Source: Clostridiales bacterium (lineage in GTDB: Bacteria > Bacillota > Clostridia > Christensenellales > Aristaeellaceae). From it: a stretch of DNA of 47,086 nucleotides. Below, in pieces: positions 1-47,086 of this stretch. A program made the position numbers and the translations under genes. The DNA lies in assembly GCA_015056055.1 (NCBI GenBank), contig SVHC01000023.1:1-47086 (forward strand). The letters are read 5' to 3'. Below the pieces are notes generated by a model that saw only the letters and a list, made by a program, of their open reading frames with translations, made no database searches and had not been told where the DNA came from. How positions within the stretch are numbered: the first letter of the stretch is position 1; the number at the start of each line of letters is the position of its first letter.

Positions 1-344
1 TGGTAGATTCCAAGAACCTGTGCCTGACCATGGACCCCTCCCACTATCAGCTGTACGGCAATGATATCCCCTACACCATCCGTCAGTGGGGCAACAAGAT
101 CCAGCACGTTCACCTGAAGGACACCATGGGCGTTATCCATGCTCCCTTCGGCACTCCGTTGCTGGGCGAAGGTCAGATCGACTGGCCGGGCTTCTTCACC
201 GCGCTTGACGATATCGGCTACGACGGCTGGTATTCCGTAGAGTTCGAATCCTGGAACCTCGCTACCATGATCTCCAAGGAAGAGGCTGCCGCAATGTCCT
301 ACCGCTGCGCAGAAGTTCTCATCAACAAGATCCTGGGCAAATAA
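1..344 (+). CDS. Sugar phosphate isomerase/epimerase, C-terminal part (partial)
   Basis: The gene enters from the left edge; the reading frame is open from base 3 and ends at a TAA. The visible ~114 residues look like the end of a xylose-isomerase-like TIM barrel (AP endonuclease 2 family). They include a TMDPSH segment, a VHLKD segment and a WYSVEFE segment; these supply metal ligands and the last strands in this fold. The family interconverts sugars or inositol derivatives in the cytoplasm, but the substrate cannot be deduced from the C-terminus. An inverted repeat follows the stop. The start and any operon partners lie outside the window. Confidence 0.85.
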   Translation, partial: VDSKNLCLTMDPSHYQLYGNDIPYTIRQWGNKIQHVHLKDTMGVIHAPFGTPLLGEGQIDWPGFFTALDDIGYDGWYSVEFESWNLATMISKEEAAAMSYRCAEVLINKILGK

Positions 345-392
345 TTTCACACGCAAAACAGCGGCTTTTTGCCGTTTGCCCGTGAAACATTT

Positions 393-432
393 AATCCTCC
401 CTATGATTTGTCATAGGGAGGATTTTGATTTT
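393..432 (+). terminator. Intrinsic terminator after the epimerase gene
   Basis: A perfect 14-bp stem (393-406 with 411-424) closes a TTTG loop and is followed by a T-rich stretch. It lies 48 bases after the stop codon of the partial gene. Confidence 0.75.
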
Positions 433-457
433 GCAACAGTATACCACCGCAGACTAC

Positions 458-481
458 GCACTACACCGAAATGTGTAGTGC
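458..481. repeat. Short inverted repeat (9-bp stem)
   Basis: GCACTACAC at 458-466 pairs with GTGTAGTGC at 473-481 around a 6-base loop. It sits between two convergent genes, just beyond the end of the minus-strand HEAT-like gene. No U-tract follows on either strand, so its role is unclear. Confidence 0.5.
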
Positions 482-517
482 AATGCGCCCTTTATCCAAT
501 CGATAAATTGGAATTTG

Positions 518-1012
518 TTAGTCTGAATCTTTAAATTTCTGAACATACTTTTTTGCTGTGTTTCGTATCCAAGTTCGCTTATGTTTCAAAAACGGAGTTA
601 TCAATGAAACACAACCGTTGGCACGCATCTTGTATAGCGTATCAATAACATGTCCATTGACATCCTCATCTTCCAGCAAAGGAATCAGCGCATGGGCATA
701 TTCGCAATACTTCGATTTTCCAAGAAGCATTACAAAACTCTGCCTTCCTCTTTTTGCCCTTTTGTCTAAGCAAATGTTGAGTATCCTATTTATCTGGTCA
801 TTATTAAAGTAAGCTTTGGAGGTAAAAACAAGTTGTCTGATTTGTTCACCCATATCCCAAATCTTACCCTCAAAATCGTGCCATTCGTGGACATCAGGGA
901 ACTGTTTCATATATGGGAGGTCAGCAAGCATTTCATGAGGAATGTTTGTCTCAGTTTCTGATAGCAGATTATTTATTTCATTGTCCAATGCCACTCGATT
1001 AGAAGAAACCAC
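518..1012 (-). CDS. HEAT-repeat-like protein, 5' end uncertain (possibly damaged)
   Basis: About 164 residues, not assigned to a named family. The C-terminal half has helical pairs (HALIPLLEDEDVNGHVIDTL, then a VSLITPFLKHKRTWIRNTAKK-type segment), as in HEAT/ARM repeats that act as protein-binding scaffolds. The chosen GTG at 1012 lies 12 bases after a GGAG at 1025-1028; a GTG at 1024 is in frame but abuts that motif. The frame stays open and protein-like further upstream (…QAGKLEFDEG…) until a TAG at 1070-1072, two codons after an in-frame ATG at 1078. The gene may therefore have lost its original start or its N-terminus. It stands alone between convergent and upstream terminators. Confidence 0.6.
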   Translation of the reverse strand: MVSSNRVALDNEINNLLSETETNIPHEMLADLPYMKQFPDVHEWHDFEGKIWDMGEQIRQLVFTSKAYFNNDQINRILNICLDKRAKRGRQSFVMLLGKSKYCEYAHALIPLLEDEDVNGHVIDTLYKMRANGCVSLITPFLKHKRTWIRNTAKKYVQKFKDSD

Positions 1013-1055
1013 TACGCAACACACTCCTTCGTCAAATTCAAGTTTGCCTGCTTGT

Positions 1056-1084
1056 ATTCTATCACATAGCTATCGCATGTATAA
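1056..1084 (-). promoter_or_regulatory. Possible promoter of the HEAT-like gene
   Basis: On the minus strand TTATAC, 17 bases, then TAGAAT, with a TGA immediately before the -10 (extended -10). The -35 is weak. The position is right for transcription of the reading frame ending at 518. Confidence 0.4.
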
Positions 1085-1087
1085 GAA

Positions 1088-1117
1088 CAGTCCCGGCAGA
1101 AATGCCTGCCGGGACTG
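1088..1117 (-). terminator. Terminator of the MATE transporter gene
   Basis: A 12-bp perfect stem (1088-1099 with 1106-1117) around a 6-base loop, 50 bases after the MATE stop codon. Read on the minus strand it is followed by TTCTTATA. Confidence 0.7.
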
Positions 1118-1166
1118 CAACTGTTTTATGGCACCCAATGTTTTTCCGATATTTTTTGTTTTACCC

Positions 1167-2504
1167 TTACCAGTAATGGTATCGATTCCTCTTTCCTGCC
1201 AGAAACAGTGCCGTCAAAACCACCGCCATAAACTCGGCAACAATGATGGACATCCATACGCCGTTGATTTCAAAAATCAGCGGCAAAAGCATAACCGATG
1301 CAGCCTGGAACACCAGCGTACGCAGGAAGGAAATGATGGCAGAGGTCACGCCGTCGTTCAGTGCGGTAAAGAATCCCGAGCCAAAGATCGCAAATCCCAT
1401 GAACACAAATGAAAGCGCAAAAATCCGGAATCCGGATATGGTAAGTTCCAAAAGCTGTGCATCATAGCCCACGAAAATGTTCGCAAGCGGCGCGGCCAGA
1501 ACCTGCGCTACCCCAACCATAAAAACGCCTGCAATTCCCAGCATGATAAGGCTTTTTTTCAGGATGCCTCTCAGCTCGGAAAGGTTCTGCGCGCCGTAGT
1601 TATATCCTACGACGGGCGCCGTGCCGATAGAATAGCCGATGAACGCAGCCGCAAAAATAAAACTCACATACATCATTACGCCGTAAGCCGCAATTCCGTT
1701 TTCGCCGGCATATTTCAGAAGCTGCAGATTATAGAGCATACCCACCACATTCATGGATACGTTGCTCATGAATTCCGAAGAGCCGTTTACGGTTGCCCGC
1801 AGGATCGCCCGTCCGTCAAAATGCGTTTTTCCAAGACGCAGAATGCTATTGTTCTTCCGAAAGAAATAGACCAGCGGAACTCCGCCGCCCACCACCTGGC
1901 TCATTCCTGTTGCAATTGCTGCACCGGGCAATTTCCATTCCTGCGGAAGAAGACCGACAAGCAGCGCATCCAGAATCATGTTCGTAACGCCCGAAGAAAC
2001 CGTCACAATGAGACCCAGCTGCGGCTTTTCCGCCGCCACAAAAAAGCTCTGGAACAAAAGCTGCAGTACATAAAACGGCAAAGCCAGCAAAATGATTCGT
2101 GCATAGACTACGCAATTTTCCAACAGTTTCCCTTCCGCGCCCAGAAGCGCAGCAATCGGCCGGATGAATACGATGCCCAGCACCGCAAACACGATGCCCA
2201 GTGCGAATGCCACATAGGTAAACAGGGAAAAATACCTGTTTGCCTTTTCAGACTCCCCTTCGCCAAAGGTCTTTGCCACGATAGCCGTGCCGCCCGTGCC
2301 GAATATGAACCCCACAGTCGCAACGATCATCAGAAACGGCATGATCAGATTGACCGCCGCAAACGGCGTTTTCCCCGCAAAATTCGAAACGAAGAATCCG
2401 TCCACCACGCCATAGATGGAGGTAAAAATCATCATAGCGACGGACGGCAGCGTAAAGCGTATAAGTTTTTTATAGCCAAAGTGATCCGAAAGCTGTATTT
2501 TCAC
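1167..2504 (-). CDS. MATE family efflux transporter
   Basis: A 445-residue multi-pass membrane protein, the usual MATE length (about 450, 12 helices). It starts with a short cytoplasmic segment and a first helix ending in IYGVVDGFFVSNFAG, the typical opening of the MepA/NorM-like group. The family exports drugs or metabolites using a sodium or proton gradient. The second half repeats the first as expected for the two six-helix bundles. The start is a GTG, with GGGGAG 10 bases upstream. It is a single-gene unit, with the rodA terminator just upstream and its own terminator downstream. The substrate cannot be told from sequence. Confidence 0.93.
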   Translation of the reverse strand: MKIQLSDHFGYKKLIRFTLPSVAMMIFTSIYGVVDGFFVSNFAGKTPFAAVNLIMPFLMIVATVGFIFGTGGTAIVAKTFGEGESEKANRYFSLFTYVAFALGIVFAVLGIVFIRPIAALLGAEGKLLENCVVYARIILLALPFYVLQLLFQSFFVAAEKPQLGLIVTVSSGVTNMILDALLVGLLPQEWKLPGAAIATGMSQVVGGGVPLVYFFRKNNSILRLGKTHFDGRAILRATVNGSSEFMSNVSMNVVGMLYNLQLLKYAGENGIAAYGVMMYVSFIFAAAFIGYSIGTAPVVGYNYGAQNLSELRGILKKSLIMLGIAGVFMVGVAQVLAAPLANIFVGYDAQLLELTISGFRIFALSFVFMGFAIFGSGFFTALNDGVTSAIISFLRTLVFQAASVMLLPLIFEINGVWMSIIVAEFMAVVLTALFLAGKRNRYHYW

Positions 2505-2525
2505 AGTCAGTGTCTCCCCGCATAG

Positions 2526-2567
2526 AAAACTCTCCCGATGTACTCCGCAAAACGCGCTTCGGGAGAG
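2526..2567 (-). terminator. Terminator at the end of the mre-rodA operon
   Basis: CTCTCCCGA (2530-2538) pairs with TCGGGAGAG (2559-2567) over a long loop and is followed on the minus strand by TTTTC. It lies between the rodA stop and the MATE start. Confidence 0.65.
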
Positions 2568-2581
2568 CTTTTCTGTATTTC

Positions 2582-3814
2582 TTAGATCTTTACAGCCTTA
2601 ACCTTGCCTTCCGGCATGCCATGCTGTTTCTGACGCATGATTACGTTTTCGACCAGACCGATACCCAGAATGTTCGTAAGATAACTCGATCCGCCGTAGC
2701 TTACAAACGGCAGCGGTATGCCCGTAACCGGCAGAAGACCGATAACCATGCATATGTTTTCCATGATATGGAACAGCAGCATGCCCACAACGCCGAATAT
2801 GATATAGCTGCCAAACGCATCCTGCATGCGCAGCGCATGGCGCACCATTCGCATAATCAGAAGCAGGTATGCCAGAATCAGCGCACCGCCGCCCACAAAG
2901 CCGAATGCCTCGCACACGACGGCAAAAATCATATCGGTATGGTCGTCGGCGATGTAACCCAGCGAGGCAAAGCTGCCTTCCGATACGAGTCCCTTGCCGA
3001 ACAAGCCGCCCGAACCCAACGCAATCTGTGCGTTTACAACCTGCATTGCGTCATCGGGATAGTTTTCCGGTTCCAGCCAGATCAGGATTCGCGTGAATCG
3101 GAAGTTCTCACCACCGGAATTCATAACGCCCCACAATACTACGATCATCATTGCACCGATCATCAGAATGCCGCCGATGATGCGGAAGTTCGTGCCGGAA
3201 ATCAGAATCAACAGTGCAAAAACGAATGCATATACCAGTGCGGTACCTACGTCCGGCTGCAGAACGATCAGGATCAGGGGCAAGCCTACATAAACCAACA
3301 CCGGAAAAAGTTCTCGCAGAGTGCGGATGGGCTTTTTTCGCATGCTGAACAGTTTTGCCAGCGCGATAATAATTGCGATCTTACCAAATTCGGAAGGCTG
3401 AATACCGCGTTCACCGCCGCCCCACTCAAAGAACGCCTGCATGCCGCCGCGACCTACACGCGCGAACAAAAGAACCGTTACCAGCAGCGCAATGTTTGCC
3501 CAGTAGATAATATTCGCCAGTTCGCCATACAGCCTGTAGCTGAAATAGCACATTGCAGCCATTGCAACCACGCCGACCAGAATCCAAATCAGCTGCAGCC
3601 TGGCATATGTGATCGGGTGCAGCTTAATGGTCTCCATCAGCGTTTCGCCCACACCCGCCGTGGAACTTGCCGTAGCAGCAAAAATCGAAACCACGCCGAA
3701 AAGCGATATTCCCCACACCATAAGCAGAATCGGCCAGTCGATATTGCTCAAAAGGCGTGCTTCGAATTTATTTTCCTGTACATATCGCAGGATTGTTCGA
3801 AATAATTTCCGCAT
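2582..3814 (-). CDS. rodA: RodA/FtsW/SpoVE (SEDS) peptidoglycan glycosyltransferase
   Basis: A 410-residue polytopic protein of the SEDS family, which polymerises lipid II into glycan strands at the membrane. Visible family features are the first helix pair after SNIDWPILLMV, the segment GIQPSEFGKIAIIIALAK (the conserved QPSE-K region), and the C-terminal FHIMENICMVIGLLPVTGIP and SYGGSS segments. Its position, last in a maf-mreBCD-PBP2-minD operon, identifies it as the elongation-type RodA rather than FtsW or SpoVE. Its natural partner is the class B PBP encoded two genes upstream. The ATG follows the minD stop by three bases, which implies translational coupling. Confidence 0.94.
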   Translation of the reverse strand: MRKLFRTILRYVQENKFEARLLSNIDWPILLMVWGISLFGVVSIFAATASSTAGVGETLMETIKLHPITYARLQLIWILVGVVAMAAMCYFSYRLYGELANIIYWANIALLVTVLLFARVGRGGMQAFFEWGGGERGIQPSEFGKIAIIIALAKLFSMRKKPIRTLRELFPVLVYVGLPLILIVLQPDVGTALVYAFVFALLILISGTNFRIIGGILMIGAMMIVVLWGVMNSGGENFRFTRILIWLEPENYPDDAMQVVNAQIALGSGGLFGKGLVSEGSFASLGYIADDHTDMIFAVVCEAFGFVGGGALILAYLLLIMRMVRHALRMQDAFGSYIIFGVVGMLLFHIMENICMVIGLLPVTGIPLPFVSYGGSSYLTNILGIGLVENVIMRQKQHGMPEGKVKAVKI

Positions 3815-3817
3815 TTT

Positions 3818-4591
3818 CTACTCCCTTGAAAACAGCCGGCGAAAAAAGCCTTTCTTTTGTGGATAGACAATCGGCACAGCTGATCCGGTCAGGCGGCGCG
3901 CGATACGCTCAAATGCCTGTCCGGCCGGCGTTTTTTCGTTTACCGGCAAACGTGCCTGTGCAGCCAGCCCTCCGATGGCGGTATCCTCGGGCACGGCGCC
4001 CAGTTCCTCCATTTGCAGAACATCCCTGCAGCGCTCAACCGATACCGGCGCTTTGGCATTCATATGTACATGCGTCACGCGGTTCAGTACCAGAAGAGGC
4101 TTCGCAATTCCTTCGCGTTCCAGGATTCCCTTTACTCTCTCTGCGTCGCGCAGGGAAACCACATCCGGCACAGTCACAAGAATTGCATTGTCCGCCGCGC
4201 AGATGGCATTCTGGAAACCTCGTCCTACGCCCGCAGGTGCATCCAGCAGCACATAGTCAAACTGACGGCGCAATTGGAACACCAGATTTTCCATGCCGGA
4301 ATAGGAAACCGCGCCCGCTTCACGCGTCTGCGCAGCGGGAAGCAGCATAATTCCATCCTGCGTCTTCATCAATGCCTGCTTCAGATCGCAGACATCTTCC
4401 AGCACATCCACAACATCGTAAACGACCTTGTTTTCCAACCCGAAAAGCACATCCTGCGATCTCAGGCCGATATCCATATCCACAAGGCACACGCGCTTGC
4501 CCATCCGTGCAAGCGCCGCGCCTACATTTGCCGCAAGGGTGGATTTACCCACGCCGCCCTTGCCGGAAACCACGGCATATACCGTTGCCAA
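3818..4591 (-). CDS. minD: Septum site-determining ATPase MinD
   Basis: 257 residues. A deviant Walker A motif (SGKGGVGKST, residues 9-18, signature Lys11) opens the protein, as in the MinD/ParA family. DMDIGLRSQDVLFGLENK and LLDAPAGVGRGF are the MinD switch regions. The last dozen residues (KKGFFRRLFSRE) form the basic amphipathic membrane-targeting helix. MinD recruits MinC to membranes away from midcell and so prevents polar division. The start is a TTG nine bases after GGAG; the only nearby ATG is out of frame. In many Clostridia minC precedes and minE follows minD in this operon; here PBP2 and rodA directly flank it. Confidence 0.94.
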   Translation of the reverse strand: MATVYAVVSGKGGVGKSTLAANVGAALARMGKRVCLVDMDIGLRSQDVLFGLENKVVYDVVDVLEDVCDLKQALMKTQDGIMLLPAAQTREAGAVSYSGMENLVFQLRRQFDYVLLDAPAGVGRGFQNAICAADNAILVTVPDVVSLRDAERVKGILEREGIAKPLLVLNRVTHVHMNAKAPVSVERCRDVLQMEELGAVPEDTAIGGLAAQARLPVNEKTPAGQAFERIARRLTGSAVPIVYPQKKGFFRRLFSRE

Positions 4592-4597
4592 TTTGCA

Positions 4598-7057
4598 TCA
4601 CTCCGCAATCGTGTAATCCACCTGCACTGCCTTGCCTTCCTCCAGCTTGAGGTTGTCAAGATAGTATTCAAGAGTGTACTTTGCCGCCTGAGCAACGCGC
4701 GAACCGGAATATCCGTTCTGCACGTATACCACGACGACGATCTTCGGGTCTTCCGCCGGGGCGTATGCCACCAGCCAGCCGTTGTTTTCCACGTCGAGTT
4801 CGGTACGCTGCGAGGTACCGGTTTTTGCACCGACCTTGTATTTGCAGTTGGCAAATACCTCTGCTGCGGTACCGTCGTTTTCCGTGCTGGTAACCTGCTC
4901 CATGCCTTCGCGGATCGCAGCAAAATAGGCATACTCCGTCGAAATGCGGTTTGCCACAACCGGCTGCTTATCAATAATAACGGTGCCGTCGGATGCGATG
5001 ATCTTATCAATAATCTGCGCATCGTATACGGTGCCGTTGTTCACGATAGCGGAAACATACCGCGCTACGGCGATGGGAGATACCTGCGTGATGGACTGGC
5101 CTATAGCCGCCATGATGGTTTCGTTGCTCGTCCATCTCAGGTCGTTGAGATAACTGAAGAATTCGTTGACGAGGTAGTTCTGGCTGATGTACGAAGAAGG
5201 AATGTCCATATCGTACAGGAGAACCTCGCGGATGGCCGGCGGCCATACCTGGTCCTTCAGACCTTCGATCTCAACTACCTTCAGGATCTTCAAGGTAGCA
5301 TCATTCAAACGATCGGGATCGTATTCGATATTGCGCGCAATACCGATCTCTTTCAGTCGGTTGTAGATAACGTTGTATGCGATTCGGGGCTTATCCGTGT
5401 ACTGCTCTTTCATGGTCAGCGTGGAATCGTACAGCGTGCTCTGGTTGCCGATAAAGGAGGTCGTTTCGCCGGGGAGCTCGATATTTGTCCTGGAGGTCAA
5501 TCCCAGCGCAGCCCCCCACTTGGTAAGATTCGCGCTGCCAAGGCGTTCACCGACAGTGTAGAAGAAATAGTTGCACGAATTCTTCAATCCCTCTACGATC
5601 GTCTGATCCGCATGCTGGGCAATGTTCCTGCTGCTGATCCAGCAGCGCGGTTTATGCACGGTATCGGTACCTTCGTATTCGCCCGCATCGGTGATCATTT
5701 CATCCAGCGTGAGCACACCCTCTGCAAGCGCGCCGAGACCGGTGACCATTTTGAAAATGGAACCCGGGGAGTCCTTTGCACCGATAGCACGGTTAAACAT
5801 GGGATTGCGCTCGTCATAGATAATCTCTGTCCAGGAACCCAGATCAATGGTTCCTTCAAACAGGGAAAGATCATATGTGGGATGACTTGCCATCGCAAGA
5901 ACACGGCCTGTGTACGGGTCCATGGCCACGATTGCGCCGGTTCGGGCAAGCTGCATTTCAATGTTTTTCTCGATATAGCGGTTCAGCGTGGTACGATTGG
6001 TCTTCTGCCAGTTTTCATCCGCGATCATCTTGAGCTGCTCATTGTAAATCTTGGTAATGATTCGCTCCAGATACTGCTCAACCGCCGCCTGCAATTTGGT
6101 ATCAATGGTCAGAACGATGGAGTTGCCGTCCGTAGGCGCACGATAGGCAAGTTCACGCACAGCCTTGCCTCGCGTATCGATTTCCACATATTTCTGACCC
6201 TGGCGGTATTCAATGTATGGAGAAAGCTGATCCTCCATGGAAAGCTCGATGCCGCTGGCGCCGACGGTTGCATCGTTCGGATAGCCTTTGGCAAGATACT
6301 CTTCAAGGCTTGCGCTGTTGATCTTACTGGTATAGCCGATGGCGTGCGCCGCAAGGGAACCCTGCGGGTAGACGCGCGTATAGCTTTCCAGTACAGAAAA
6401 GCCAATCAGTTCATCCGAGCGTGCCTCGATTTCGGATATCGTCTGGAAATCTACATCGGAAGCAATCGTAACCGGGCTAGACGTAAAGTTCGTCATTCGG
6501 GATGCCTGCCAGATAGCCAGCACCTTGACCTTCATTTCCTCGGAAAGTTCCTCCGGAATCGCATAGTTTGTGCACAGGATGTCAAACAGTTCTTCTTCCG
6601 GTTCGGTACGCAGCATGAAGTTGCTGCGCCACTGGCTGATTCGCCGCTGATTTGCACTTTCCGTGGCTGCGCCGGTTTGGAATCTCCATTTCCCGTCCTC
6701 ATCCTTCGCAAGCCAGAAATCAGTAATAGTCGATTTACCGTTCGATTCAATCAGCTCAATCGCGCTGATGATCGACTGCGTATATTCCGCGCGCGCTTCG
6801 GCGGACGTGCGCGACGGGTCGCGATAGAACTGGATATCAAAACTTTCCCGGTCATAGGCCAGCGGAATCATATTCACGTCGTAAATCGTTCCGCGCTTTC
6901 CGGTTTCGATAATGGTTTTGGTCGATTTTGTTTCGGCTCTGCTTGCATAAGAGTCCCGATTCAAAAGCTGCATAAAGCCAAGGCGCGCAAACATCGCGCC
7001 GAATACCAGAAACAGCAGAATGCAAAACAGCACACATCTGCCTCTCCTCGGTTTCAT
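4598..7057 (-). CDS. mrdA: Penicillin-binding protein 2 (elongation-type transpeptidase)
   Basis: 819 residues: one N-terminal membrane anchor (about 8-29), a PBP dimerisation/pedestal domain, and a C-terminal transpeptidase. The active-site motifs are present: SxxK as SIFK (Ser433, Lys436), SxN as SCN (494-496) and KTGT near the C-terminus. The enzyme cross-links peptidoglycan outside the membrane and works with RodA and MreC in the elongasome. It is longer than E. coli PBP2 (about 630) because of inserts in the pedestal and in the stretch between about 320 and 375; large elongation PBPs of this kind are known in Clostridia. Its stop lies 6 bases before the minD start. Confidence 0.93.
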   Translation of the reverse strand: MKPRRGRCVLFCILLFLVFGAMFARLGFMQLLNRDSYASRAETKSTKTIIETGKRGTIYDVNMIPLAYDRESFDIQFYRDPSRTSAEARAEYTQSIISAIELIESNGKSTITDFWLAKDEDGKWRFQTGAATESANQRRISQWRSNFMLRTEPEEELFDILCTNYAIPEELSEEMKVKVLAIWQASRMTNFTSSPVTIASDVDFQTISEIEARSDELIGFSVLESYTRVYPQGSLAAHAIGYTSKINSASLEEYLAKGYPNDATVGASGIELSMEDQLSPYIEYRQGQKYVEIDTRGKAVRELAYRAPTDGNSIVLTIDTKLQAAVEQYLERIITKIYNEQLKMIADENWQKTNRTTLNRYIEKNIEMQLARTGAIVAMDPYTGRVLAMASHPTYDLSLFEGTIDLGSWTEIIYDERNPMFNRAIGAKDSPGSIFKMVTGLGALAEGVLTLDEMITDAGEYEGTDTVHKPRCWISSRNIAQHADQTIVEGLKNSCNYFFYTVGERLGSANLTKWGAALGLTSRTNIELPGETTSFIGNQSTLYDSTLTMKEQYTDKPRIAYNVIYNRLKEIGIARNIEYDPDRLNDATLKILKVVEIEGLKDQVWPPAIREVLLYDMDIPSSYISQNYLVNEFFSYLNDLRWTSNETIMAAIGQSITQVSPIAVARYVSAIVNNGTVYDAQIIDKIIASDGTVIIDKQPVVANRISTEYAYFAAIREGMEQVTSTENDGTAAEVFANCKYKVGAKTGTSQRTELDVENNGWLVAYAPAEDPKIVVVVYVQNGYSGSRVAQAAKYTLEYYLDNLKLEEGKAVQVDYTIAE

Positions 7058-7075
7058 CGCACACTCACCTCCGGT

Positions 7076-7570
7076 CTACCTCACGCTGTAACGTGACACT
7101 TTGGGCTGCAGCCATGCATTAAATATCAGATAGAATACCTGCACAAGCACCGTCTGAATCACTACGCGGATGCCGGCCGGTGCCAGGAGAGCCGCGGAAA
7201 ACGAGCTGGCATACATCGCCAGGTATCCCATCATCACAAGTTCCACCACGAAAAATATGCCCAGAGCGGTCACAACCGTAGTCCACATGTGATTCATAAA
7301 TTTTCGCCCGATAAAACCCGCAGTAAAACCGGACAGCGTGACCAGAATGGTCATCAGTCCGTACGGGTCGTTTACAAGCACGTCAATCATAAGTCCTGCC
7401 ATCAGTCCCAGAAGGGCACCGCGCCGCCTGCCCAGAAGCAGGCCCAGCGCGATTACCGTCACCAGGGAAAACAGCGGGATATATTCACTGCTTGTAAGAA
7501 ACGGGATTACCGAGATATCCAGCATTACCGCAAGGTATACCAGAATCCAGGGAAGGAATCGGCGAAACAA
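7076..7570 (-). CDS. mreD: Rod shape-determining protein MreD
   Basis: 164 residues with about five membrane segments and little hydrophilic sequence, a typical MreD. The short motif GLMAGLMIDVLVNDPYGLMT matches the conserved central region of the family. MreD is an integral membrane component of the elongasome and modulates the MreC-PBP2 interaction. The start is TTG (TTG TTT CGC) with AGGAGG eight bases upstream; no ATG or GTG is available at that distance. It follows mreC after 38 bases and precedes the PBP2 gene by 18. Confidence 0.9.
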   Translation of the reverse strand: MFRRFLPWILVYLAVMLDISVIPFLTSSEYIPLFSLVTVIALGLLLGRRRGALLGLMAGLMIDVLVNDPYGLMTILVTLSGFTAGFIGRKFMNHMWTTVVTALGIFFVVELVMMGYLAMYASSFSAALLAPAGIRVVIQTVLVQVFYLIFNAWLQPKVSRYSVR

Positions 7571-7608
7571 ATCTGTTTCCTCCTTAAAGAGCTATTACTG
7601 TAAAAAGA

Positions 7609-8697
7609 TCAACCCTTTGCCCAGCTTTCCTCAGGCAGCGTCGGTGCAGGCGTCGGAATCGTTTCAGGCGCGGGCGTTGCCGTCGGATAGGACCAGTTCG
7701 GGTTTGCCGTGGGAACCGACGTAGTTCCGGGAACCGGCGTAGGCGAAGGCGTGACCTTCGGCGTTACAATGGGTTTGGGAGACGGCGTCGGAATCGGCTT
7801 GAGAGAATCCGCCGTTTCAAATACGACGCGCAAAACCAGAACCTCTTCGATGTGATAGAAATCCACCGAAGGCTTTACGATGACAGACTTGTCCACCGTA
7901 TCCGTCTGGCGGCTGACCGACGTAATGGTACCGACCTGAATACCCTTCGGGAAAAGCATATCCACACCGGAGGTTACAACCACATCGCCCGGCACAACGG
8001 AGGTAATATTGGGCAGATAATTCATGCGGCACTCATCCCCGGCCGTGGTTTCCACCTGACCGGTAACGACGCCGTTGTCGCGCGTGCGCTGAACCAGGCA
8101 AGCCACGCTTGACGATGCGCTGATGATGGAGCGCACCTTTGCATAGTTCAGACCCACTTCGTACACGCGGCCTACCAGACCGTCCGCCGTGATTACGGCA
8201 TTGTTTACCGATACGCCGTGCAGCGTGCCTTTATTGATCGTGAAGGAATCGAACCAGACGCCCGCATCCTTGGCGATAACCGCCGCATAAACGGGGTCCT
8301 GCGATTCATATCGCTCCGCCACGTCCAAAAGCGCCTTCAGACGGTCATTTTCCTGCATCTCTTCCTCGGCATTCTGAAGCTGAATGCTGAGACTGTCAAT
8401 CTCCATCTGCAGTTCATGATTTTCGACCAGCAGATCATTGTAGTCCTGCCGATTCTGGAACCAGCCCTTGATGCGCAGCGTCATCGAGCTGAACAGACCC
8501 TGACCGGGCGTAATGAGGGAACCTGCGGCATTTTCCACAATGGTAACCTGACCGGAGCCGCGCGAAATAACAAACATAATAATCAGCGCAATGCCGACGG
8601 TAATCGCCGCGCCGATGATCCACCGCATAATGCGGCGGCTTCTGGACACCGGCGACGCAGTTCTGCGTCTGGCAGCGTAACGTGTCTTTCGGGCCAT
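7609..8697 (-). CDS. mreC: Rod shape-determining protein MreC
   Basis: 362 residues. A basic N-terminus precedes a single membrane helix (about 25-45). A coiled coil at about 85-125 follows, then the two small beta-barrel domains of MreC (about 130-295). MreC is the bitopic scaffold that activates PBP2 outside the membrane. After the barrel domains comes a tail of some 60 residues made of Pro, Thr and Ser repeats (PTPSPKP, VTPSPTPVPG, TATPAPE), absent from most MreC proteins and probably extracellular and disordered. The ATG follows mreB by 17 bases. Confidence 0.93.
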   Translation of the reverse strand: MARKTRYAARRRTASPVSRSRRIMRWIIGAAITVGIALIIMFVISRGSGQVTIVENAAGSLITPGQGLFSSMTLRIKGWFQNRQDYNDLLVENHELQMEIDSLSIQLQNAEEEMQENDRLKALLDVAERYESQDPVYAAVIAKDAGVWFDSFTINKGTLHGVSVNNAVITADGLVGRVYEVGLNYAKVRSIISASSSVACLVQRTRDNGVVTGQVETTAGDECRMNYLPNITSVVPGDVVVTSGVDMLFPKGIQVGTITSVSRQTDTVDKSVIVKPSVDFYHIEEVLVLRVVFETADSLKPIPTPSPKPIVTPKVTPSPTPVPGTTSVPTANPNWSYPTATPAPETIPTPAPTLPEESWAKG

Positions 8698-8714
8698 CGT
8701 TCGTATCCCCTATC

Positions 8715-9746
8715 TTATGCTTCGAATAATGCGCCGGTCGCATTGAGTCGCGCAATCACGCGTTCCTCCGCGCTGATCATAGCCAGACCGATGGCGACGT
8801 CATCCTGCGGATTTTCGCTTACCATTACCGGAATGGAAGTTTCCTTGCGCAGCCGTTTATCCAGACCCACGAGCAGCGCGCCGCCGCCGGAGAGATGAAT
8901 GCCCGTTTCCATAATATCGCCGGCCAGCTCAGCAGGCGTGTTTGCAAGAGCATCCCGAATCGCATCCACCAGATTTTCAATCGGCGTTTCCAATGCGTGA
9001 TAAATATCCTTTGCGTTGATCTCCACGGATACAGGACGACCGTTTTCCGTGCTGCGGCCTTTTACGCGCACAATCGTTTCGTCCTTCGGTTCAATGGCGC
9101 TTCCCAGATCCCGTTTCAGATCCTCCGCCGTACGTGCGCCCACAATTACGCCCTTTTCGCGGCGCAGATAGCGCTGAATCGCCTCGTCAAAAGCATTGCC
9201 GCCCACACGCATGGAACGTGCCGCCACGATGCCGTTCATCGAAAGCACGCTGATTTCCGTGGTTGAACTGCCCAGAACAATCTGCATTACGCCGCGGGGC
9301 TCATGGAATTCCACGCCCGCGCCCACAGCCGCCGCCACAGGCGTTTTTACCGCAATGGTGCGCCGTGCGCCGGTTCCGGCAGCAGCACGCATCAATGCCG
9401 CGCGCTCCACCTTCGTTGCGCCCGGCGAAATGGGCAGCGCCACGCGCGCCTTGTCCATCACGCGCCGACGACCGACAGCCTTTTCCGCCAGTTCCGTCAT
9501 CAAAAGCGTTGCCATATCCGTATCCGCCACCGCGCCGTCCATAATCGGCGCGATCAGGCAGCTTTCCTCATCCGTACGTCCCAGAAGCGATTTTGCATCG
9601 TCACCCAGGGCGATAACTTCCTTTTCATCCCGTTCGAGCACCAGCACATAGGTTGCCTCGCGCAGCGCGACACCCTGCCCCGGGAAGCATATCGCCGTAC
9701 TGGCCGAGCCGAGATCGATTCCCAGATTTCCACCTGCAATTGCCAT
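8715..9746 (-). CDS. mreB: MreB/Mbl-family actin-like protein with degenerate ATPase site
   Basis: 343 residues, the normal MreB length, with end-to-end MreB similarity: LGIDLGSASTAI (phosphate 1, 8-19), GRTDEESCLIAPIMDGAVAD, ALPISPGATKVER, VGGNAFDEAI and the adenosine loop LSGGGALL. It sits first in mreBCD, so by context it is the elongasome filament protein. Two catalytic elements are changed. The usual EEP of the hydrolytic glutamate is KTP (134-136), and the phosphate-2 motif DIGGGTTE is VLGSSTTE (157-164), so both acidic residues are gone. From established actin/MreB biochemistry this should abolish or strongly weaken ATP hydrolysis; that is an inference. A second, normal MreB or Mbl may exist elsewhere. 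Confidence 0.9.
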   Translation of the reverse strand: MAIAGGNLGIDLGSASTAICFPGQGVALREATYVLVLERDEKEVIALGDDAKSLLGRTDEESCLIAPIMDGAVADTDMATLLMTELAEKAVGRRRVMDKARVALPISPGATKVERAALMRAAAGTGARRTIAVKTPVAAAVGAGVEFHEPRGVMQIVLGSSTTEISVLSMNGIVAARSMRVGGNAFDEAIQRYLRREKGVIVGARTAEDLKRDLGSAIEPKDETIVRVKGRSTENGRPVSVEINAKDIYHALETPIENLVDAIRDALANTPAELAGDIMETGIHLSGGGALLVGLDKRLRKETSIPVMVSENPQDDVAIGLAMISAEERVIARLNATGALFEA

Positions 9747-9765
9747 AGGTTTTCCTCCCGCAGCG

Positions 9766-10332
9766 CTATTTTTTATCCGTCGTTATATTCGCCAGCATTT
9801 CCGCAACCGTATCGACCGGAAAGCCCACTACATTTTCGTAAGAACCGTTGAACCCCTCAATAAAAGCGGATGCAAGACCCTGAATCGCATATGCGCCGGC
9901 CTTGTCATAGGGTTCATCCGTATCGAGATATGTTTCAATCTCTTCATCGGTTAATGGACGAAAAACCACGCCTGTCCGTTCCACGCGTGCCTGCTCACCG
10001 TCCGCATCAATCACGCACACACCGGTATATACATCATGCTCACGACCCGAAAGCGCCTGAAGCATCCTTTTGGCATCCGCGCGGTCCTTCGGCTTGCCGA
10101 GTGCGCATCCGTCAATTACTACAAGTGTGTCCGCACCGATTACAACGGCATCCTGCGCCATGGAAAAAACCGCTCGCGCCTTGCGGCAGGCAATCTCACG
10201 CACGCCATCCTGCGGCGCGCCATCAAAAGATTCATCCACATCCGATACCAATATATCAAATCTTACACCCATTTTCCCAAGCAGTTCCCTGCGTCTGGGA
10301 GAGGCGGAAGCTAGAACTATCCTCTTATCCAA
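9766..10332 (-). CDS. maf: Maf family nucleotide pyrophosphatase
   Basis: About 188 residues. The N-terminus DKRIVLASASPRRRELLGKM carries the family signature SxSPRR. VIGADTLVVIDG, GKPKDRADAKRML and the later KAGAYAIQGLASAFIEGFNGSYENVVGFP complete the Maf fold. Maf proteins hydrolyse canonical and modified NTPs to NMP and pyrophosphate, and overproduction blocks septation; the mre linkage is common. Two starts are possible: an ATG at 10338 touching the Shine-Dalgarno (GGAGGG-ATG) and a TTG two codons later, seven bases after GGAGG. The TTG is preferred on spacing. The gene opens the elongation operon and has its own promoter. Confidence 0.93.
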   Translation of the reverse strand: MDKRIVLASASPRRRELLGKMGVRFDILVSDVDESFDGAPQDGVREIACRKARAVFSMAQDAVVIGADTLVVIDGCALGKPKDRADAKRMLQALSGREHDVYTGVCVIDADGEQARVERTGVVFRPLTDEEIETYLDTDEPYDKAGAYAIQGLASAFIEGFNGSYENVVGFPVDTVAEMLANITTDKK

Positions 10333-10351
10333 GTACATCCCTCCATTCTTC

Positions 10352-10380
10352 ATTATAGCACAATACATGGATACCGTAAA
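10352..10380 (-). promoter_or_regulatory. Promoter of the maf-mre operon
   Basis: On the minus strand TTTACG, 17 bases, TATAAT, with TGC directly before the -10 (extended -10). The transcript would begin near 10345, giving an almost leaderless mRNA that starts at the ribosome binding site of maf. Confidence 0.75.
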
Positions 10381-10508
10381 GCACACCAAATTAAATCGTA
10401 CGGAATTTGTCACGATTTTACAGCGTCTGCGATGGTCGCGGACAATCCGTGTTTATTTTAAGTTTGATGGTATTTTCAAACAATCAACCAAAATATGCCG
10501 ATTTGCAA

Positions 10509-10537
10509 TTGTTTTTGGTCATGTTTTTCAGTATAAT
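10509..10537 (+). promoter_or_regulatory. Promoter of the branching enzyme gene
   Basis: TTGTTT, 17 bases, TATAAT on the plus strand. The start codon follows about 30 bases after the -10, behind an ACGGAGGG ribosome binding site. Confidence 0.75.
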
Positions 10538-10567
10538 TAGACTATCATACTATACGGAGGGATTATC

Positions 10568-12577
10568 GTGAAAAAACGTACCAAGCCGGAATCGTACAAG
10601 ATTCTCTCCATCGACCCCTGGCTCGGCCCGTATGCGCAGGATATTCAGCTGCGAGTGCACAATCATTCGCAGACGCTGCGCTCGCTTCTGGGGGATGATG
10701 GCACCGACCTTTCATCCTTCGCCAACGGTTACCTTTTTTACGGAATCCACCGCACCGAAGACGGCTGGGTATACCGCGAATGGGCGCCGGAGGCTGACGA
10801 ACTCCATTTTATGGGCGACTTCAACGGCTGGAACCCGAACTCTCACCCCATGACGCGTATTGACGGCGGCGTTTGGGAAATTGAGCTGAAAGGCGCGAAT
10901 GCCCTCGCCCATAAGCAGCTGGTCAAAACCATTGTTACCAAAAATGGCGCACGCGCAGAACGCATTCCCGCCTATATCCGCCGCACCGTGCAGGACGAGG
11001 CAACACGTTCCTTCTGCGGCCAGATCTGGGAGCCCGAAAAACCCTTCCCCTGGACCGACGGCGGCTATAAAAAGCGCAAAGTCAATCCCCTGTTCATTTA
11101 TGAAACCCACATCGGCATGGCGCAGGAAGAAGCCCGCATCGGCACTTTCGATGAGTTCATCGAAAATACGCTGCCGCGCATCGCAGCCGCCGGTTACAAT
11201 ACCATTCAGCTCATGGCCATTCAGGGGCATCCGTACTATGCCTCCTTCGGCTATCAGGTAGCAAACTTTTATGCCGTTTCCAACTGGTACGGCGATCCGG
11301 ACGGACTCAAGCGCCTGATCGATCGCGCACATGCACTGAACCTCTTTGTTCTGCTGGACGTGGTGCATTCGCATCTTGCGCCCAACACGACCGAAGGCCT
11401 TGCGGATTTCGATATGTCCGGTCATCAGTACACCTGCGGCGAGCATCCCGCATGGGGAACAAAGCTTTTCGATTACGGCAAGCACGAAGTTCTCCACTTC
11501 CTGCTTTCAAACCTCAAATACTGGCTGGAAGAATACCATTTCGACGGTTTCCGCTTCGACGGCGTTACCTCCATGCTGTATCATGATCACGGTCTTGGCA
11601 CCTGTTTTGACGGTTATCACAAATATTTCAGCCTGAATACCAATTCCAACGCAGTCACCTATCTGACGCTTGCCACGGAACTTGTTCACGCCGTAAATCC
11701 CTTTGCCGTGCTGATCGCCGAAGATATGAGCGGAATGCCGGGCATGTGCATCAATCCCCGCTACGGCGGCATCGGATTTGATTACCGCTTGGGTATGGGC
11801 GTACCGGATTACTGGATCAGTACCGTACAGAAGCGTGACGAAGACTGGAACATCGGCCGCATGTGGTATGAGCTTACCACCCGCCGCCCGCAGGAAAAAG
11901 TGATTGGCTATGCCGAATCGCATGACCAAGCGCTTGTAGGCGATAAAACGCTGATTTTCTGGCTTGCGGATAAGGAAATGTACACCGGCATGGCCAAGAA
12001 TTCCGATTCCATCGCCGTGGACCGCGCAATCGCACTGCACAAAATGATCCGCCTTGTCACCCTTACACTTGCGTGCAACGGCTATCTCAATTTCATGGGC
12101 AACGAATTCGGCCATCCCGAATGGATCGATTTCCCGCGCGAGGGCAACGGTTGGAGTTATCAGTACGCGCGCCGTCAGTGGTCGCTTGCCGACAATCCTT
12201 TCCTGCGCTACAGTCAGCTCGGCGCCTTTGACGAAGCCATGATCCGTTTCGCCCGCAAATACCGTGTGCTTTCCAAGGAAGACGCGACCAATCTCTGGAT
12301 TGATGAAGAGAAAAAGATCCTTGCATATGCCAAGGGCGGCCTGATTTACCTGTTCAACTTCCATCCCTATGCCAGCTTGGACGATTTCTTCCTTCATACG
12401 CATGCGACCGGCGATGGCGAATACCGCGTGATATTCTCCTCGGACGATTCTGCCTTCGGCGGCTACGACCGCATCAGCCATAAAACCATCTACCGAAGCG
12501 AAAGTACCGAACACGGAACCGGCTTCCGGATTTATTCCCCCTGCCGCACCGCAATGGTACTGGAAAAGAAAAAATAA
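10568..12577 (+). CDS. glgB: 1,4-alpha-glucan branching enzyme, eukaryote-like GH13_8 type
   Basis: 669 residues with a GTG start eight bases or so after GGAGGG. The order is an N-terminal helical segment, a CBM48-like domain (about 60-110, with REWAPEADELHFMGDFNGWN), a GH13 barrel and an all-beta C-terminal domain. Catalytic residues are visible: nucleophile Asp331 (GFRFDGVTSM), acid Glu385 (IAEDMSGMPG) and Asp453 (AESHDQ). The FGIHRT-like opening and these motif contexts resemble plant and animal branching enzymes (GH13_8) rather than classic bacterial GlgB (GH13_9). It introduces alpha-1,6 branches into glycogen. No glgC, glgA or glgP lies nearby, so it is a stand-alone unit with its own promoter and terminator. 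Confidence 0.92.
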   Translation: MKKRTKPESYKILSIDPWLGPYAQDIQLRVHNHSQTLRSLLGDDGTDLSSFANGYLFYGIHRTEDGWVYREWAPEADELHFMGDFNGWNPNSHPMTRIDGGVWEIELKGANALAHKQLVKTIVTKNGARAERIPAYIRRTVQDEATRSFCGQIWEPEKPFPWTDGGYKKRKVNPLFIYETHIGMAQEEARIGTFDEFIENTLPRIAAAGYNTIQLMAIQGHPYYASFGYQVANFYAVSNWYGDPDGLKRLIDRAHALNLFVLLDVVHSHLAPNTTEGLADFDMSGHQYTCGEHPAWGTKLFDYGKHEVLHFLLSNLKYWLEEYHFDGFRFDGVTSMLYHDHGLGTCFDGYHKYFSLNTNSNAVTYLTLATELVHAVNPFAVLIAEDMSGMPGMCINPRYGGIGFDYRLGMGVPDYWISTVQKRDEDWNIGRMWYELTTRRPQEKVIGYAESHDQALVGDKTLIFWLADKEMYTGMAKNSDSIAVDRAIALHKMIRLVTLTLACNGYLNFMGNEFGHPEWIDFPREGNGWSYQYARRQWSLADNPFLRYSQLGAFDEAMIRFARKYRVLSKEDATNLWIDEEKKILAYAKGGLIYLFNFHPYASLDDFFLHTHATGDGEYRVIFSSDDSAFGGYDRISHKTIYRSESTEHGTGFRIYSPCRTAMVLEKKK

Positions 12578-12585
12578 TACACAGC

Positions 12586-12618
12586 AAAGCCCGTTTTCCG
12601 ATTCGGAAAACGGGCTTT
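12586..12618. terminator. Bidirectional terminator between glgB and rpiB
   Basis: A roughly 15-bp near-perfect stem built on AAAGCCCGTTTTCCGA and its complement with a very short loop, followed by T-rich sequence on the plus strand and preceded by A-rich sequence. It serves convergent glgB (plus) and rpiB (minus). Confidence 0.85.
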
Positions 12619-12634
12619 CTTATACTTTCTTCAA

Positions 12635-13081
12635 TTATTCCCCGGCCTGTTCGATCTCTGCAATCTGTGCGATGCGGTGATCATACTTGGGATTGTAAGT
12701 TGCGCCGAGATAGCTGTCCATGATTACCTTGAGGGATTCCGGACCAACTACGCGGGCGCCGATGGCGATCATGTTGGCATTGTTGTGTTCGCGGGCCTTT
12801 TCGGCGCTGTATGCATCCGGGCAAACTGCGCAGCGAATGCCGTGAACCTTGTTTGCAGCGATGGACATGCCGATGCCCGTGCCGCATACCAGAATGCCGC
12901 ACTCCACCTCACCGGAGAGAACCGCATGTGCCACCTTGCGGGCATAAACAGGATAATCCGCCGCGCCTTCGCCTGCGTAGCCAAAATCAACTACCTCATG
13001 ACCGCGGCTTTTCAGATGCTCCATCAGTTCTGCACGGATTTCACCACGTGCAGCATGATCGTTACCAAATCCGATTTTCAT
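12635..13081 (-). CDS. rpiB: Ribose 5-phosphate isomerase B
   Basis: 148 residues, the usual RpiB/LacAB length. NDHAA (Asp8, His9) binds the phosphosugar, Cys66 in VCGTGIGMSIAANK is the catalytic base of the family, and REHNNANMIAIGARV is the second conserved block. It interconverts ribose 5-phosphate and ribulose 5-phosphate, or an allose or galactose phosphate analogue in some members. It lies 20 bases downstream of the GH43 gene on the same strand, suggesting co-transcription and use in pentose catabolism. Confidence 0.93.
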   Translation of the reverse strand: MKIGFGNDHAARGEIRAELMEHLKSRGHEVVDFGYAGEGAADYPVYARKVAHAVLSGEVECGILVCGTGIGMSIAANKVHGIRCAVCPDAYSAEKAREHNNANMIAIGARVVGPESLKVIMDSYLGATYNPKYDHRIAQIAEIEQAGE

Positions 13082-13101
13082 TGTATTCTCCGCCTTATAT
13101 A

Positions 13102-14334
13102 TTATTCCGTAATGAAATTGAACCAGTCAAGCTTCAGATCGCCCTTTGCGACGATGCGGATATTGTGATCGCCCTCCGGCAGGAACAGCGGCAGTACAGC
13201 ATGCGTGTATGCAGTGTATCCGCAGTCCATACGCATCTGGGCATCATTGAGCATTGCCGTGGTAAGCAGCTTATCGCCCTCGTATACCTCGATTTCAACC
13301 TTTTCGGCTGCGGCATACCAGAGCGTCATATATGCCTGTGCAGGAATGCCGCGGATATTGGAGAACTCCACCCAGCTTCCATCCTTCATAACCACGTCAA
13401 AGCCGCCGTAGGTATTCTCCTTTTTGGTCACATTGTGGCCCTTCGCAAACCATTCGGCCTCAATGCGGTTCCAGGTACCATCATACTGACCCACGCCGTA
13501 CTCGCGGATAATATCATCCGCGCACATATCGCCGTTTTCCTTGTAGTGGATATAGGCAAAGCCGGTAGCGCGGCGTGCGCTGCGCAGCGTTTCGCTTACA
13601 GTGAAGGCCATATAGCTCTGACCGTTCCAGTCGAAGAAGGAACCGTGGTCCGTGGTCAGATTGATATTGCCACGGAACTTGTACGGACCATATACGTTAT
13701 CGCTGGTTGCATAGTAGGATGCCCAGGTCAGATAGTAAGTGCCGTCATGCTTGTGCAGGAAGCACTTATCGTCCGCAGCATTGTTGAGTTCGATCTTGCG
13801 GGGCGTTTCAGCCAGAGAGATCATGTCCTCATTCAGCTTTGCGATATAGTAGCTGTCGCCGCCCGCCCATACGGGAGTACCGAACAGGATATAAGGCGTT
13901 CCGTCGTCATCAATAAACGCCGTGGGGTCATAAGAGCAGGTCTTCGTGAACCACTTGGGCAGAATCGGCTTGCCCAGTGCATCCTTAAATCCCTTGCCCG
14001 GGTCATCGGACGAAAGAACATACGTTTCCGACATGCCATTGGAAACGTACAGGTAATACTTTCCGTTTTTCTCCGCAGCATCCACTGCCCAGCATTCGTT
14101 GGAAGCGCCCATGGAGGTCTCCTCCGGACGCACGATGCTTTCCTTTTCCCACGTTACAAAATCGGGGCTCGACCAGATTTCCCAGTCATTCATCCTGAAA
14201 AAGCTTACCTTCGGGTCTACAGGAACATCATGGGAAGCATACAGATACACGCGGTCATTGAAAATATGCACATGCGGGTCGCAAACGCCCTGCTTGGAAA
14301 TCACGGGATTTTTCTTCGTAATTACCTTATCCAC
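13102..14334 (-). CDS. Family 43 glycoside hydrolase with C-terminal CBM6-like domain
   Basis: 410 residues, no signal peptide, so probably intracellular. The N-terminal ~280 residues are a five-bladed propeller of the GH43 type: GVCDPHVHIF carries the catalytic base Asp19 and SYDPTAFIDDDG the pKa-modulating Asp. In the usual position of the general acid (EGP/EAP before a strand) this protein reads DDKCFLHKHDG; the acid is therefore not obvious and may be Asp. Residues from about 290 on, ending in DLKLDWFNF, look like a CBM6-type beta sandwich. The likely substrate is an arabino- or xylo-oligosaccharide. The GTG start follows GGAGGGAATACT. It is first in a GH43-rpiB operon. Confidence 0.87.
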   Translation of the reverse strand: MDKVITKKNPVISKQGVCDPHVHIFNDRVYLYASHDVPVDPKVSFFRMNDWEIWSSPDFVTWEKESIVRPEETSMGASNECWAVDAAEKNGKYYLYVSNGMSETYVLSSDDPGKGFKDALGKPILPKWFTKTCSYDPTAFIDDDGTPYILFGTPVWAGGDSYYIAKLNEDMISLAETPRKIELNNAADDKCFLHKHDGTYYLTWASYYATSDNVYGPYKFRGNINLTTDHGSFFDWNGQSYMAFTVSETLRSARRATGFAYIHYKENGDMCADDIIREYGVGQYDGTWNRIEAEWFAKGHNVTKKENTYGGFDVVMKDGSWVEFSNIRGIPAQAYMTLWYAAAEKVEIEVYEGDKLLTTAMLNDAQMRMDCGYTAYTHAVLPLFLPEGDHNIRIVAKGDLKLDWFNFITE

Positions 14335-14362
14335 AGTATTCCCTCCATAAAACGCGCCGCCA

Positions 14363-14370
14363 AAGCGCTT
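14363..14370. promoter_or_regulatory. Candidate LacI-type operator (AAGCGCTT)
   Basis: The 8-bp palindrome AAGCGCTT lies just downstream of the predicted transcription start of the GH43-rpiB operon. AAAGCGCTTT cores are common operators of LacI/GalR-family sugar regulators. No such regulator is encoded in the window, so this is inference from position and sequence only. Confidence 0.35.
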
Positions 14371-14381
14371 ATACTGTTTTC

Positions 14382-14410
14382 ATTATAGCTTTTAATGCCC
14401 ATTATTGCAA
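14382..14410 (-). promoter_or_regulatory. Promoter of the GH43-rpiB operon
   Basis: On the minus strand TTGCAA, 17 bases, TATAAT. It is divergent from the SPFH-gene promoter about 110 bases away. Confidence 0.75.
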
Positions 14411-14450
14411 GGCGATAGCCCGTATTTTGCCGCGATTTAAAACAGCCATT

Positions 14451-14513
14451 TGTCATTTCAGACGCGAATTCTGACATTTCAGACATGAATTCCGACATTT
14501 CAGCCACTATCCA
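14451..14513. repeat. Three tandem 21-bp repeats upstream of the SPFH promoter
   Basis: Units at 14451-14471, 14472-14492 and 14493-14513 share (T/C)G(T/A)CATTTCAG; the first two also share GAATTC at the end. The period is two helical turns, and the array ends exactly at the -35 box (TTGACA at 14514) of the gene at 14573. This looks like a binding array for a transcription factor. Confidence 0.7.
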
Positions 14514-14542
14514 TTGACACACCCCTCCGCCTGTGATAGGAT
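14514..14542 (+). promoter_or_regulatory. Promoter of the SPFH gene
   Basis: A perfect TTGACA, 17 bases, TAGGAT with TGA before the -10 (extended -10). It directly abuts the 21-bp repeat array. Confidence 0.8.
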
Positions 14543-14572
14543 ATTTCCATCACATATACGGAGGTAACCACA

Positions 14573-15544
14573 GTGGAATACAATTCCGAAACCCAGAGCT
14601 TTCAGTATCGCAGCACTCACACCCCCAAGAAATCCCCTTCGCCCAAGAAGACTATCATTCTCGTTTTGCTGGCTGTAGCAGTCATTGCGGTTCTGATCTT
14701 CCTCGCTTCTTTCTCGCCGTTTGTCACGATTCCCACCGGTCACACCGGCGTGGTCACGATTTTCGGCCATGTTGAGGATTATACCTACGAAGCAGGCTTC
14801 CACGTAAAGAATCCCATGGCCCGCGTCATCATTATGGACAACCGCACCCAGAAGCAGTCCGTACCGCTGCAGGCTTTCAGCTCGGACATCCAGCAGGTTC
14901 AGGTTGTTGCAACGGTAAACTTCAACGTTCCCCGTGATGCCGCTCCGGCTCTGTACGGCAATGTCGGTCTTGCATACTATGAGCAGATCATGCTGCCCCG
15001 AGTACAGGAAAGCGTCAAGGCAGTATTTGCCCGCTACAGCGCCGAAAAGCTGATCGGCGCACGCGCAACGCTCGCCTCTCAGGTAACGGAAATCCTTGCC
15101 CCCGAAATGGAACAGTACGGCATCGTCGTAACTGCAGTATCCATTGAAGATGTCGACTTCACCGACGCATTCACCGATGCGGTTGAAGCCAAGCAGGTTG
15201 CCGAGCAGACCAAGCTCAAGACCGAAATCGAGCAGGCACAGCAGCTCGTCGTCGCCGAAACCGACGCACAGCGCCGCATCATTGCCGCCAATGCCGATGC
15301 ACAGGAACGCGCTATTCTTGCCGAAGCAGACGCTTCCGTTAAACAGATTGAGGCCGATGCCGCCGCATATGCCGTTAAGGTACAGGCCGAAGCCGAAGCC
15401 GAAGCAAACCAGCTGATTGCCGACTCCCTGACCGAACAGCTCGTCCGCTATAAGGAAATCTCTCAGTGGGACGGCGCACTGCCCAATGTCTACGGCGGCA
15501 GCGAACCCCTGCCCATTATCGACATGACCGACGCGGCACAGTAA
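14573..15544 (+). CDS. SPFH/Band 7 (prohibitin-type) membrane protein
   Basis: 323 residues. A short polar N-terminus leads into one membrane helix (about 27-50). An SPFH domain follows (about 50-220, starting VTIPTGHTGVVTIFG), then a long Ala/Glu/Gln-rich coiled coil (about 205-295) typical of prohibitin and HflK/HflC homologues. Such proteins form ring-like membrane scaffolds that organise microdomains or restrain proteases. The start is a GTG behind ACGGAGG. It is a single-gene transcript with a strong promoter, upstream repeats and its own terminator. No adjacent NfeD or FtsH partner is seen. Confidence 0.9.
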   Translation: MEYNSETQSFQYRSTHTPKKSPSPKKTIILVLLAVAVIAVLIFLASFSPFVTIPTGHTGVVTIFGHVEDYTYEAGFHVKNPMARVIIMDNRTQKQSVPLQAFSSDIQQVQVVATVNFNVPRDAAPALYGNVGLAYYEQIMLPRVQESVKAVFARYSAEKLIGARATLASQVTEILAPEMEQYGIVVTAVSIEDVDFTDAFTDAVEAKQVAEQTKLKTEIEQAQQLVVAETDAQRRIIAANADAQERAILAEADASVKQIEADAAAYAVKVQAEAEAEANQLIADSLTEQLVRYKEISQWDGALPNVYGGSEPLPIIDMTDAAQ

Positions 15545-15564
15545 TAGCTCCCACAAAAAACACA

Positions 15565-15597
15565 AAAAGCCAGACTGCAAAACGCAGTCTGGCTTTT
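15565..15597. terminator. Terminator after the SPFH gene
   Basis: A 14-bp perfect stem (15565-15578 with 15584-15597) with a 5-base loop, A-rich before and T-rich after. It can serve both the SPFH gene and the convergent kinase gene. Confidence 0.88.
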
Positions 15598-15626
15598 GCT
15601 ATATAGAAAAAAATACGGCTTACTTC

Positions 15627-16052
15627 CTACAGGTTCAATGCGCCTAAAACATCGTCGATGTTGTAATTGCTCCCCAGTTTTAAGTCACATTCCAGTTTAT
15701 CATACATTCCATGCCTGGCCTCTAACATTTTTTCCAGCGGCAAGGGCAAGTTCCCCTTCATTCTTTCTTTGAACCGTTCTTTAATAACTTCTAATTCTGC
15801 CGTGAGTACAATCTTAAACGTACCCTCGGGCAACAGATCCAGATGTTCTTTTTCGGTAATAAGATAAATAATATGTTCCCCTGTTACTGAAGTTTTCAGC
15901 ATTGCTTTGAATGTTTCTGCCGCCATAGAAGGATTTTTTTCCAGCCTTAAATAATCTTTTCCGGCAAAAATTCTGGCATTAAGCGTATCATTTAGTTTGG
16001 CAGCCAATGTAGACTTTCCAACACAGTTTTCACCAATGATTGCAATCAGCAT
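15627..16052 (-). CDS. Small P-loop kinase / ATPase of unknown substrate
   Basis: 141 residues. It begins MLIAIIGENCVGKSTLAAKL, an ideal Walker A (GxxxxGKST) at the extreme N-terminus as in nucleotide, shikimate or adenylylsulfate kinases. It has an Arg/Lys-rich lid-like segment (IKERFKERMKGNLPLP). No known family could be assigned with confidence, and no substrate-specific motif was recognised. The ATG at 16052 follows an AGGGTGAG sequence; a GTG three codons upstream is less well placed. Its base composition is more AT-rich than its neighbours, which suggests later acquisition. Confidence 0.75.
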   Translation of the reverse strand: MLIAIIGENCVGKSTLAAKLNDTLNARIFAGKDYLRLEKNPSMAAETFKAMLKTSVTGEHIIYLITEKEHLDLLPEGTFKIVLTAELEVIKERFKERMKGNLPLPLEKMLEARHGMYDKLECDLKLGSNYNIDDVLGALNL

Positions 16053-16233
16053 TTTTCTCACCCTGTATTCTTATTGTTCACTCTGCCACTATTTTCCATA
16101 CTAGCACAAAAAAACATATTGTGCAAGCCCCTCCCCGAAATCACCATTTTCTCCATAATCCGTCGAAATTTGAATTTGTAAATTTTTACAAACGTCCGCA
16201 AACGAATTGTTGATTTTTGGGAACAAATATTTA

Positions 16234-16262
16234 TTTTTCTGCCGTCTAAAAAGTGCTATTAT
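16234..16262 (+). promoter_or_regulatory. Promoter of the serpin gene
   Basis: The -10 TATTAT is preceded by TGC (extended -10). The -35 region is a T-run without a clear TTGACA. The 200 bases upstream hold no gene and no other clear signal. Confidence 0.55.
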
Positions 16263-16290
16263 AGTAGTAACACAATTAAGGAGAGTTACC

Positions 16291-17466
16291 ATGAAAAAAT
16301 TTATTTCCCTTTTTATGGCTTTTATGATGGTATTTTCCTGCGCAGCACTGGCGGAGGACGCCGAAGCCGACCAAACTACAAGTCCCCTGAAAACCGGCAT
16401 CGGAAATCAGCTTGGATTTGAGCTTCTTCGCCACACCTATTTATGTGAGCAGCAGGCGCTTATCTCGCCTACAAGCCTTACCTTTGCCCTTTCCATGGCA
16501 GCTGCAGGTGCGCAGGGCGAAACCCGCGAACAGATCCTGAATGCACTGGACGTGGAAGAACTTTCCATGGACGAGCTGCGCGCATTAACAGACTCCCTTA
16601 CCGTGCGCGGCGTCAAGGTTGCCAACGCAGCATTTATCTATGAAAACATCAATCCCAAAGAAGAGTATCTTTCCAGCTTGGTCAATTCCCTGGATGCCGA
16701 AATCTTTCTTTTTGAACAGATGCACAGCGTTCTTTATGAAATCAACGAATGGGCACGCGAAAAGACCGATGGCATGATCGATGCGATTCTGGATGGAAAA
16801 CCCGATCCCAGTCTCGCCATGGTTCTGATCAATGCACTGGCAATGGACGCAAATTGGATGTTCCCTTTCTCCACCGACTCCACTTCGACCGGAGTTTTCC
16901 ATTCGGTCAGCAGCGACATCGAAACCGAATTCATGCACTCCACCCGCTTTTTGCATTACATAAAGGGCGATACTTTCCAGGCTGTAAACCTCCCCTATGA
17001 AAACGAGGCGCTGAACATGCTGGTAATCCTTCCGGACGAAGGCTGCATGTATGATACGCTGGATACACTGGTAGAAAACGGTTTGTCCCTGTTCGAAGGC
17101 ATGGCGCAAAAAAGGGTGTCCCTTGCGCTTCCCAAGGTAGATATCAGTGCATCACTCGAACTGGCCGAATCCCTGCAGACGCTCGGCATCGAGCTTCCCT
17201 TCACGACCATGGCCGACTTTTCCGGCATGGTAGAGGGTACCCCGCTGTACATCGGCGGCGTCACGCAGGCTGTGACCCTCACCGTGAATGAATCGGGTAC
17301 GCGTGCCGCTGCGGCAACCGCCATCAGCATGATGGCCGGCGGCGCCATGATTGCAGATTTGCCGATTGACATGACAGTTGATCGCCCCTACATCATGCTT
17401 GTCTACGATCAGGAAACCAACAGCATCCTTTTTGCTGCGGCAATTTCCGATCCCACCGCATCATAA
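16291..17466 (+). CDS. Secreted serpin (serine protease inhibitor)
   Basis: 391 residues with a signal peptide (MKKFISLFMAFMMVFSCAALA, cleavage near 21). A complete serpin fold follows: SPTSLTFALSMAAAGAQGET, YENEALNMLVILPDEG, and the hinge ESGTRAAAATA near the C-terminus followed by the closing DRPYIMLVYDQETNSILFAAAISDP. The small-residue hinge (P17-P8 in standard numbering) is what inhibitory serpins need for loop insertion. Counting from it puts Met-Met-Ala-Gly-Gly at the scissile region, which suggests an elastase- or subtilisin-like target. Serpins of gut bacteria are known to block host or competitor proteases; that role here is inferred. The start is an ATG after AAGGAGAG. Confidence 0.93.
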   Translation: MKKFISLFMAFMMVFSCAALAEDAEADQTTSPLKTGIGNQLGFELLRHTYLCEQQALISPTSLTFALSMAAAGAQGETREQILNALDVEELSMDELRALTDSLTVRGVKVANAAFIYENINPKEEYLSSLVNSLDAEIFLFEQMHSVLYEINEWAREKTDGMIDAILDGKPDPSLAMVLINALAMDANWMFPFSTDSTSTGVFHSVSSDIETEFMHSTRFLHYIKGDTFQAVNLPYENEALNMLVILPDEGCMYDTLDTLVENGLSLFEGMAQKRVSLALPKVDISASLELAESLQTLGIELPFTTMADFSGMVEGTPLYIGGVTQAVTLTVNESGTRAAAATAISMMAGGAMIADLPIDMTVDRPYIMLVYDQETNSILFAAAISDPTAS

Positions 17467-17482
17467 TTCTTTATCCTACGTC

Positions 17483-17515
17483 AAAGCGTCCTGCCGTGAA
17501 GCAGGACGCTTTATT
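17483..17515 (+). terminator. Terminator after the serpin gene
   Basis: A 12-bp stem (17483-17494 with 17501-17512) with a 6-base loop followed by TTATT, 17 bases after the stop. Confidence 0.8.
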
Positions 17516-17532
17516 CATGTTTCTGAGAAATC

Positions 17533-17697
17533 TCAGCAATTTTTCCAGAACAAAAGTCCCGCCACGATCAAAGCAATTCCAATCAGCCACATCCACAACC
17601 ATTCCGGCATGCTGAACAAGAGCACAATTGCCCCCATCGCGATCAAAACAATGCCAATAAGCCGGCTCGCGGGACATTTCTCGGCATTCCGGCGCAT
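17533..17697 (-). CDS. Small membrane protein, 54 residues
   Basis: A short open frame with an excellent ribosome binding site (GGGAGG, eight bases before the ATG). The product has a polar N-terminus (MRRNAEKCPASR) and two hydrophobic helices split by MPEWLWMW, and ends in FWKNC. It is not assigned to a family. It converges on the serpin gene and lies downstream of the XRE regulator on the same strand, beyond that gene's terminator. The codon pattern and Shine-Dalgarno support a real gene; the longer overlapping frame in the same stretch has no membrane pattern and no ribosome binding site. Confidence 0.72.
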   Translation of the reverse strand: MRRNAEKCPASRLIGIVLIAMGAIVLLFSMPEWLWMWLIGIALIVAGLLFWKNC

Positions 17698-17861
17698 ACG
17701 CCCACCTCCCAAAGCCTGTTGCTTTATGATATGCTCCCCGCAAAAGCATTGTCACGCCCTGCAGCGGATGAAGGCAAACAAAAAAGCAGCTTCGGAGAGT
17801 CCGACCATGAACAGTTTCGAATTTTATCGCACCCGAAGCAAAACCGTGTTCTCCCGCACTT

Positions 17862-17894
17862 GAACAAAAAACAACGCCCTGCGTGAGGCAGGGC
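17862..17894 (-). terminator. Terminator of the XRE regulator gene
   Basis: GCCCTGC (17876-17882) pairs with GCAGGGC (17888-17894). On the minus strand it is followed by GTTGTTTTTTG. It begins six bases beyond the stop codon. Confidence 0.85.
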
Positions 17895-17900
17895 ATAAAA

Positions 17901-18710
17901 TTATTCTGCAAGCAATCTTTCTACTTCTTTGCGCTGTTCGCTTGTACATTCATAAACGGTAGATTCAAACCACCGTTCTTCAACAAAATCTTCCGCAAAA
18001 GCATTCATCACTTTTTGCGCTATCCTAAACTGGGAATAAGCCTTTTCGGTTTCACCGGTTTCTTTTAAACGCTTACCGGCAATAATCAGCATATCGATCA
18101 GGTCTTCTGCGGAAATATTCTTCTGCTTCTGTGCGGCCTCGTAGCTGTCGTCCCCATCCAGAAGAGATGCCATCAACTCCAATTTTGAAAAATATATCTC
18201 GGGGATGATTTCAAGAGTGGGTTTAATCAAATCATTCTGACCGTTTTCTTTGTAGCACGATGCAAGAATCCGGCAGGCATCATACTTCACAGAATCGTCC
18301 TTCGTGGACTCAATGAGTGTTTTGCAAAGAGTGATCACCTCTTCCCCGCGCGTTTGATAATCCAACGTATATAGCAGGTTATTCAGTATGATATCATTTC
18401 CGGGAAATCTCTGCAAACCGTCACGCAAAATGCGTTCTGATTTTTCCCTATCGGTAAAACGATATTTATAGGCTTCATGGCATATTGCTTCAACTTGCTT
18501 TTCCATTTCAAACAAATTAAAATCAAAAAGCTCGTCGGTGGAAACTCCGAAAAAGGAGGCTATGGCAGGGATCATCGTAACGTCGGGCATGGTGTTTCCA
18601 TTTTCCCATTTTGAAACTGCTTGAAACGATACGCCCAGATAGCCGGCAAAAACCTCTTGCGATATGTTTTTCTGTTTTCTTAATGCCTTTATTTTTTCTC
18701 CAAGTTTCAT
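17901..18710 (-). CDS. XRE-family transcriptional regulator with TPR-like C-terminus
   Basis: 269 residues. A Cro/C1 helix-turn-helix occupies residues 1-65 (IKALRKQKNISQEVFAGYLG, SFQAVSKWENG, a typical XRE domain). The remaining 200 residues are helical and look like tetratricopeptide-type repeats, as in stress or peptide-sensing XRE regulators of Firmicutes. The start is the second of two adjacent ATGs behind GGAGG. A palindrome between promoter and start may be its own operator. Part of the gene (first ~37 codons) plus its promoter region occurs again, decayed, at 24143-24398. What it regulates is unknown; the potassium operon upstream on the same strand is a candidate. Confidence 0.88.
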   Translation of the reverse strand: MKLGEKIKALRKQKNISQEVFAGYLGVSFQAVSKWENGNTMPDVTMIPAIASFFGVSTDELFDFNLFEMEKQVEAICHEAYKYRFTDREKSERILRDGLQRFPGNDIILNNLLYTLDYQTRGEEVITLCKTLIESTKDDSVKYDACRILASCYKENGQNDLIKPTLEIIPEIYFSKLELMASLLDGDDSYEAAQKQKNISAEDLIDMLIIAGKRLKETGETEKAYSQFRIAQKVMNAFAEDFVEERWFESTVYECTSEQRKEVERLLAE

Positions 18711-18735
18711 CATAACTGTTCCTCCAAATTATTTT

Positions 18736-18751
18736 GGATCAGCGCTTATCC
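18736..18751. promoter_or_regulatory. Candidate operator palindrome of the XRE gene
   Basis: GGATCAGCGCTTATCC is palindromic at 14 of 16 positions. It lies between the -10 box and the start codon. It is unchanged in the decayed copy at 24298-24313, whereas the promoter boxes there have mutated. Confidence 0.45.
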
Positions 18752-18758
18752 TGATACC

Positions 18759-18786
18759 ATCATAACACACTCATCCATAAAAACAA
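18759..18786 (-). promoter_or_regulatory. Promoter of the XRE regulator gene
   Basis: On the minus strand TTGTTT, 16 bases, TATGAT. In the duplicate copy the boxes read TCGTTT and TATGAC, consistent with loss of function there. Confidence 0.55.
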
Positions 18787-18845
18787 TAACCCATTTGGAG
18801 AGAATTATTCTAACAAGAGTTGAATCCCAAAAGAAAAGAAAAAAT

Positions 18846-18985
18846 AATCGTTGACAAAGTCAGCGATTTGCCAGAGCCTAAAAAAACTGCAAGGCAAGGA
18901 AGCAGGCTTGCAGATAAGGGATCCTACACAGAGATAAGTGACCGCGACCTGTAAGCGCAGCTGATAAAGGAAAGTCAACGGTCTC
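18846..18985. repeat. Dispersed hairpin element, shorter copy
   Basis: About 120 bases match the element at 31270-31400: TCGTTGACAAAGTC, TTTGCCAGAGCCT, then CTGCAAG…CTTGCAG as a conserved hairpin, and AAGTGACCGC. The right end (GTCAACGGTCT) resembles the right end of the other copy (GTCAGAGGTCT). The terminal terminator hairpins and the long inner hairpin of the other copy are missing. A separate perfect 8-bp hairpin with an AAA loop follows at 18985-19003. The rest of the gap to 19097 shows nothing recognisable. Confidence 0.75.
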
Positions 18986-19097
18986 ATGCAGCAAAGCTGC
19001 ATGCACACGATAAGGCAACTCCTGAACGCCGATTTGGTGGACAGTAGCTGCCTTAGTTATTGCGTGCGCTGTCAGATGGGGGCATCCGTTCACAAAT

Positions 19098-19790
19098 TTA
19101 TAGCTTCATCATTCGGTATCCTACTCCCACATGGGTTTGTATGAATTGAGAGGAATCGGGAACAGATTCCAGCTTTTTGCGTAGGGTGGCCATAAAAACG
19201 CGGAGAGAGGCGATGTTGCTTTCCCATGCGTTCCCCCAAATTTTTTGCGTAATGAAGGTGTGCGTCAGAACCTTGCCCACATTCTGCGCCAGCAGGCAGA
19301 GAAGCTTGTATTCCATAGGCGTTAAGTGCATTTCATCGCCATTCAGATAGGCGCATCCCGCTGCGTAATCAATGCGCAGGTTGCCGTTGACAAATTCAGA
19401 GCTTACAGATTCGGCGTTCATGATGGCGAGTCTCCGCTGTGTGACCCGAAGCCTGGCCAGCAGTTCGTCAACGGAGAAGGGTTTGGTCAGATAATCATCT
19501 GCACCGGCATCCAGCGCTCCGATTTTATCGAAATCCTCGCTTCGCGCGGAGATGACGATAATTGGCACGTTCGACCACATACGCACGCGTGTGATGATGT
19601 CCACACCATCCATATCCGGAAGTCCAAGATCAAGCAGGATGATATCCGGATTGTGGGAGGTAGCGGCGATGATTGCCGCCTCTCCATTAACTGCCTCGAT
19701 GAAGCGATAGTCGTGGGCCTTCAGAGTGGTGGTGATCAGTGTTCGGACGGCCTTGTCGTCCTCTATTACCAGAATCAAAGGTTTATTCAT
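19098..19790 (-). CDS. kdpE: KdpE-like response regulator
   Basis: 230 residues. The receiver domain (1-120) has the acidic pair Asp11-Asp12, the phosphoacceptor Asp54 (LLDLGLPDMDG) and Lys103 (LTKPF). The OmpR/PhoB winged helix (about 130-228) ends GVGYRM. Its best match in type and context is KdpE, the potassium-responsive activator. The ATG overlaps the last codons of the kinase gene by eight bases (TATGAATAA), so the two are translationally coupled. It is the last gene of the trkH-trkA operon. Its target promoter cannot be told; the operon itself is the obvious candidate. Confidence 0.88.
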   Translation of the reverse strand: MNKPLILVIEDDKAVRTLITTTLKAHDYRFIEAVNGEAAIIAATSHNPDIILLDLGLPDMDGVDIITRVRMWSNVPIIVISARSEDFDKIGALDAGADDYLTKPFSVDELLARLRVTQRRLAIMNAESVSSEFVNGNLRIDYAAGCAYLNGDEMHLTPMEYKLLCLLAQNVGKVLTHTFITQKIWGNAWESNIASLRVFMATLRKKLESVPDSSQFIQTHVGVGYRMMKL

Positions 19791-21753
19791 AAATAGACAC
19801 CTCCTCAGACGGAAGGGTGAATTCGAAAACTGCGCCGGTTGGGATGTTGTCCCGGACAGAGATTGTTCCGCCATGAGCGTTGACAATGGAACGGCACAGG
19901 CAAAGACCGAGACCGAGGCTGCGGCGGCCGTCTGATGCATGCGCAGCGCCGGTGTAGAACATTTCAAATACCTTTTCCTTGGCATCATCAGGCACACCGG
20001 GACCATTGTCTGCAACAGAGATATGCGCCACGCCACTGTGTTCGGCAACGGTGATGAGGATATCAGATTCCTGCGGCGTGTATTTTACAGCGTTGTCGAT
20101 CAGGTTGATCAGTACCTGCACGATCAGCTTGGCATCGGCATGGACGAGGGTATAATCTTTTTCTTTCTCTACGATGATTCGATGATTCGTACTGCGGCGG
20201 CCGACATGACGAAGTGCTTCGTCAATAATCTCGTCGATTAGTTCGGTGGACGGATTCAGATTCATGCGTCCGTCCTCAATGCGCGTAACGGATAGCAGGT
20301 TCTCTACCAGATTGATCAGCCACAGAGATTCATCATGAATGTTCTGATAGAGCTGCCGTCGGACGGATTCGTCGATGGATTCTTCTCCTGAGAGCAGAAT
20401 ACTGGCATTGCCGGATATGCTGGTCAGCGGAGTGCGAAGATCGTGGGAAATGGCACGCAAAAGATTTGCGCGAAGCTGCTCATTTTTTGCGAGAATGGCG
20501 GCTTCTTCCTTTTCCCGGGCGTTCTTTTCATTTTCAAGCGCCAGCGCACCTTCGCCCAGCATGGACAATAATACGCTATTTTCAAAAGAATCCAGTTTTT
20601 CACCGCGCGTTGCGATTCCGACCACGCCGTACACACGCTGATTGATGCGAATGGCCAGATACAGGCAGGGAGAATCGGGGAATATGTCGGTTGTCGCGCC
20701 GGCATGCTGGTTGTTTCGCGCAACCCATTCTGCGATAGTACGTTCTTCACAGGTAAGGAGAGCCGGGGTTTCGTGTCCGTCCACTGTAAATACAGCAGGA
20801 GCTTCCAGCGAGTCTCTGTTCTTCCGATAAATTATGATATCCCGGTTCAGCAGCTTAATCAGTTGTTCTGCGAGAATAGCGATGATCTCATCCTGATTTT
20901 CAGCGCGGTTCAGGAGCTGGTCAGTGTCGAACAGAATACGTGTCCGATAGGCTGACTGAGCCGACTGACGCGCATTGTCCTTCAGTCGTATGGCAAGTGA
21001 TCCTGTAATGTACGCAGCGAGAAACATGACGGCAAATGTGATGGGATAGCCTGCGTCGAAGGCATGCAATGAAAAACGCGGCTGCGTAAAGATAAAATTG
21101 AACAGTATGACGCTTAAAGCAGCCGATACGATGGAATAGATCTGATGGGTGGTCAGAATCGCTGTCACCAGCACGCCAAGAATATATACCATAATGATGT
21201 TGGCGTCGGTAAAGCCGAGGGCAAACAGCAGTATGTTCATAAGTGTGACCAGCGACAGAATCGTTGTGCTTTTCAGGACGTCTGTAATTTTAAAGGAAGG
21301 CATGCTTTTCCGGGCATGCCGGGGATGATATAAGTTGTTGGTTGCTCTGTCGGGGATGATATGGATATCGACGTTCGGAGCTGAGGCGATCAGCCGATCG
21401 GTGAGTGTCGGTCGCCGGAAAATCCTGTGCCTGCTGGCAGCGCTGCGGCCCAGAACGATCTTCGTAACGCCAGAAAGCCTTGCAAACTCCGCTATCTGAT
21501 ACGGAACATCATCGCCCTGCACAGTTTCGATGGATGCACCAAGACTTTTGGCAAGGTGTGTGTTCGCCTCCAGTCTCTTTTTATTGGCATCCTCCATGAC
21601 GGCAAAATCAGGCGTTTCCACATAAAGTGCAGTCAGGTTTCCCTGAAATGCCTCCGCCATCCGGGCTGCGGTACGGATGATCTTGGTATTGGAAGGCGCG
21701 GAGGAAAGACAGACCAAAATATGCTCTTGCTTTCCATCTGTTTCCTTAAGCAT
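19783..21753 (-). CDS. KdpD-like sensor histidine kinase lacking the N-terminal KdpD domain
   Basis: 656 residues against about 900 for classic KdpD. It starts directly with the universal-stress-protein-like domain (about 8-136; HILVCLSSAPS, IVLGRSAASRHR). Four membrane helices follow (DUF4118 type, about 160-255), then a GAF-like region (about 270-405), HisKA with His437 (LRAISHDLRTPLTSI), and the ATPase domain with Asn554, DNGPG (582-586) and GLGL (614-617). The ATP-binding N-terminal KdpD sensor module is missing. KdpD kinases respond to potassium limitation. Here the cognate genes are trkH and trkA rather than kdpABC. Confidence 0.88.
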   Translation of the reverse strand: MLKETDGKQEHILVCLSSAPSNTKIIRTAARMAEAFQGNLTALYVETPDFAVMEDANKKRLEANTHLAKSLGASIETVQGDDVPYQIAEFARLSGVTKIVLGRSAASRHRIFRRPTLTDRLIASAPNVDIHIIPDRATNNLYHPRHARKSMPSFKITDVLKSTTILSLVTLMNILLFALGFTDANIIMVYILGVLVTAILTTHQIYSIVSAALSVILFNFIFTQPRFSLHAFDAGYPITFAVMFLAAYITGSLAIRLKDNARQSAQSAYRTRILFDTDQLLNRAENQDEIIAILAEQLIKLLNRDIIIYRKNRDSLEAPAVFTVDGHETPALLTCEERTIAEWVARNNQHAGATTDIFPDSPCLYLAIRINQRVYGVVGIATRGEKLDSFENSVLLSMLGEGALALENEKNAREKEEAAILAKNEQLRANLLRAISHDLRTPLTSISGNASILLSGEESIDESVRRQLYQNIHDESLWLINLVENLLSVTRIEDGRMNLNPSTELIDEIIDEALRHVGRRSTNHRIIVEKEKDYTLVHADAKLIVQVLINLIDNAVKYTPQESDILITVAEHSGVAHISVADNGPGVPDDAKEKVFEMFYTGAAHASDGRRSLGLGLCLCRSIVNAHGGTISVRDNIPTGAVFEFTLPSEEVSIYE

Positions 21754-21816
21754 ATTTCATGCTCCCATCTACATTTTATGGTAAGATTATATCACCGATG
21801 GGGTTCATTTTCCACT

Positions 21817-21942
21817 TTATTCTGTTTCATCTTCTTCATCTTCCATGATATGGTTATTCAAAAAGCGATCCAGCCTTCCCATCAGGTGATATCCCCATGC
21901 GAAAAGGATTCCTAATACGGCAAGAACCAATATCTCTTTCAT
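21817..21942 (-). CDS. Small single-pass membrane protein, 41 residues, in the potassium operon
   Basis: The frame follows AAGGAGG at eight bases. The product has one hydrophobic helix (MKEILVLAVLGILFAWGYHLM), a basic-aromatic juxtamembrane part (GRLDRFLNNH) and an acidic tail (MEDEEDETE). It lies 30 bases after trkA and 63 before the kinase gene, inside the operon. By size and topology it recalls KdpF, the 29-residue stabiliser of the Kdp pump, but there is no sequence basis for calling it that. It may be a subunit or regulator of TrkH or of the kinase. Confidence 0.78.
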   Translation of the reverse strand: MKEILVLAVLGILFAWGYHLMGRLDRFLNNHIMEDEEDETE

Positions 21943-21972
21943 GCGGGATCCCTCCTTGAGCAGGTTTTCAGA

Positions 21973-22620
21973 TCAGATATGGAAACAGCGATGAATATCA
22001 CTGTGACTGCCCAGCACCAGCAGTGTCATGTCAGGCGTGAGCAGCGTTTCGGTTGTAACTGCTGTTTCCAGCTTACGATCGTTTTTTGTCGCCAGCAGGT
22101 TGATATGATGTTTTCTCCGAATATCCAGCGCACCTACCGTTTTTCCGATCCAGTGAGACGGAACGGAGACCTCGACGATGGCATTGTCTCCTTCAAGCTC
22201 GATGTAATCGAAAATATGGTCCGAACTGTAGCGGATGGCCGTCCAGTTTGCCAGTTGCTTTTCAGGATACACGATCTCATCGGCACCGTTACGCAGTAGG
22301 AATTTGGCATGGACGTCGCGATTGGCGCGAGCAACAACAAACTGCGCGCCCAGTTCCTTAAGCAACGATGTTGTTTCCAGCGAGCTTTGAAAATCCTCGC
22401 CGATAGCGACGATGCAAAGATCAAAATTGCGCACGCCCAGCGAGGAAAGGAATTCCTTGTTCTTGCTGTCTCCGATCTGCGCATTGGTCACATAGGGCAG
22501 CACGGCATTGACTCGCTCTTCAACCTGATCGATTGCCATCACCTGATGGCGTAGTTCGTGCAGCTTGATGGCAATATGCCTACCGAATCGGCCAAGACCG
22601 ATCAGAAGTATGGATTTCAT
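21973..22620 (-). CDS. trkA: Potassium channel regulatory subunit, TrkA/KtrA type
   Basis: 215 residues, a single RCK unit as in KtrA. The N-terminal Rossmann domain has GLGRFGRHIA (GxGxxG) and the acidic end of strand 2 (MAIDQVEERV). The C-terminal RCK_C domain covers about 130-215 (IVEVSVPSHWIGKTVGALDI). The subunit binds nucleotide and gates TrkH/KtrB at the inner membrane face. The ATG at 22620 has AAGGAGT seven bases upstream; the GTG at 22629 is less well spaced. It follows trkH closely in the same operon. Confidence 0.93.
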   Translation of the reverse strand: MKSILLIGLGRFGRHIAIKLHELRHQVMAIDQVEERVNAVLPYVTNAQIGDSKNKEFLSSLGVRNFDLCIVAIGEDFQSSLETTSLLKELGAQFVVARANRDVHAKFLLRNGADEIVYPEKQLANWTAIRYSSDHIFDYIELEGDNAIVEVSVPSHWIGKTVGALDIRRKHHINLLATKNDRKLETAVTTETLLTPDMTLLVLGSHSDIHRCFHI

Positions 22621-22632
22621 AGTATTCACTCC

Positions 22633-23982
22633 TTATCCGACAGTTATTTTTTCTTTGGGCAGCATGGCGGTGTATGGCTTCTTTCCTGAGGCTGCCGCAA
22701 AAATCAAGGTCAGCCCTCCTACTCGCCCGAAGAACATCAAAAGAATCAGGATGATTCGGGAAACGATTCCCAGAGAAGGCGTAATGCCCAGCGTAAGGCC
22801 CACTGTGCCGATGGCGGAAGCCGATTCGAACAGACAGGTGAGCGCCGGCAGATCTTCGATCCAGCTGATGGCAAGTCCGCCCGCAAGAAAGAACACGATG
22901 TACAGCAGCAAAATCGCAGCCGCATTGCGTACAGTATCCAGCTCGATTCGCCGACCGAAGCATCTGATGGTCTCGCGTCTGTGGAATACCGATATGGCGG
23001 AAAAAAACAGCACTGCCAGCGTGGTGGTTTTCATGCCGCCCGCAGTAGAACCTGGCGAACCACCTGTGAGCATGAGCAGGATGATGATGAAGCGTCCAAC
23101 CTCGCTCAATTTTGTAAGATCCAACGTATTGAACCCCGCAGTTCTGGGCGTAACGGACTGGAACATTGCGCCCAGTAGCTTTTCTCTGCCGGAAAGACTT
23201 GCCCATTCCGGGAGTGAAAACTCTGCAAAGTAGAAAAACAACGCGGGCAGGATCAGCAGAACGGCTGTGAAGGAAAGAATCACCTTACTCTGCATCCGGT
23301 AGGCGCGGAGATGCCAGCGATTGGTTTTGATATCTTCCCACGTGAGAAAGCCCATGCCTCCGATGACGATCAGCAGCATGATAATGATATTGACAAATGC
23401 GTTTGACAAATAACTCGTCAGGGAAGAATAGTGCATATTGGCTCCCATCAGATCGAACCCCGCGTTGCAGAATGCGGAGATGGAGTGGAACATTCCGTAC
23501 CATATTCCCTTGATAAATCCAAAGTCACCAATGAAAACGCAACTCAGAAGGAGTGCGCCGGCAAGCTCAATTACCAGCGTGGTTCTAAGAATGAATCCCG
23601 TCAGCTTCACGATGCCACCCACATGATGTGCCGATATGGCCTCTTGCAGCGTACTCCGCTGCATCAGACCAATTTTCTTGCCCGAAACCATGGCAAACGC
23701 TACTGCCGCTGTCACTACGCCCATGCCGCCGATCTGAATTAGACACAGGATGACAGCCTGTCCGAATGGAGACCAGTAGGTCGCTGTGTCCTGCACCACC
23801 AGACCGGTAACGCATACGGCAGAGGTAGACGTAAATAGGGCGTCCATAAAGCCGGCGTTGCCTCCTCCTGCTTTGGCTGCAGGCAGCATCAGCAGCATCG
23901 CGCCGATTAGAATCAATATGGAAAACCCGAAAATGATTGTTTGAAATGAACTAAGGTTCAATCTGCTATTGATTTTCTCCAT
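22633..23982 (-). CDS. trkH: Potassium uptake channel, TrkH/KtrB type
   Basis: 449 residues, the KtrB-like length. The four pore-loop repeats are visible, each with the selectivity-filter glycine: TSTSAVCVTGLVV, SAFCNAGFDL, TPRTAGFNTLD and SAIGTVGLTLG. TGGSPGSTAGGMKTTT is the conserved intramembrane loop that gates the pore. It imports K+, usually with Na+ coupling or membrane potential. It is the first gene of the operon trkH-trkA-small protein-kdpD-like-kdpE. About 160 bases of leader separate it from the duplicated XRE fragment. No clear promoter or c-di-AMP riboswitch was recognised there. Confidence 0.94.
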   Translation of the reverse strand: MEKINSRLNLSSFQTIIFGFSILILIGAMLLMLPAAKAGGGNAGFMDALFTSTSAVCVTGLVVQDTATYWSPFGQAVILCLIQIGGMGVVTAAVAFAMVSGKKIGLMQRSTLQEAISAHHVGGIVKLTGFILRTTLVIELAGALLLSCVFIGDFGFIKGIWYGMFHSISAFCNAGFDLMGANMHYSSLTSYLSNAFVNIIIMLLIVIGGMGFLTWEDIKTNRWHLRAYRMQSKVILSFTAVLLILPALFFYFAEFSLPEWASLSGREKLLGAMFQSVTPRTAGFNTLDLTKLSEVGRFIIILLMLTGGSPGSTAGGMKTTTLAVLFFSAISVFHRRETIRCFGRRIELDTVRNAAAILLLYIVFFLAGGLAISWIEDLPALTCLFESASAIGTVGLTLGITPSLGIVSRIILILLMFFGRVGGLTLIFAAASGKKPYTAMLPKEKITVG

Positions 23983-24142
23983 GTGAAATCATCCTCATGT
24001 GTATCTGTTACAGTTAGATTATTACACAATGGCTATAAAAAAGGTATGAGCATACATTGAATGATATTAAGATGGTACAAAGCGCACAGCTTTATAGGAT
24101 ATACATCCCAGTTCTTCATATAGGCGTGGGGTTGTAGCGTCC

Positions 24143-24271
24143 TTAATTATGTAGGACGCTATTTTCCCATTTTGAAACTGCTTGAAAAGATACGCCCGGA
24201 TAGCCGTCAAAAACCTCTTGCGATATATTTTTCTGTTTTCTTAATGCCTTTATCCTTTCTCCAAGTTTCAT
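24143..24271 (-). pseudogene. Truncated copy of the XRE regulator gene
   Basis: The frame reads MKLGERIKALRKQKNISQEV and continues to SKWEN, matching the first 37 or so residues of the intact regulator at 17901-18710. It then departs into five unrelated codons and a TAA. The helix-turn-helix is cut at its end. Two changes within the motif (AGYLG to DGYPG) and damaged promoter boxes indicate decay. The stop lies in the loop of a 9-bp hairpin (TAGCGTCCT / AGGACGCTA). Confidence 0.85.
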
Positions 24272-24398
24272 TATAACTATTCCCCCAAATTATTTTGGAT
24301 CAGCGCTTATCCTGATACCGTCATAACACACTTATCATAAAAACGATAACCCATTTAGAGAGAATTATTCCAACAAGAGTTGAATCCCAAAAGAAAGA
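24161..24398. repeat. Direct repeat, copy B, far side of the potassium operon
   Basis: Same orientation as copy A at 18600-18838. The pair brackets the whole 5.3-kb potassium block. Matching starts abruptly at the A of ATTTTCCCATTTTG and ends within the A-rich AAAAGAAA stretch. Confidence 0.9.
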
Positions 24399-24474
24399 AT
24401 ACCGACGAATTCTTATGAATCCGTCGGCCCGCGCGACGCCGCTTTGCGTCCGTCCGCTATTCTTGTCATTTCAA
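24395..24474. repeat. Imperfect inverted repeat and 25-bp sequence shared with 33770-33794
   Basis: CCGACGAATTC…GAATCCGTCGG forms an 11-bp stem with one mismatch. An outer pair AGAATACCGACG / CGTCCGCTATTCT encloses it. The last 25 bases (24450-24474) recur exactly at 33770-33794. This appears to be a small dispersed element of the genome. Confidence 0.6.
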
Positions 24475-24512
24475 GAAAAAAAAATGATATAACTGCATTT
24501 TAGTTATATCAT
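24474..24512 (-). terminator. Terminator of the RNase P RNA gene
   Basis: An 11-bp perfect stem (24484-24494 with 24502-24512), 7-base loop, and a run of nine U residues in the minus-strand transcript. Confidence 0.9.
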
Positions 24513-24537
24513 TCTGCTTGTCATTTACAAATATGGA

Positions 24538-24884
24538 CTGTGAGCGGCGCCTGTAAGCCGAGTTCTGTCGTGGACGGTCATCTATCCAGATCCGAAGTTG
24601 CCATCGGATTCAAGCGATTTCCCGGGAGCGCGACGGGCCGCCGCATATGCTCCCCTTTCAATCTTGCACCAGGTGGGGTTTACAGAGCGGACAAGTCGCC
24701 ATGCCGCTGGTGAGCTCTTACCTCACCTTTCCACCCTTACGCCGGGCCGAAGCCCGTCGCGGTATATCTCTGTTGCACTTTCCTTAGAGTCGCCTCCACC
24801 GGTAGTTAGCCGGCACCCTGCCCTGTGGAGCTCGGACTTTCCTCAGACACGAAATGTGCCCGCGACCGCCCGGCGTCCTCACAA
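24538..24884 (-). ncRNA. rnpB: RNase P RNA
   Basis: On the minus strand the gene holds GAGGAAAGTCCGAGCTCC near the 5' end, GGTGCCGGCTAACTACCGG, a GGTGAGGTAAGAGCTCACC-type stem, and ACAGAACTCGGCTTACAG near the 3' end; these are the universal rnpB core segments (CR-I, CR-V). P1 forms from GTGAG (24878-24882) with CTCAC near 24540-24544. The RNA is the catalytic subunit that trims tRNA 5' leaders. A promoter with a perfect TTGACA and a strong terminator bracket it. The exact ends are estimated from P1. Confidence 0.95.
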
Positions 24885-24894
24885 TCCACAAAGG

Positions 24895-24923
24895 AGAGTA
24901 TCACAGGTAAAGGCGCATGTCAA
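24895..24923 (-). promoter_or_regulatory. Promoter of rnpB
   Basis: On the minus strand TTGACA, 17 bases, TACTCT with a TGA before the -10. The predicted start near 24887 agrees with the 5' end of the RNA. Confidence 0.75.
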
Positions 24924-24931
24924 GTAAATTT

Positions 24932-26023
24932 TCACGCCTGCACCGGTTCCCACGCGCCGTAATACCAACCGGTAACGCCGTCTTTCTTGGCAAGAATACC
25001 GCGCGGCGTACGCTCCACCAGAAAAAATTCTTCCCCGGCAGAAACATTCAGCACCTCGTCGGTTGCTTCCGAATGAAAACCCGTTTCATCCCTGAGGATT
25101 GAATCCGTCGTTGTCCACAATGCGCTGCCCGTGGGTAAGTGCCGGATTTTTGCGACCGGTCCTTCGAGGTTCATTATTTCCACCTTGTCAAAATAGCGCG
25201 AATTCACTGTGCCCTCGCTGCCCTGCTGGTCCGAAAGCGCACGGATTACCGGAAGGTCGCACACGCTTTCAAACGTGAATTCTCCTGCCCGGAAGATCAG
25301 GGCATTGAGCTGACCATCCCGCTTTATACCGCATCCGCCGTCAATTCCGATGATATTGCGCCGCGCATCAAAAAACGGATTGGCCGATTGCCTTTCCGGG
25401 CGAAAATTCATCGTCGGAATGTGGCCCACGATCACCGTTTTGGAAAAGCAGGTATCCTCACGATAAAACTCATCGTTCTTCAGATAGCGGTATATATTCT
25501 CCCCGTCGAGCCCATCAAGGTCTTCATCCGGAATACCGCCATGCACAAAAATCATATCCCCGGTATCCAGCACCACGGGAAGGGCGCGCAAAAATTCCAG
25601 AATCGCGGAATACTTTTCCCGGATAACCGGCAGAAAGAGTGCTACATCCGCTTCGCTCTCCAATGCAATTCCGCACTCGTCTGCCATCTCTGAAAAGATC
25701 GTGTTGCAATTCTGCCTGCGTTTTGTACCGATATATCGCCAGATCAGCGCAACATTTTCCTCATCGATAATCCTGCGCATGGAGTAATCCCAGTTTCCCA
25801 GAAGCGGGCGCACATCCGGATTCCGCTTTTTCAGTTCCATGACCGCCCGAATGACAGCAAGTCCCTCATTGCCTCGTTCCAGAAGATCGCCGACAATTAC
25901 CAGCGCATCGTCCTCACAATAGTGAACTTGCGCTAAAAGCGCATGCAGCAACGCTGCATGCGCATGAATATCGCTGATCGCAATCAGACGCTGATTCGGC
26001 CTGAGCTTCAGTGTTTCGATCAT
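24932..26023 (-). CDS. Metallophosphoesterase (PPP-like) with C-terminal beta-rich domain
   Basis: 363 residues. PPP-family motifs are in order: DIH (18-20), GDLLERG (45-51), GNWD (76-79), HGG (161-163) and VGH (199-201). In canonical enzymes the second is GDxxDRG and the third GNHD/E; the His that acts as general acid is Trp here and one Asp is Glu. Metal-binding Asp, Asn and His residues remain. From about 270 on the sequence is beta-rich and ends VTGWYYGAWEPV, like a bacterial SH3 domain. The substrate is unknown. The ATG overlaps the upstream zinc-ribbon stop codon (ATGA). Confidence 0.85.
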   Translation of the reverse strand: MIETLKLRPNQRLIAISDIHAHAALLHALLAQVHYCEDDALVIVGDLLERGNEGLAVIRAVMELKKRNPDVRPLLGNWDYSMRRIIDEENVALIWRYIGTKRRQNCNTIFSEMADECGIALESEADVALFLPVIREKYSAILEFLRALPVVLDTGDMIFVHGGIPDEDLDGLDGENIYRYLKNDEFYREDTCFSKTVIVGHIPTMNFRPERQSANPFFDARRNIIGIDGGCGIKRDGQLNALIFRAGEFTFESVCDLPVIRALSDQQGSEGTVNSRYFDKVEIMNLEGPVAKIRHLPTGSALWTTTDSILRDETGFHSEATDEVLNVSAGEEFFLVERTPRGILAKKDGVTGWYYGAWEPVQA

Positions 26024-26730
26024 TCTTCTGCCAGGTAAAGAATGCGTCCGCAGTTATCGCACTCTACGGTCGTATCGCCGGCTGCAAGCTTCTTCAGAAT
26101 TGCAGACGGGAGGGACATGAAGCAGCCGCCGCACTGGTTGTTTACCAGCTTGGCAATCGGCGGATTGACATGCTGCTTGATCTGGCGATAGCGCGCGATC
26201 AATGCGGGATCCACCTTCTTTGCTTCCTTTTCAGCCTCTGCACGCAGGGCGGAAAGCTTTTCGCTGTCGCGCTTGAATTCGGCATCATACTGCTTTTTCA
26301 GCTCATCGAATTCAGCCTTGGTGCGTGCAGCGCGGATGCGAACTTCCTTCTGCTGACGATCGCGGGTCTGCGCATCCTTCTGGGTCTTTTTCAGTTCCTG
26401 CTCATAATGCTGCAGGGAATCCACCAGCTTCTGCAGGCTGGCCATCTTCTCCTCGACCTCTTCCATGGTCTTGGGCGGATTCTTTTCGATTTCTTCCTTT
26501 TCGGCAGCCAGAAGCGTTTCAAGTCTTGCTGCCTCATCGCGGACGGCTTCCAGCCTGTCAAGCATGCCAGCTACATCCTCTTCGATACGGGCCATATTTG
26601 CCTGCTGGTCACGCAGAAAATCCCTCTGTTTAATAAGCTGCTGACGATTGGGCGAATTGCGCATTTCGGCTTCAAAGCGCTCTGCCTCCATATCTACCTG
26701 CATGTAATTCCACAACAATTCAAGCTGCAT
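26020..26730 (-). CDS. Coiled-coil protein with C-terminal zinc ribbon
   Basis: 236 residues. A long coiled coil (about 10-190, rich in Glu, Lys, Ala and Leu) precedes a four-cysteine ribbon (CGGCFMSLP…VECDNCGRILY). This is the C4-type zinc-ribbon family found beside nif3/yqfO-like genes in Firmicutes. Related proteins in other bacteria bind nucleic acid or scaffold translation or flagellar factors; the role here is not known. The ATG has GGGAGG eight bases upstream. A promoter inside the end of nif3 gives it independent expression. Confidence 0.88.
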   Translation of the reverse strand: MQLELLWNYMQVDMEAERFEAEMRNSPNRQQLIKQRDFLRDQQANMARIEEDVAGMLDRLEAVRDEAARLETLLAAEKEEIEKNPPKTMEEVEEKMASLQKLVDSLQHYEQELKKTQKDAQTRDRQQKEVRIRAARTKAEFDELKKQYDAEFKRDSEKLSALRAEAEKEAKKVDPALIARYRQIKQHVNPPIAKLVNNQCGGCFMSLPSAILKKLAAGDTTVECDNCGRILYLAEE

Positions 26731-26760
26731 TCTGCATACCTCCCACGATATTGAACCTTT

Positions 26761-26789
26761 ATTATACCACAACTAACGGAAAATAGCAA
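26761..26789 (-). promoter_or_regulatory. Internal promoter for the zinc-ribbon and phosphoesterase genes
   Basis: On the minus strand TTGCTA, 17 bases, TATAAT, with TGG before the -10. It overlaps the 3' end of nif3. Confidence 0.65.
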
Positions 26790-27471
26790 TATTTTCGCCA
26801 ATGACCTGCGCAATTGCATCAAGACCGATTTCTTCGGTAGCGGCATGCCCGGCTTCTAAAACATACAGCCCGGCACGCGCAGCATCAAGAGCCTCATGAT
26901 AGCGGATTTCGCCGGTAACAAACGCATCTGCCCCTGCGGCCAAAGCCACCTTCCAGAATTCCCCGCCCGCGCCGCCGCACACAGCCACGCGGCTCGCCTT
27001 GGGCACACCGTATGCACGCACAGGCGTATTCAGCGTATTTTTCACATGCTCGCAAAGATCTTTTCCGGAATACTCACCCATGCGCAGACCATTTTCCAGC
27101 ATACACACGTTTTCAAGGCCCAGAGTTTTTGCCAGCTGATCGTTCATTCCGCCGGGCGCATTGTCATAATTGGTGTGCGCCGCAATCATAGCTACGCTTT
27201 CACGGATCATGCGGCACAAAAGCTTCGCCTCTGCGTCCACTTCGGCAAAGCGTTTGCGTGCGCGGAACAGTCCCGGATGGTGTGTAATCAAAAGATTCGC
27301 GCCCGATGCGAGAGCACAGTCCAGTGCCTCCTCGCTTGCATCCAGCGCAACCACAGCACCGGTAACTTCCCATTCGGGATCACCCAGAAGCAGACCGACA
27401 TTGTCCCATTCCTCAGCCAGTTCGAAAGGGAATGCTTCATTCAGCGCATTAAGCGCCTCTTTGACCTTCAT
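26773..27471 (-). CDS. Nif3-like dinuclear metal centre protein
   Basis: 232 residues. The metal-binding segments of the family are present: THHPGLF, AAHTNYDNAPGGMND and EAGHAATE. AEEWDNVGLLLG is the N-terminal signature. It is annotated in databases as Nif3 or GTP cyclohydrolase 1 type 2 homologue; the physiological reaction is not settled. It lacks the PII-like insert found in longer homologues (about 370 residues). Its ATG overlaps the trmK stop (ATGA), so the two are coupled. Confidence 0.93.
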   Translation of the reverse strand: MKVKEALNALNEAFPFELAEEWDNVGLLLGDPEWEVTGAVVALDASEEALDCALASGANLLITHHPGLFRARKRFAEVDAEAKLLCRMIRESVAMIAAHTNYDNAPGGMNDQLAKTLGLENVCMLENGLRMGEYSGKDLCEHVKNTLNTPVRAYGVPKASRVAVCGGAGGEFWKVALAAGADAFVTGEIRYHEALDAARAGLYVLEAGHAATEEIGLDAIAQVIGENIAIFR

Positions 27472-28133
27472 TTCACGGCCTCCTCCCAGATTTCAATTGC
27501 CCGCTGCAATTCTTCTGCGCGGCCATCGGTTGCTGCACGCGCGCCTTCAAGCGCTTTTTTTGCTACGCGCAGGCGGAACTGTGCATAGCCTTCATATGCC
27601 TGCCGATCTTCGCGCATGCTTGCCGTGCCTGCGATACGCTCTGTTTCACTCAGGTGCATTTCTCCGCGGCGCGCCGCAATCAGAACATACCAGCGTCCCG
27701 CTGCGCGCACTACGCGCTCCTGCGTGATGGCATAGCCGTTTTTTTCAAGGCATTCTCTAAGTTCTGCCTCATCGAGATTCGGCTGCAGAAAAATTTCCGC
27801 ATCGGAAAGAATATCCGCACCCTCAGAGATAATTTTCGATATAGTGCTTGCGCCCATACCGGCAATCACAGCGGCATCCGGTTTTTCTGCAAGCGCACGC
27901 GCGCCGTCCCCAACGCGGAAGACGGCGCGATCGCTAAGTTCAAGCTTGCGAATCAACTCACGCGCCTTTTCCATAGACGGCGCGGAAATATCGGTAAACT
28001 GCACGCGCTGCACGCGCCCGCTGAGCAACAGCTGTGCTCCCAGGCGGCCATGATCGCAGCCGATATCGGCAAATTCGCGGCAGACGGGCACCATTTCAAC
28101 CAGAGCCCGCAATCTTTCATCCAAAGTAAGCAT
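27468..28133 (-). CDS. trmK: tRNA (adenine-22-N1)-methyltransferase
   Basis: 221 residues, class I SAM-dependent methyltransferase. FADIGCDHGRLGAQLL is motif I, VQFTDIS motif II, and VIAGMGASTI the family signature that takes the place of the usual motif IV. It methylates A22 in the D-loop of certain tRNAs. The C-terminal part is charged and helical as in TrmK. The ATG overlaps the rpoD stop by one base (TGATG); a TTG directly before it is an alternative start. rpoD-trmK-nif3 is the conserved Firmicutes order. Confidence 0.92.
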   Translation of the reverse strand: MLTLDERLRALVEMVPVCREFADIGCDHGRLGAQLLLSGRVQRVQFTDISAPSMEKARELIRKLELSDRAVFRVGDGARALAEKPDAAVIAGMGASTISKIISEGADILSDAEIFLQPNLDEAELRECLEKNGYAITQERVVRAAGRWYVLIAARRGEMHLSETERIAGTASMREDRQAYEGYAQFRLRVAKKALEGARAATDGRAEELQRAIEIWEEAVK

Positions 28134-29233
28134 CAATCCAACGATTCCTTCAGTTTGCGCGAGCGGCTGGGATGGCGCAGTTTGCGCAGCGCCTTTGCCT
28201 CAATCTGGCGGATACGCTCACGAGTGACCTTGAATTCGCGGCCAACTTCTTCCAGCGTACGCTGGCGGCCGTCCTCCAGACCAAAGCGGAGCTTGAGCAC
28301 CATTTCCTCACGCGGAGTAAGCGTCTTAAGCGCGCTGAGCAGCTGTTCCTTCATCAGGGTACGGGCAGCTGCCTCTGCCGGAGCGGGAGCATCATCATCG
28401 GGAATAAAGTCGCCCAGATGGCTGTCCTCTTCCTCACCGATGGGAGTTTCCAGCGATACCGGTTCCTGCGCAATTTTCATAATCTCGCGTACCTTGTCCT
28501 CGGAAATGCCCATCTCAACGGCGATCTCCTCAGGCTGCGGTTCGCGTCCGTATTCCTGCAGAAGCTGGCGCGAAACGCGGATCAGCTTATTGATCGTTTC
28601 CACCATATGCACGGGGATGCGAATCGTCCTCGCCTGGTCGGCGATGGCGCGGGTAATGGCCTGACGAATCCACCAGGTTGCATAGGTAGAAAACTTATAG
28701 CCCTTGCGGTAGTCAAATTTTTCAACAGCCTTGATCAGACCCATGTTGCCCTCCTGAATCAGATCCAGGAAAAGCATACCGCGGCCTACATAACGCTTTG
28801 CAATGGAAACAACCAGACGCAGGTTGGCTTCGCTCAGCCTGTGCTTGGCATCCTCATCGCCTACTTCCATGCGCTTGGCCAGTTCGATTTCCTCATCCGC
28901 AGAAAGAAGCGGCACCTTACCGATTTCCTTCAGATACATGCGGACGGGGTCGTCAATCGAAATTCCCTCAGGCACGGAAATATCAATTTCTTCCTCCGCG
29001 GTCATATTGATAATATCCGGCTCCGGTTCGGCATCGTCTGCATTGACGTCCTTTACGACTTCGATACCGATAGCGCTCAGCGCTTCCAGAATTTTATCAA
29101 ACTGCTCGGCTACGACTTCAGCATCGCCCAGCGTTTCCATAATTTCGCTATACGTCAAAATCCCCTTGGCTTTGCCGGTCTCGATCAAATCGTTTATGCG
29201 CGTCTTCATCGCTTCTGCATTCAGCTTGCCCAA
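28133..29233 (-). CDS. rpoD: Primary sigma factor RpoD (SigA)
   Basis: 366 residues. An N-terminal region 1.1-like helical segment is followed by region 1.2 ([21 protein letters not shown]), region 2 ([54 protein letters not shown]), region 3, and region 4 ending [19 protein letters not shown]. It directs RNA polymerase to the TTGACA/TATAAT promoters seen throughout this window. The TTG at 29233 lies eight bases after AAGGAG; a later ATG would remove the first nine residues, and upstream extension would run into dnaG. It is second in the dnaG-rpoD operon. Confidence 0.95.
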
Positions 29234-29255
29234 GTGAATCACTCCTTTCGACCGG

Positions 29256-30986
29256 TCAAAAACGATCCAGTTCCGCAAGCAGCCCATTCAACTGCTTCAT
29301 CAGTTGCCCACGCTCGCCATCCGGCGCGGTTTTCAGTCTTTGCTTCAGTGCATCGATCTGGGCTTCCAACCGGTATTTCCGGATACTGCCCAGGCATTCC
29401 TCCGCCAGTTCCAGCGCAATCTCGCGATCTTCCGGCAGCTGCTCATATTGCAAAGCCGCCAGAGCCGCCTCACGCTTTTCCCCATCCGTTTCTCCTACAA
29501 GTTCGCCCGGAGTGCGCCCTTCGCACATTCCCTCAAAAAGCGCCCGGCAAATCTCATCATCGAAATCATTCGGATCGACCAGCCCGTCGGGAAGAAGTTT
29601 CGCTGCCCTCAACGCTACCAGACGCCTTTGCGCCTGCAAAATCTGCGGCGGTGTTTTTTCGGCGCGAATGCGCGGGGACTTTTTGTCCTTCACCTGCGTT
29701 ACAGGACTTGTGCCGATCTGGCGGTAGAGGATTTCCTTATCAAAATCCGTGCGCCCGGAAACAATCGTGACATAGTTTTCCAGTTCCACGGGATTTTTGA
29801 CTCTTTTTAATATCTCGCACGCAGTCAGGGCATACTGTGTTCGCCCGTCCTGTGTTGAAAGATCCAGCCCATCCGCTGCACGAAGCAGTCGGAATTCATA
29901 GGCATCCATCGGTTTTATCGCATTGAACGCCTCAATGCCGCGCGATTTGATAAAATCATCCGGATCCATTCCATCCGGATACAGTATAACCCGTGCGCGC
30001 GCGTTTTGTTCTTCCAGAATATCCAGTGCGCGAAGCGTTGCCTTCTGACCGGCGGAATCCCCGTCGTAGCTGACCCATACTTCAGGTGCAAACCTGCGCA
30101 TGAGATCGGCCTGCTCGGTTGTAAGCGCAGTACCGAGCGTTGCAACCACGCCTTCTACGCCGCTTTTACGCAAAGAAACCGCATCCATATAGCCTTCCAC
30201 CAGAATTGTGCGCCCGATATTGCGCTCCTTTTTCAGCAGATTCAGGCAATACAGATTCAGTCGCTTATTAAAAACCACTGTTTCCTGCGTATTCAGGTAT
30301 TTGGGCTGCGCATCACCCATCGCACGTCCGCCAAAGCCCAACACGCGTCCCTGCGCCGAAATGATCGGGAACATGACGCGATCGCGGAACATGTCAAAAT
30401 ACTTTCCGTTTTTCTCAACAACAAGGCCGGCCTTCACCAGTGTCTCCCGGTCGTGTCCTTCCTTTTGAAGGGTATCGAGAAGATCACACCAGCCGCCGGC
30501 ACTCACGCCCAGACCGAAATGCTTGATATCCGAATCATTCAGTCCGCGGCGATACAAATAATCCCTTGCCTTTGCGCCTTCGCTCGTCCATATGCGTCGG
30601 TGGAAATCCATCGCTGCGGCGCGATTTGCTTCATATATTTTTTCACGCTGCGCAGTATCGGTCCTCTGCCGGTCGCGCTCATAACCCGAGCGTTCCGGAA
30701 GCTCCATGCCCACCCTTTCGGCAAGCATCTTGACCGCATCAATAAACTCCATCCGCTCCATTTCCATTACGAACTGGAACAGATTGCCGCCTTTATGGCA
30801 TCCGAAGCAATAATAAAGCTGGCTTTCGGCATCCACGCTGAAGGACGGTGACTTTTCCCTGTGAAACGGGCAAAGTCCCCAGTACCTGTGACCCTTTTGC
30901 TTGAGGTGAACGTACTCGCCCACTACATCCTCAAGGTGCACGCGCGCATTCAGATCCGCCAAAAATTCACTGAACTGAACTGCCAT
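29256..30986 (-). CDS. dnaG: DNA primase
   Basis: 576 residues. The N-terminal CHC2 zinc-binding domain has [13 protein letters not shown] and CFGCHKGG. The catalytic core contains the Toprim motifs ([11 protein letters not shown], and [11 protein letters not shown]). The C-terminal helicase-binding region is short and helical. It synthesises RNA primers at the replication fork. It is the first gene of the dnaG-rpoD-trmK-nif3 operon. The ATG follows AAAGG eight bases upstream. A clear promoter was not identified in the 260 bases between it and the repeat element upstream. Confidence 0.95.
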
Positions 30987-31246
30987 GCCGTCCGCCTTTC
31001 TTTATCTATAATTCCATATAATTCTTCTGAATTTATTCGCCACAGCGAACCGTAATTCCTGCCGTCCGTCATGAAAATGCGACACAATTTTTACCCGCGC
31101 ACACGCAAAGCACTCTCTGCGCATTCCATGAACAGGTGCTTAAATAAATACCACACAGGCAGGAAAAATCCCTTCCCACTTCTTAATTTAACACAAAATT
31201 CCGTTTTTATGCCCCACTCCGCACCTCGGTGTGCGTTTTCACGCAC

Positions 31247-31272
31247 AAAAAAAGACGGTCTTTCGACCGTCT
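31247..31272 (-). terminator. Terminator formed by the left end of the dispersed element
   Basis: On the minus strand an AGACGGTC / GACCGTCT stem is followed by seven T residues. It can end transcripts of the foldase gene. Confidence 0.8.
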
Positions 31273-31494
31273 CAAATCGTTGACAAAGTCGACGCTTTGC
31301 CAGAGCCTGAAAAAGCCTGCAAGGCAAGGAAGCAAACTTGCAGTCAAGGGAGCTTACATGGACGTAAGTGACCGCAGCCTGCAAGTCCTGCTGACACAGC
31401 AAGCAAAAATCCTTACGACGCTTTTACTGTTCGTAAGGATTTTTGCGTTTGCAGGGTTTGTCAGAGGTCTGAGACGGTCTTTCGACCGTCTTTT
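31247..31494. repeat. Dispersed hairpin element with outward-facing terminators
   Basis: A 248-bp element fills much of the 517-base gap between dnaG and the foldase gene. Its ends are inverted: AAAAGACGGTC…GACCGTCTCA at the left and TGAGACGGTC…GACCGTCTTTT at the right. Each end is an 8-bp hairpin with a TTTC loop, backed by a T-run pointing outward. Inside lie a CTGCAAG/CTTGCAG hairpin, a short CTTAC/GTAAG hairpin, and a 16-bp perfect stem (31403-31418 with 31431-31446). The left two thirds match 18846-18985. Nothing else is seen between 30987 and 31246. Confidence 0.85.
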
Positions 31495-31503
31495 AAACAG
31501 ATT

Positions 31504-32958
31504 TTAGTGAACCAGAGACTCAAGTCCGCTAGTGCCTGCCTGAATGCCCAGAACGTCGGTGTAAACCGTGAAGTTGTAATCAAGCATCCACTCTTCGATC
31601 TTGGCAGCGTATGCTTCATTTACCTTTTCTTCCTTCATAGCACCGGTGATGTACTCCATAACATCTTCAAGAGCTACATCGCCTGCCGGAACATCGCTCT
31701 CATAGTAGATGATGTGAACGCCGCTGTTGGTGACGGTGGGAGCGGATACGCCGCCGATTTCCTCGATGGCCATCGCTGCGTCAATAAACTCGGTTACGAG
31801 GTGGTATGCATCCTCGCATACATAGTAGCTTACCGGATTGCCGTCTGCATCGGTCATGCCGGGATCCTCATTGTACTCTTCGATCAGAGCGTTGAAGTCC
31901 TCGCCGTTTGCAATGCGGGCATTGATCTCGTCAAGCTTGGGCTGAACGGCAGCGATAACTGCCTGAGCGGCAGCGTCTGCGGCAGCCTGGAGATCAGCAA
32001 GGCTTGCGTTGAGCTCAGCAAGCTCGGCTTCCTTGGCAGCGAGTTCAGCCTTGACGGCTTCGACATCGATCGGCTCGGCATCTTCGGCGGTTTCGCCGTT
32101 TTCTGCGGCAGCCAGCTTTTCATTCAGATCAGCGATATTGGATTCGACAGTTGCGATCTTGCCGTTTGCAGTAGACAGTGCAGCTGCTGCGGAAGCATAT
32201 TCCGTCATGGTTGCTTCGTCCTGCTTGAGCAGGATGTGACGAACGGTGCGTACGCCTTCCGGAGTGTACAGCGGGGTGGTGCCGCCGACCTGCTTCATCA
32301 TGGCATAGTACCATGCATCTGCATAATACTGTCTGTCGGTTTCGATCTGCTCATCGTAGAAAGCCTTGGCATCCTCATCGGAAACCGTAACATCCTCTGC
32401 TACGACATTGATCAGGCGATCAGCCAGCAGAGTGGTGCGTTCCTGATTGAAGAGGAATTCTTCGGTAACGCCCTCGGCAGCAAGTGCGTCGATAACAATC
32501 TGATTCTGTTCCTCTTCGCTCAGAGCCTTTTCTTCTTCCGTAAGAAGTTCTGCCTTGTAGGTTTCAATTGCAGCGTCAATGCGCTCCTGAACAGCAGCGT
32601 TCAGTTTAGCGGTGTCTTCCTCAGACAGCTCTGCAAGACCCAGTTCCTCTGCCTTCATGGGAACGATCCTGTCGGTCATTACATTGTAAAGAGCATAATT
32701 CAGAATCTGGCTCTCATAGCCTTCGGTGGTTCCGTAGGTGGATTCGAACAGCGCAACACTGTCGGCATAGCGGGCAACAAATTCGCCCTTGGTGATTTCG
32801 CCGCCGTCATAAGCTACGGCGATCTGAGCCATATCTTCTTCCGTGCTAAGTTCACGATTTGCCCAAAGGTTAAAGCCCACGAGGCAGCCCAGACTGATAA
32901 CGATCAGAATAGCCATCGCAATAAATACCGGCAGCAGTCCATCTTTGTTCTTGATCAT
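31504..32958 (-). CDS. Membrane-anchored parvulin-type peptidyl-prolyl isomerase (PrsA/SurA-like)
   Basis: 484 residues. One membrane helix (about 9-32) without a lipobox anchors the protein outside the cell. A SurA/PrsA-type helical chaperone region follows (about 45-215). The parvulin domain starts with VRHILLK (about 239) and resumes only near 340 (IANGEDFNALIEEYNEDPG) to close with TNSGVHIIYYE (about 415). Between them lies about 100 residues of Ala/Glu coiled coil. The protein probably folds secreted proteins at the membrane-wall interface. It is acidic throughout. The ATG follows AAGGAG at an eight-base spacing. Confidence 0.88.
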   Translation of the reverse strand: MIKNKDGLLPVFIAMAILIVISLGCLVGFNLWANRELSTEEDMAQIAVAYDGGEITKGEFVARYADSVALFESTYGTTEGYESQILNYALYNVMTDRIVPMKAEELGLAELSEEDTAKLNAAVQERIDAAIETYKAELLTEEEKALSEEEQNQIVIDALAAEGVTEEFLFNQERTTLLADRLINVVAEDVTVSDEDAKAFYDEQIETDRQYYADAWYYAMMKQVGGTTPLYTPEGVRTVRHILLKQDEATMTEYASAAAALSTANGKIATVESNIADLNEKLAAAENGETAEDAEPIDVEAVKAELAAKEAELAELNASLADLQAAADAAAQAVIAAVQPKLDEINARIANGEDFNALIEEYNEDPGMTDADGNPVSYYVCEDAYHLVTEFIDAAMAIEEIGGVSAPTVTNSGVHIIYYESDVPAGDVALEDVMEYITGAMKEEKVNEAYAAKIEEWMLDYNFTVYTDVLGIQAGTSGLESLVH

Positions 32959-32996
32959 TTTTCAACACTCCTTATGTGTTTATGCCATACTCAATA

Positions 32997-33024
32997 ATTA
33001 TACACAAATTTTTCAGAAGTGCAA
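32997..33024 (-). promoter_or_regulatory. Promoter of the parvulin foldase gene
   Basis: On the minus strand TTGCAC, 16 bases, TATAAT, about 40 bases before the start codon. Confidence 0.55.
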
Positions 33025-33150
33025 GAGATTTTACATCGATAATCACGGCTTTTTCGCAAATAATTTCAGGCGTCTGCCGTTACCCGCAAGGAAAAAGTGC
33101 ACTTCGCGGCGAATTTCATTAAGAAACCGGTCACGGAAAGGAGACTTGCC

Positions 33151-33699
33151 ATGCTGCTCATTCAGGAAAAAGACATCCGCCGAAGCGAATGGACGCGCAT
33201 TTTAAGCCGTTCCTTTGCGACCGAATCCTTTTCTTCCCGGGACCTTTCGGGAGAAATCGCACTGATTCGAATTGATAAAACCAAAAGTCCCCTCTTCGTG
33301 ACCACAAACGGACGCCAGTATAAAATTGTGGATGACGGTTTCCGCTGGCTGCAGATTGCCCCCAAAGATGCCAACTGGTGGCTGACCGCCATGTTCACAC
33401 AGGATGGCGAAGCGCTCCAGTATTATTTTGATGTCACACTGGAAAATCGCGTATCTTCAGGCGGAAATTCCACCTTCCTGGATTTGTTTCTGGACGTAGT
33501 CATGCTCCCCGGAGGCGAATGCATTCTTCTGGACAAGGATGAACTTGATGAAGCGCTGACCCAGTCCGTCATCACACCGGAGCAGCATGCTTTTGCATGG
33601 AAAACGGCAAATATGCTGCTGGAAGCGCTTCCGCGCCGTCACGAAGAACTCCATGCTTTCTGCCAGCAACACCGCAGGAAGCTTGAAACTCTCCTGTAA
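33151..33699 (+). CDS. DUF402 domain protein
   Basis: 182 residues. The barrel-like central part (about 70-140) with QYYFDVTLENRV, FLDLFLDVVMLPGG and LLDKDELDEAL matches DUF402. The conserved acidic residues of these segments bind metal in the FomD/NtdP-type phosphatases of this fold. Such proteins hydrolyse nucleoside di- or triphosphates in Bacillus and Staphylococcus; activity here is inferred from the fold. The ATG follows AAAGGAGA. It is a single-gene plus-strand unit. Confidence 0.85.
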   Translation: MLLIQEKDIRRSEWTRILSRSFATESFSSRDLSGEIALIRIDKTKSPLFVTTNGRQYKIVDDGFRWLQIAPKDANWWLTAMFTQDGEALQYYFDVTLENRVSSGGNSTFLDLFLDVVMLPGGECILLDKDELDEALTQSVITPEQHAFAWKTANMLLEALPRRHEELHAFCQQHRRKLETLL

Positions 33700-33794
33700 T
33701 TCACTGAATCCGGCGCCCCTTGGAGCAAGGAGATGTATCACCGCAGGTGACGGAGGGGATTCACCTCGCCCGTCCGCTATTCTTGTCATTTCAA
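33700..33794. repeat. Partial dispersed repeat between convergent genes
   Basis: The segment includes a TCACCGCAGGTGA dyad and the 25-bp sequence (33770-33794) found exactly at 24450-24474. It follows the DUF402 stop codon. Confidence 0.5.
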
Positions 33795-33800
33795 TAACAT

Positions 33801-33840
33801 GCCCCGGTGCAGGCGTACTGCCTGCGCCGGGGCTTATTCT
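33801..33840. terminator. Terminator between the DUF402 and comEA genes
   Basis: A 14-bp GC-rich stem (33801-33814 with 33820-33833, one G-T pair) followed by TTATTCTTT on the plus strand. Confidence 0.8.
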
Positions 33841-34251
33841 TTATTGTTTTGCAATTGCACGGCCGCGAATCTTTTCAACCTTTGCTTCTCCGATTCCGTC
33901 AATCCGCATAAGGTCATCAACGGATGCAAAAGGGCCGTTTTCTTCGCGATAGTTCACGATGCGTCCGGCAAGTTCCTCGCCGATTCCCGGAAGGGACATG
34001 AGAGCATCCACGCCGGCCGTATTGATATCTATGTATACCCTGCCCTTTGCATAGACCGCCTCTTCCGCCTCGATGCGATGCACGCCGGACAAAAGATTCT
34101 CCCCGCGCACCATGTTTTTCCACAGTCCGCGTCCCGCAATCAGGCAGCCCGCAATCAGCAAAAGCAGAAAGACTGCCGCATCCACACGCGTGATGCGCCA
34201 GCCGGAGAAATAATATTTCATCCATGCGCCGAATTTTTCCAGTCTGCGCAT
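33841..34251 (-). CDS. comEA: ComEA-like DNA-binding protein (helix-hairpin-helix)
   Basis: 136 residues. A membrane helix at about 25-42 is followed by a linker and a C-terminal pair of helix-hairpin-helix motifs (INTAGVDALMSLPGIGEELAGRIV, then IDGIGEAKVEKI). This is the layout of ComEA, which binds double-stranded DNA at the cell surface for uptake. The SLBB domain common in ComEA is absent, so the protein is short. No comEB or comEC lies next to it. The ATG is five bases after AGGAGG. Confidence 0.85.
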   Translation of the reverse strand: MRRLEKFGAWMKYYFSGWRITRVDAAVFLLLLIAGCLIAGRGLWKNMVRGENLLSGVHRIEAEEAVYAKGRVYIDINTAGVDALMSLPGIGEELAGRIVNYREENGPFASVDDLMRIDGIGEAKVEKIRGRAIAKQ

Positions 34252-34267
34252 TTTCTCCTCCTGCAAA

Positions 34268-34297
34268 TTCGTCCTGCGCCCAAAGACGCAGGACGAA
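34268..34297 (-). terminator. Hairpin between the YhcN-like and comEA genes
   Basis: An 11-bp stem (34268-34278 with 34287-34297). Only a weak ATTT tail follows, so it may attenuate rather than stop transcription. Confidence 0.45.
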
Positions 34298-34308
34298 ACC
34301 TATTGCTC

Positions 34309-34881
34309 TTATCTCATGGTTGTGGTATTGCGGACAATCGTATCAATATCGCTGTCCAACTCGTCAATGCTCTGACCCGCTTTCACCGCATCGCTGATTT
34401 CATAGATGCGAGTGACGTCCTCCTCATTGGCGGTGACCGCCACAATCTGAAGCGTCGGGTCCGCAGCCTTGATCTGGCCTGCGATCATCTCACGGATGCG
34501 CTCGGTCATCTCGCCCTTATACTGCGGAGTGAATCGCACGCCTACAAGCGCGGTATTGCCGCTTACAACAATGCGGCATTCCGCAATTTCGGAGATCTGA
34601 CCGATACGGTTTTCGATCGTATCCGCATTGGTCATCCAGTCATACTTCTGCGCGGGTACACCATTCTGTCCGTTCTGTACAGCAGTGCCGGTGCTCTCCT
34701 GATTGGCAGGAGCCACGGTCGCAACGGGCGCAGGTATACCGGTTGCGGTAGGTGCGCCGCTAAAGGGATTCATCGTAGCCCCGGGCGTTGCCTGGGGTGA
34801 AGCGGTGTTCATGCATGCGCCTGCCACAAGCGCCAGAACGATGAGTAAAAGTGCTGCAATCTGTGATTTTCGAAATTTCAT
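34309..34881 (-). CDS. YhcN/YlaJ family sporulation lipoprotein
   Basis: 190 residues. A lipoprotein signal peptide ends in LVAGAC (Cys23). A Pro/Ala/Thr-rich linker follows to about residue 75. The C-terminal YhcN/YlaJ domain starts at ADTIENRIGQISEIAECRIVVSGNTALVGV. Members are spore-coat or forespore membrane lipoproteins in Bacillus, so the gene hints that the organism forms endospores, though non-sporulating Clostridia also keep homologues. The ATG has GGGAGG eight to nine bases upstream. Confidence 0.87.
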   Translation of the reverse strand: MKFRKSQIAALLLIVLALVAGACMNTASPQATPGATMNPFSGAPTATGIPAPVATVAPANQESTGTAVQNGQNGVPAQKYDWMTNADTIENRIGQISEIAECRIVVSGNTALVGVRFTPQYKGEMTERIREMIAGQIKAADPTLQIVAVTANEEDVTRIYEISDAVKAGQSIDELDSDIDTIVRNTTTMR

Positions 34882-34940
34882 GATTCAAACCTCCCTTGCA
34901 AGCGCTAGTATGCGCAGCAATCGGAAGTTTAATCCATGTT

Positions 34941-36581
34941 TCAATCCAAAGCCTTGTAAAAACAGCTGCCGCCGACAAATTCGCGCAGAATCGAATTGAG
35001 CGGAATCTCGTTTTCCACATCTGCCGACTGAACATAGTTCAGGAATTTCACTACCCGGCGCGCAAGTGTGTAATGCTTGCTCTCGGGCGGGATGCGAATA
35101 AGCATGGGATAGGCGTATTTTTTCAGGATCGCCAATTCATACACAAGCGATGAATTGAACATCACATCCGCATACTCCTGATAGGGGAAAATGTGCTTTT
35201 CCTCGCCCGCTCTCACGGAATCCCACATATTCATGGTTTCTTCCGGCGACGTACCGCGGAACTGATAATCGCGCACCATACGCCTGAGCAGGCGTGCGTC
35301 CGTTGTACGGATGCGGTTGTGATCATCCAGATTGATGGTAGTCAAAGCAGAAATATAGATCATGAATTTCTGGCTGCGGGGAACATCGCGGGTAAGCCGC
35401 TCATTGAGCGCATGAATGCCTTCAATCAGGATCGGCTGCCCGGGTTCTACCGACAGTTCATGCGTCTGCTGTTTGCGCTTTCCGGTCACAAAGTCATACT
35501 CCGGCGCATCGATCTTCCTGCCCTGCAGAAGGGCTACCAGATGTTCTCCAATCAGTCCAAGATCCAGCGCATCCGGCGTTTCCAGATCGCACTCGCCGTT
35601 TTCATCCACCGGCAGCTTATCGCGGTCGATATAGTAATCATCCAGCGACAGCTTCATCGGCTGGTGCCCCAGTGCGCGCAGCGCAATGGAAAGGCGGTGT
35701 GCCAGGGTGGTTTTTCCGGAAGAAGACGGACCGGCAATCAGAATCAGCCTTGCGCCGCTTTCCAGAAATTTGCGTGCGATGTCATTGATGGACATATCAT
35801 GCAGAACTTCGTTCACGCGGATAAATTCGCGCAGCGTGCGTTTTTTCACCATCTCATTGAGGTCTGCCACATTGGAAACACCCAGAATCTCGTTCCACCT
35901 TGCGCTTTCCGAAAATGTGCGCATCAGTTTGGGAAGTTCGGCAAGTTCGCTCGCCTTCGATGCGTCCGGTCTGTCGGGCAGAAGCAGCGCAAGTCCCGGC
36001 AAAAGCAGCTTCACATCAAACACGGGCACATATCCCGTGGACGGAGCCATTTCGCCGTAAAGATACTCCAGCATACCGTCGCATTCATACAGCTGAAACT
36101 GCTCAAATGCACGGTATTTCAAAAGCCGTACCTTATCTTCCTCGCCATGCGAGGCAAAATACTCGATAGCGTCATCACGCGAGACGGCACGTTTTTCAAA
36201 CGGGATATCTTCCCGAACAATTCGGCGCATCTCCTCCGCAATGGCTTCCGCCGTAGCATGCGTCACAGGCGCATCCGGACGGATATACAGTCCCCGGCGG
36301 ATGGAATGCTCTATCCGCACGTGAACGCCCGGCATCACACGCCGCACCGCACACAGGAACACAAACCGAAGGGAACGCTCGTAAACCCTGCGTCCCTCTT
36401 CGTCATCATAAGTCAGGATCTGTGCTTCTTCCCCTTCTGTGGGCATCGCCGTCAGAGGAAGTGTATTTCCGCGCACGCGAATCGCCAGCGCACGCCTGTC
36501 ATAGGCAAGCTGCTCTGCCGCCGCGCGGTAATCCTGTCCCTTTTCCAATTCGACGTTCTGTCCGTTCAGAAGGAAGCGCAT
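34941..36581 (-). CDS. Uridine kinase-like nucleoside kinase with TGS/ThrRS-like N-terminus
   Basis: 546 residues. A TGS-like segment and a threonyl-tRNA-synthetase editing-like domain (about 1-200) precede a uridine/phosphoribulokinase domain with P-loop AGPSSSGKTT (about 284-293) and SLDDYYIDRDKLP. This fusion is common in Clostridia and Thermotoga; the kinase phosphorylates uridine or another nucleoside with ATP. The editing-like half has no synthetase catalytic domain, so it is not a tRNA synthetase. The ATG follows a GAGGTGG-type ribosome binding site that overlaps the end of the preceding gene. Confidence 0.9.
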   Translation of the reverse strand: MRFLLNGQNVELEKGQDYRAAAEQLAYDRRALAIRVRGNTLPLTAMPTEGEEAQILTYDDEEGRRVYERSLRFVFLCAVRRVMPGVHVRIEHSIRRGLYIRPDAPVTHATAEAIAEEMRRIVREDIPFEKRAVSRDDAIEYFASHGEEDKVRLLKYRAFEQFQLYECDGMLEYLYGEMAPSTGYVPVFDVKLLLPGLALLLPDRPDASKASELAELPKLMRTFSESARWNEILGVSNVADLNEMVKKRTLREFIRVNEVLHDMSINDIARKFLESGARLILIAGPSSSGKTTLAHRLSIALRALGHQPMKLSLDDYYIDRDKLPVDENGECDLETPDALDLGLIGEHLVALLQGRKIDAPEYDFVTGKRKQQTHELSVEPGQPILIEGIHALNERLTRDVPRSQKFMIYISALTTINLDDHNRIRTTDARLLRRMVRDYQFRGTSPEETMNMWDSVRAGEEKHIFPYQEYADVMFNSSLVYELAILKKYAYPMLIRIPPESKHYTLARRVVKFLNYVQSADVENEIPLNSILREFVGGSCFYKALD

Positions 36582-36582
36582 A

Positions 36583-37203
36583 TTATTCCACCTCTACTTT
36601 GACGTCACCGAAGAATTCCGGACAATGGAAATTCGGATGCGGCCATTCGATGGGGAGCATGGCTCCGTAGTGTTCGTTTTTGCCGCCGCAGCGGTACATG
36701 TTGGCGCGAATGCTGTCGCCCAGCTTCTTTCCGAAATTCTCGATAAAGAAGGATGCCGGCAATTCATAATATGCTGCCCACCATGCGCCATTATGCTTGC
36801 TGGTAACGGGAGCAACGCCTTCGGGCAGCGTGGTATATACCTTGCGGTTTCCCTTGGGACCCACGCCGATGTGGATCACGCCCAGAGGATTGATTTCGCA
36901 GTTGACATAGCCTTCCTCTGCGGAGAAGGGCTGGAAGAAAAATTCCATGCACGAATCGATGCAGACCATTCCGCCGGTCTGCTTTTCATTTGCCTGAATT
37001 TCCTCTTCACGGGCATACATCAGAACACACATCGTGTCCCCGCGCATACCTACGCGGCCGCGGGTATCCGGGCGGTATTCATTGCCCCACGGATAAATGG
37101 AAATGTTCCATTCCTCGGTTTCAAGCCATGCTTCCGGAAGATTCTCCGGGAAAAACTCGCCGTCAAACGGCACCTTCAGATCTTTCACCTGCTTAATAAT
37201 CAT
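36583..37203 (-). CDS. CBM9-like (DOMON-fold) carbohydrate-binding protein
   Basis: 206 residues, no signal peptide, apparently one beta-sandwich domain. DSCMEFFFQPFSAEEGYVNCEIN and the NPLGVIHIG stretch resemble the family 9 carbohydrate-binding modules often found as stand-alone cytoplasmic proteins in gut Clostridia. Ligand and role are unknown. The ATG at 37203 is eight bases after GGAG; a GTG at 37212 is too close. It lies between parB and the nucleoside kinase on the same strand. Confidence 0.75.
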   Translation of the reverse strand: MIIKQVKDLKVPFDGEFFPENLPEAWLETEEWNISIYPWGNEYRPDTRGRVGMRGDTMCVLMYAREEEIQANEKQTGGMVCIDSCMEFFFQPFSAEEGYVNCEINPLGVIHIGVGPKGNRKVYTTLPEGVAPVTSKHNGAWWAAYYELPASFFIENFGKKLGDSIRANMYRCGGKNEHYGAMLPIEWPHPNFHCPEFFGDVKVEVE

Positions 37204-37251
37204 TCTGCTCACTCCTTTTTCAATATTCGATAACCGATGGTTTTAATGAAC

Positions 37252-38130
37252 TCAGGCTCCGTTCTGCCGGAGCATCTCAAGAACCTCCCAGATGCGCTGC
37301 AGATCGTCCTGACTGTAATAGTTCAATACCAGTTTGCCCTTCTGCTCATCGCCGTCGATCTTTGCGCGTGTACCGAAAATTTCGCGCGCCATGCGTTCCA
37401 ATTCATTGAGTTCGCCTGTACGATGGGGCTTTTCCGGTTTCTTGGGTTCCTCCTCCGGCTGTGCGCAGAGGCGTTCCAGCTGCCGCACGGAGAATCCCTG
37501 CTGCACGGTAAGTTCGGCAAGCTTGACCTGCCGTTCTTTCGAAACCGCAACCAGTGCACGCGCATGACCGGCAGAAAGCTGACCGGCTTTCACCATGGCA
37601 ATGACCTTTTCATCCAGCGTCAGAAGTCTTAAAAGATTGGCAATCGCCGGACGGCTCTTGCCCAGACGCTGCGCCGCGTTTTCCTGCGTATAGCCGCACT
37701 GATCCATCAGACTGCGGATACCCATGGCTTCTTCGATCGGATTGAGGTCTTCGCGCTGCAGATTTTCGATCAGCGCAACCTCCAGCCGAATGGTTTCATC
37801 CCATTCGCGCACAATTGCCGGAATTTCCTTAAGTCCTGCCAATCGCGCCGCACGGTAGCGTCTTTCGCCCGCAATGATCGTATATCGTCCTGCGCGCTCA
37901 GCCACCGCAATCGGCTGAATCACGCCCACGCTGCGGATGGATTCGGCAAGTTCTTCCAAGGCATGCTCATCGAACGTACGGCGGGGCTGATCGGGATTGA
38001 CATCGATCTTCGCCACAGGGATCTGAACAACCTTGTCCCCCACTTCCGCGTCTTTCTGCTCTTCAATTTCTATATCATCGCCCAGAAGCGCGCCAAGACC
38101 GCGCCCAAGACCTTTTTTCCCCATACTCAT
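37252..38130 (-). CDS. parB: Chromosome-partitioning protein ParB (Spo0J)
   Basis: 292 residues. The N-terminus GKKGLGRGLGALLGDD is the ParA-stimulating peptide of Spo0J proteins. The CTPase/ParB domain has GERRYRAARLAGL and NLQREDLNPIEEA. The KorB-like helix-turn-helix (YTQENAAQRLGKSRPAIANLLRLL) binds parS. The C-terminus is a dimerisation helix. It loads onto parS and spreads as a CTP-dependent clamp. Starts at 38130 and 38124 are both possible. No good parS site was found in the window. Confidence 0.95.
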   Translation of the reverse strand: MSMGKKGLGRGLGALLGDDIEIEEQKDAEVGDKVVQIPVAKIDVNPDQPRRTFDEHALEELAESIRSVGVIQPIAVAERAGRYTIIAGERRYRAARLAGLKEIPAIVREWDETIRLEVALIENLQREDLNPIEEAMGIRSLMDQCGYTQENAAQRLGKSRPAIANLLRLLTLDEKVIAMVKAGQLSAGHARALVAVSKERQVKLAELTVQQGFSVRQLERLCAQPEEEPKKPEKPHRTGELNELERMAREIFGTRAKIDGDEQKGKLVLNYYSQDDLQRIWEVLEMLRQNGA

Positions 38131-38133
38131 CGC

Positions 38134-38895
38134 TTATTTGTTCCTTTCAATCAGCTCATCCGCCAATCCCCTGTACGCCTCCGCACCGGGACACTTTGCA
38201 TCGTACAGGTGAATCGGTTTGCCATGGCTGGGTGCCTCGCTCAAACGCACATTGCGCGGCACGATCGACCCGAACACCTTGCCCTTGAAATGCTTTTTGA
38301 CCTCATGTACCACCTGAATACCCAGATTGGTACGTCCGTCCAGCATGGTGAGCACAACACCCTCCACCGCCAGCGACGGATTCAGCCTTTTCTTGACCAG
38401 ATTGAGCGTGTTGACCAGCTGCCCCACGCCCTCCAGCGCATAATATTCACACTGGATCGGGATAATCACACTGTCCGCCGCAGTAAGGGAATTGAGCGTA
38501 AGCAATCCAAGCGAAGGCGGACAGTCAATAAAGATATACTCATAGTCGTCGCGCACAGCATTAAGCGCCTCTCGCATAAGACCTTCGCGCGCTTCCATGC
38601 CTACCATTTCGATCTCTGCGCCCGCCAGCGCGATATCCGACGGAATCAGCCACAGGTTTTTAACCGCCGTTTCCATCACGGCATCCTTTGCCGCCGTTTC
38701 GCCGATCAGAACATTATATACGGATGCACGACCCTTCGCACTGCGACCCACTCCGCTGGTGGCGTTTCCCTGCGGATCCAGATCCACAAGCAGCGTGCGT
38801 TTCCCCTTCGCCGCCACGCAAGCTGACAGATTGATGGCCGTGGTCGTCTTTCCGACGCCGCCCTTTTGATTTGTTACCGCAATAATCTTTCCCAT
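38134..38895 (-). CDS. parA: Chromosome-partitioning ATPase ParA (Soj)
   Basis: 253 residues. Deviant Walker A KGGVGKTTT (residues 10-18), A' LVDLDPQGNAT and B FIDCPPSLGLL motifs are complete, and the short N-terminus marks a chromosomal Soj-type ParA. It works with ParB in origin segregation and, in Bacillus, control of DnaA. It lies four bases upstream of parB. cimA ends 13 bases before its ATG. Confidence 0.95.
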   Translation of the reverse strand: MGKIIAVTNQKGGVGKTTTAINLSACVAAKGKRTLLVDLDPQGNATSGVGRSAKGRASVYNVLIGETAAKDAVMETAVKNLWLIPSDIALAGAEIEMVGMEAREGLMREALNAVRDDYEYIFIDCPPSLGLLTLNSLTAADSVIIPIQCEYYALEGVGQLVNTLNLVKKRLNPSLAVEGVVLTMLDGRTNLGIQVVHEVKKHFKGKVFGSIVPRNVRLSEAPSHGKPIHLYDAKCPGAEAYRGLADELIERNK

Positions 38896-38908
38896 ATATC
38901 CGTGCCCA

Positions 38909-40465
38909 CTAACTTTCCAGCATCAGCAAGTATTCTATCGAATCCGAAAGGGCAATAAAGCTCGCCTCAATGATATTGGAAGAATATCCTACCGTCGACC
39001 AGACGCGTTTTCCGTCTGTTGACTCCATCATAAAGCGCACGCTTGATTCCGTGCCGCGATCTTCCACAACGCGTACCTTCAGGTCCACAAGGCGCACGCC
39101 GCCAAGCAGCGGATAAAAGCGCAGAAGCGCCTTTTTGAGTGCCCTGTCCAACGCATCTACCGGACCATTACCCTCATCAGCCGTAATTTCCACCTGATTG
39201 CCCACGCCGATTTTGACATATGCCTGCGAATTTTTTTCATCCTCCGGCTTACGGCATACTACATTGAAATCTATCACGCGGAAAAATTCCCGCCGCCTGC
39301 CCAGCGCACCGAGAATACGCAGTTCAAGGGATGCATCCGCATCCTCGAAAGCATACCCGTCCGCCTCCAGCTTTTTGAGCATATTCACAATGTTCGCCAC
39401 TTCCGGGCTGTCGCGGTCAATATCCGGCGCAATCTGCTTCAGTTTCAGCATCAGTGCGCCGCGCCCGGACTGCTCGCTCAGAAGATACCGTCTGTGATTG
39501 CCTACATCCTCGGGCAAAACATGCTCAAACGTCGCAGGATTTTTCATTACGCCGTCAATATGCATGCCTGCCTTATGTGCGAATGCGCTGTCACCCACAT
39601 AGGGGGTCTTTTCGTCCATTTGCAAATTGGCAATATCCGCCACAAAGCGCGCAGTACCCGAAAGTGCGGTAAGATTTCCCGAAAGCAGTACATCGTACCC
39701 CATCTTCAAAGCCAGATTGGGAATCACCGTGCACAGATTGGCGTTTCCGCACCGCTCACCGTATCCGTTGATAGTGCCCTGCACCTGCACCGCTCCGCCG
39801 CGCACGGCAAACATCGTACATGCCGTAGCCAGTCCGGAATCATTGTGCGTGTGGATTCCCACAACATTTCCAAAGCGGCTGCATACCTTTTCCACCACGC
39901 TCTGCGTAGTCTCCGGAAGCGTTCCGCCGTTCGTATCGCACAAAATCAGGCGCTCCGCTCCCGCTTTCAGCGCAGCGGCAAGTACATCCATGGCATACTC
40001 TTCATCGCGCGCGAATCCATCAAAAAAATGCTCCGCATCAAAAAATACCCGGATACCCTTTTCCGTCAGAAACCGTATGGAGTCGGACACCATGCGCAGA
40101 TTTTCCTCCAGCGGCACGCGCAAAACCTCGCGCACCTGGAATGCGCAAGCCTTGCCCACCAGCGAAACCACGCCTGCACCACATGCGGCAAGCGCAAGCA
40201 GCTGAGCATCCTCCTCCGCCTTCGCACCGGCGCGGCAGGTCATGCCGAATGCGGCCAGTCTTGAATTTTCAAGCGCAATATTATCGCGCGCAAATTCAAA
40301 GAGCTTCGCATCCTTCGGACTGGCTCCCGGATTCCCGGCTTCTATAAAATCCACGCCCATCTTATCCAGCGCGCGGATAATTTTGATTTTGTCCTCAATG
40401 GAAAATACAACGCGTTCAGCCTGAGCGCCGTCGCGCAGTGTTGTATCCAGTATTTCAATTCTCAT
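38909..40465 (-). CDS. cimA: (R)-citramalate synthase
   Basis: 518 residues. A DRE-TIM barrel opens with LDTTLRDGAQAER (metal and substrate site). FFDAEHFFDGFARDEEYA and HTHNDSGLA are typical of the CimA branch rather than LeuA. The C-terminal ~150 residues are the LeuA-type allosteric dimer domain. It condenses acetyl-CoA and pyruvate to citramalate on the threonine-independent route to isoleucine. The ATG at 40465 follows GAGG; upstream in-frame ATGs run through the terminator hairpin and are unlikely. No ilv or leu genes are adjacent. Confidence 0.9.
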   Translation of the reverse strand: MRIEILDTTLRDGAQAERVVFSIEDKIKIIRALDKMGVDFIEAGNPGASPKDAKLFEFARDNIALENSRLAAFGMTCRAGAKAEEDAQLLALAACGAGVVSLVGKACAFQVREVLRVPLEENLRMVSDSIRFLTEKGIRVFFDAEHFFDGFARDEEYAMDVLAAALKAGAERLILCDTNGGTLPETTQSVVEKVCSRFGNVVGIHTHNDSGLATACTMFAVRGGAVQVQGTINGYGERCGNANLCTVIPNLALKMGYDVLLSGNLTALSGTARFVADIANLQMDEKTPYVGDSAFAHKAGMHIDGVMKNPATFEHVLPEDVGNHRRYLLSEQSGRGALMLKLKQIAPDIDRDSPEVANIVNMLKKLEADGYAFEDADASLELRILGALGRRREFFRVIDFNVVCRKPEDEKNSQAYVKIGVGNQVEITADEGNGPVDALDRALKKALLRFYPLLGGVRLVDLKVRVVEDRGTESSVRFMMESTDGKRVWSTVGYSSNIIEASFIALSDSIEYLLMLES

Positions 40466-40492
40466 AGCAGTATACCTCATTCTTAATGATAC

Positions 40493-40520
40493 AAAAAAAC
40501 CGCGCTTTTTGCAAGCGCGG
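40493..40520 (-). terminator. Terminator upstream of cimA
   Basis: CCGCGCTT / AAGCGCGG stem with a 5-base loop and seven T residues on the minus strand. It ends transcription from the YdcF-like gene. Confidence 0.88.
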
Positions 40521-40568
40521 CGCAAGAATTATCTGCTTTTTTGTGAAAGTATTTTGGAAAAGCAATCT

Positions 40569-41150
40569 TCAGAACAGCTTTCTCAGACAATAAACCACCC
40601 AGCTGGCTGCCTCACGCGTGCGCAGCCGCCATATCGTAAAAAACGGACGGGGCGATGCGGCATGCAGTCCCCATGCGGTTTCTATACCGGCATCCTTCGC
40701 AAGCCACAGGGCACGCTCGACATGATAGTCCGAAGTAATGATAATGGCACTTTTAAAACCATTCTCATCCATGATAACCTTTGCATTTTCCAGATTCTGC
40801 TCGGTATTGAAGGAGTTCTCCTCCGTGAAAACAGCCTTCTCCGGTATGCCCGCATCCAGCAGCACGTTTTTCATCACGCTCGCCTCAGTTGCAGGCTCAT
40901 TGGAACCCTGCGCACCGCAAACGATAATGTATTTTGAAAGCCCTTTTTCGTATGCCTCAATCGCACTGTCCAGCCGGTAGGTCAGCGCATCGGAAGGTTT
41001 CCCATCCTTCCATACTCTGGCGCCAAGCACAATCATGCAATCGGACTCCTGCACTTCGCGCTGCATGCGCGATCTTGCATATACGCAGCCCACAAGAGTT
41101 CCTCCGACCAGTGCTCCCACTATAATCAGTATCAGAAGAAATGCTTTCAT
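40569..41150 (-). CDS. YdcF/SanA-like DUF218 membrane protein
   Basis: 193 residues. One N-terminal membrane helix (about 2-24) precedes a DUF218 domain: DCMIVLGARVW, GLSKYIIVCGAQG, TEENSFNTEQNLENAK and ITSDYHVERAL. Members (SanA, ElyC, YdcF) influence envelope integrity and cell-wall precursor or antibiotic sensitivity; the reaction is unsettled. The ATG at 41150 has AGGGG nine bases upstream; ATGs at 41171 and 41159 are alternatives. Confidence 0.85.
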   Translation of the reverse strand: MKAFLLILIIVGALVGGTLVGCVYARSRMQREVQESDCMIVLGARVWKDGKPSDALTYRLDSAIEAYEKGLSKYIIVCGAQGSNEPATEASVMKNVLLDAGIPEKAVFTEENSFNTEQNLENAKVIMDENGFKSAIIITSDYHVERALWLAKDAGIETAWGLHAASPRPFFTIWRLRTREAASWVVYCLRKLF

Positions 41151-41210
41151 TCGCCGCATCCCCTTTGCCATATTCCACACCGTCCCCGTTTCCGAAAAGC
41201 AGGCAAGCCG

Positions 41211-41269
41211 AATAAAAAACGCCCCGGAATCCTGCTGTTGTTTCCTTTTTTGACGCAGGTATTCCGGGG
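41211..41269 (-). terminator. Terminator of the Usp gene
   Basis: A 15-bp stem of CCCCGGAAT-ACCTGC with its near complement encloses a 20-base loop and is followed by GTTTTTTATT on the minus strand. Confidence 0.8.
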
Positions 41270-41286
41270 ATGGTTCCGTACTATTT

Positions 41287-41673
41287 TCAGTCCTCGTCGT
41301 ATACAGTCTTGATTTCAACATCGGGCAGACGCGAGATGACATCGTCCACAATATCAAATGCAGCCCTTTTGCTTCGGGGCAGACGCCCCATTACAATCGT
41401 GCCCACACCCAGCTTTTCAGCCTGTGCCACGATGGTGGAAACTACATCCGCCGAACGCACCATCATCATATCTGCACCATGCTCCTTGGAAATCTGATAC
41501 AGATATTCCAGCGCCTCGCTTTCGCTGGGATTGCCCAGAAGACTGTCCCCCACGCGTGCAATATGAATCACCTGCAGCGGCGCATTCTTTTCCTTTGCAA
41601 CTTCCGCGCCCGCAACGATCAGACGTTCGCACGTTTTCTGGCGCGTTACGCATACCAGTACGGCCTCTTCCAT
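41287..41673 (-). CDS. Universal stress protein family protein
   Basis: 128 residues with the Usp alpha/beta fold. AVLVCVTRQKTCERLI forms the first strand and loop, APLQVIHIARVGDSL the second, and LGVGTIVMGRLPRSKRAAF the nucleotide-binding-type loop near the C-terminus, resembling the G-2x-G-9x-G motif only in part. The domain is of the same type as the first 136 residues of the KdpD-like kinase at 19783-21753. The ATG follows GGGGGCGATC. It follows the membrane-protein gene by 16 bases and probably shares its promoter. Confidence 0.82.
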   Translation of the reverse strand: MEEAVLVCVTRQKTCERLIVAGAEVAKEKNAPLQVIHIARVGDSLLGNPSESEALEYLYQISKEHGADMMMVRSADVVSTIVAQAEKLGVGTIVMGRLPRSKRAAFDIVDDVISRLPDVEIKTVYDED

Positions 41674-41689
41674 ATGATCGCCCCCTTTG

Positions 41690-42151
41690 TTACACCACTT
41701 CGATATTTTTGATATAATTTCCGTACGATTCGATTCTGAGTTTCTGACCTTTTTTATAATCCTTCGGAACAGGCTTGTCCGCATCCCAGAGATAGAGCAT
41801 TTCCACGCTCTCATCCATTTCTTCGCAAACAATGAAATCCTTGACTGCCACGCCTTCCAGCACACGTTCTTCCTTCGAAACGTCTACAAACAGCACTTCG
41901 CTTGTGCGGGAAAGGCCGCCATGCATATCCTTCATCAATCTGTAATACCGCTTCCAGGGTGCAAACACCATCGTGCCGTAAAAATATGCCGCCCAGGCGC
42001 CGATCAGAAGAACTGCGCTGCCGACAATGCGCAGACGCAGCGAAAGCATTACCGCGAACACCGCCGCCATCCCAACCAGAATCAAAGCCATCGCGCCCAG
42101 GTGAAAAAAGAAGCCCTTGCGTGCGCGGAAATAATCATTTGACGTAAACAT
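41690..42151 (-). CDS. Two-helix membrane protein of unknown function
   Basis: 153 residues, family not recognised. Two membrane helices (about 15-37 and 42-62) are followed by a ~90-residue cytoplasmic beta-rich part (SEVLFVDVSKEERVLEGVAVKDFIVCEE…) with a WDADKPVPKDYKKGQKL segment, which looks like a small SH3- or OB-like barrel. It is the first gene of a two-gene unit with the Usp gene. A clear promoter precedes it. The ATG follows GGGAGG. Confidence 0.78.
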   Translation of the reverse strand: MFTSNDYFRARKGFFFHLGAMALILVGMAAVFAVMLSLRLRIVGSAVLLIGAWAAYFYGTMVFAPWKRYYRLMKDMHGGLSRTSEVLFVDVSKEERVLEGVAVKDFIVCEEMDESVEMLYLWDADKPVPKDYKKGQKLRIESYGNYIKNIEVV

Positions 42152-42178
42152 ACTAATCCTCCCAGTGTTTCTGTTTTA

Positions 42179-42207
42179 ACTATACTCCATTTTGCGCGTC
42201 CTGTAAA
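42179..42207 (-). promoter_or_regulatory. Promoter of the membrane protein-Usp unit
   Basis: On the minus strand TTTACA, 17 bases, TATAGT. Confidence 0.75.
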
Positions 42208-42291
42208 GCACACGTTGGTAATATTCACAGTTTTTTCGAATTAGCGAAAAATATCTTCACAGCTTTTTGTCCGAAAAAGTTTCTCAGGACC

Positions 42292-42320
42292 GATACAACA
42301 GCCGCCTTTTCTGGTATAAT
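42292..42320 (+). promoter_or_regulatory. Promoter of dnaE
   Basis: The -10 TATAAT carries a preceding TGG (extended -10) and lies within the near-palindrome TGGTATAATACCA. The -35 (GATACA) is weak. Confidence 0.65.
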
Positions 42321-42362
42321 ACCAATATATGCATTTCAAATTGTACGAGGTGAGAAACGGCC

Positions 42363-45300
42363 ATGTTTGCCCATCTGCATCTGCACACGCAATACAGTCT
42401 GCTTGACGGCGCAGCTTCCATCAAACCGCTGATGAAGCGGCTGAAGGAGCTGGGTATGAACGCATGCGCCGTCACAGACCACGGCGCCATGTACGGCGTA
42501 GTAGAATTCTATCAGGCCGCAAAAAAAGAAGGAATCCATCCGGTTATCGGCTGCGAAGTCTATGTCTGCGCGAATATGAACGACCGCACCGGCGGCATGC
42601 GCGATTCCAGCCATCTGATTCTGCTGGCCGAAAACAATGAAGGCTATCACAACCTGATCAAAATTGTAAGCGAAGGCTTCACCCGCGGCTTTTATTACCG
42701 GCCGAGGGTGGATTATGAGCTGCTTAAAAAGCATTCCTCCGGACTGATCGCCTTGTCCGCCTGCCTGTCAGGCGAGCTTTCCAAGCTTCTTCTGGACGGC
42801 AGACGCGAACAGGCACGCATTGCCGCGCAGCGTCATCTGGATATTTTCGGCGAAGGCAATTACTTTATCGAAATCCAGGATCATGGCATCGCCGAACAGA
42901 AGCAGATTTTGCCCGAATTGATCGCCCTTGCCCGCGAAATGAACATTCCCCTTGTGGCCACCAACGACTGCCACTATCTCACGGCGGACGACGCGCGCGC
43001 CCACGAGGTTCTGATGTGCATCCAGACCGGCAAAACCCTTGCGGACGAAACCCGCATGCGCATGACCACCGACCAGCTTTATGTAAAAAGCGAAGAGGAG
43101 ATGCGCCGTGTTTTCCCTGCCTTCCCGGAAGCCATCGAAAACACGCAGAAAATCGCCGAGCGCTGTCAGGTTGAATTTGATTTCAAAACGCTGCATCTGC
43201 CCAAATTCCCGCTTCCCGAAGGTCAGGATGCCTTCGAAACCCTCAAGGCCCTGTGCGAGGAAGGCCTGCGCAAAAAATACCCCGCCGATTATACTCCCGC
43301 ACAGGAAAGACTGGACTACGAGCTGAACGTAATCCGCTCGATGGGCTACGTCGATTATTTCCTGATCACGTGGGACTTTATCCGCTATGCGCGCGATCAC
43401 GGCATTCTGGTCGGTCCGGGACGCGGCAGCGGCGCCGGCAGCATTGTTGCATACACGCTGAATATAACCGGTATTGATCCTTTGAAATACAACCTGCTCT
43501 TTGAGCGTTTCCTCAATCCCGAGCGCGTATCCATGCCCGATCTGGATATCGACTTCGACTACGAACGCCGCGGCGAAGTCATCGCATATGTAGCAGAAAA
43601 ATACGGCGCAGATCACGTTTCGCAGATCATCACCTTCGGAACCATGGCTGCCCGATCTGTCCTGCGCGATGTAGGCCGCGTGCTCGGCATGACCTATCAG
43701 GAGGTCGACAGGGTCGCAAAGCTGGTGCCTTTTGCGCTGGATATGACCCTTGAACTCGCCCTGAAACAGAATCCCGATCTGCGCACCGCATACGAAACCG
43801 AAGTAACCGTGCGCGAGTTGATCGACACCGCCAAAAAGCTGGAAGGCATGCCCCGGCACGCTTCCACGCACGCGGCAGGCGTTCTGATCACGCATCACCC
43901 GGTATCGGACTATGTTCCCCTGCAGACAAACGATGACGTTATCACCACCCAGTTCCCCATGACGACGCTGGAATCCCTGGGTCTTCTCAAGATGGACTTC
44001 CTGGGCCTTCGTACGCTGAACGTCATCGGCGACAGTCTGGATATGATGCGCGCCGCCGGCAAAGCCGATATGAAGCCGGAGGACATTCCCATTGACGATC
44101 CCGGCGTTTACAAGCTGATTGCGGACGGCGATACGGACGGCGTTTTCCAGCTTGAAGGCGGCGGCATGCGCCAGTTTTTGCAGACCATGCGCCCCGAAAA
44201 TTTTGAGGACATCATTGCCGCCGTTTCTCTCTATCGTCCGGGTCCGATGGATTCGATTCCGCGCTACGTAAGCGGCAAGCACGATCCCGCCAGCGTTACC
44301 TATCTCACTCCGAAGCTCAAACCGATTCTGGACGTGACCTACGGCTGCATGGTCTATCAGGAGCAGGTTATGCAGATCGTCCGCGATATCGCAGGATATT
44401 CTCTTGGCCGAAGCGACCTTGTGCGCCGCGCCATGGCGAAAAAGAAGCATGACGTGATGGCACAGGAAAAGGAGAATTTCATCCACGGCGTTGAAAAAGA
44501 TGGCGTTGTTGAAATTCCCGGCGCAGTTCGCATGGGCGTAAGCGAGCAGGCGGCAGAGCAGCTTTTCGACGAAATGACCGCTTTTGCCAGCTATGCGTTC
44601 AACAAATCGCACGCTGCGGCATACGCCTATGTTGCCGTGCAGACGGCATGGCTAAAGCTGCACTATCCCGTGGAGTTCATGGCCGCGCTGATGAATTCCG
44701 TTTCCGGAAATACGGATAAAATCGCATTCTACATCCAGTCCTGCGGACGCATGGGTATCCGCATTCTGCCGCCGGACATCAACCGTTCCAATGCGAAATT
44801 CTCCGTAGAAAACGGCTGTATCCGTTTCGGCCTTCTCGCCGTAAAGAGCGTCGGCGCAGGTGCCATCGCCTGTATCGAAGAAAACCGCCGCATGAAAGGC
44901 GATTTCCGCGATCTTTTCGACTATGTGGCACGCGTCCCCTCCGAACAGGTGAACAAAAAAGCCATCGACAGCCTCATCCGCGCAGGCGCATTCGACTCTC
45001 TTGCAGGCACCCGCGCACAGAAGCTTGCCGTTTACGAGCATGCTGTGGACGCTGTCGGCAAGCGAAACAAAAATGCCCTTGCAGGTCAGCTCTCCCTGTT
45101 CGATGCCTTTGAAGAGGAAGAACCCGAACCGCCGAAATTCCCGGACCTTCCCGAAATGCCGCACCGCGAACTTCTGGCGATGGAAAAGGAAGTCACCGGC
45201 GTATATATCTCCGGTCATCCGCTGGACGACCACCGCGAAAAGCTCTCCGCCTTTGAAACCAATTCGCAGACGATTGCGTCTATGGTTGAAGATTCCGAAG

Positions 45301-45824
45301 ACGGCGGACTCAAATACGATCAGCTCCACGTGGACATGGGCGGCATCCTCTCCGGCGTGAAAACCAAGGTCACCAAGAATGACCAGATCATGGCGTTCGT
45401 ACAGCTGGAAGACCTTTACGGTTCGACCGAAGCCATCGTATTCCCCAGAGTGTACGATAAATACCGCTCCATGCTGGTAAACGACAATATCGTCATCCTA
45501 TCCGGCAAGCTCAGCATCCGCGAGGACGAAGCGCCGAAGCTCCTTCTGGAATCCGTTAGCTCCATCGACAGCGCTCTCCCGGCAGCAAAACCAGCCGCAC
45601 AGACCGCCGCAAAGCCGCGCATGCTGTACTTAAAGCTCAACCGCGCACAGTTTGACAATGCGCTTGCCATCCTTGCAAAAACGCCGGGCAATGTGCCCAT
45701 TACCATCCGCGTGGCGGATGAAGGACGCACGCTGCGCGCGCCCGATTCCTTCAACACCTCTGAAACCTTTGATCTGGATGCGCTCACGCTTCTTCTGGGC
45801 GAAGGAAATATCGTATTGAAATAA
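42363..45824 (+). CDS. dnaE: DNA polymerase III alpha subunit
   Basis: 1153 residues, the DnaE1-like size. An N-terminal PHP domain (HLHLHTQYSLLDG, VTDHGAMYGV) precedes the C-family polymerase core with VGPGRGSGAGSIVAYTL and the catalytic PDLDIDFDYERR. Helix-hairpin-helix and OB-fold regions follow (VDMGGILSGVKTKVTKNDQ at about 1000). The QLSLFD motif near 910 resembles a clamp-binding peptide. It replicates DNA together with, or in place of, PolC. The ATG follows GAGGTGAG. The glycosyltransferase gene starts 18 bases after it. Confidence 0.95.
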   Translation: MFAHLHLHTQYSLLDGAASIKPLMKRLKELGMNACAVTDHGAMYGVVEFYQAAKKEGIHPVIGCEVYVCANMNDRTGGMRDSSHLILLAENNEGYHNLIKIVSEGFTRGFYYRPRVDYELLKKHSSGLIALSACLSGELSKLLLDGRREQARIAAQRHLDIFGEGNYFIEIQDHGIAEQKQILPELIALAREMNIPLVATNDCHYLTADDARAHEVLMCIQTGKTLADETRMRMTTDQLYVKSEEEMRRVFPAFPEAIENTQKIAERCQVEFDFKTLHLPKFPLPEGQDAFETLKALCEEGLRKKYPADYTPAQERLDYELNVIRSMGYVDYFLITWDFIRYARDHGILVGPGRGSGAGSIVAYTLNITGIDPLKYNLLFERFLNPERVSMPDLDIDFDYERRGEVIAYVAEKYGADHVSQIITFGTMAARSVLRDVGRVLGMTYQEVDRVAKLVPFALDMTLELALKQNPDLRTAYETEVTVRELIDTAKKLEGMPRHASTHAAGVLITHHPVSDYVPLQTNDDVITTQFPMTTLESLGLLKMDFLGLRTLNVIGDSLDMMRAAGKADMKPEDIPIDDPGVYKLIADGDTDGVFQLEGGGMRQFLQTMRPENFEDIIAAVSLYRPGPMDSIPRYVSGKHDPASVTYLTPKLKPILDVTYGCMVYQEQVMQIVRDIAGYSLGRSDLVRRAMAKKKHDVMAQEKENFIHGVEKDGVVEIPGAVRMGVSEQAAEQLFDEMTAFASYAFNKSHAAAYAYVAVQTAWLKLHYPVEFMAALMNSVSGNTDKIAFYIQSCGRMGIRILPPDINRSNAKFSVENGCIRFGLLAVKSVGAGAIACIEENRRMKGDFRDLFDYVARVPSEQVNKKAIDSLIRAGAFDSLAGTRAQKLAVYEHAVDAVGKRNKNALAGQLSLFDAFEEEEPEPPKFPDLPEMPHRELLAMEKEVTGVYISGHPLDDHREKLSAFETNSQTIASMVEDSEDGGLKYDQLHVDMGGILSGVKTKVTKNDQIMAFVQLEDLYGSTEAIVFPRVYDKYRSMLVNDNIVILSGKLSIREDEAPKLLLESVSSIDSALPAAKPAAQTAAKPRMLYLKLNRAQFDNALAILAKTPGNVPITIRVADEGRTLRAPDSFNTSETFDLDALTLLLGEGNIVLK

Positions 45825-45841
45825 CCCTCACAGGAGGTACC

Positions 45842-46804
45842 ATGAACACTGTTTTATATATCGTTGTTCCCTGCTACAATGAGGAAGCCGTACTGCCCGA
45901 AACCTCGCGCAGACTCGGGCTGCTTATGGACGACCTCACGGCAAAAGGCGAAATTTCCCCTGCCAGCCGCGTACTTTTCGTGGATGACGGCAGCCGTGAC
46001 AAGACCTGGAGCATGATCGAAGCGCTGGAAGACGCCCGATTTGAAGGTGCAAAGCTTGCGCACAATGCCGGTCACCAGAATGCAGTGTGGGCGGGCATGA
46101 CGCTTGCCTGTGAACGAAACTGCGACGCAGTCATCAGTCTGGATGCCGATTTGCAGGATGATCCGGAAGCCATCCGCGGTTTTCTGAAAGCCTACCGCGA
46201 GGGCTGCGATGTGGTATACGGCGTGCGCAAAAGCCGCACGACCGACACCGTTTTCAAGCGTTCCACCGCCGAAGCCTTCTACAAAATCATGGGAGCCTGC
46301 GGCGCAGAGGTTGTGAACAATCACGCCGATTACCGCCTGCTTTCCCGCCGCGCTCTGGAAGCGCTGCTGCAATTCGGCGAAGTGAATCTCTTCCTGCGCG
46401 GCATGGTGCCGCTGCTCGGTTTCAAGAGCGAAAAAGTCTACTATGACCGTGCCGAGCGCTTTGCGGGCGAATCCAAATATCCGCTGAAAAAGATGCTCTC
46501 CTTCGCCATGGACGGCATCACGTCGTTCTCGGTAAAGCCCATCCGCTTCATTACCGTGCTTGGCATACTGTTTGCCCTGCTGGGCGCAGCGTTCGGCCTT
46601 TATGCGCTGGTTTCCCTATTCACCGGGCATGCAGTCGTCGGCTGGACAAGTACCATCATGTCCATCTGGCTCATCGGCGGTGTGCAGCTGATCGCCATTG
46701 GCGTGATCGGCGAATATATCGGCAAGATCTATATGGAAACCAAGCGCCGCCCGCGCTTTATCCTTGAAACCTACCACAGCAAAAACAGCGCCCCTCATAA
46801 ATAA
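45842..46804 (+). CDS. GtrB-like family 2 glycosyltransferase
   Basis: 320 residues. A GT-A domain (1-235) has YIVVPCYNEEAVLP, VDDGSRDKT and SLDADLQDDPE (the metal-binding Asp motif). Two C-terminal membrane helices (about 235-260 and 270-295) end in GEYIGKIYMETKRRPRF. This matches the GtrB/DPM1-like enzymes that transfer a sugar from a nucleotide to undecaprenyl phosphate for cell-surface glycosylation. The ATG follows CAGGAGG at five bases. Its gene is probably co-transcribed with dnaE. Confidence 0.92.
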   Translation: MNTVLYIVVPCYNEEAVLPETSRRLGLLMDDLTAKGEISPASRVLFVDDGSRDKTWSMIEALEDARFEGAKLAHNAGHQNAVWAGMTLACERNCDAVISLDADLQDDPEAIRGFLKAYREGCDVVYGVRKSRTTDTVFKRSTAEAFYKIMGACGAEVVNNHADYRLLSRRALEALLQFGEVNLFLRGMVPLLGFKSEKVYYDRAERFAGESKYPLKKMLSFAMDGITSFSVKPIRFITVLGILFALLGAAFGLYALVSLFTGHAVVGWTSTIMSIWLIGGVQLIAIGVIGEYIGKIYMETKRRPRFILETYHSKNSAPHK

Positions 46805-46817
46805 TTCGCCCGAACCC

Positions 46818-46846
46818 TTGACTTTCTCTGCCTTCTGTGCTATACT
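46818..46846 (+). promoter_or_regulatory. Promoter of tRNA-Val
   Basis: TTGACT, 17 bases, TATACT with TGC before the -10. An 8-bp hairpin (ACACTATC / GATAGTGT, 46852-46870) lies between it and the tRNA and would form the 5' leader. Confidence 0.8.
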
Positions 46847-46872
46847 GTTCCACACTATCAGAGATAGTGTAT

Positions 46873-46948
46873 GGTGCTTTGGCTCAGTTGGTAGAGCACA
46901 TCGTTCACATCGATGGGGTCACTGGTTCGAGTCCAGTAAGCACCACCA
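46873..46948 (+). tRNA. tRNA-Val (anticodon CAC)
   Basis: 76 bases folding as a perfect cloverleaf: acceptor GGTGCTT/AAGCACC, D-stem GCTC/GAGC, anticodon stem CATCG/CGATG with loop TTCACAT, five-base variable loop and T-stem ACTGG/CCAGT with TTCGAGT. CCA is encoded. The anticodon CAC reads GUG valine codons. Confidence 0.96.
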
Positions 46949-46953
46949 CACAG

Positions 46954-46980
46954 AAACCACCCTTTACGGGTGGTTTTTTT
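46954..46980 (+). terminator. Terminator after tRNA-Val
   Basis: AAACCACCC / GGGTGGTTT stem with a TTTAC loop and a T-run. Confidence 0.9.
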
Positions 46981-47039
46981 GTGTGGTGGTGCTTACTGGA
47001 CTCCATTCATATACCCCGAGATGTGAAACATCGATGGGG
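46981..47039 (-). pseudogene. Degenerate inverted copy of the tRNA-Val 3' half
   Basis: On the minus strand the sequence repeats the tRNA from the anticodon arm on: CATCG, a 4-base insertion, TTCACATC, GGGGT, a diverged T-loop, then a perfect GAGTCCAGTAAGCACCACC. The acceptor 5' strand and D-arm are absent. Together with the real tRNA 3' end and the terminator it makes an inverted repeat with arms of about 34 bases (46929-46962 and 46968-47003). Confidence 0.75.
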
Positions 47040-47086
47040 CGCGGAGCCGAAGCGCGCCCTGTGGGCGATTCAGCGAGGCGGAAGCG

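Follow-up and report, generated by a model that had tools for sequence, protein, structure and literature searches.

The window, by which we mean the whole stretch of 47,086 nucleotides analysed (contig SVHC01000023.1 of a Clostridiales bacterium of the Aristaeellaceae), carries a complete mre operon. The gene order is maf-mreB-mreC-mreD-PBP2-minD-like-rodA, all on the minus strand, and every operon partner of mreB was found by Pfam searches (Table 1), as the first-pass annotation had claimed. An mre operon is presumably also present in G. stearothermophilus, as in other bacteria. The window mreB is flanked by maf and mreC and not by spoIIID; it thus sits in a maf-mreBCD operon instead of the neighbourhood of Mbl, which we take to be the MreB paralogue linked to spoIIID. 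The first-pass annotation named no strand for mreB; the plus strand of 8715-9746 contains stops. A 1027-aa open frame lies antisense to PBP2 (4013-7096, plus strand), most likely a composition artefact. The MreC encoded at 7609-8697 (minus strand) ends in a Pro/Thr/Ser-rich C-terminal tail of about 70 residues. The genome encodes three SEDS proteins, and a search of it for RodZ returned a single HTH_25 match, under the cut-off.

Table 1. Features of the mre operon in the window, and the operon without mreB in family genome G043
Feature	Position	Strand	Description
rodA (SEDS protein)	2582..3814	minus	Pfam FTSW_RODA_SPOVE 5.9e-76; name rodA inferred from operon
minD-like ATPase	3818..4591	minus	Pfam ParA/AAA_31/CbiA; minD a putative name
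PBP2/mrdA-type class B penicillin-binding protein	4598..7057	minus	Pfam Transpeptidase 1.4e-52, PBP_dimer 2e-30; named PBP2 from operon context
mreD	7076..7570	minus	Pfam MreD 1.2e-07
mreC	7609..8697	minus	Pfam MreC 2.6e-45
mreB	8715..9746	minus	343 aa; without catalytic Glu and phosphate-2 Asp; Pfam MreB_Mbl 7.8e-90
mreB codons 157-164	9255..9278	minus	VLGSSTTE for DIGGGTTE; V157 at position of Mg-coordinating Asp; T162 and E164 kept
mreB codons 134-136	9339..9347	minus	KTP for EEP; T135 at position of catalytic Glu (E140 of CcMreB); coordinates from translation
mreB codons 93-95 (RRR)	9462..9470	minus	Loop aligning with G. stearothermophilus MreB membrane loop
mreB codon 11	9714..9716	minus	Phosphate-1 Asp (D11) kept
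maf	9766..10413	minus	Pfam Maf 2.3e-64; upstream of mreB
G043 operon without mreB	L269 (G043:C20:31500-41500), 2038-9299		maf-mreC-mreD-PBP2-minD-like-rodA

The MreB product matches Pfam PF06723 (MreB_Mbl) over residues 7-328, nearly its full length, and the best solved MreB at 1.1e-70. It scores 308.6 bits with NCBIfam NF010539, above the cut-off of 293, and 279.1 bits with TIGR00904, below the cut-off of 365.75. Translation and alignment to solved MreBs bore out the two altered motifs read in the first pass: the paired Glu of EEP align with K134 and T135, and the Asp of DIGGG aligns with V157. Of that pair, the second Glu is the catalytic one (E140 in C. crescentus MreB, E134 in S. citri MreB5; excerpts of PMC9597168 and PMC9195046), and therefore T135 is the key change. 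The lost phosphate-2 Asp is a ligand of Mg waters. According to passages of PMC9195046, three acids of S. citri MreB5 (Asp12, Glu134 and Asp156) hold these waters, and the window MreB retains only the counterpart of the first, D11. The loss claimed earlier thus stands for the catalytic Glu and the phosphate-2 Asp; D11, T162 and E164 remain. The last two form the T-X-[D/E] pair, proposed in the sections seen of PMC9597168 to activate water or remove its proton. The Gly motif of the adenosine site reads LSGGGALL. The alignment thus shows a protein from which two acids are gone and in which the other nucleotide-site landmarks are retained. An AlphaFold2 model built on a 4-row alignment had a mean pLDDT of 57.6, too poor for use.

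Could the gene be a regulatory paralogue of a second, canonical MreB, as had been suggested? The window's genome (95% complete, 80 contigs) gave three matches over the family cut-off: the window MreB, an Mbl-type copy on contig 70, and a match in a 611-aa frame that we take to be DnaK. The Mbl-type copy adjoins spoIIID and has RQD where EEP is expected and DVSAGSMS in place of DIGGGTTE, so that a second copy exists without intact motifs. No canonical MreB with the catalytic Glu was found by the family-profile search of this 95% complete genome; with 80 contigs, a further copy may have been missed. The suggested regulatory paralogue of a canonical MreB is therefore not supported. Family-wide, 63 of the 67 genomes with at least two MreB copies read have no copy with Glu. 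The same holds for both copies in all 29 genomes, among the 35 of the subclade described below, for which two copies were read, which speaks against a canonical partner there too. Five family genomes beyond that subclade (G026, G033, G035, G096 and G116) keep Glu in the second copy. Nor did a canonical second MreB appear in the 100% complete genome G006 or the 2-contig genome G091: both copies read are Glu-less in each. Further matches in these two genomes, at most 83.8 bits and in frames of at least 479 aa where given, lie outside the two copies counted.

We surveyed the motifs in 121 genomes of the window's family, 50 of which were searched again with the Pfam family, and fetched the loci. 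The alignment, cleared of duplicates, comprised 179 family sequences representing 112 genomes. Rows were removed if identical over residues 41-200 of the frame or if the frame was at least 600 aa (over 550 in the alignment of other families); L008, which had no match by that method, was also dropped. Thus 112 of the 121 genomes are represented by family-labelled rows, the others having no MreB match, being unfetched or, for G040, standing under another label (L009). By their neighbouring genes, 104 of the 179 belong to an mre operon, each from a different genome and together from 45 genera; 24 adjoin spoIIID, and 51 are unassigned.

The catalytic Glu is kept in none of the 104 operon MreBs. 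Its position holds Lys in 53, Ser in 21, Thr in 10, Ala in 7, Gln in 5, Gly in 4, His in 3 and Asn in 1. By contrast, the phosphate-1 Asp and an acid at the CcMreB-E169 position (E164 in the window MreB) are each kept in 104/104, the Thr of T-X-[D/E] in 86 and the phosphate-2 Asp in 70. Three operon MreBs (in G050, G011 and G041) have a profile match split after about residue 223. Each is a single long open frame (402, 514 and 389 aa, respectively), suggesting an insertion in the protein.

The window's subclade, with members outside the tree placed by genus, holds 35 sequences from 16 genera. At the Glu position all 35 carry a small residue (S, T, A, G or N), which in 28 directly follows Lys or Arg. 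The phosphate-2 Asp is lost in 33, and the Thr of T-X-[D/E] is kept in only 21. A congener of the window's genome, G001, reads KST and VLGGSTTE. In the other 69 family operon MreBs (29 genera), Lys stands at the Glu position in 53 and the Asp is kept in 68. An intermediate, RSP with DIGGGTTE, occurs in Candidatus Faecaligallichristensenella faecipullorum, the one named member by which the family was identified. This sequence, which represents G040 and is counted neither in the 104 nor in the 35, has lost the Glu and kept the Asp; its genus was assigned to family CAG-74 of order Christensenellales in an older GTDB release (PMC8035907, in part). Loss of the Glu is therefore a family-wide and apparently stepwise change rather than an oddity of one gene, which the first-pass annotation had missed.

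A quick maximum-likelihood tree of 150 rows was computed with the trait columns omitted and no bootstrap; 47 of its 147 inner branches are weak. Family operon MreBs form one clade (51 rows, SH-aLRT 91) that includes the window MreB, and nested in it is the window's subclade (22 rows, SH-aLRT 100). The Mbl copies sit on a long branch. At least 4 changes of the Glu state and at least 14 of the Asp state are needed on this tree, and all 38 Glu-keeping rows of a 239-row alignment keep the Asp too. The pattern on this one quick tree fits a loss of Glu first and of Asp later.

Outside the family, Glu is kept in 30/30 high-scoring sequences from other families of the same order. In other orders of Clostridia, it is kept in 20/20 control sequences and the phosphate-2 Asp in 19/20, the exception (L290) keeping Glu with Asn at the Asp position. 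These 20 were chosen among the best-scoring matches, operon type and Mbl mixed, and all controls came from high scorers of a canonical-MreB profile, a choice that favours canonical motifs. Set against the 20/20, 0/104 among the family operon MreBs is not a chance result. The best MreB-family E-values in 112 genomes of other orders were at most 1.1e-119 in 106 and at least 1.3e-24 in 6, with none between; there, MreB seems to be either canonical-like or undetected above DnaK-level scores.

Other families of the order also contain divergent MreBs (L239-L264), mostly without the catalytic Glu and often still adjoining maf. In the genomes read, fifteen of these families had only Glu-less MreBs, eleven only Glu-keeping ones, and one was mixed; low-scoring genomes were deliberately selected here, so these counts are not frequencies, and some of the alignments are doubtful (e.g. 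L263, L264). MreC was not found in any of the 15 tested other-family genomes with Glu-less MreB, and that loss therefore looks like a different, deeper reduction. Yet G122, in which both MreB copies read keep Glu, has no MreC either.

We propose, at a probability of roughly 0.58, that the window gene is the lineage's true mre-operon MreB and acts as an ATP-binding scaffold that would hydrolyse ATP very slowly or not at all. The main rival, which we hold to be unlikely, is relaxed constraint: the family would depend little on MreB for shape, so that the ATPase site erodes and the gene does a reduced job and is sometimes lost. Such a loss was seen in G043 (91% complete), where maf is followed directly by mreC, mreD, PBP2, the minD-like gene and rodA, with mreB absent from an otherwise complete operon. 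Profile search found no mreB remnant in that stretch, and the sole MreB-family match elsewhere in the genome is DnaK-like. MreB can therefore probably be lost in the family. The MreC frame of G043 would have a long charged N-terminal extension if a TTG start is used. The missing MreC of the 15 Glu-less genomes in other families would also suit relaxed constraint, but G122 weakens that point.

Rates of substitution speak to the same rival. By Nei-Gojobori (own script) between the window's genome and its congener, dN/dS was 0.17 for mreB, 0.23 for mreC, 0.26 for mreD (118 codons only) and 0.32 for mbl, all of them rough because dS is about 1. For maf and the neighbour of mbl, the ratios of 0.12 and 0.11, respectively, come with dS above 2, near saturation. 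The faster divergence of mbl, like the long branch of the Mbl copies, favours relaxed constraint, but mreB itself evolves under a lower ratio than mreC and is, on this rough estimate, under purifying selection. Together with many conserved residues, this upholds the earlier view of a gene under selection rather than in decay. The loss in the active site is also selective, sparing the phosphate-1 Asp and the E169 acid throughout the family operon MreBs; and among the matches listed, the one with internal stops (G092:C96) is not the operon copy of its genome.

New residues have, moreover, become fixed. Conserved residues were compared among 30 subclade rows, 34 canonical rows and 75 other family rows, sets that differ from the 35/69 split: the 30 include the intermediate L009, six subclade rows (L039, L046, L053, L062, L070 and L088) were left among the other family rows, and the canonical rows include two labelled Ruminococcaceae (L010, L011). 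E209, K212, D188, G288 and G290 (G. stearothermophilus numbers) are present in 30/30 subclade rows, and G289 in 93%. New charges, acidic at 88 and 98 and basic at 95, occur in 30/30 subclade rows versus at most 3% of canonical ones, which counts against relaxed constraint; the bases at 93-94 are not new against canonical MreBs. Residues 88, 95 and 98 fall in the region opposite the G. stearothermophilus MreB membrane loop, a loop whose role is described in parts of PMC10718530.

A further alternative, which we consider improbable, is that useful ATP hydrolysis persists, with the water placed by the T-X-E pair or by new acids at other sites, and that the two losses are thus of little consequence. 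In its favour, the window MreB retains T162 and E164, an acid at the latter position is universal in the family operon MreBs, and proton removal is given to the T-X-[D/E] pair in the passages cited from PMC9597168. Conserved acid gains in the window protein include 88, 98, 213 and 316, among others. The acid at 213 was gained by the family (97% of subclade rows, 81% of other family rows, 6% of canonical rows); it stands two residues from K211 and might lie near the nucleotide. On the other side, the family alignment revealed no conserved replacement acid close in sequence to the lost two, of the three acids that hold the Mg waters according to the excerpts of PMC9195046, two are gone, and the Thr is missing from 14 of the 35 subclade members. 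Finally, an error of sequencing, assembly or binning has almost no probability left: although nearly all assemblies are fragmented, Glu is absent from the operon MreBs of 104 genomes in 45 genera, including the 2-contig G091 and the 3-contig G026, which refutes assembly error as the cause of the Glu loss, and the congener has both motifs altered as well (KST and VLGGSTTE).

Under the preferred reading, a non-hydrolysing or very slowly hydrolysing scaffold, nucleotide would probably still be bound, on the kept D11, E208, K211 and Gly motif; we assume that E208 and K211 serve the nucleotide. With hydrolysis absent or extremely slow, the filament may serve MreCD, PBP2 and RodA as a membrane scaffold that is either long-lived or regulated by exchange. 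We infer that loss of the catalytic Glu came first, in the family ancestor or close to it, with Lys taking its place in most members, and that the subclade may then have acquired a basic residue at the neighbouring position beside a small one at the Glu site, and lost the Mg-binding Asp. In place of Mg, the basic residue may balance the charge of the phosphates, or it may replace the contact of the Glu. If wall synthesis drives filament motion, hydrolysis by MreB would be unneeded for it, and the Glu loss would therefore have been tolerated and then fixed.

A wider proposal is more tentative, and we put it forward as a possibility that we do not favour outright: the whole family would elongate its wall via MreCD-PBP2-RodA on a non-hydrolysing MreB, with nucleotide as a structural cofactor, Lys or Arg in or beside the old catalytic position balancing charge, and turnover governed otherwise. 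If so, hydrolysis would be dispensable for MreB function in nature. As to the scaffold reading itself, the speed of MreB filaments is independent of hydrolysis according to work cited in PMC9195046, but the same paper, in the parts consulted, regards hydrolysis as inevitable for MreB function and points to the defects in localisation and shape that ATPase mutants show in both B. subtilis and C. crescentus. Also against that reading, the absence of mreB from the otherwise intact operon of G043 fits dispensability of the protein, and the kept T162 and E164 might sustain slow hydrolysis.

The canonical MreB of walled Firmicutes, exemplified by G. stearothermophilus (7zpt/8azg; PMC10718530, in part), shares with the window MreB the family, the phosphate-1 Asp, the adenosine-site Gly motif and T-X-E; the window MreB differs in lacking the catalytic Glu and phosphate-2 Asp and in its altered membrane-loop region. 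The closest precedent is SpeMreB3 of Spiroplasma, likewise an MreB occurring in nature whose hydrolysis motif is degenerate. As described in passages of PMC9597168, it forms filaments and releases Pi very slowly, its ATPase activity being among the lowest in the superfamily. Its Glu is replaced by Asp and, in T-X-[D/E], the Thr by Lys and the acid by Ser; the latter two changes are absent in the window MreB. SpeMreB3 works in a wall-less cell beside four other MreBs, whereas the window lineage has a wall-synthesis operon and no canonical MreB that we could find. A natural MreB of low ATPase activity is thus already known, as one of five MreBs and with other residues changed. ScMreB5 E134A lacks the same catalytic Glu but is an engineered single mutant; it still assembles filaments, with impaired organisation and weaker liposome binding (excerpts of PMC9195046). 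The loss described here is natural and family-wide, and in one subclade extends to the Mg-binding Asp.

The literature searched, most subscription journals lying outside it, yielded no walled lineage that has a complete mre operon but lacks any Glu-bearing MreB. MreB together with Christensenellales or Christensenella turned up only in PMC12306168, in passages that do not treat Glu loss. The part that ATP hydrolysis plays in MreB function is unsettled, judging from the parts of PMC9195046 and PMC10718530 that discuss it. A family whose 104 operon MreBs all lack the Glu is a natural experiment on this role, and it offers a graded series, which runs from Glu-keeping MreBs in other families of the order through loss of Glu alone and loss of both acids to absence of mreB itself.
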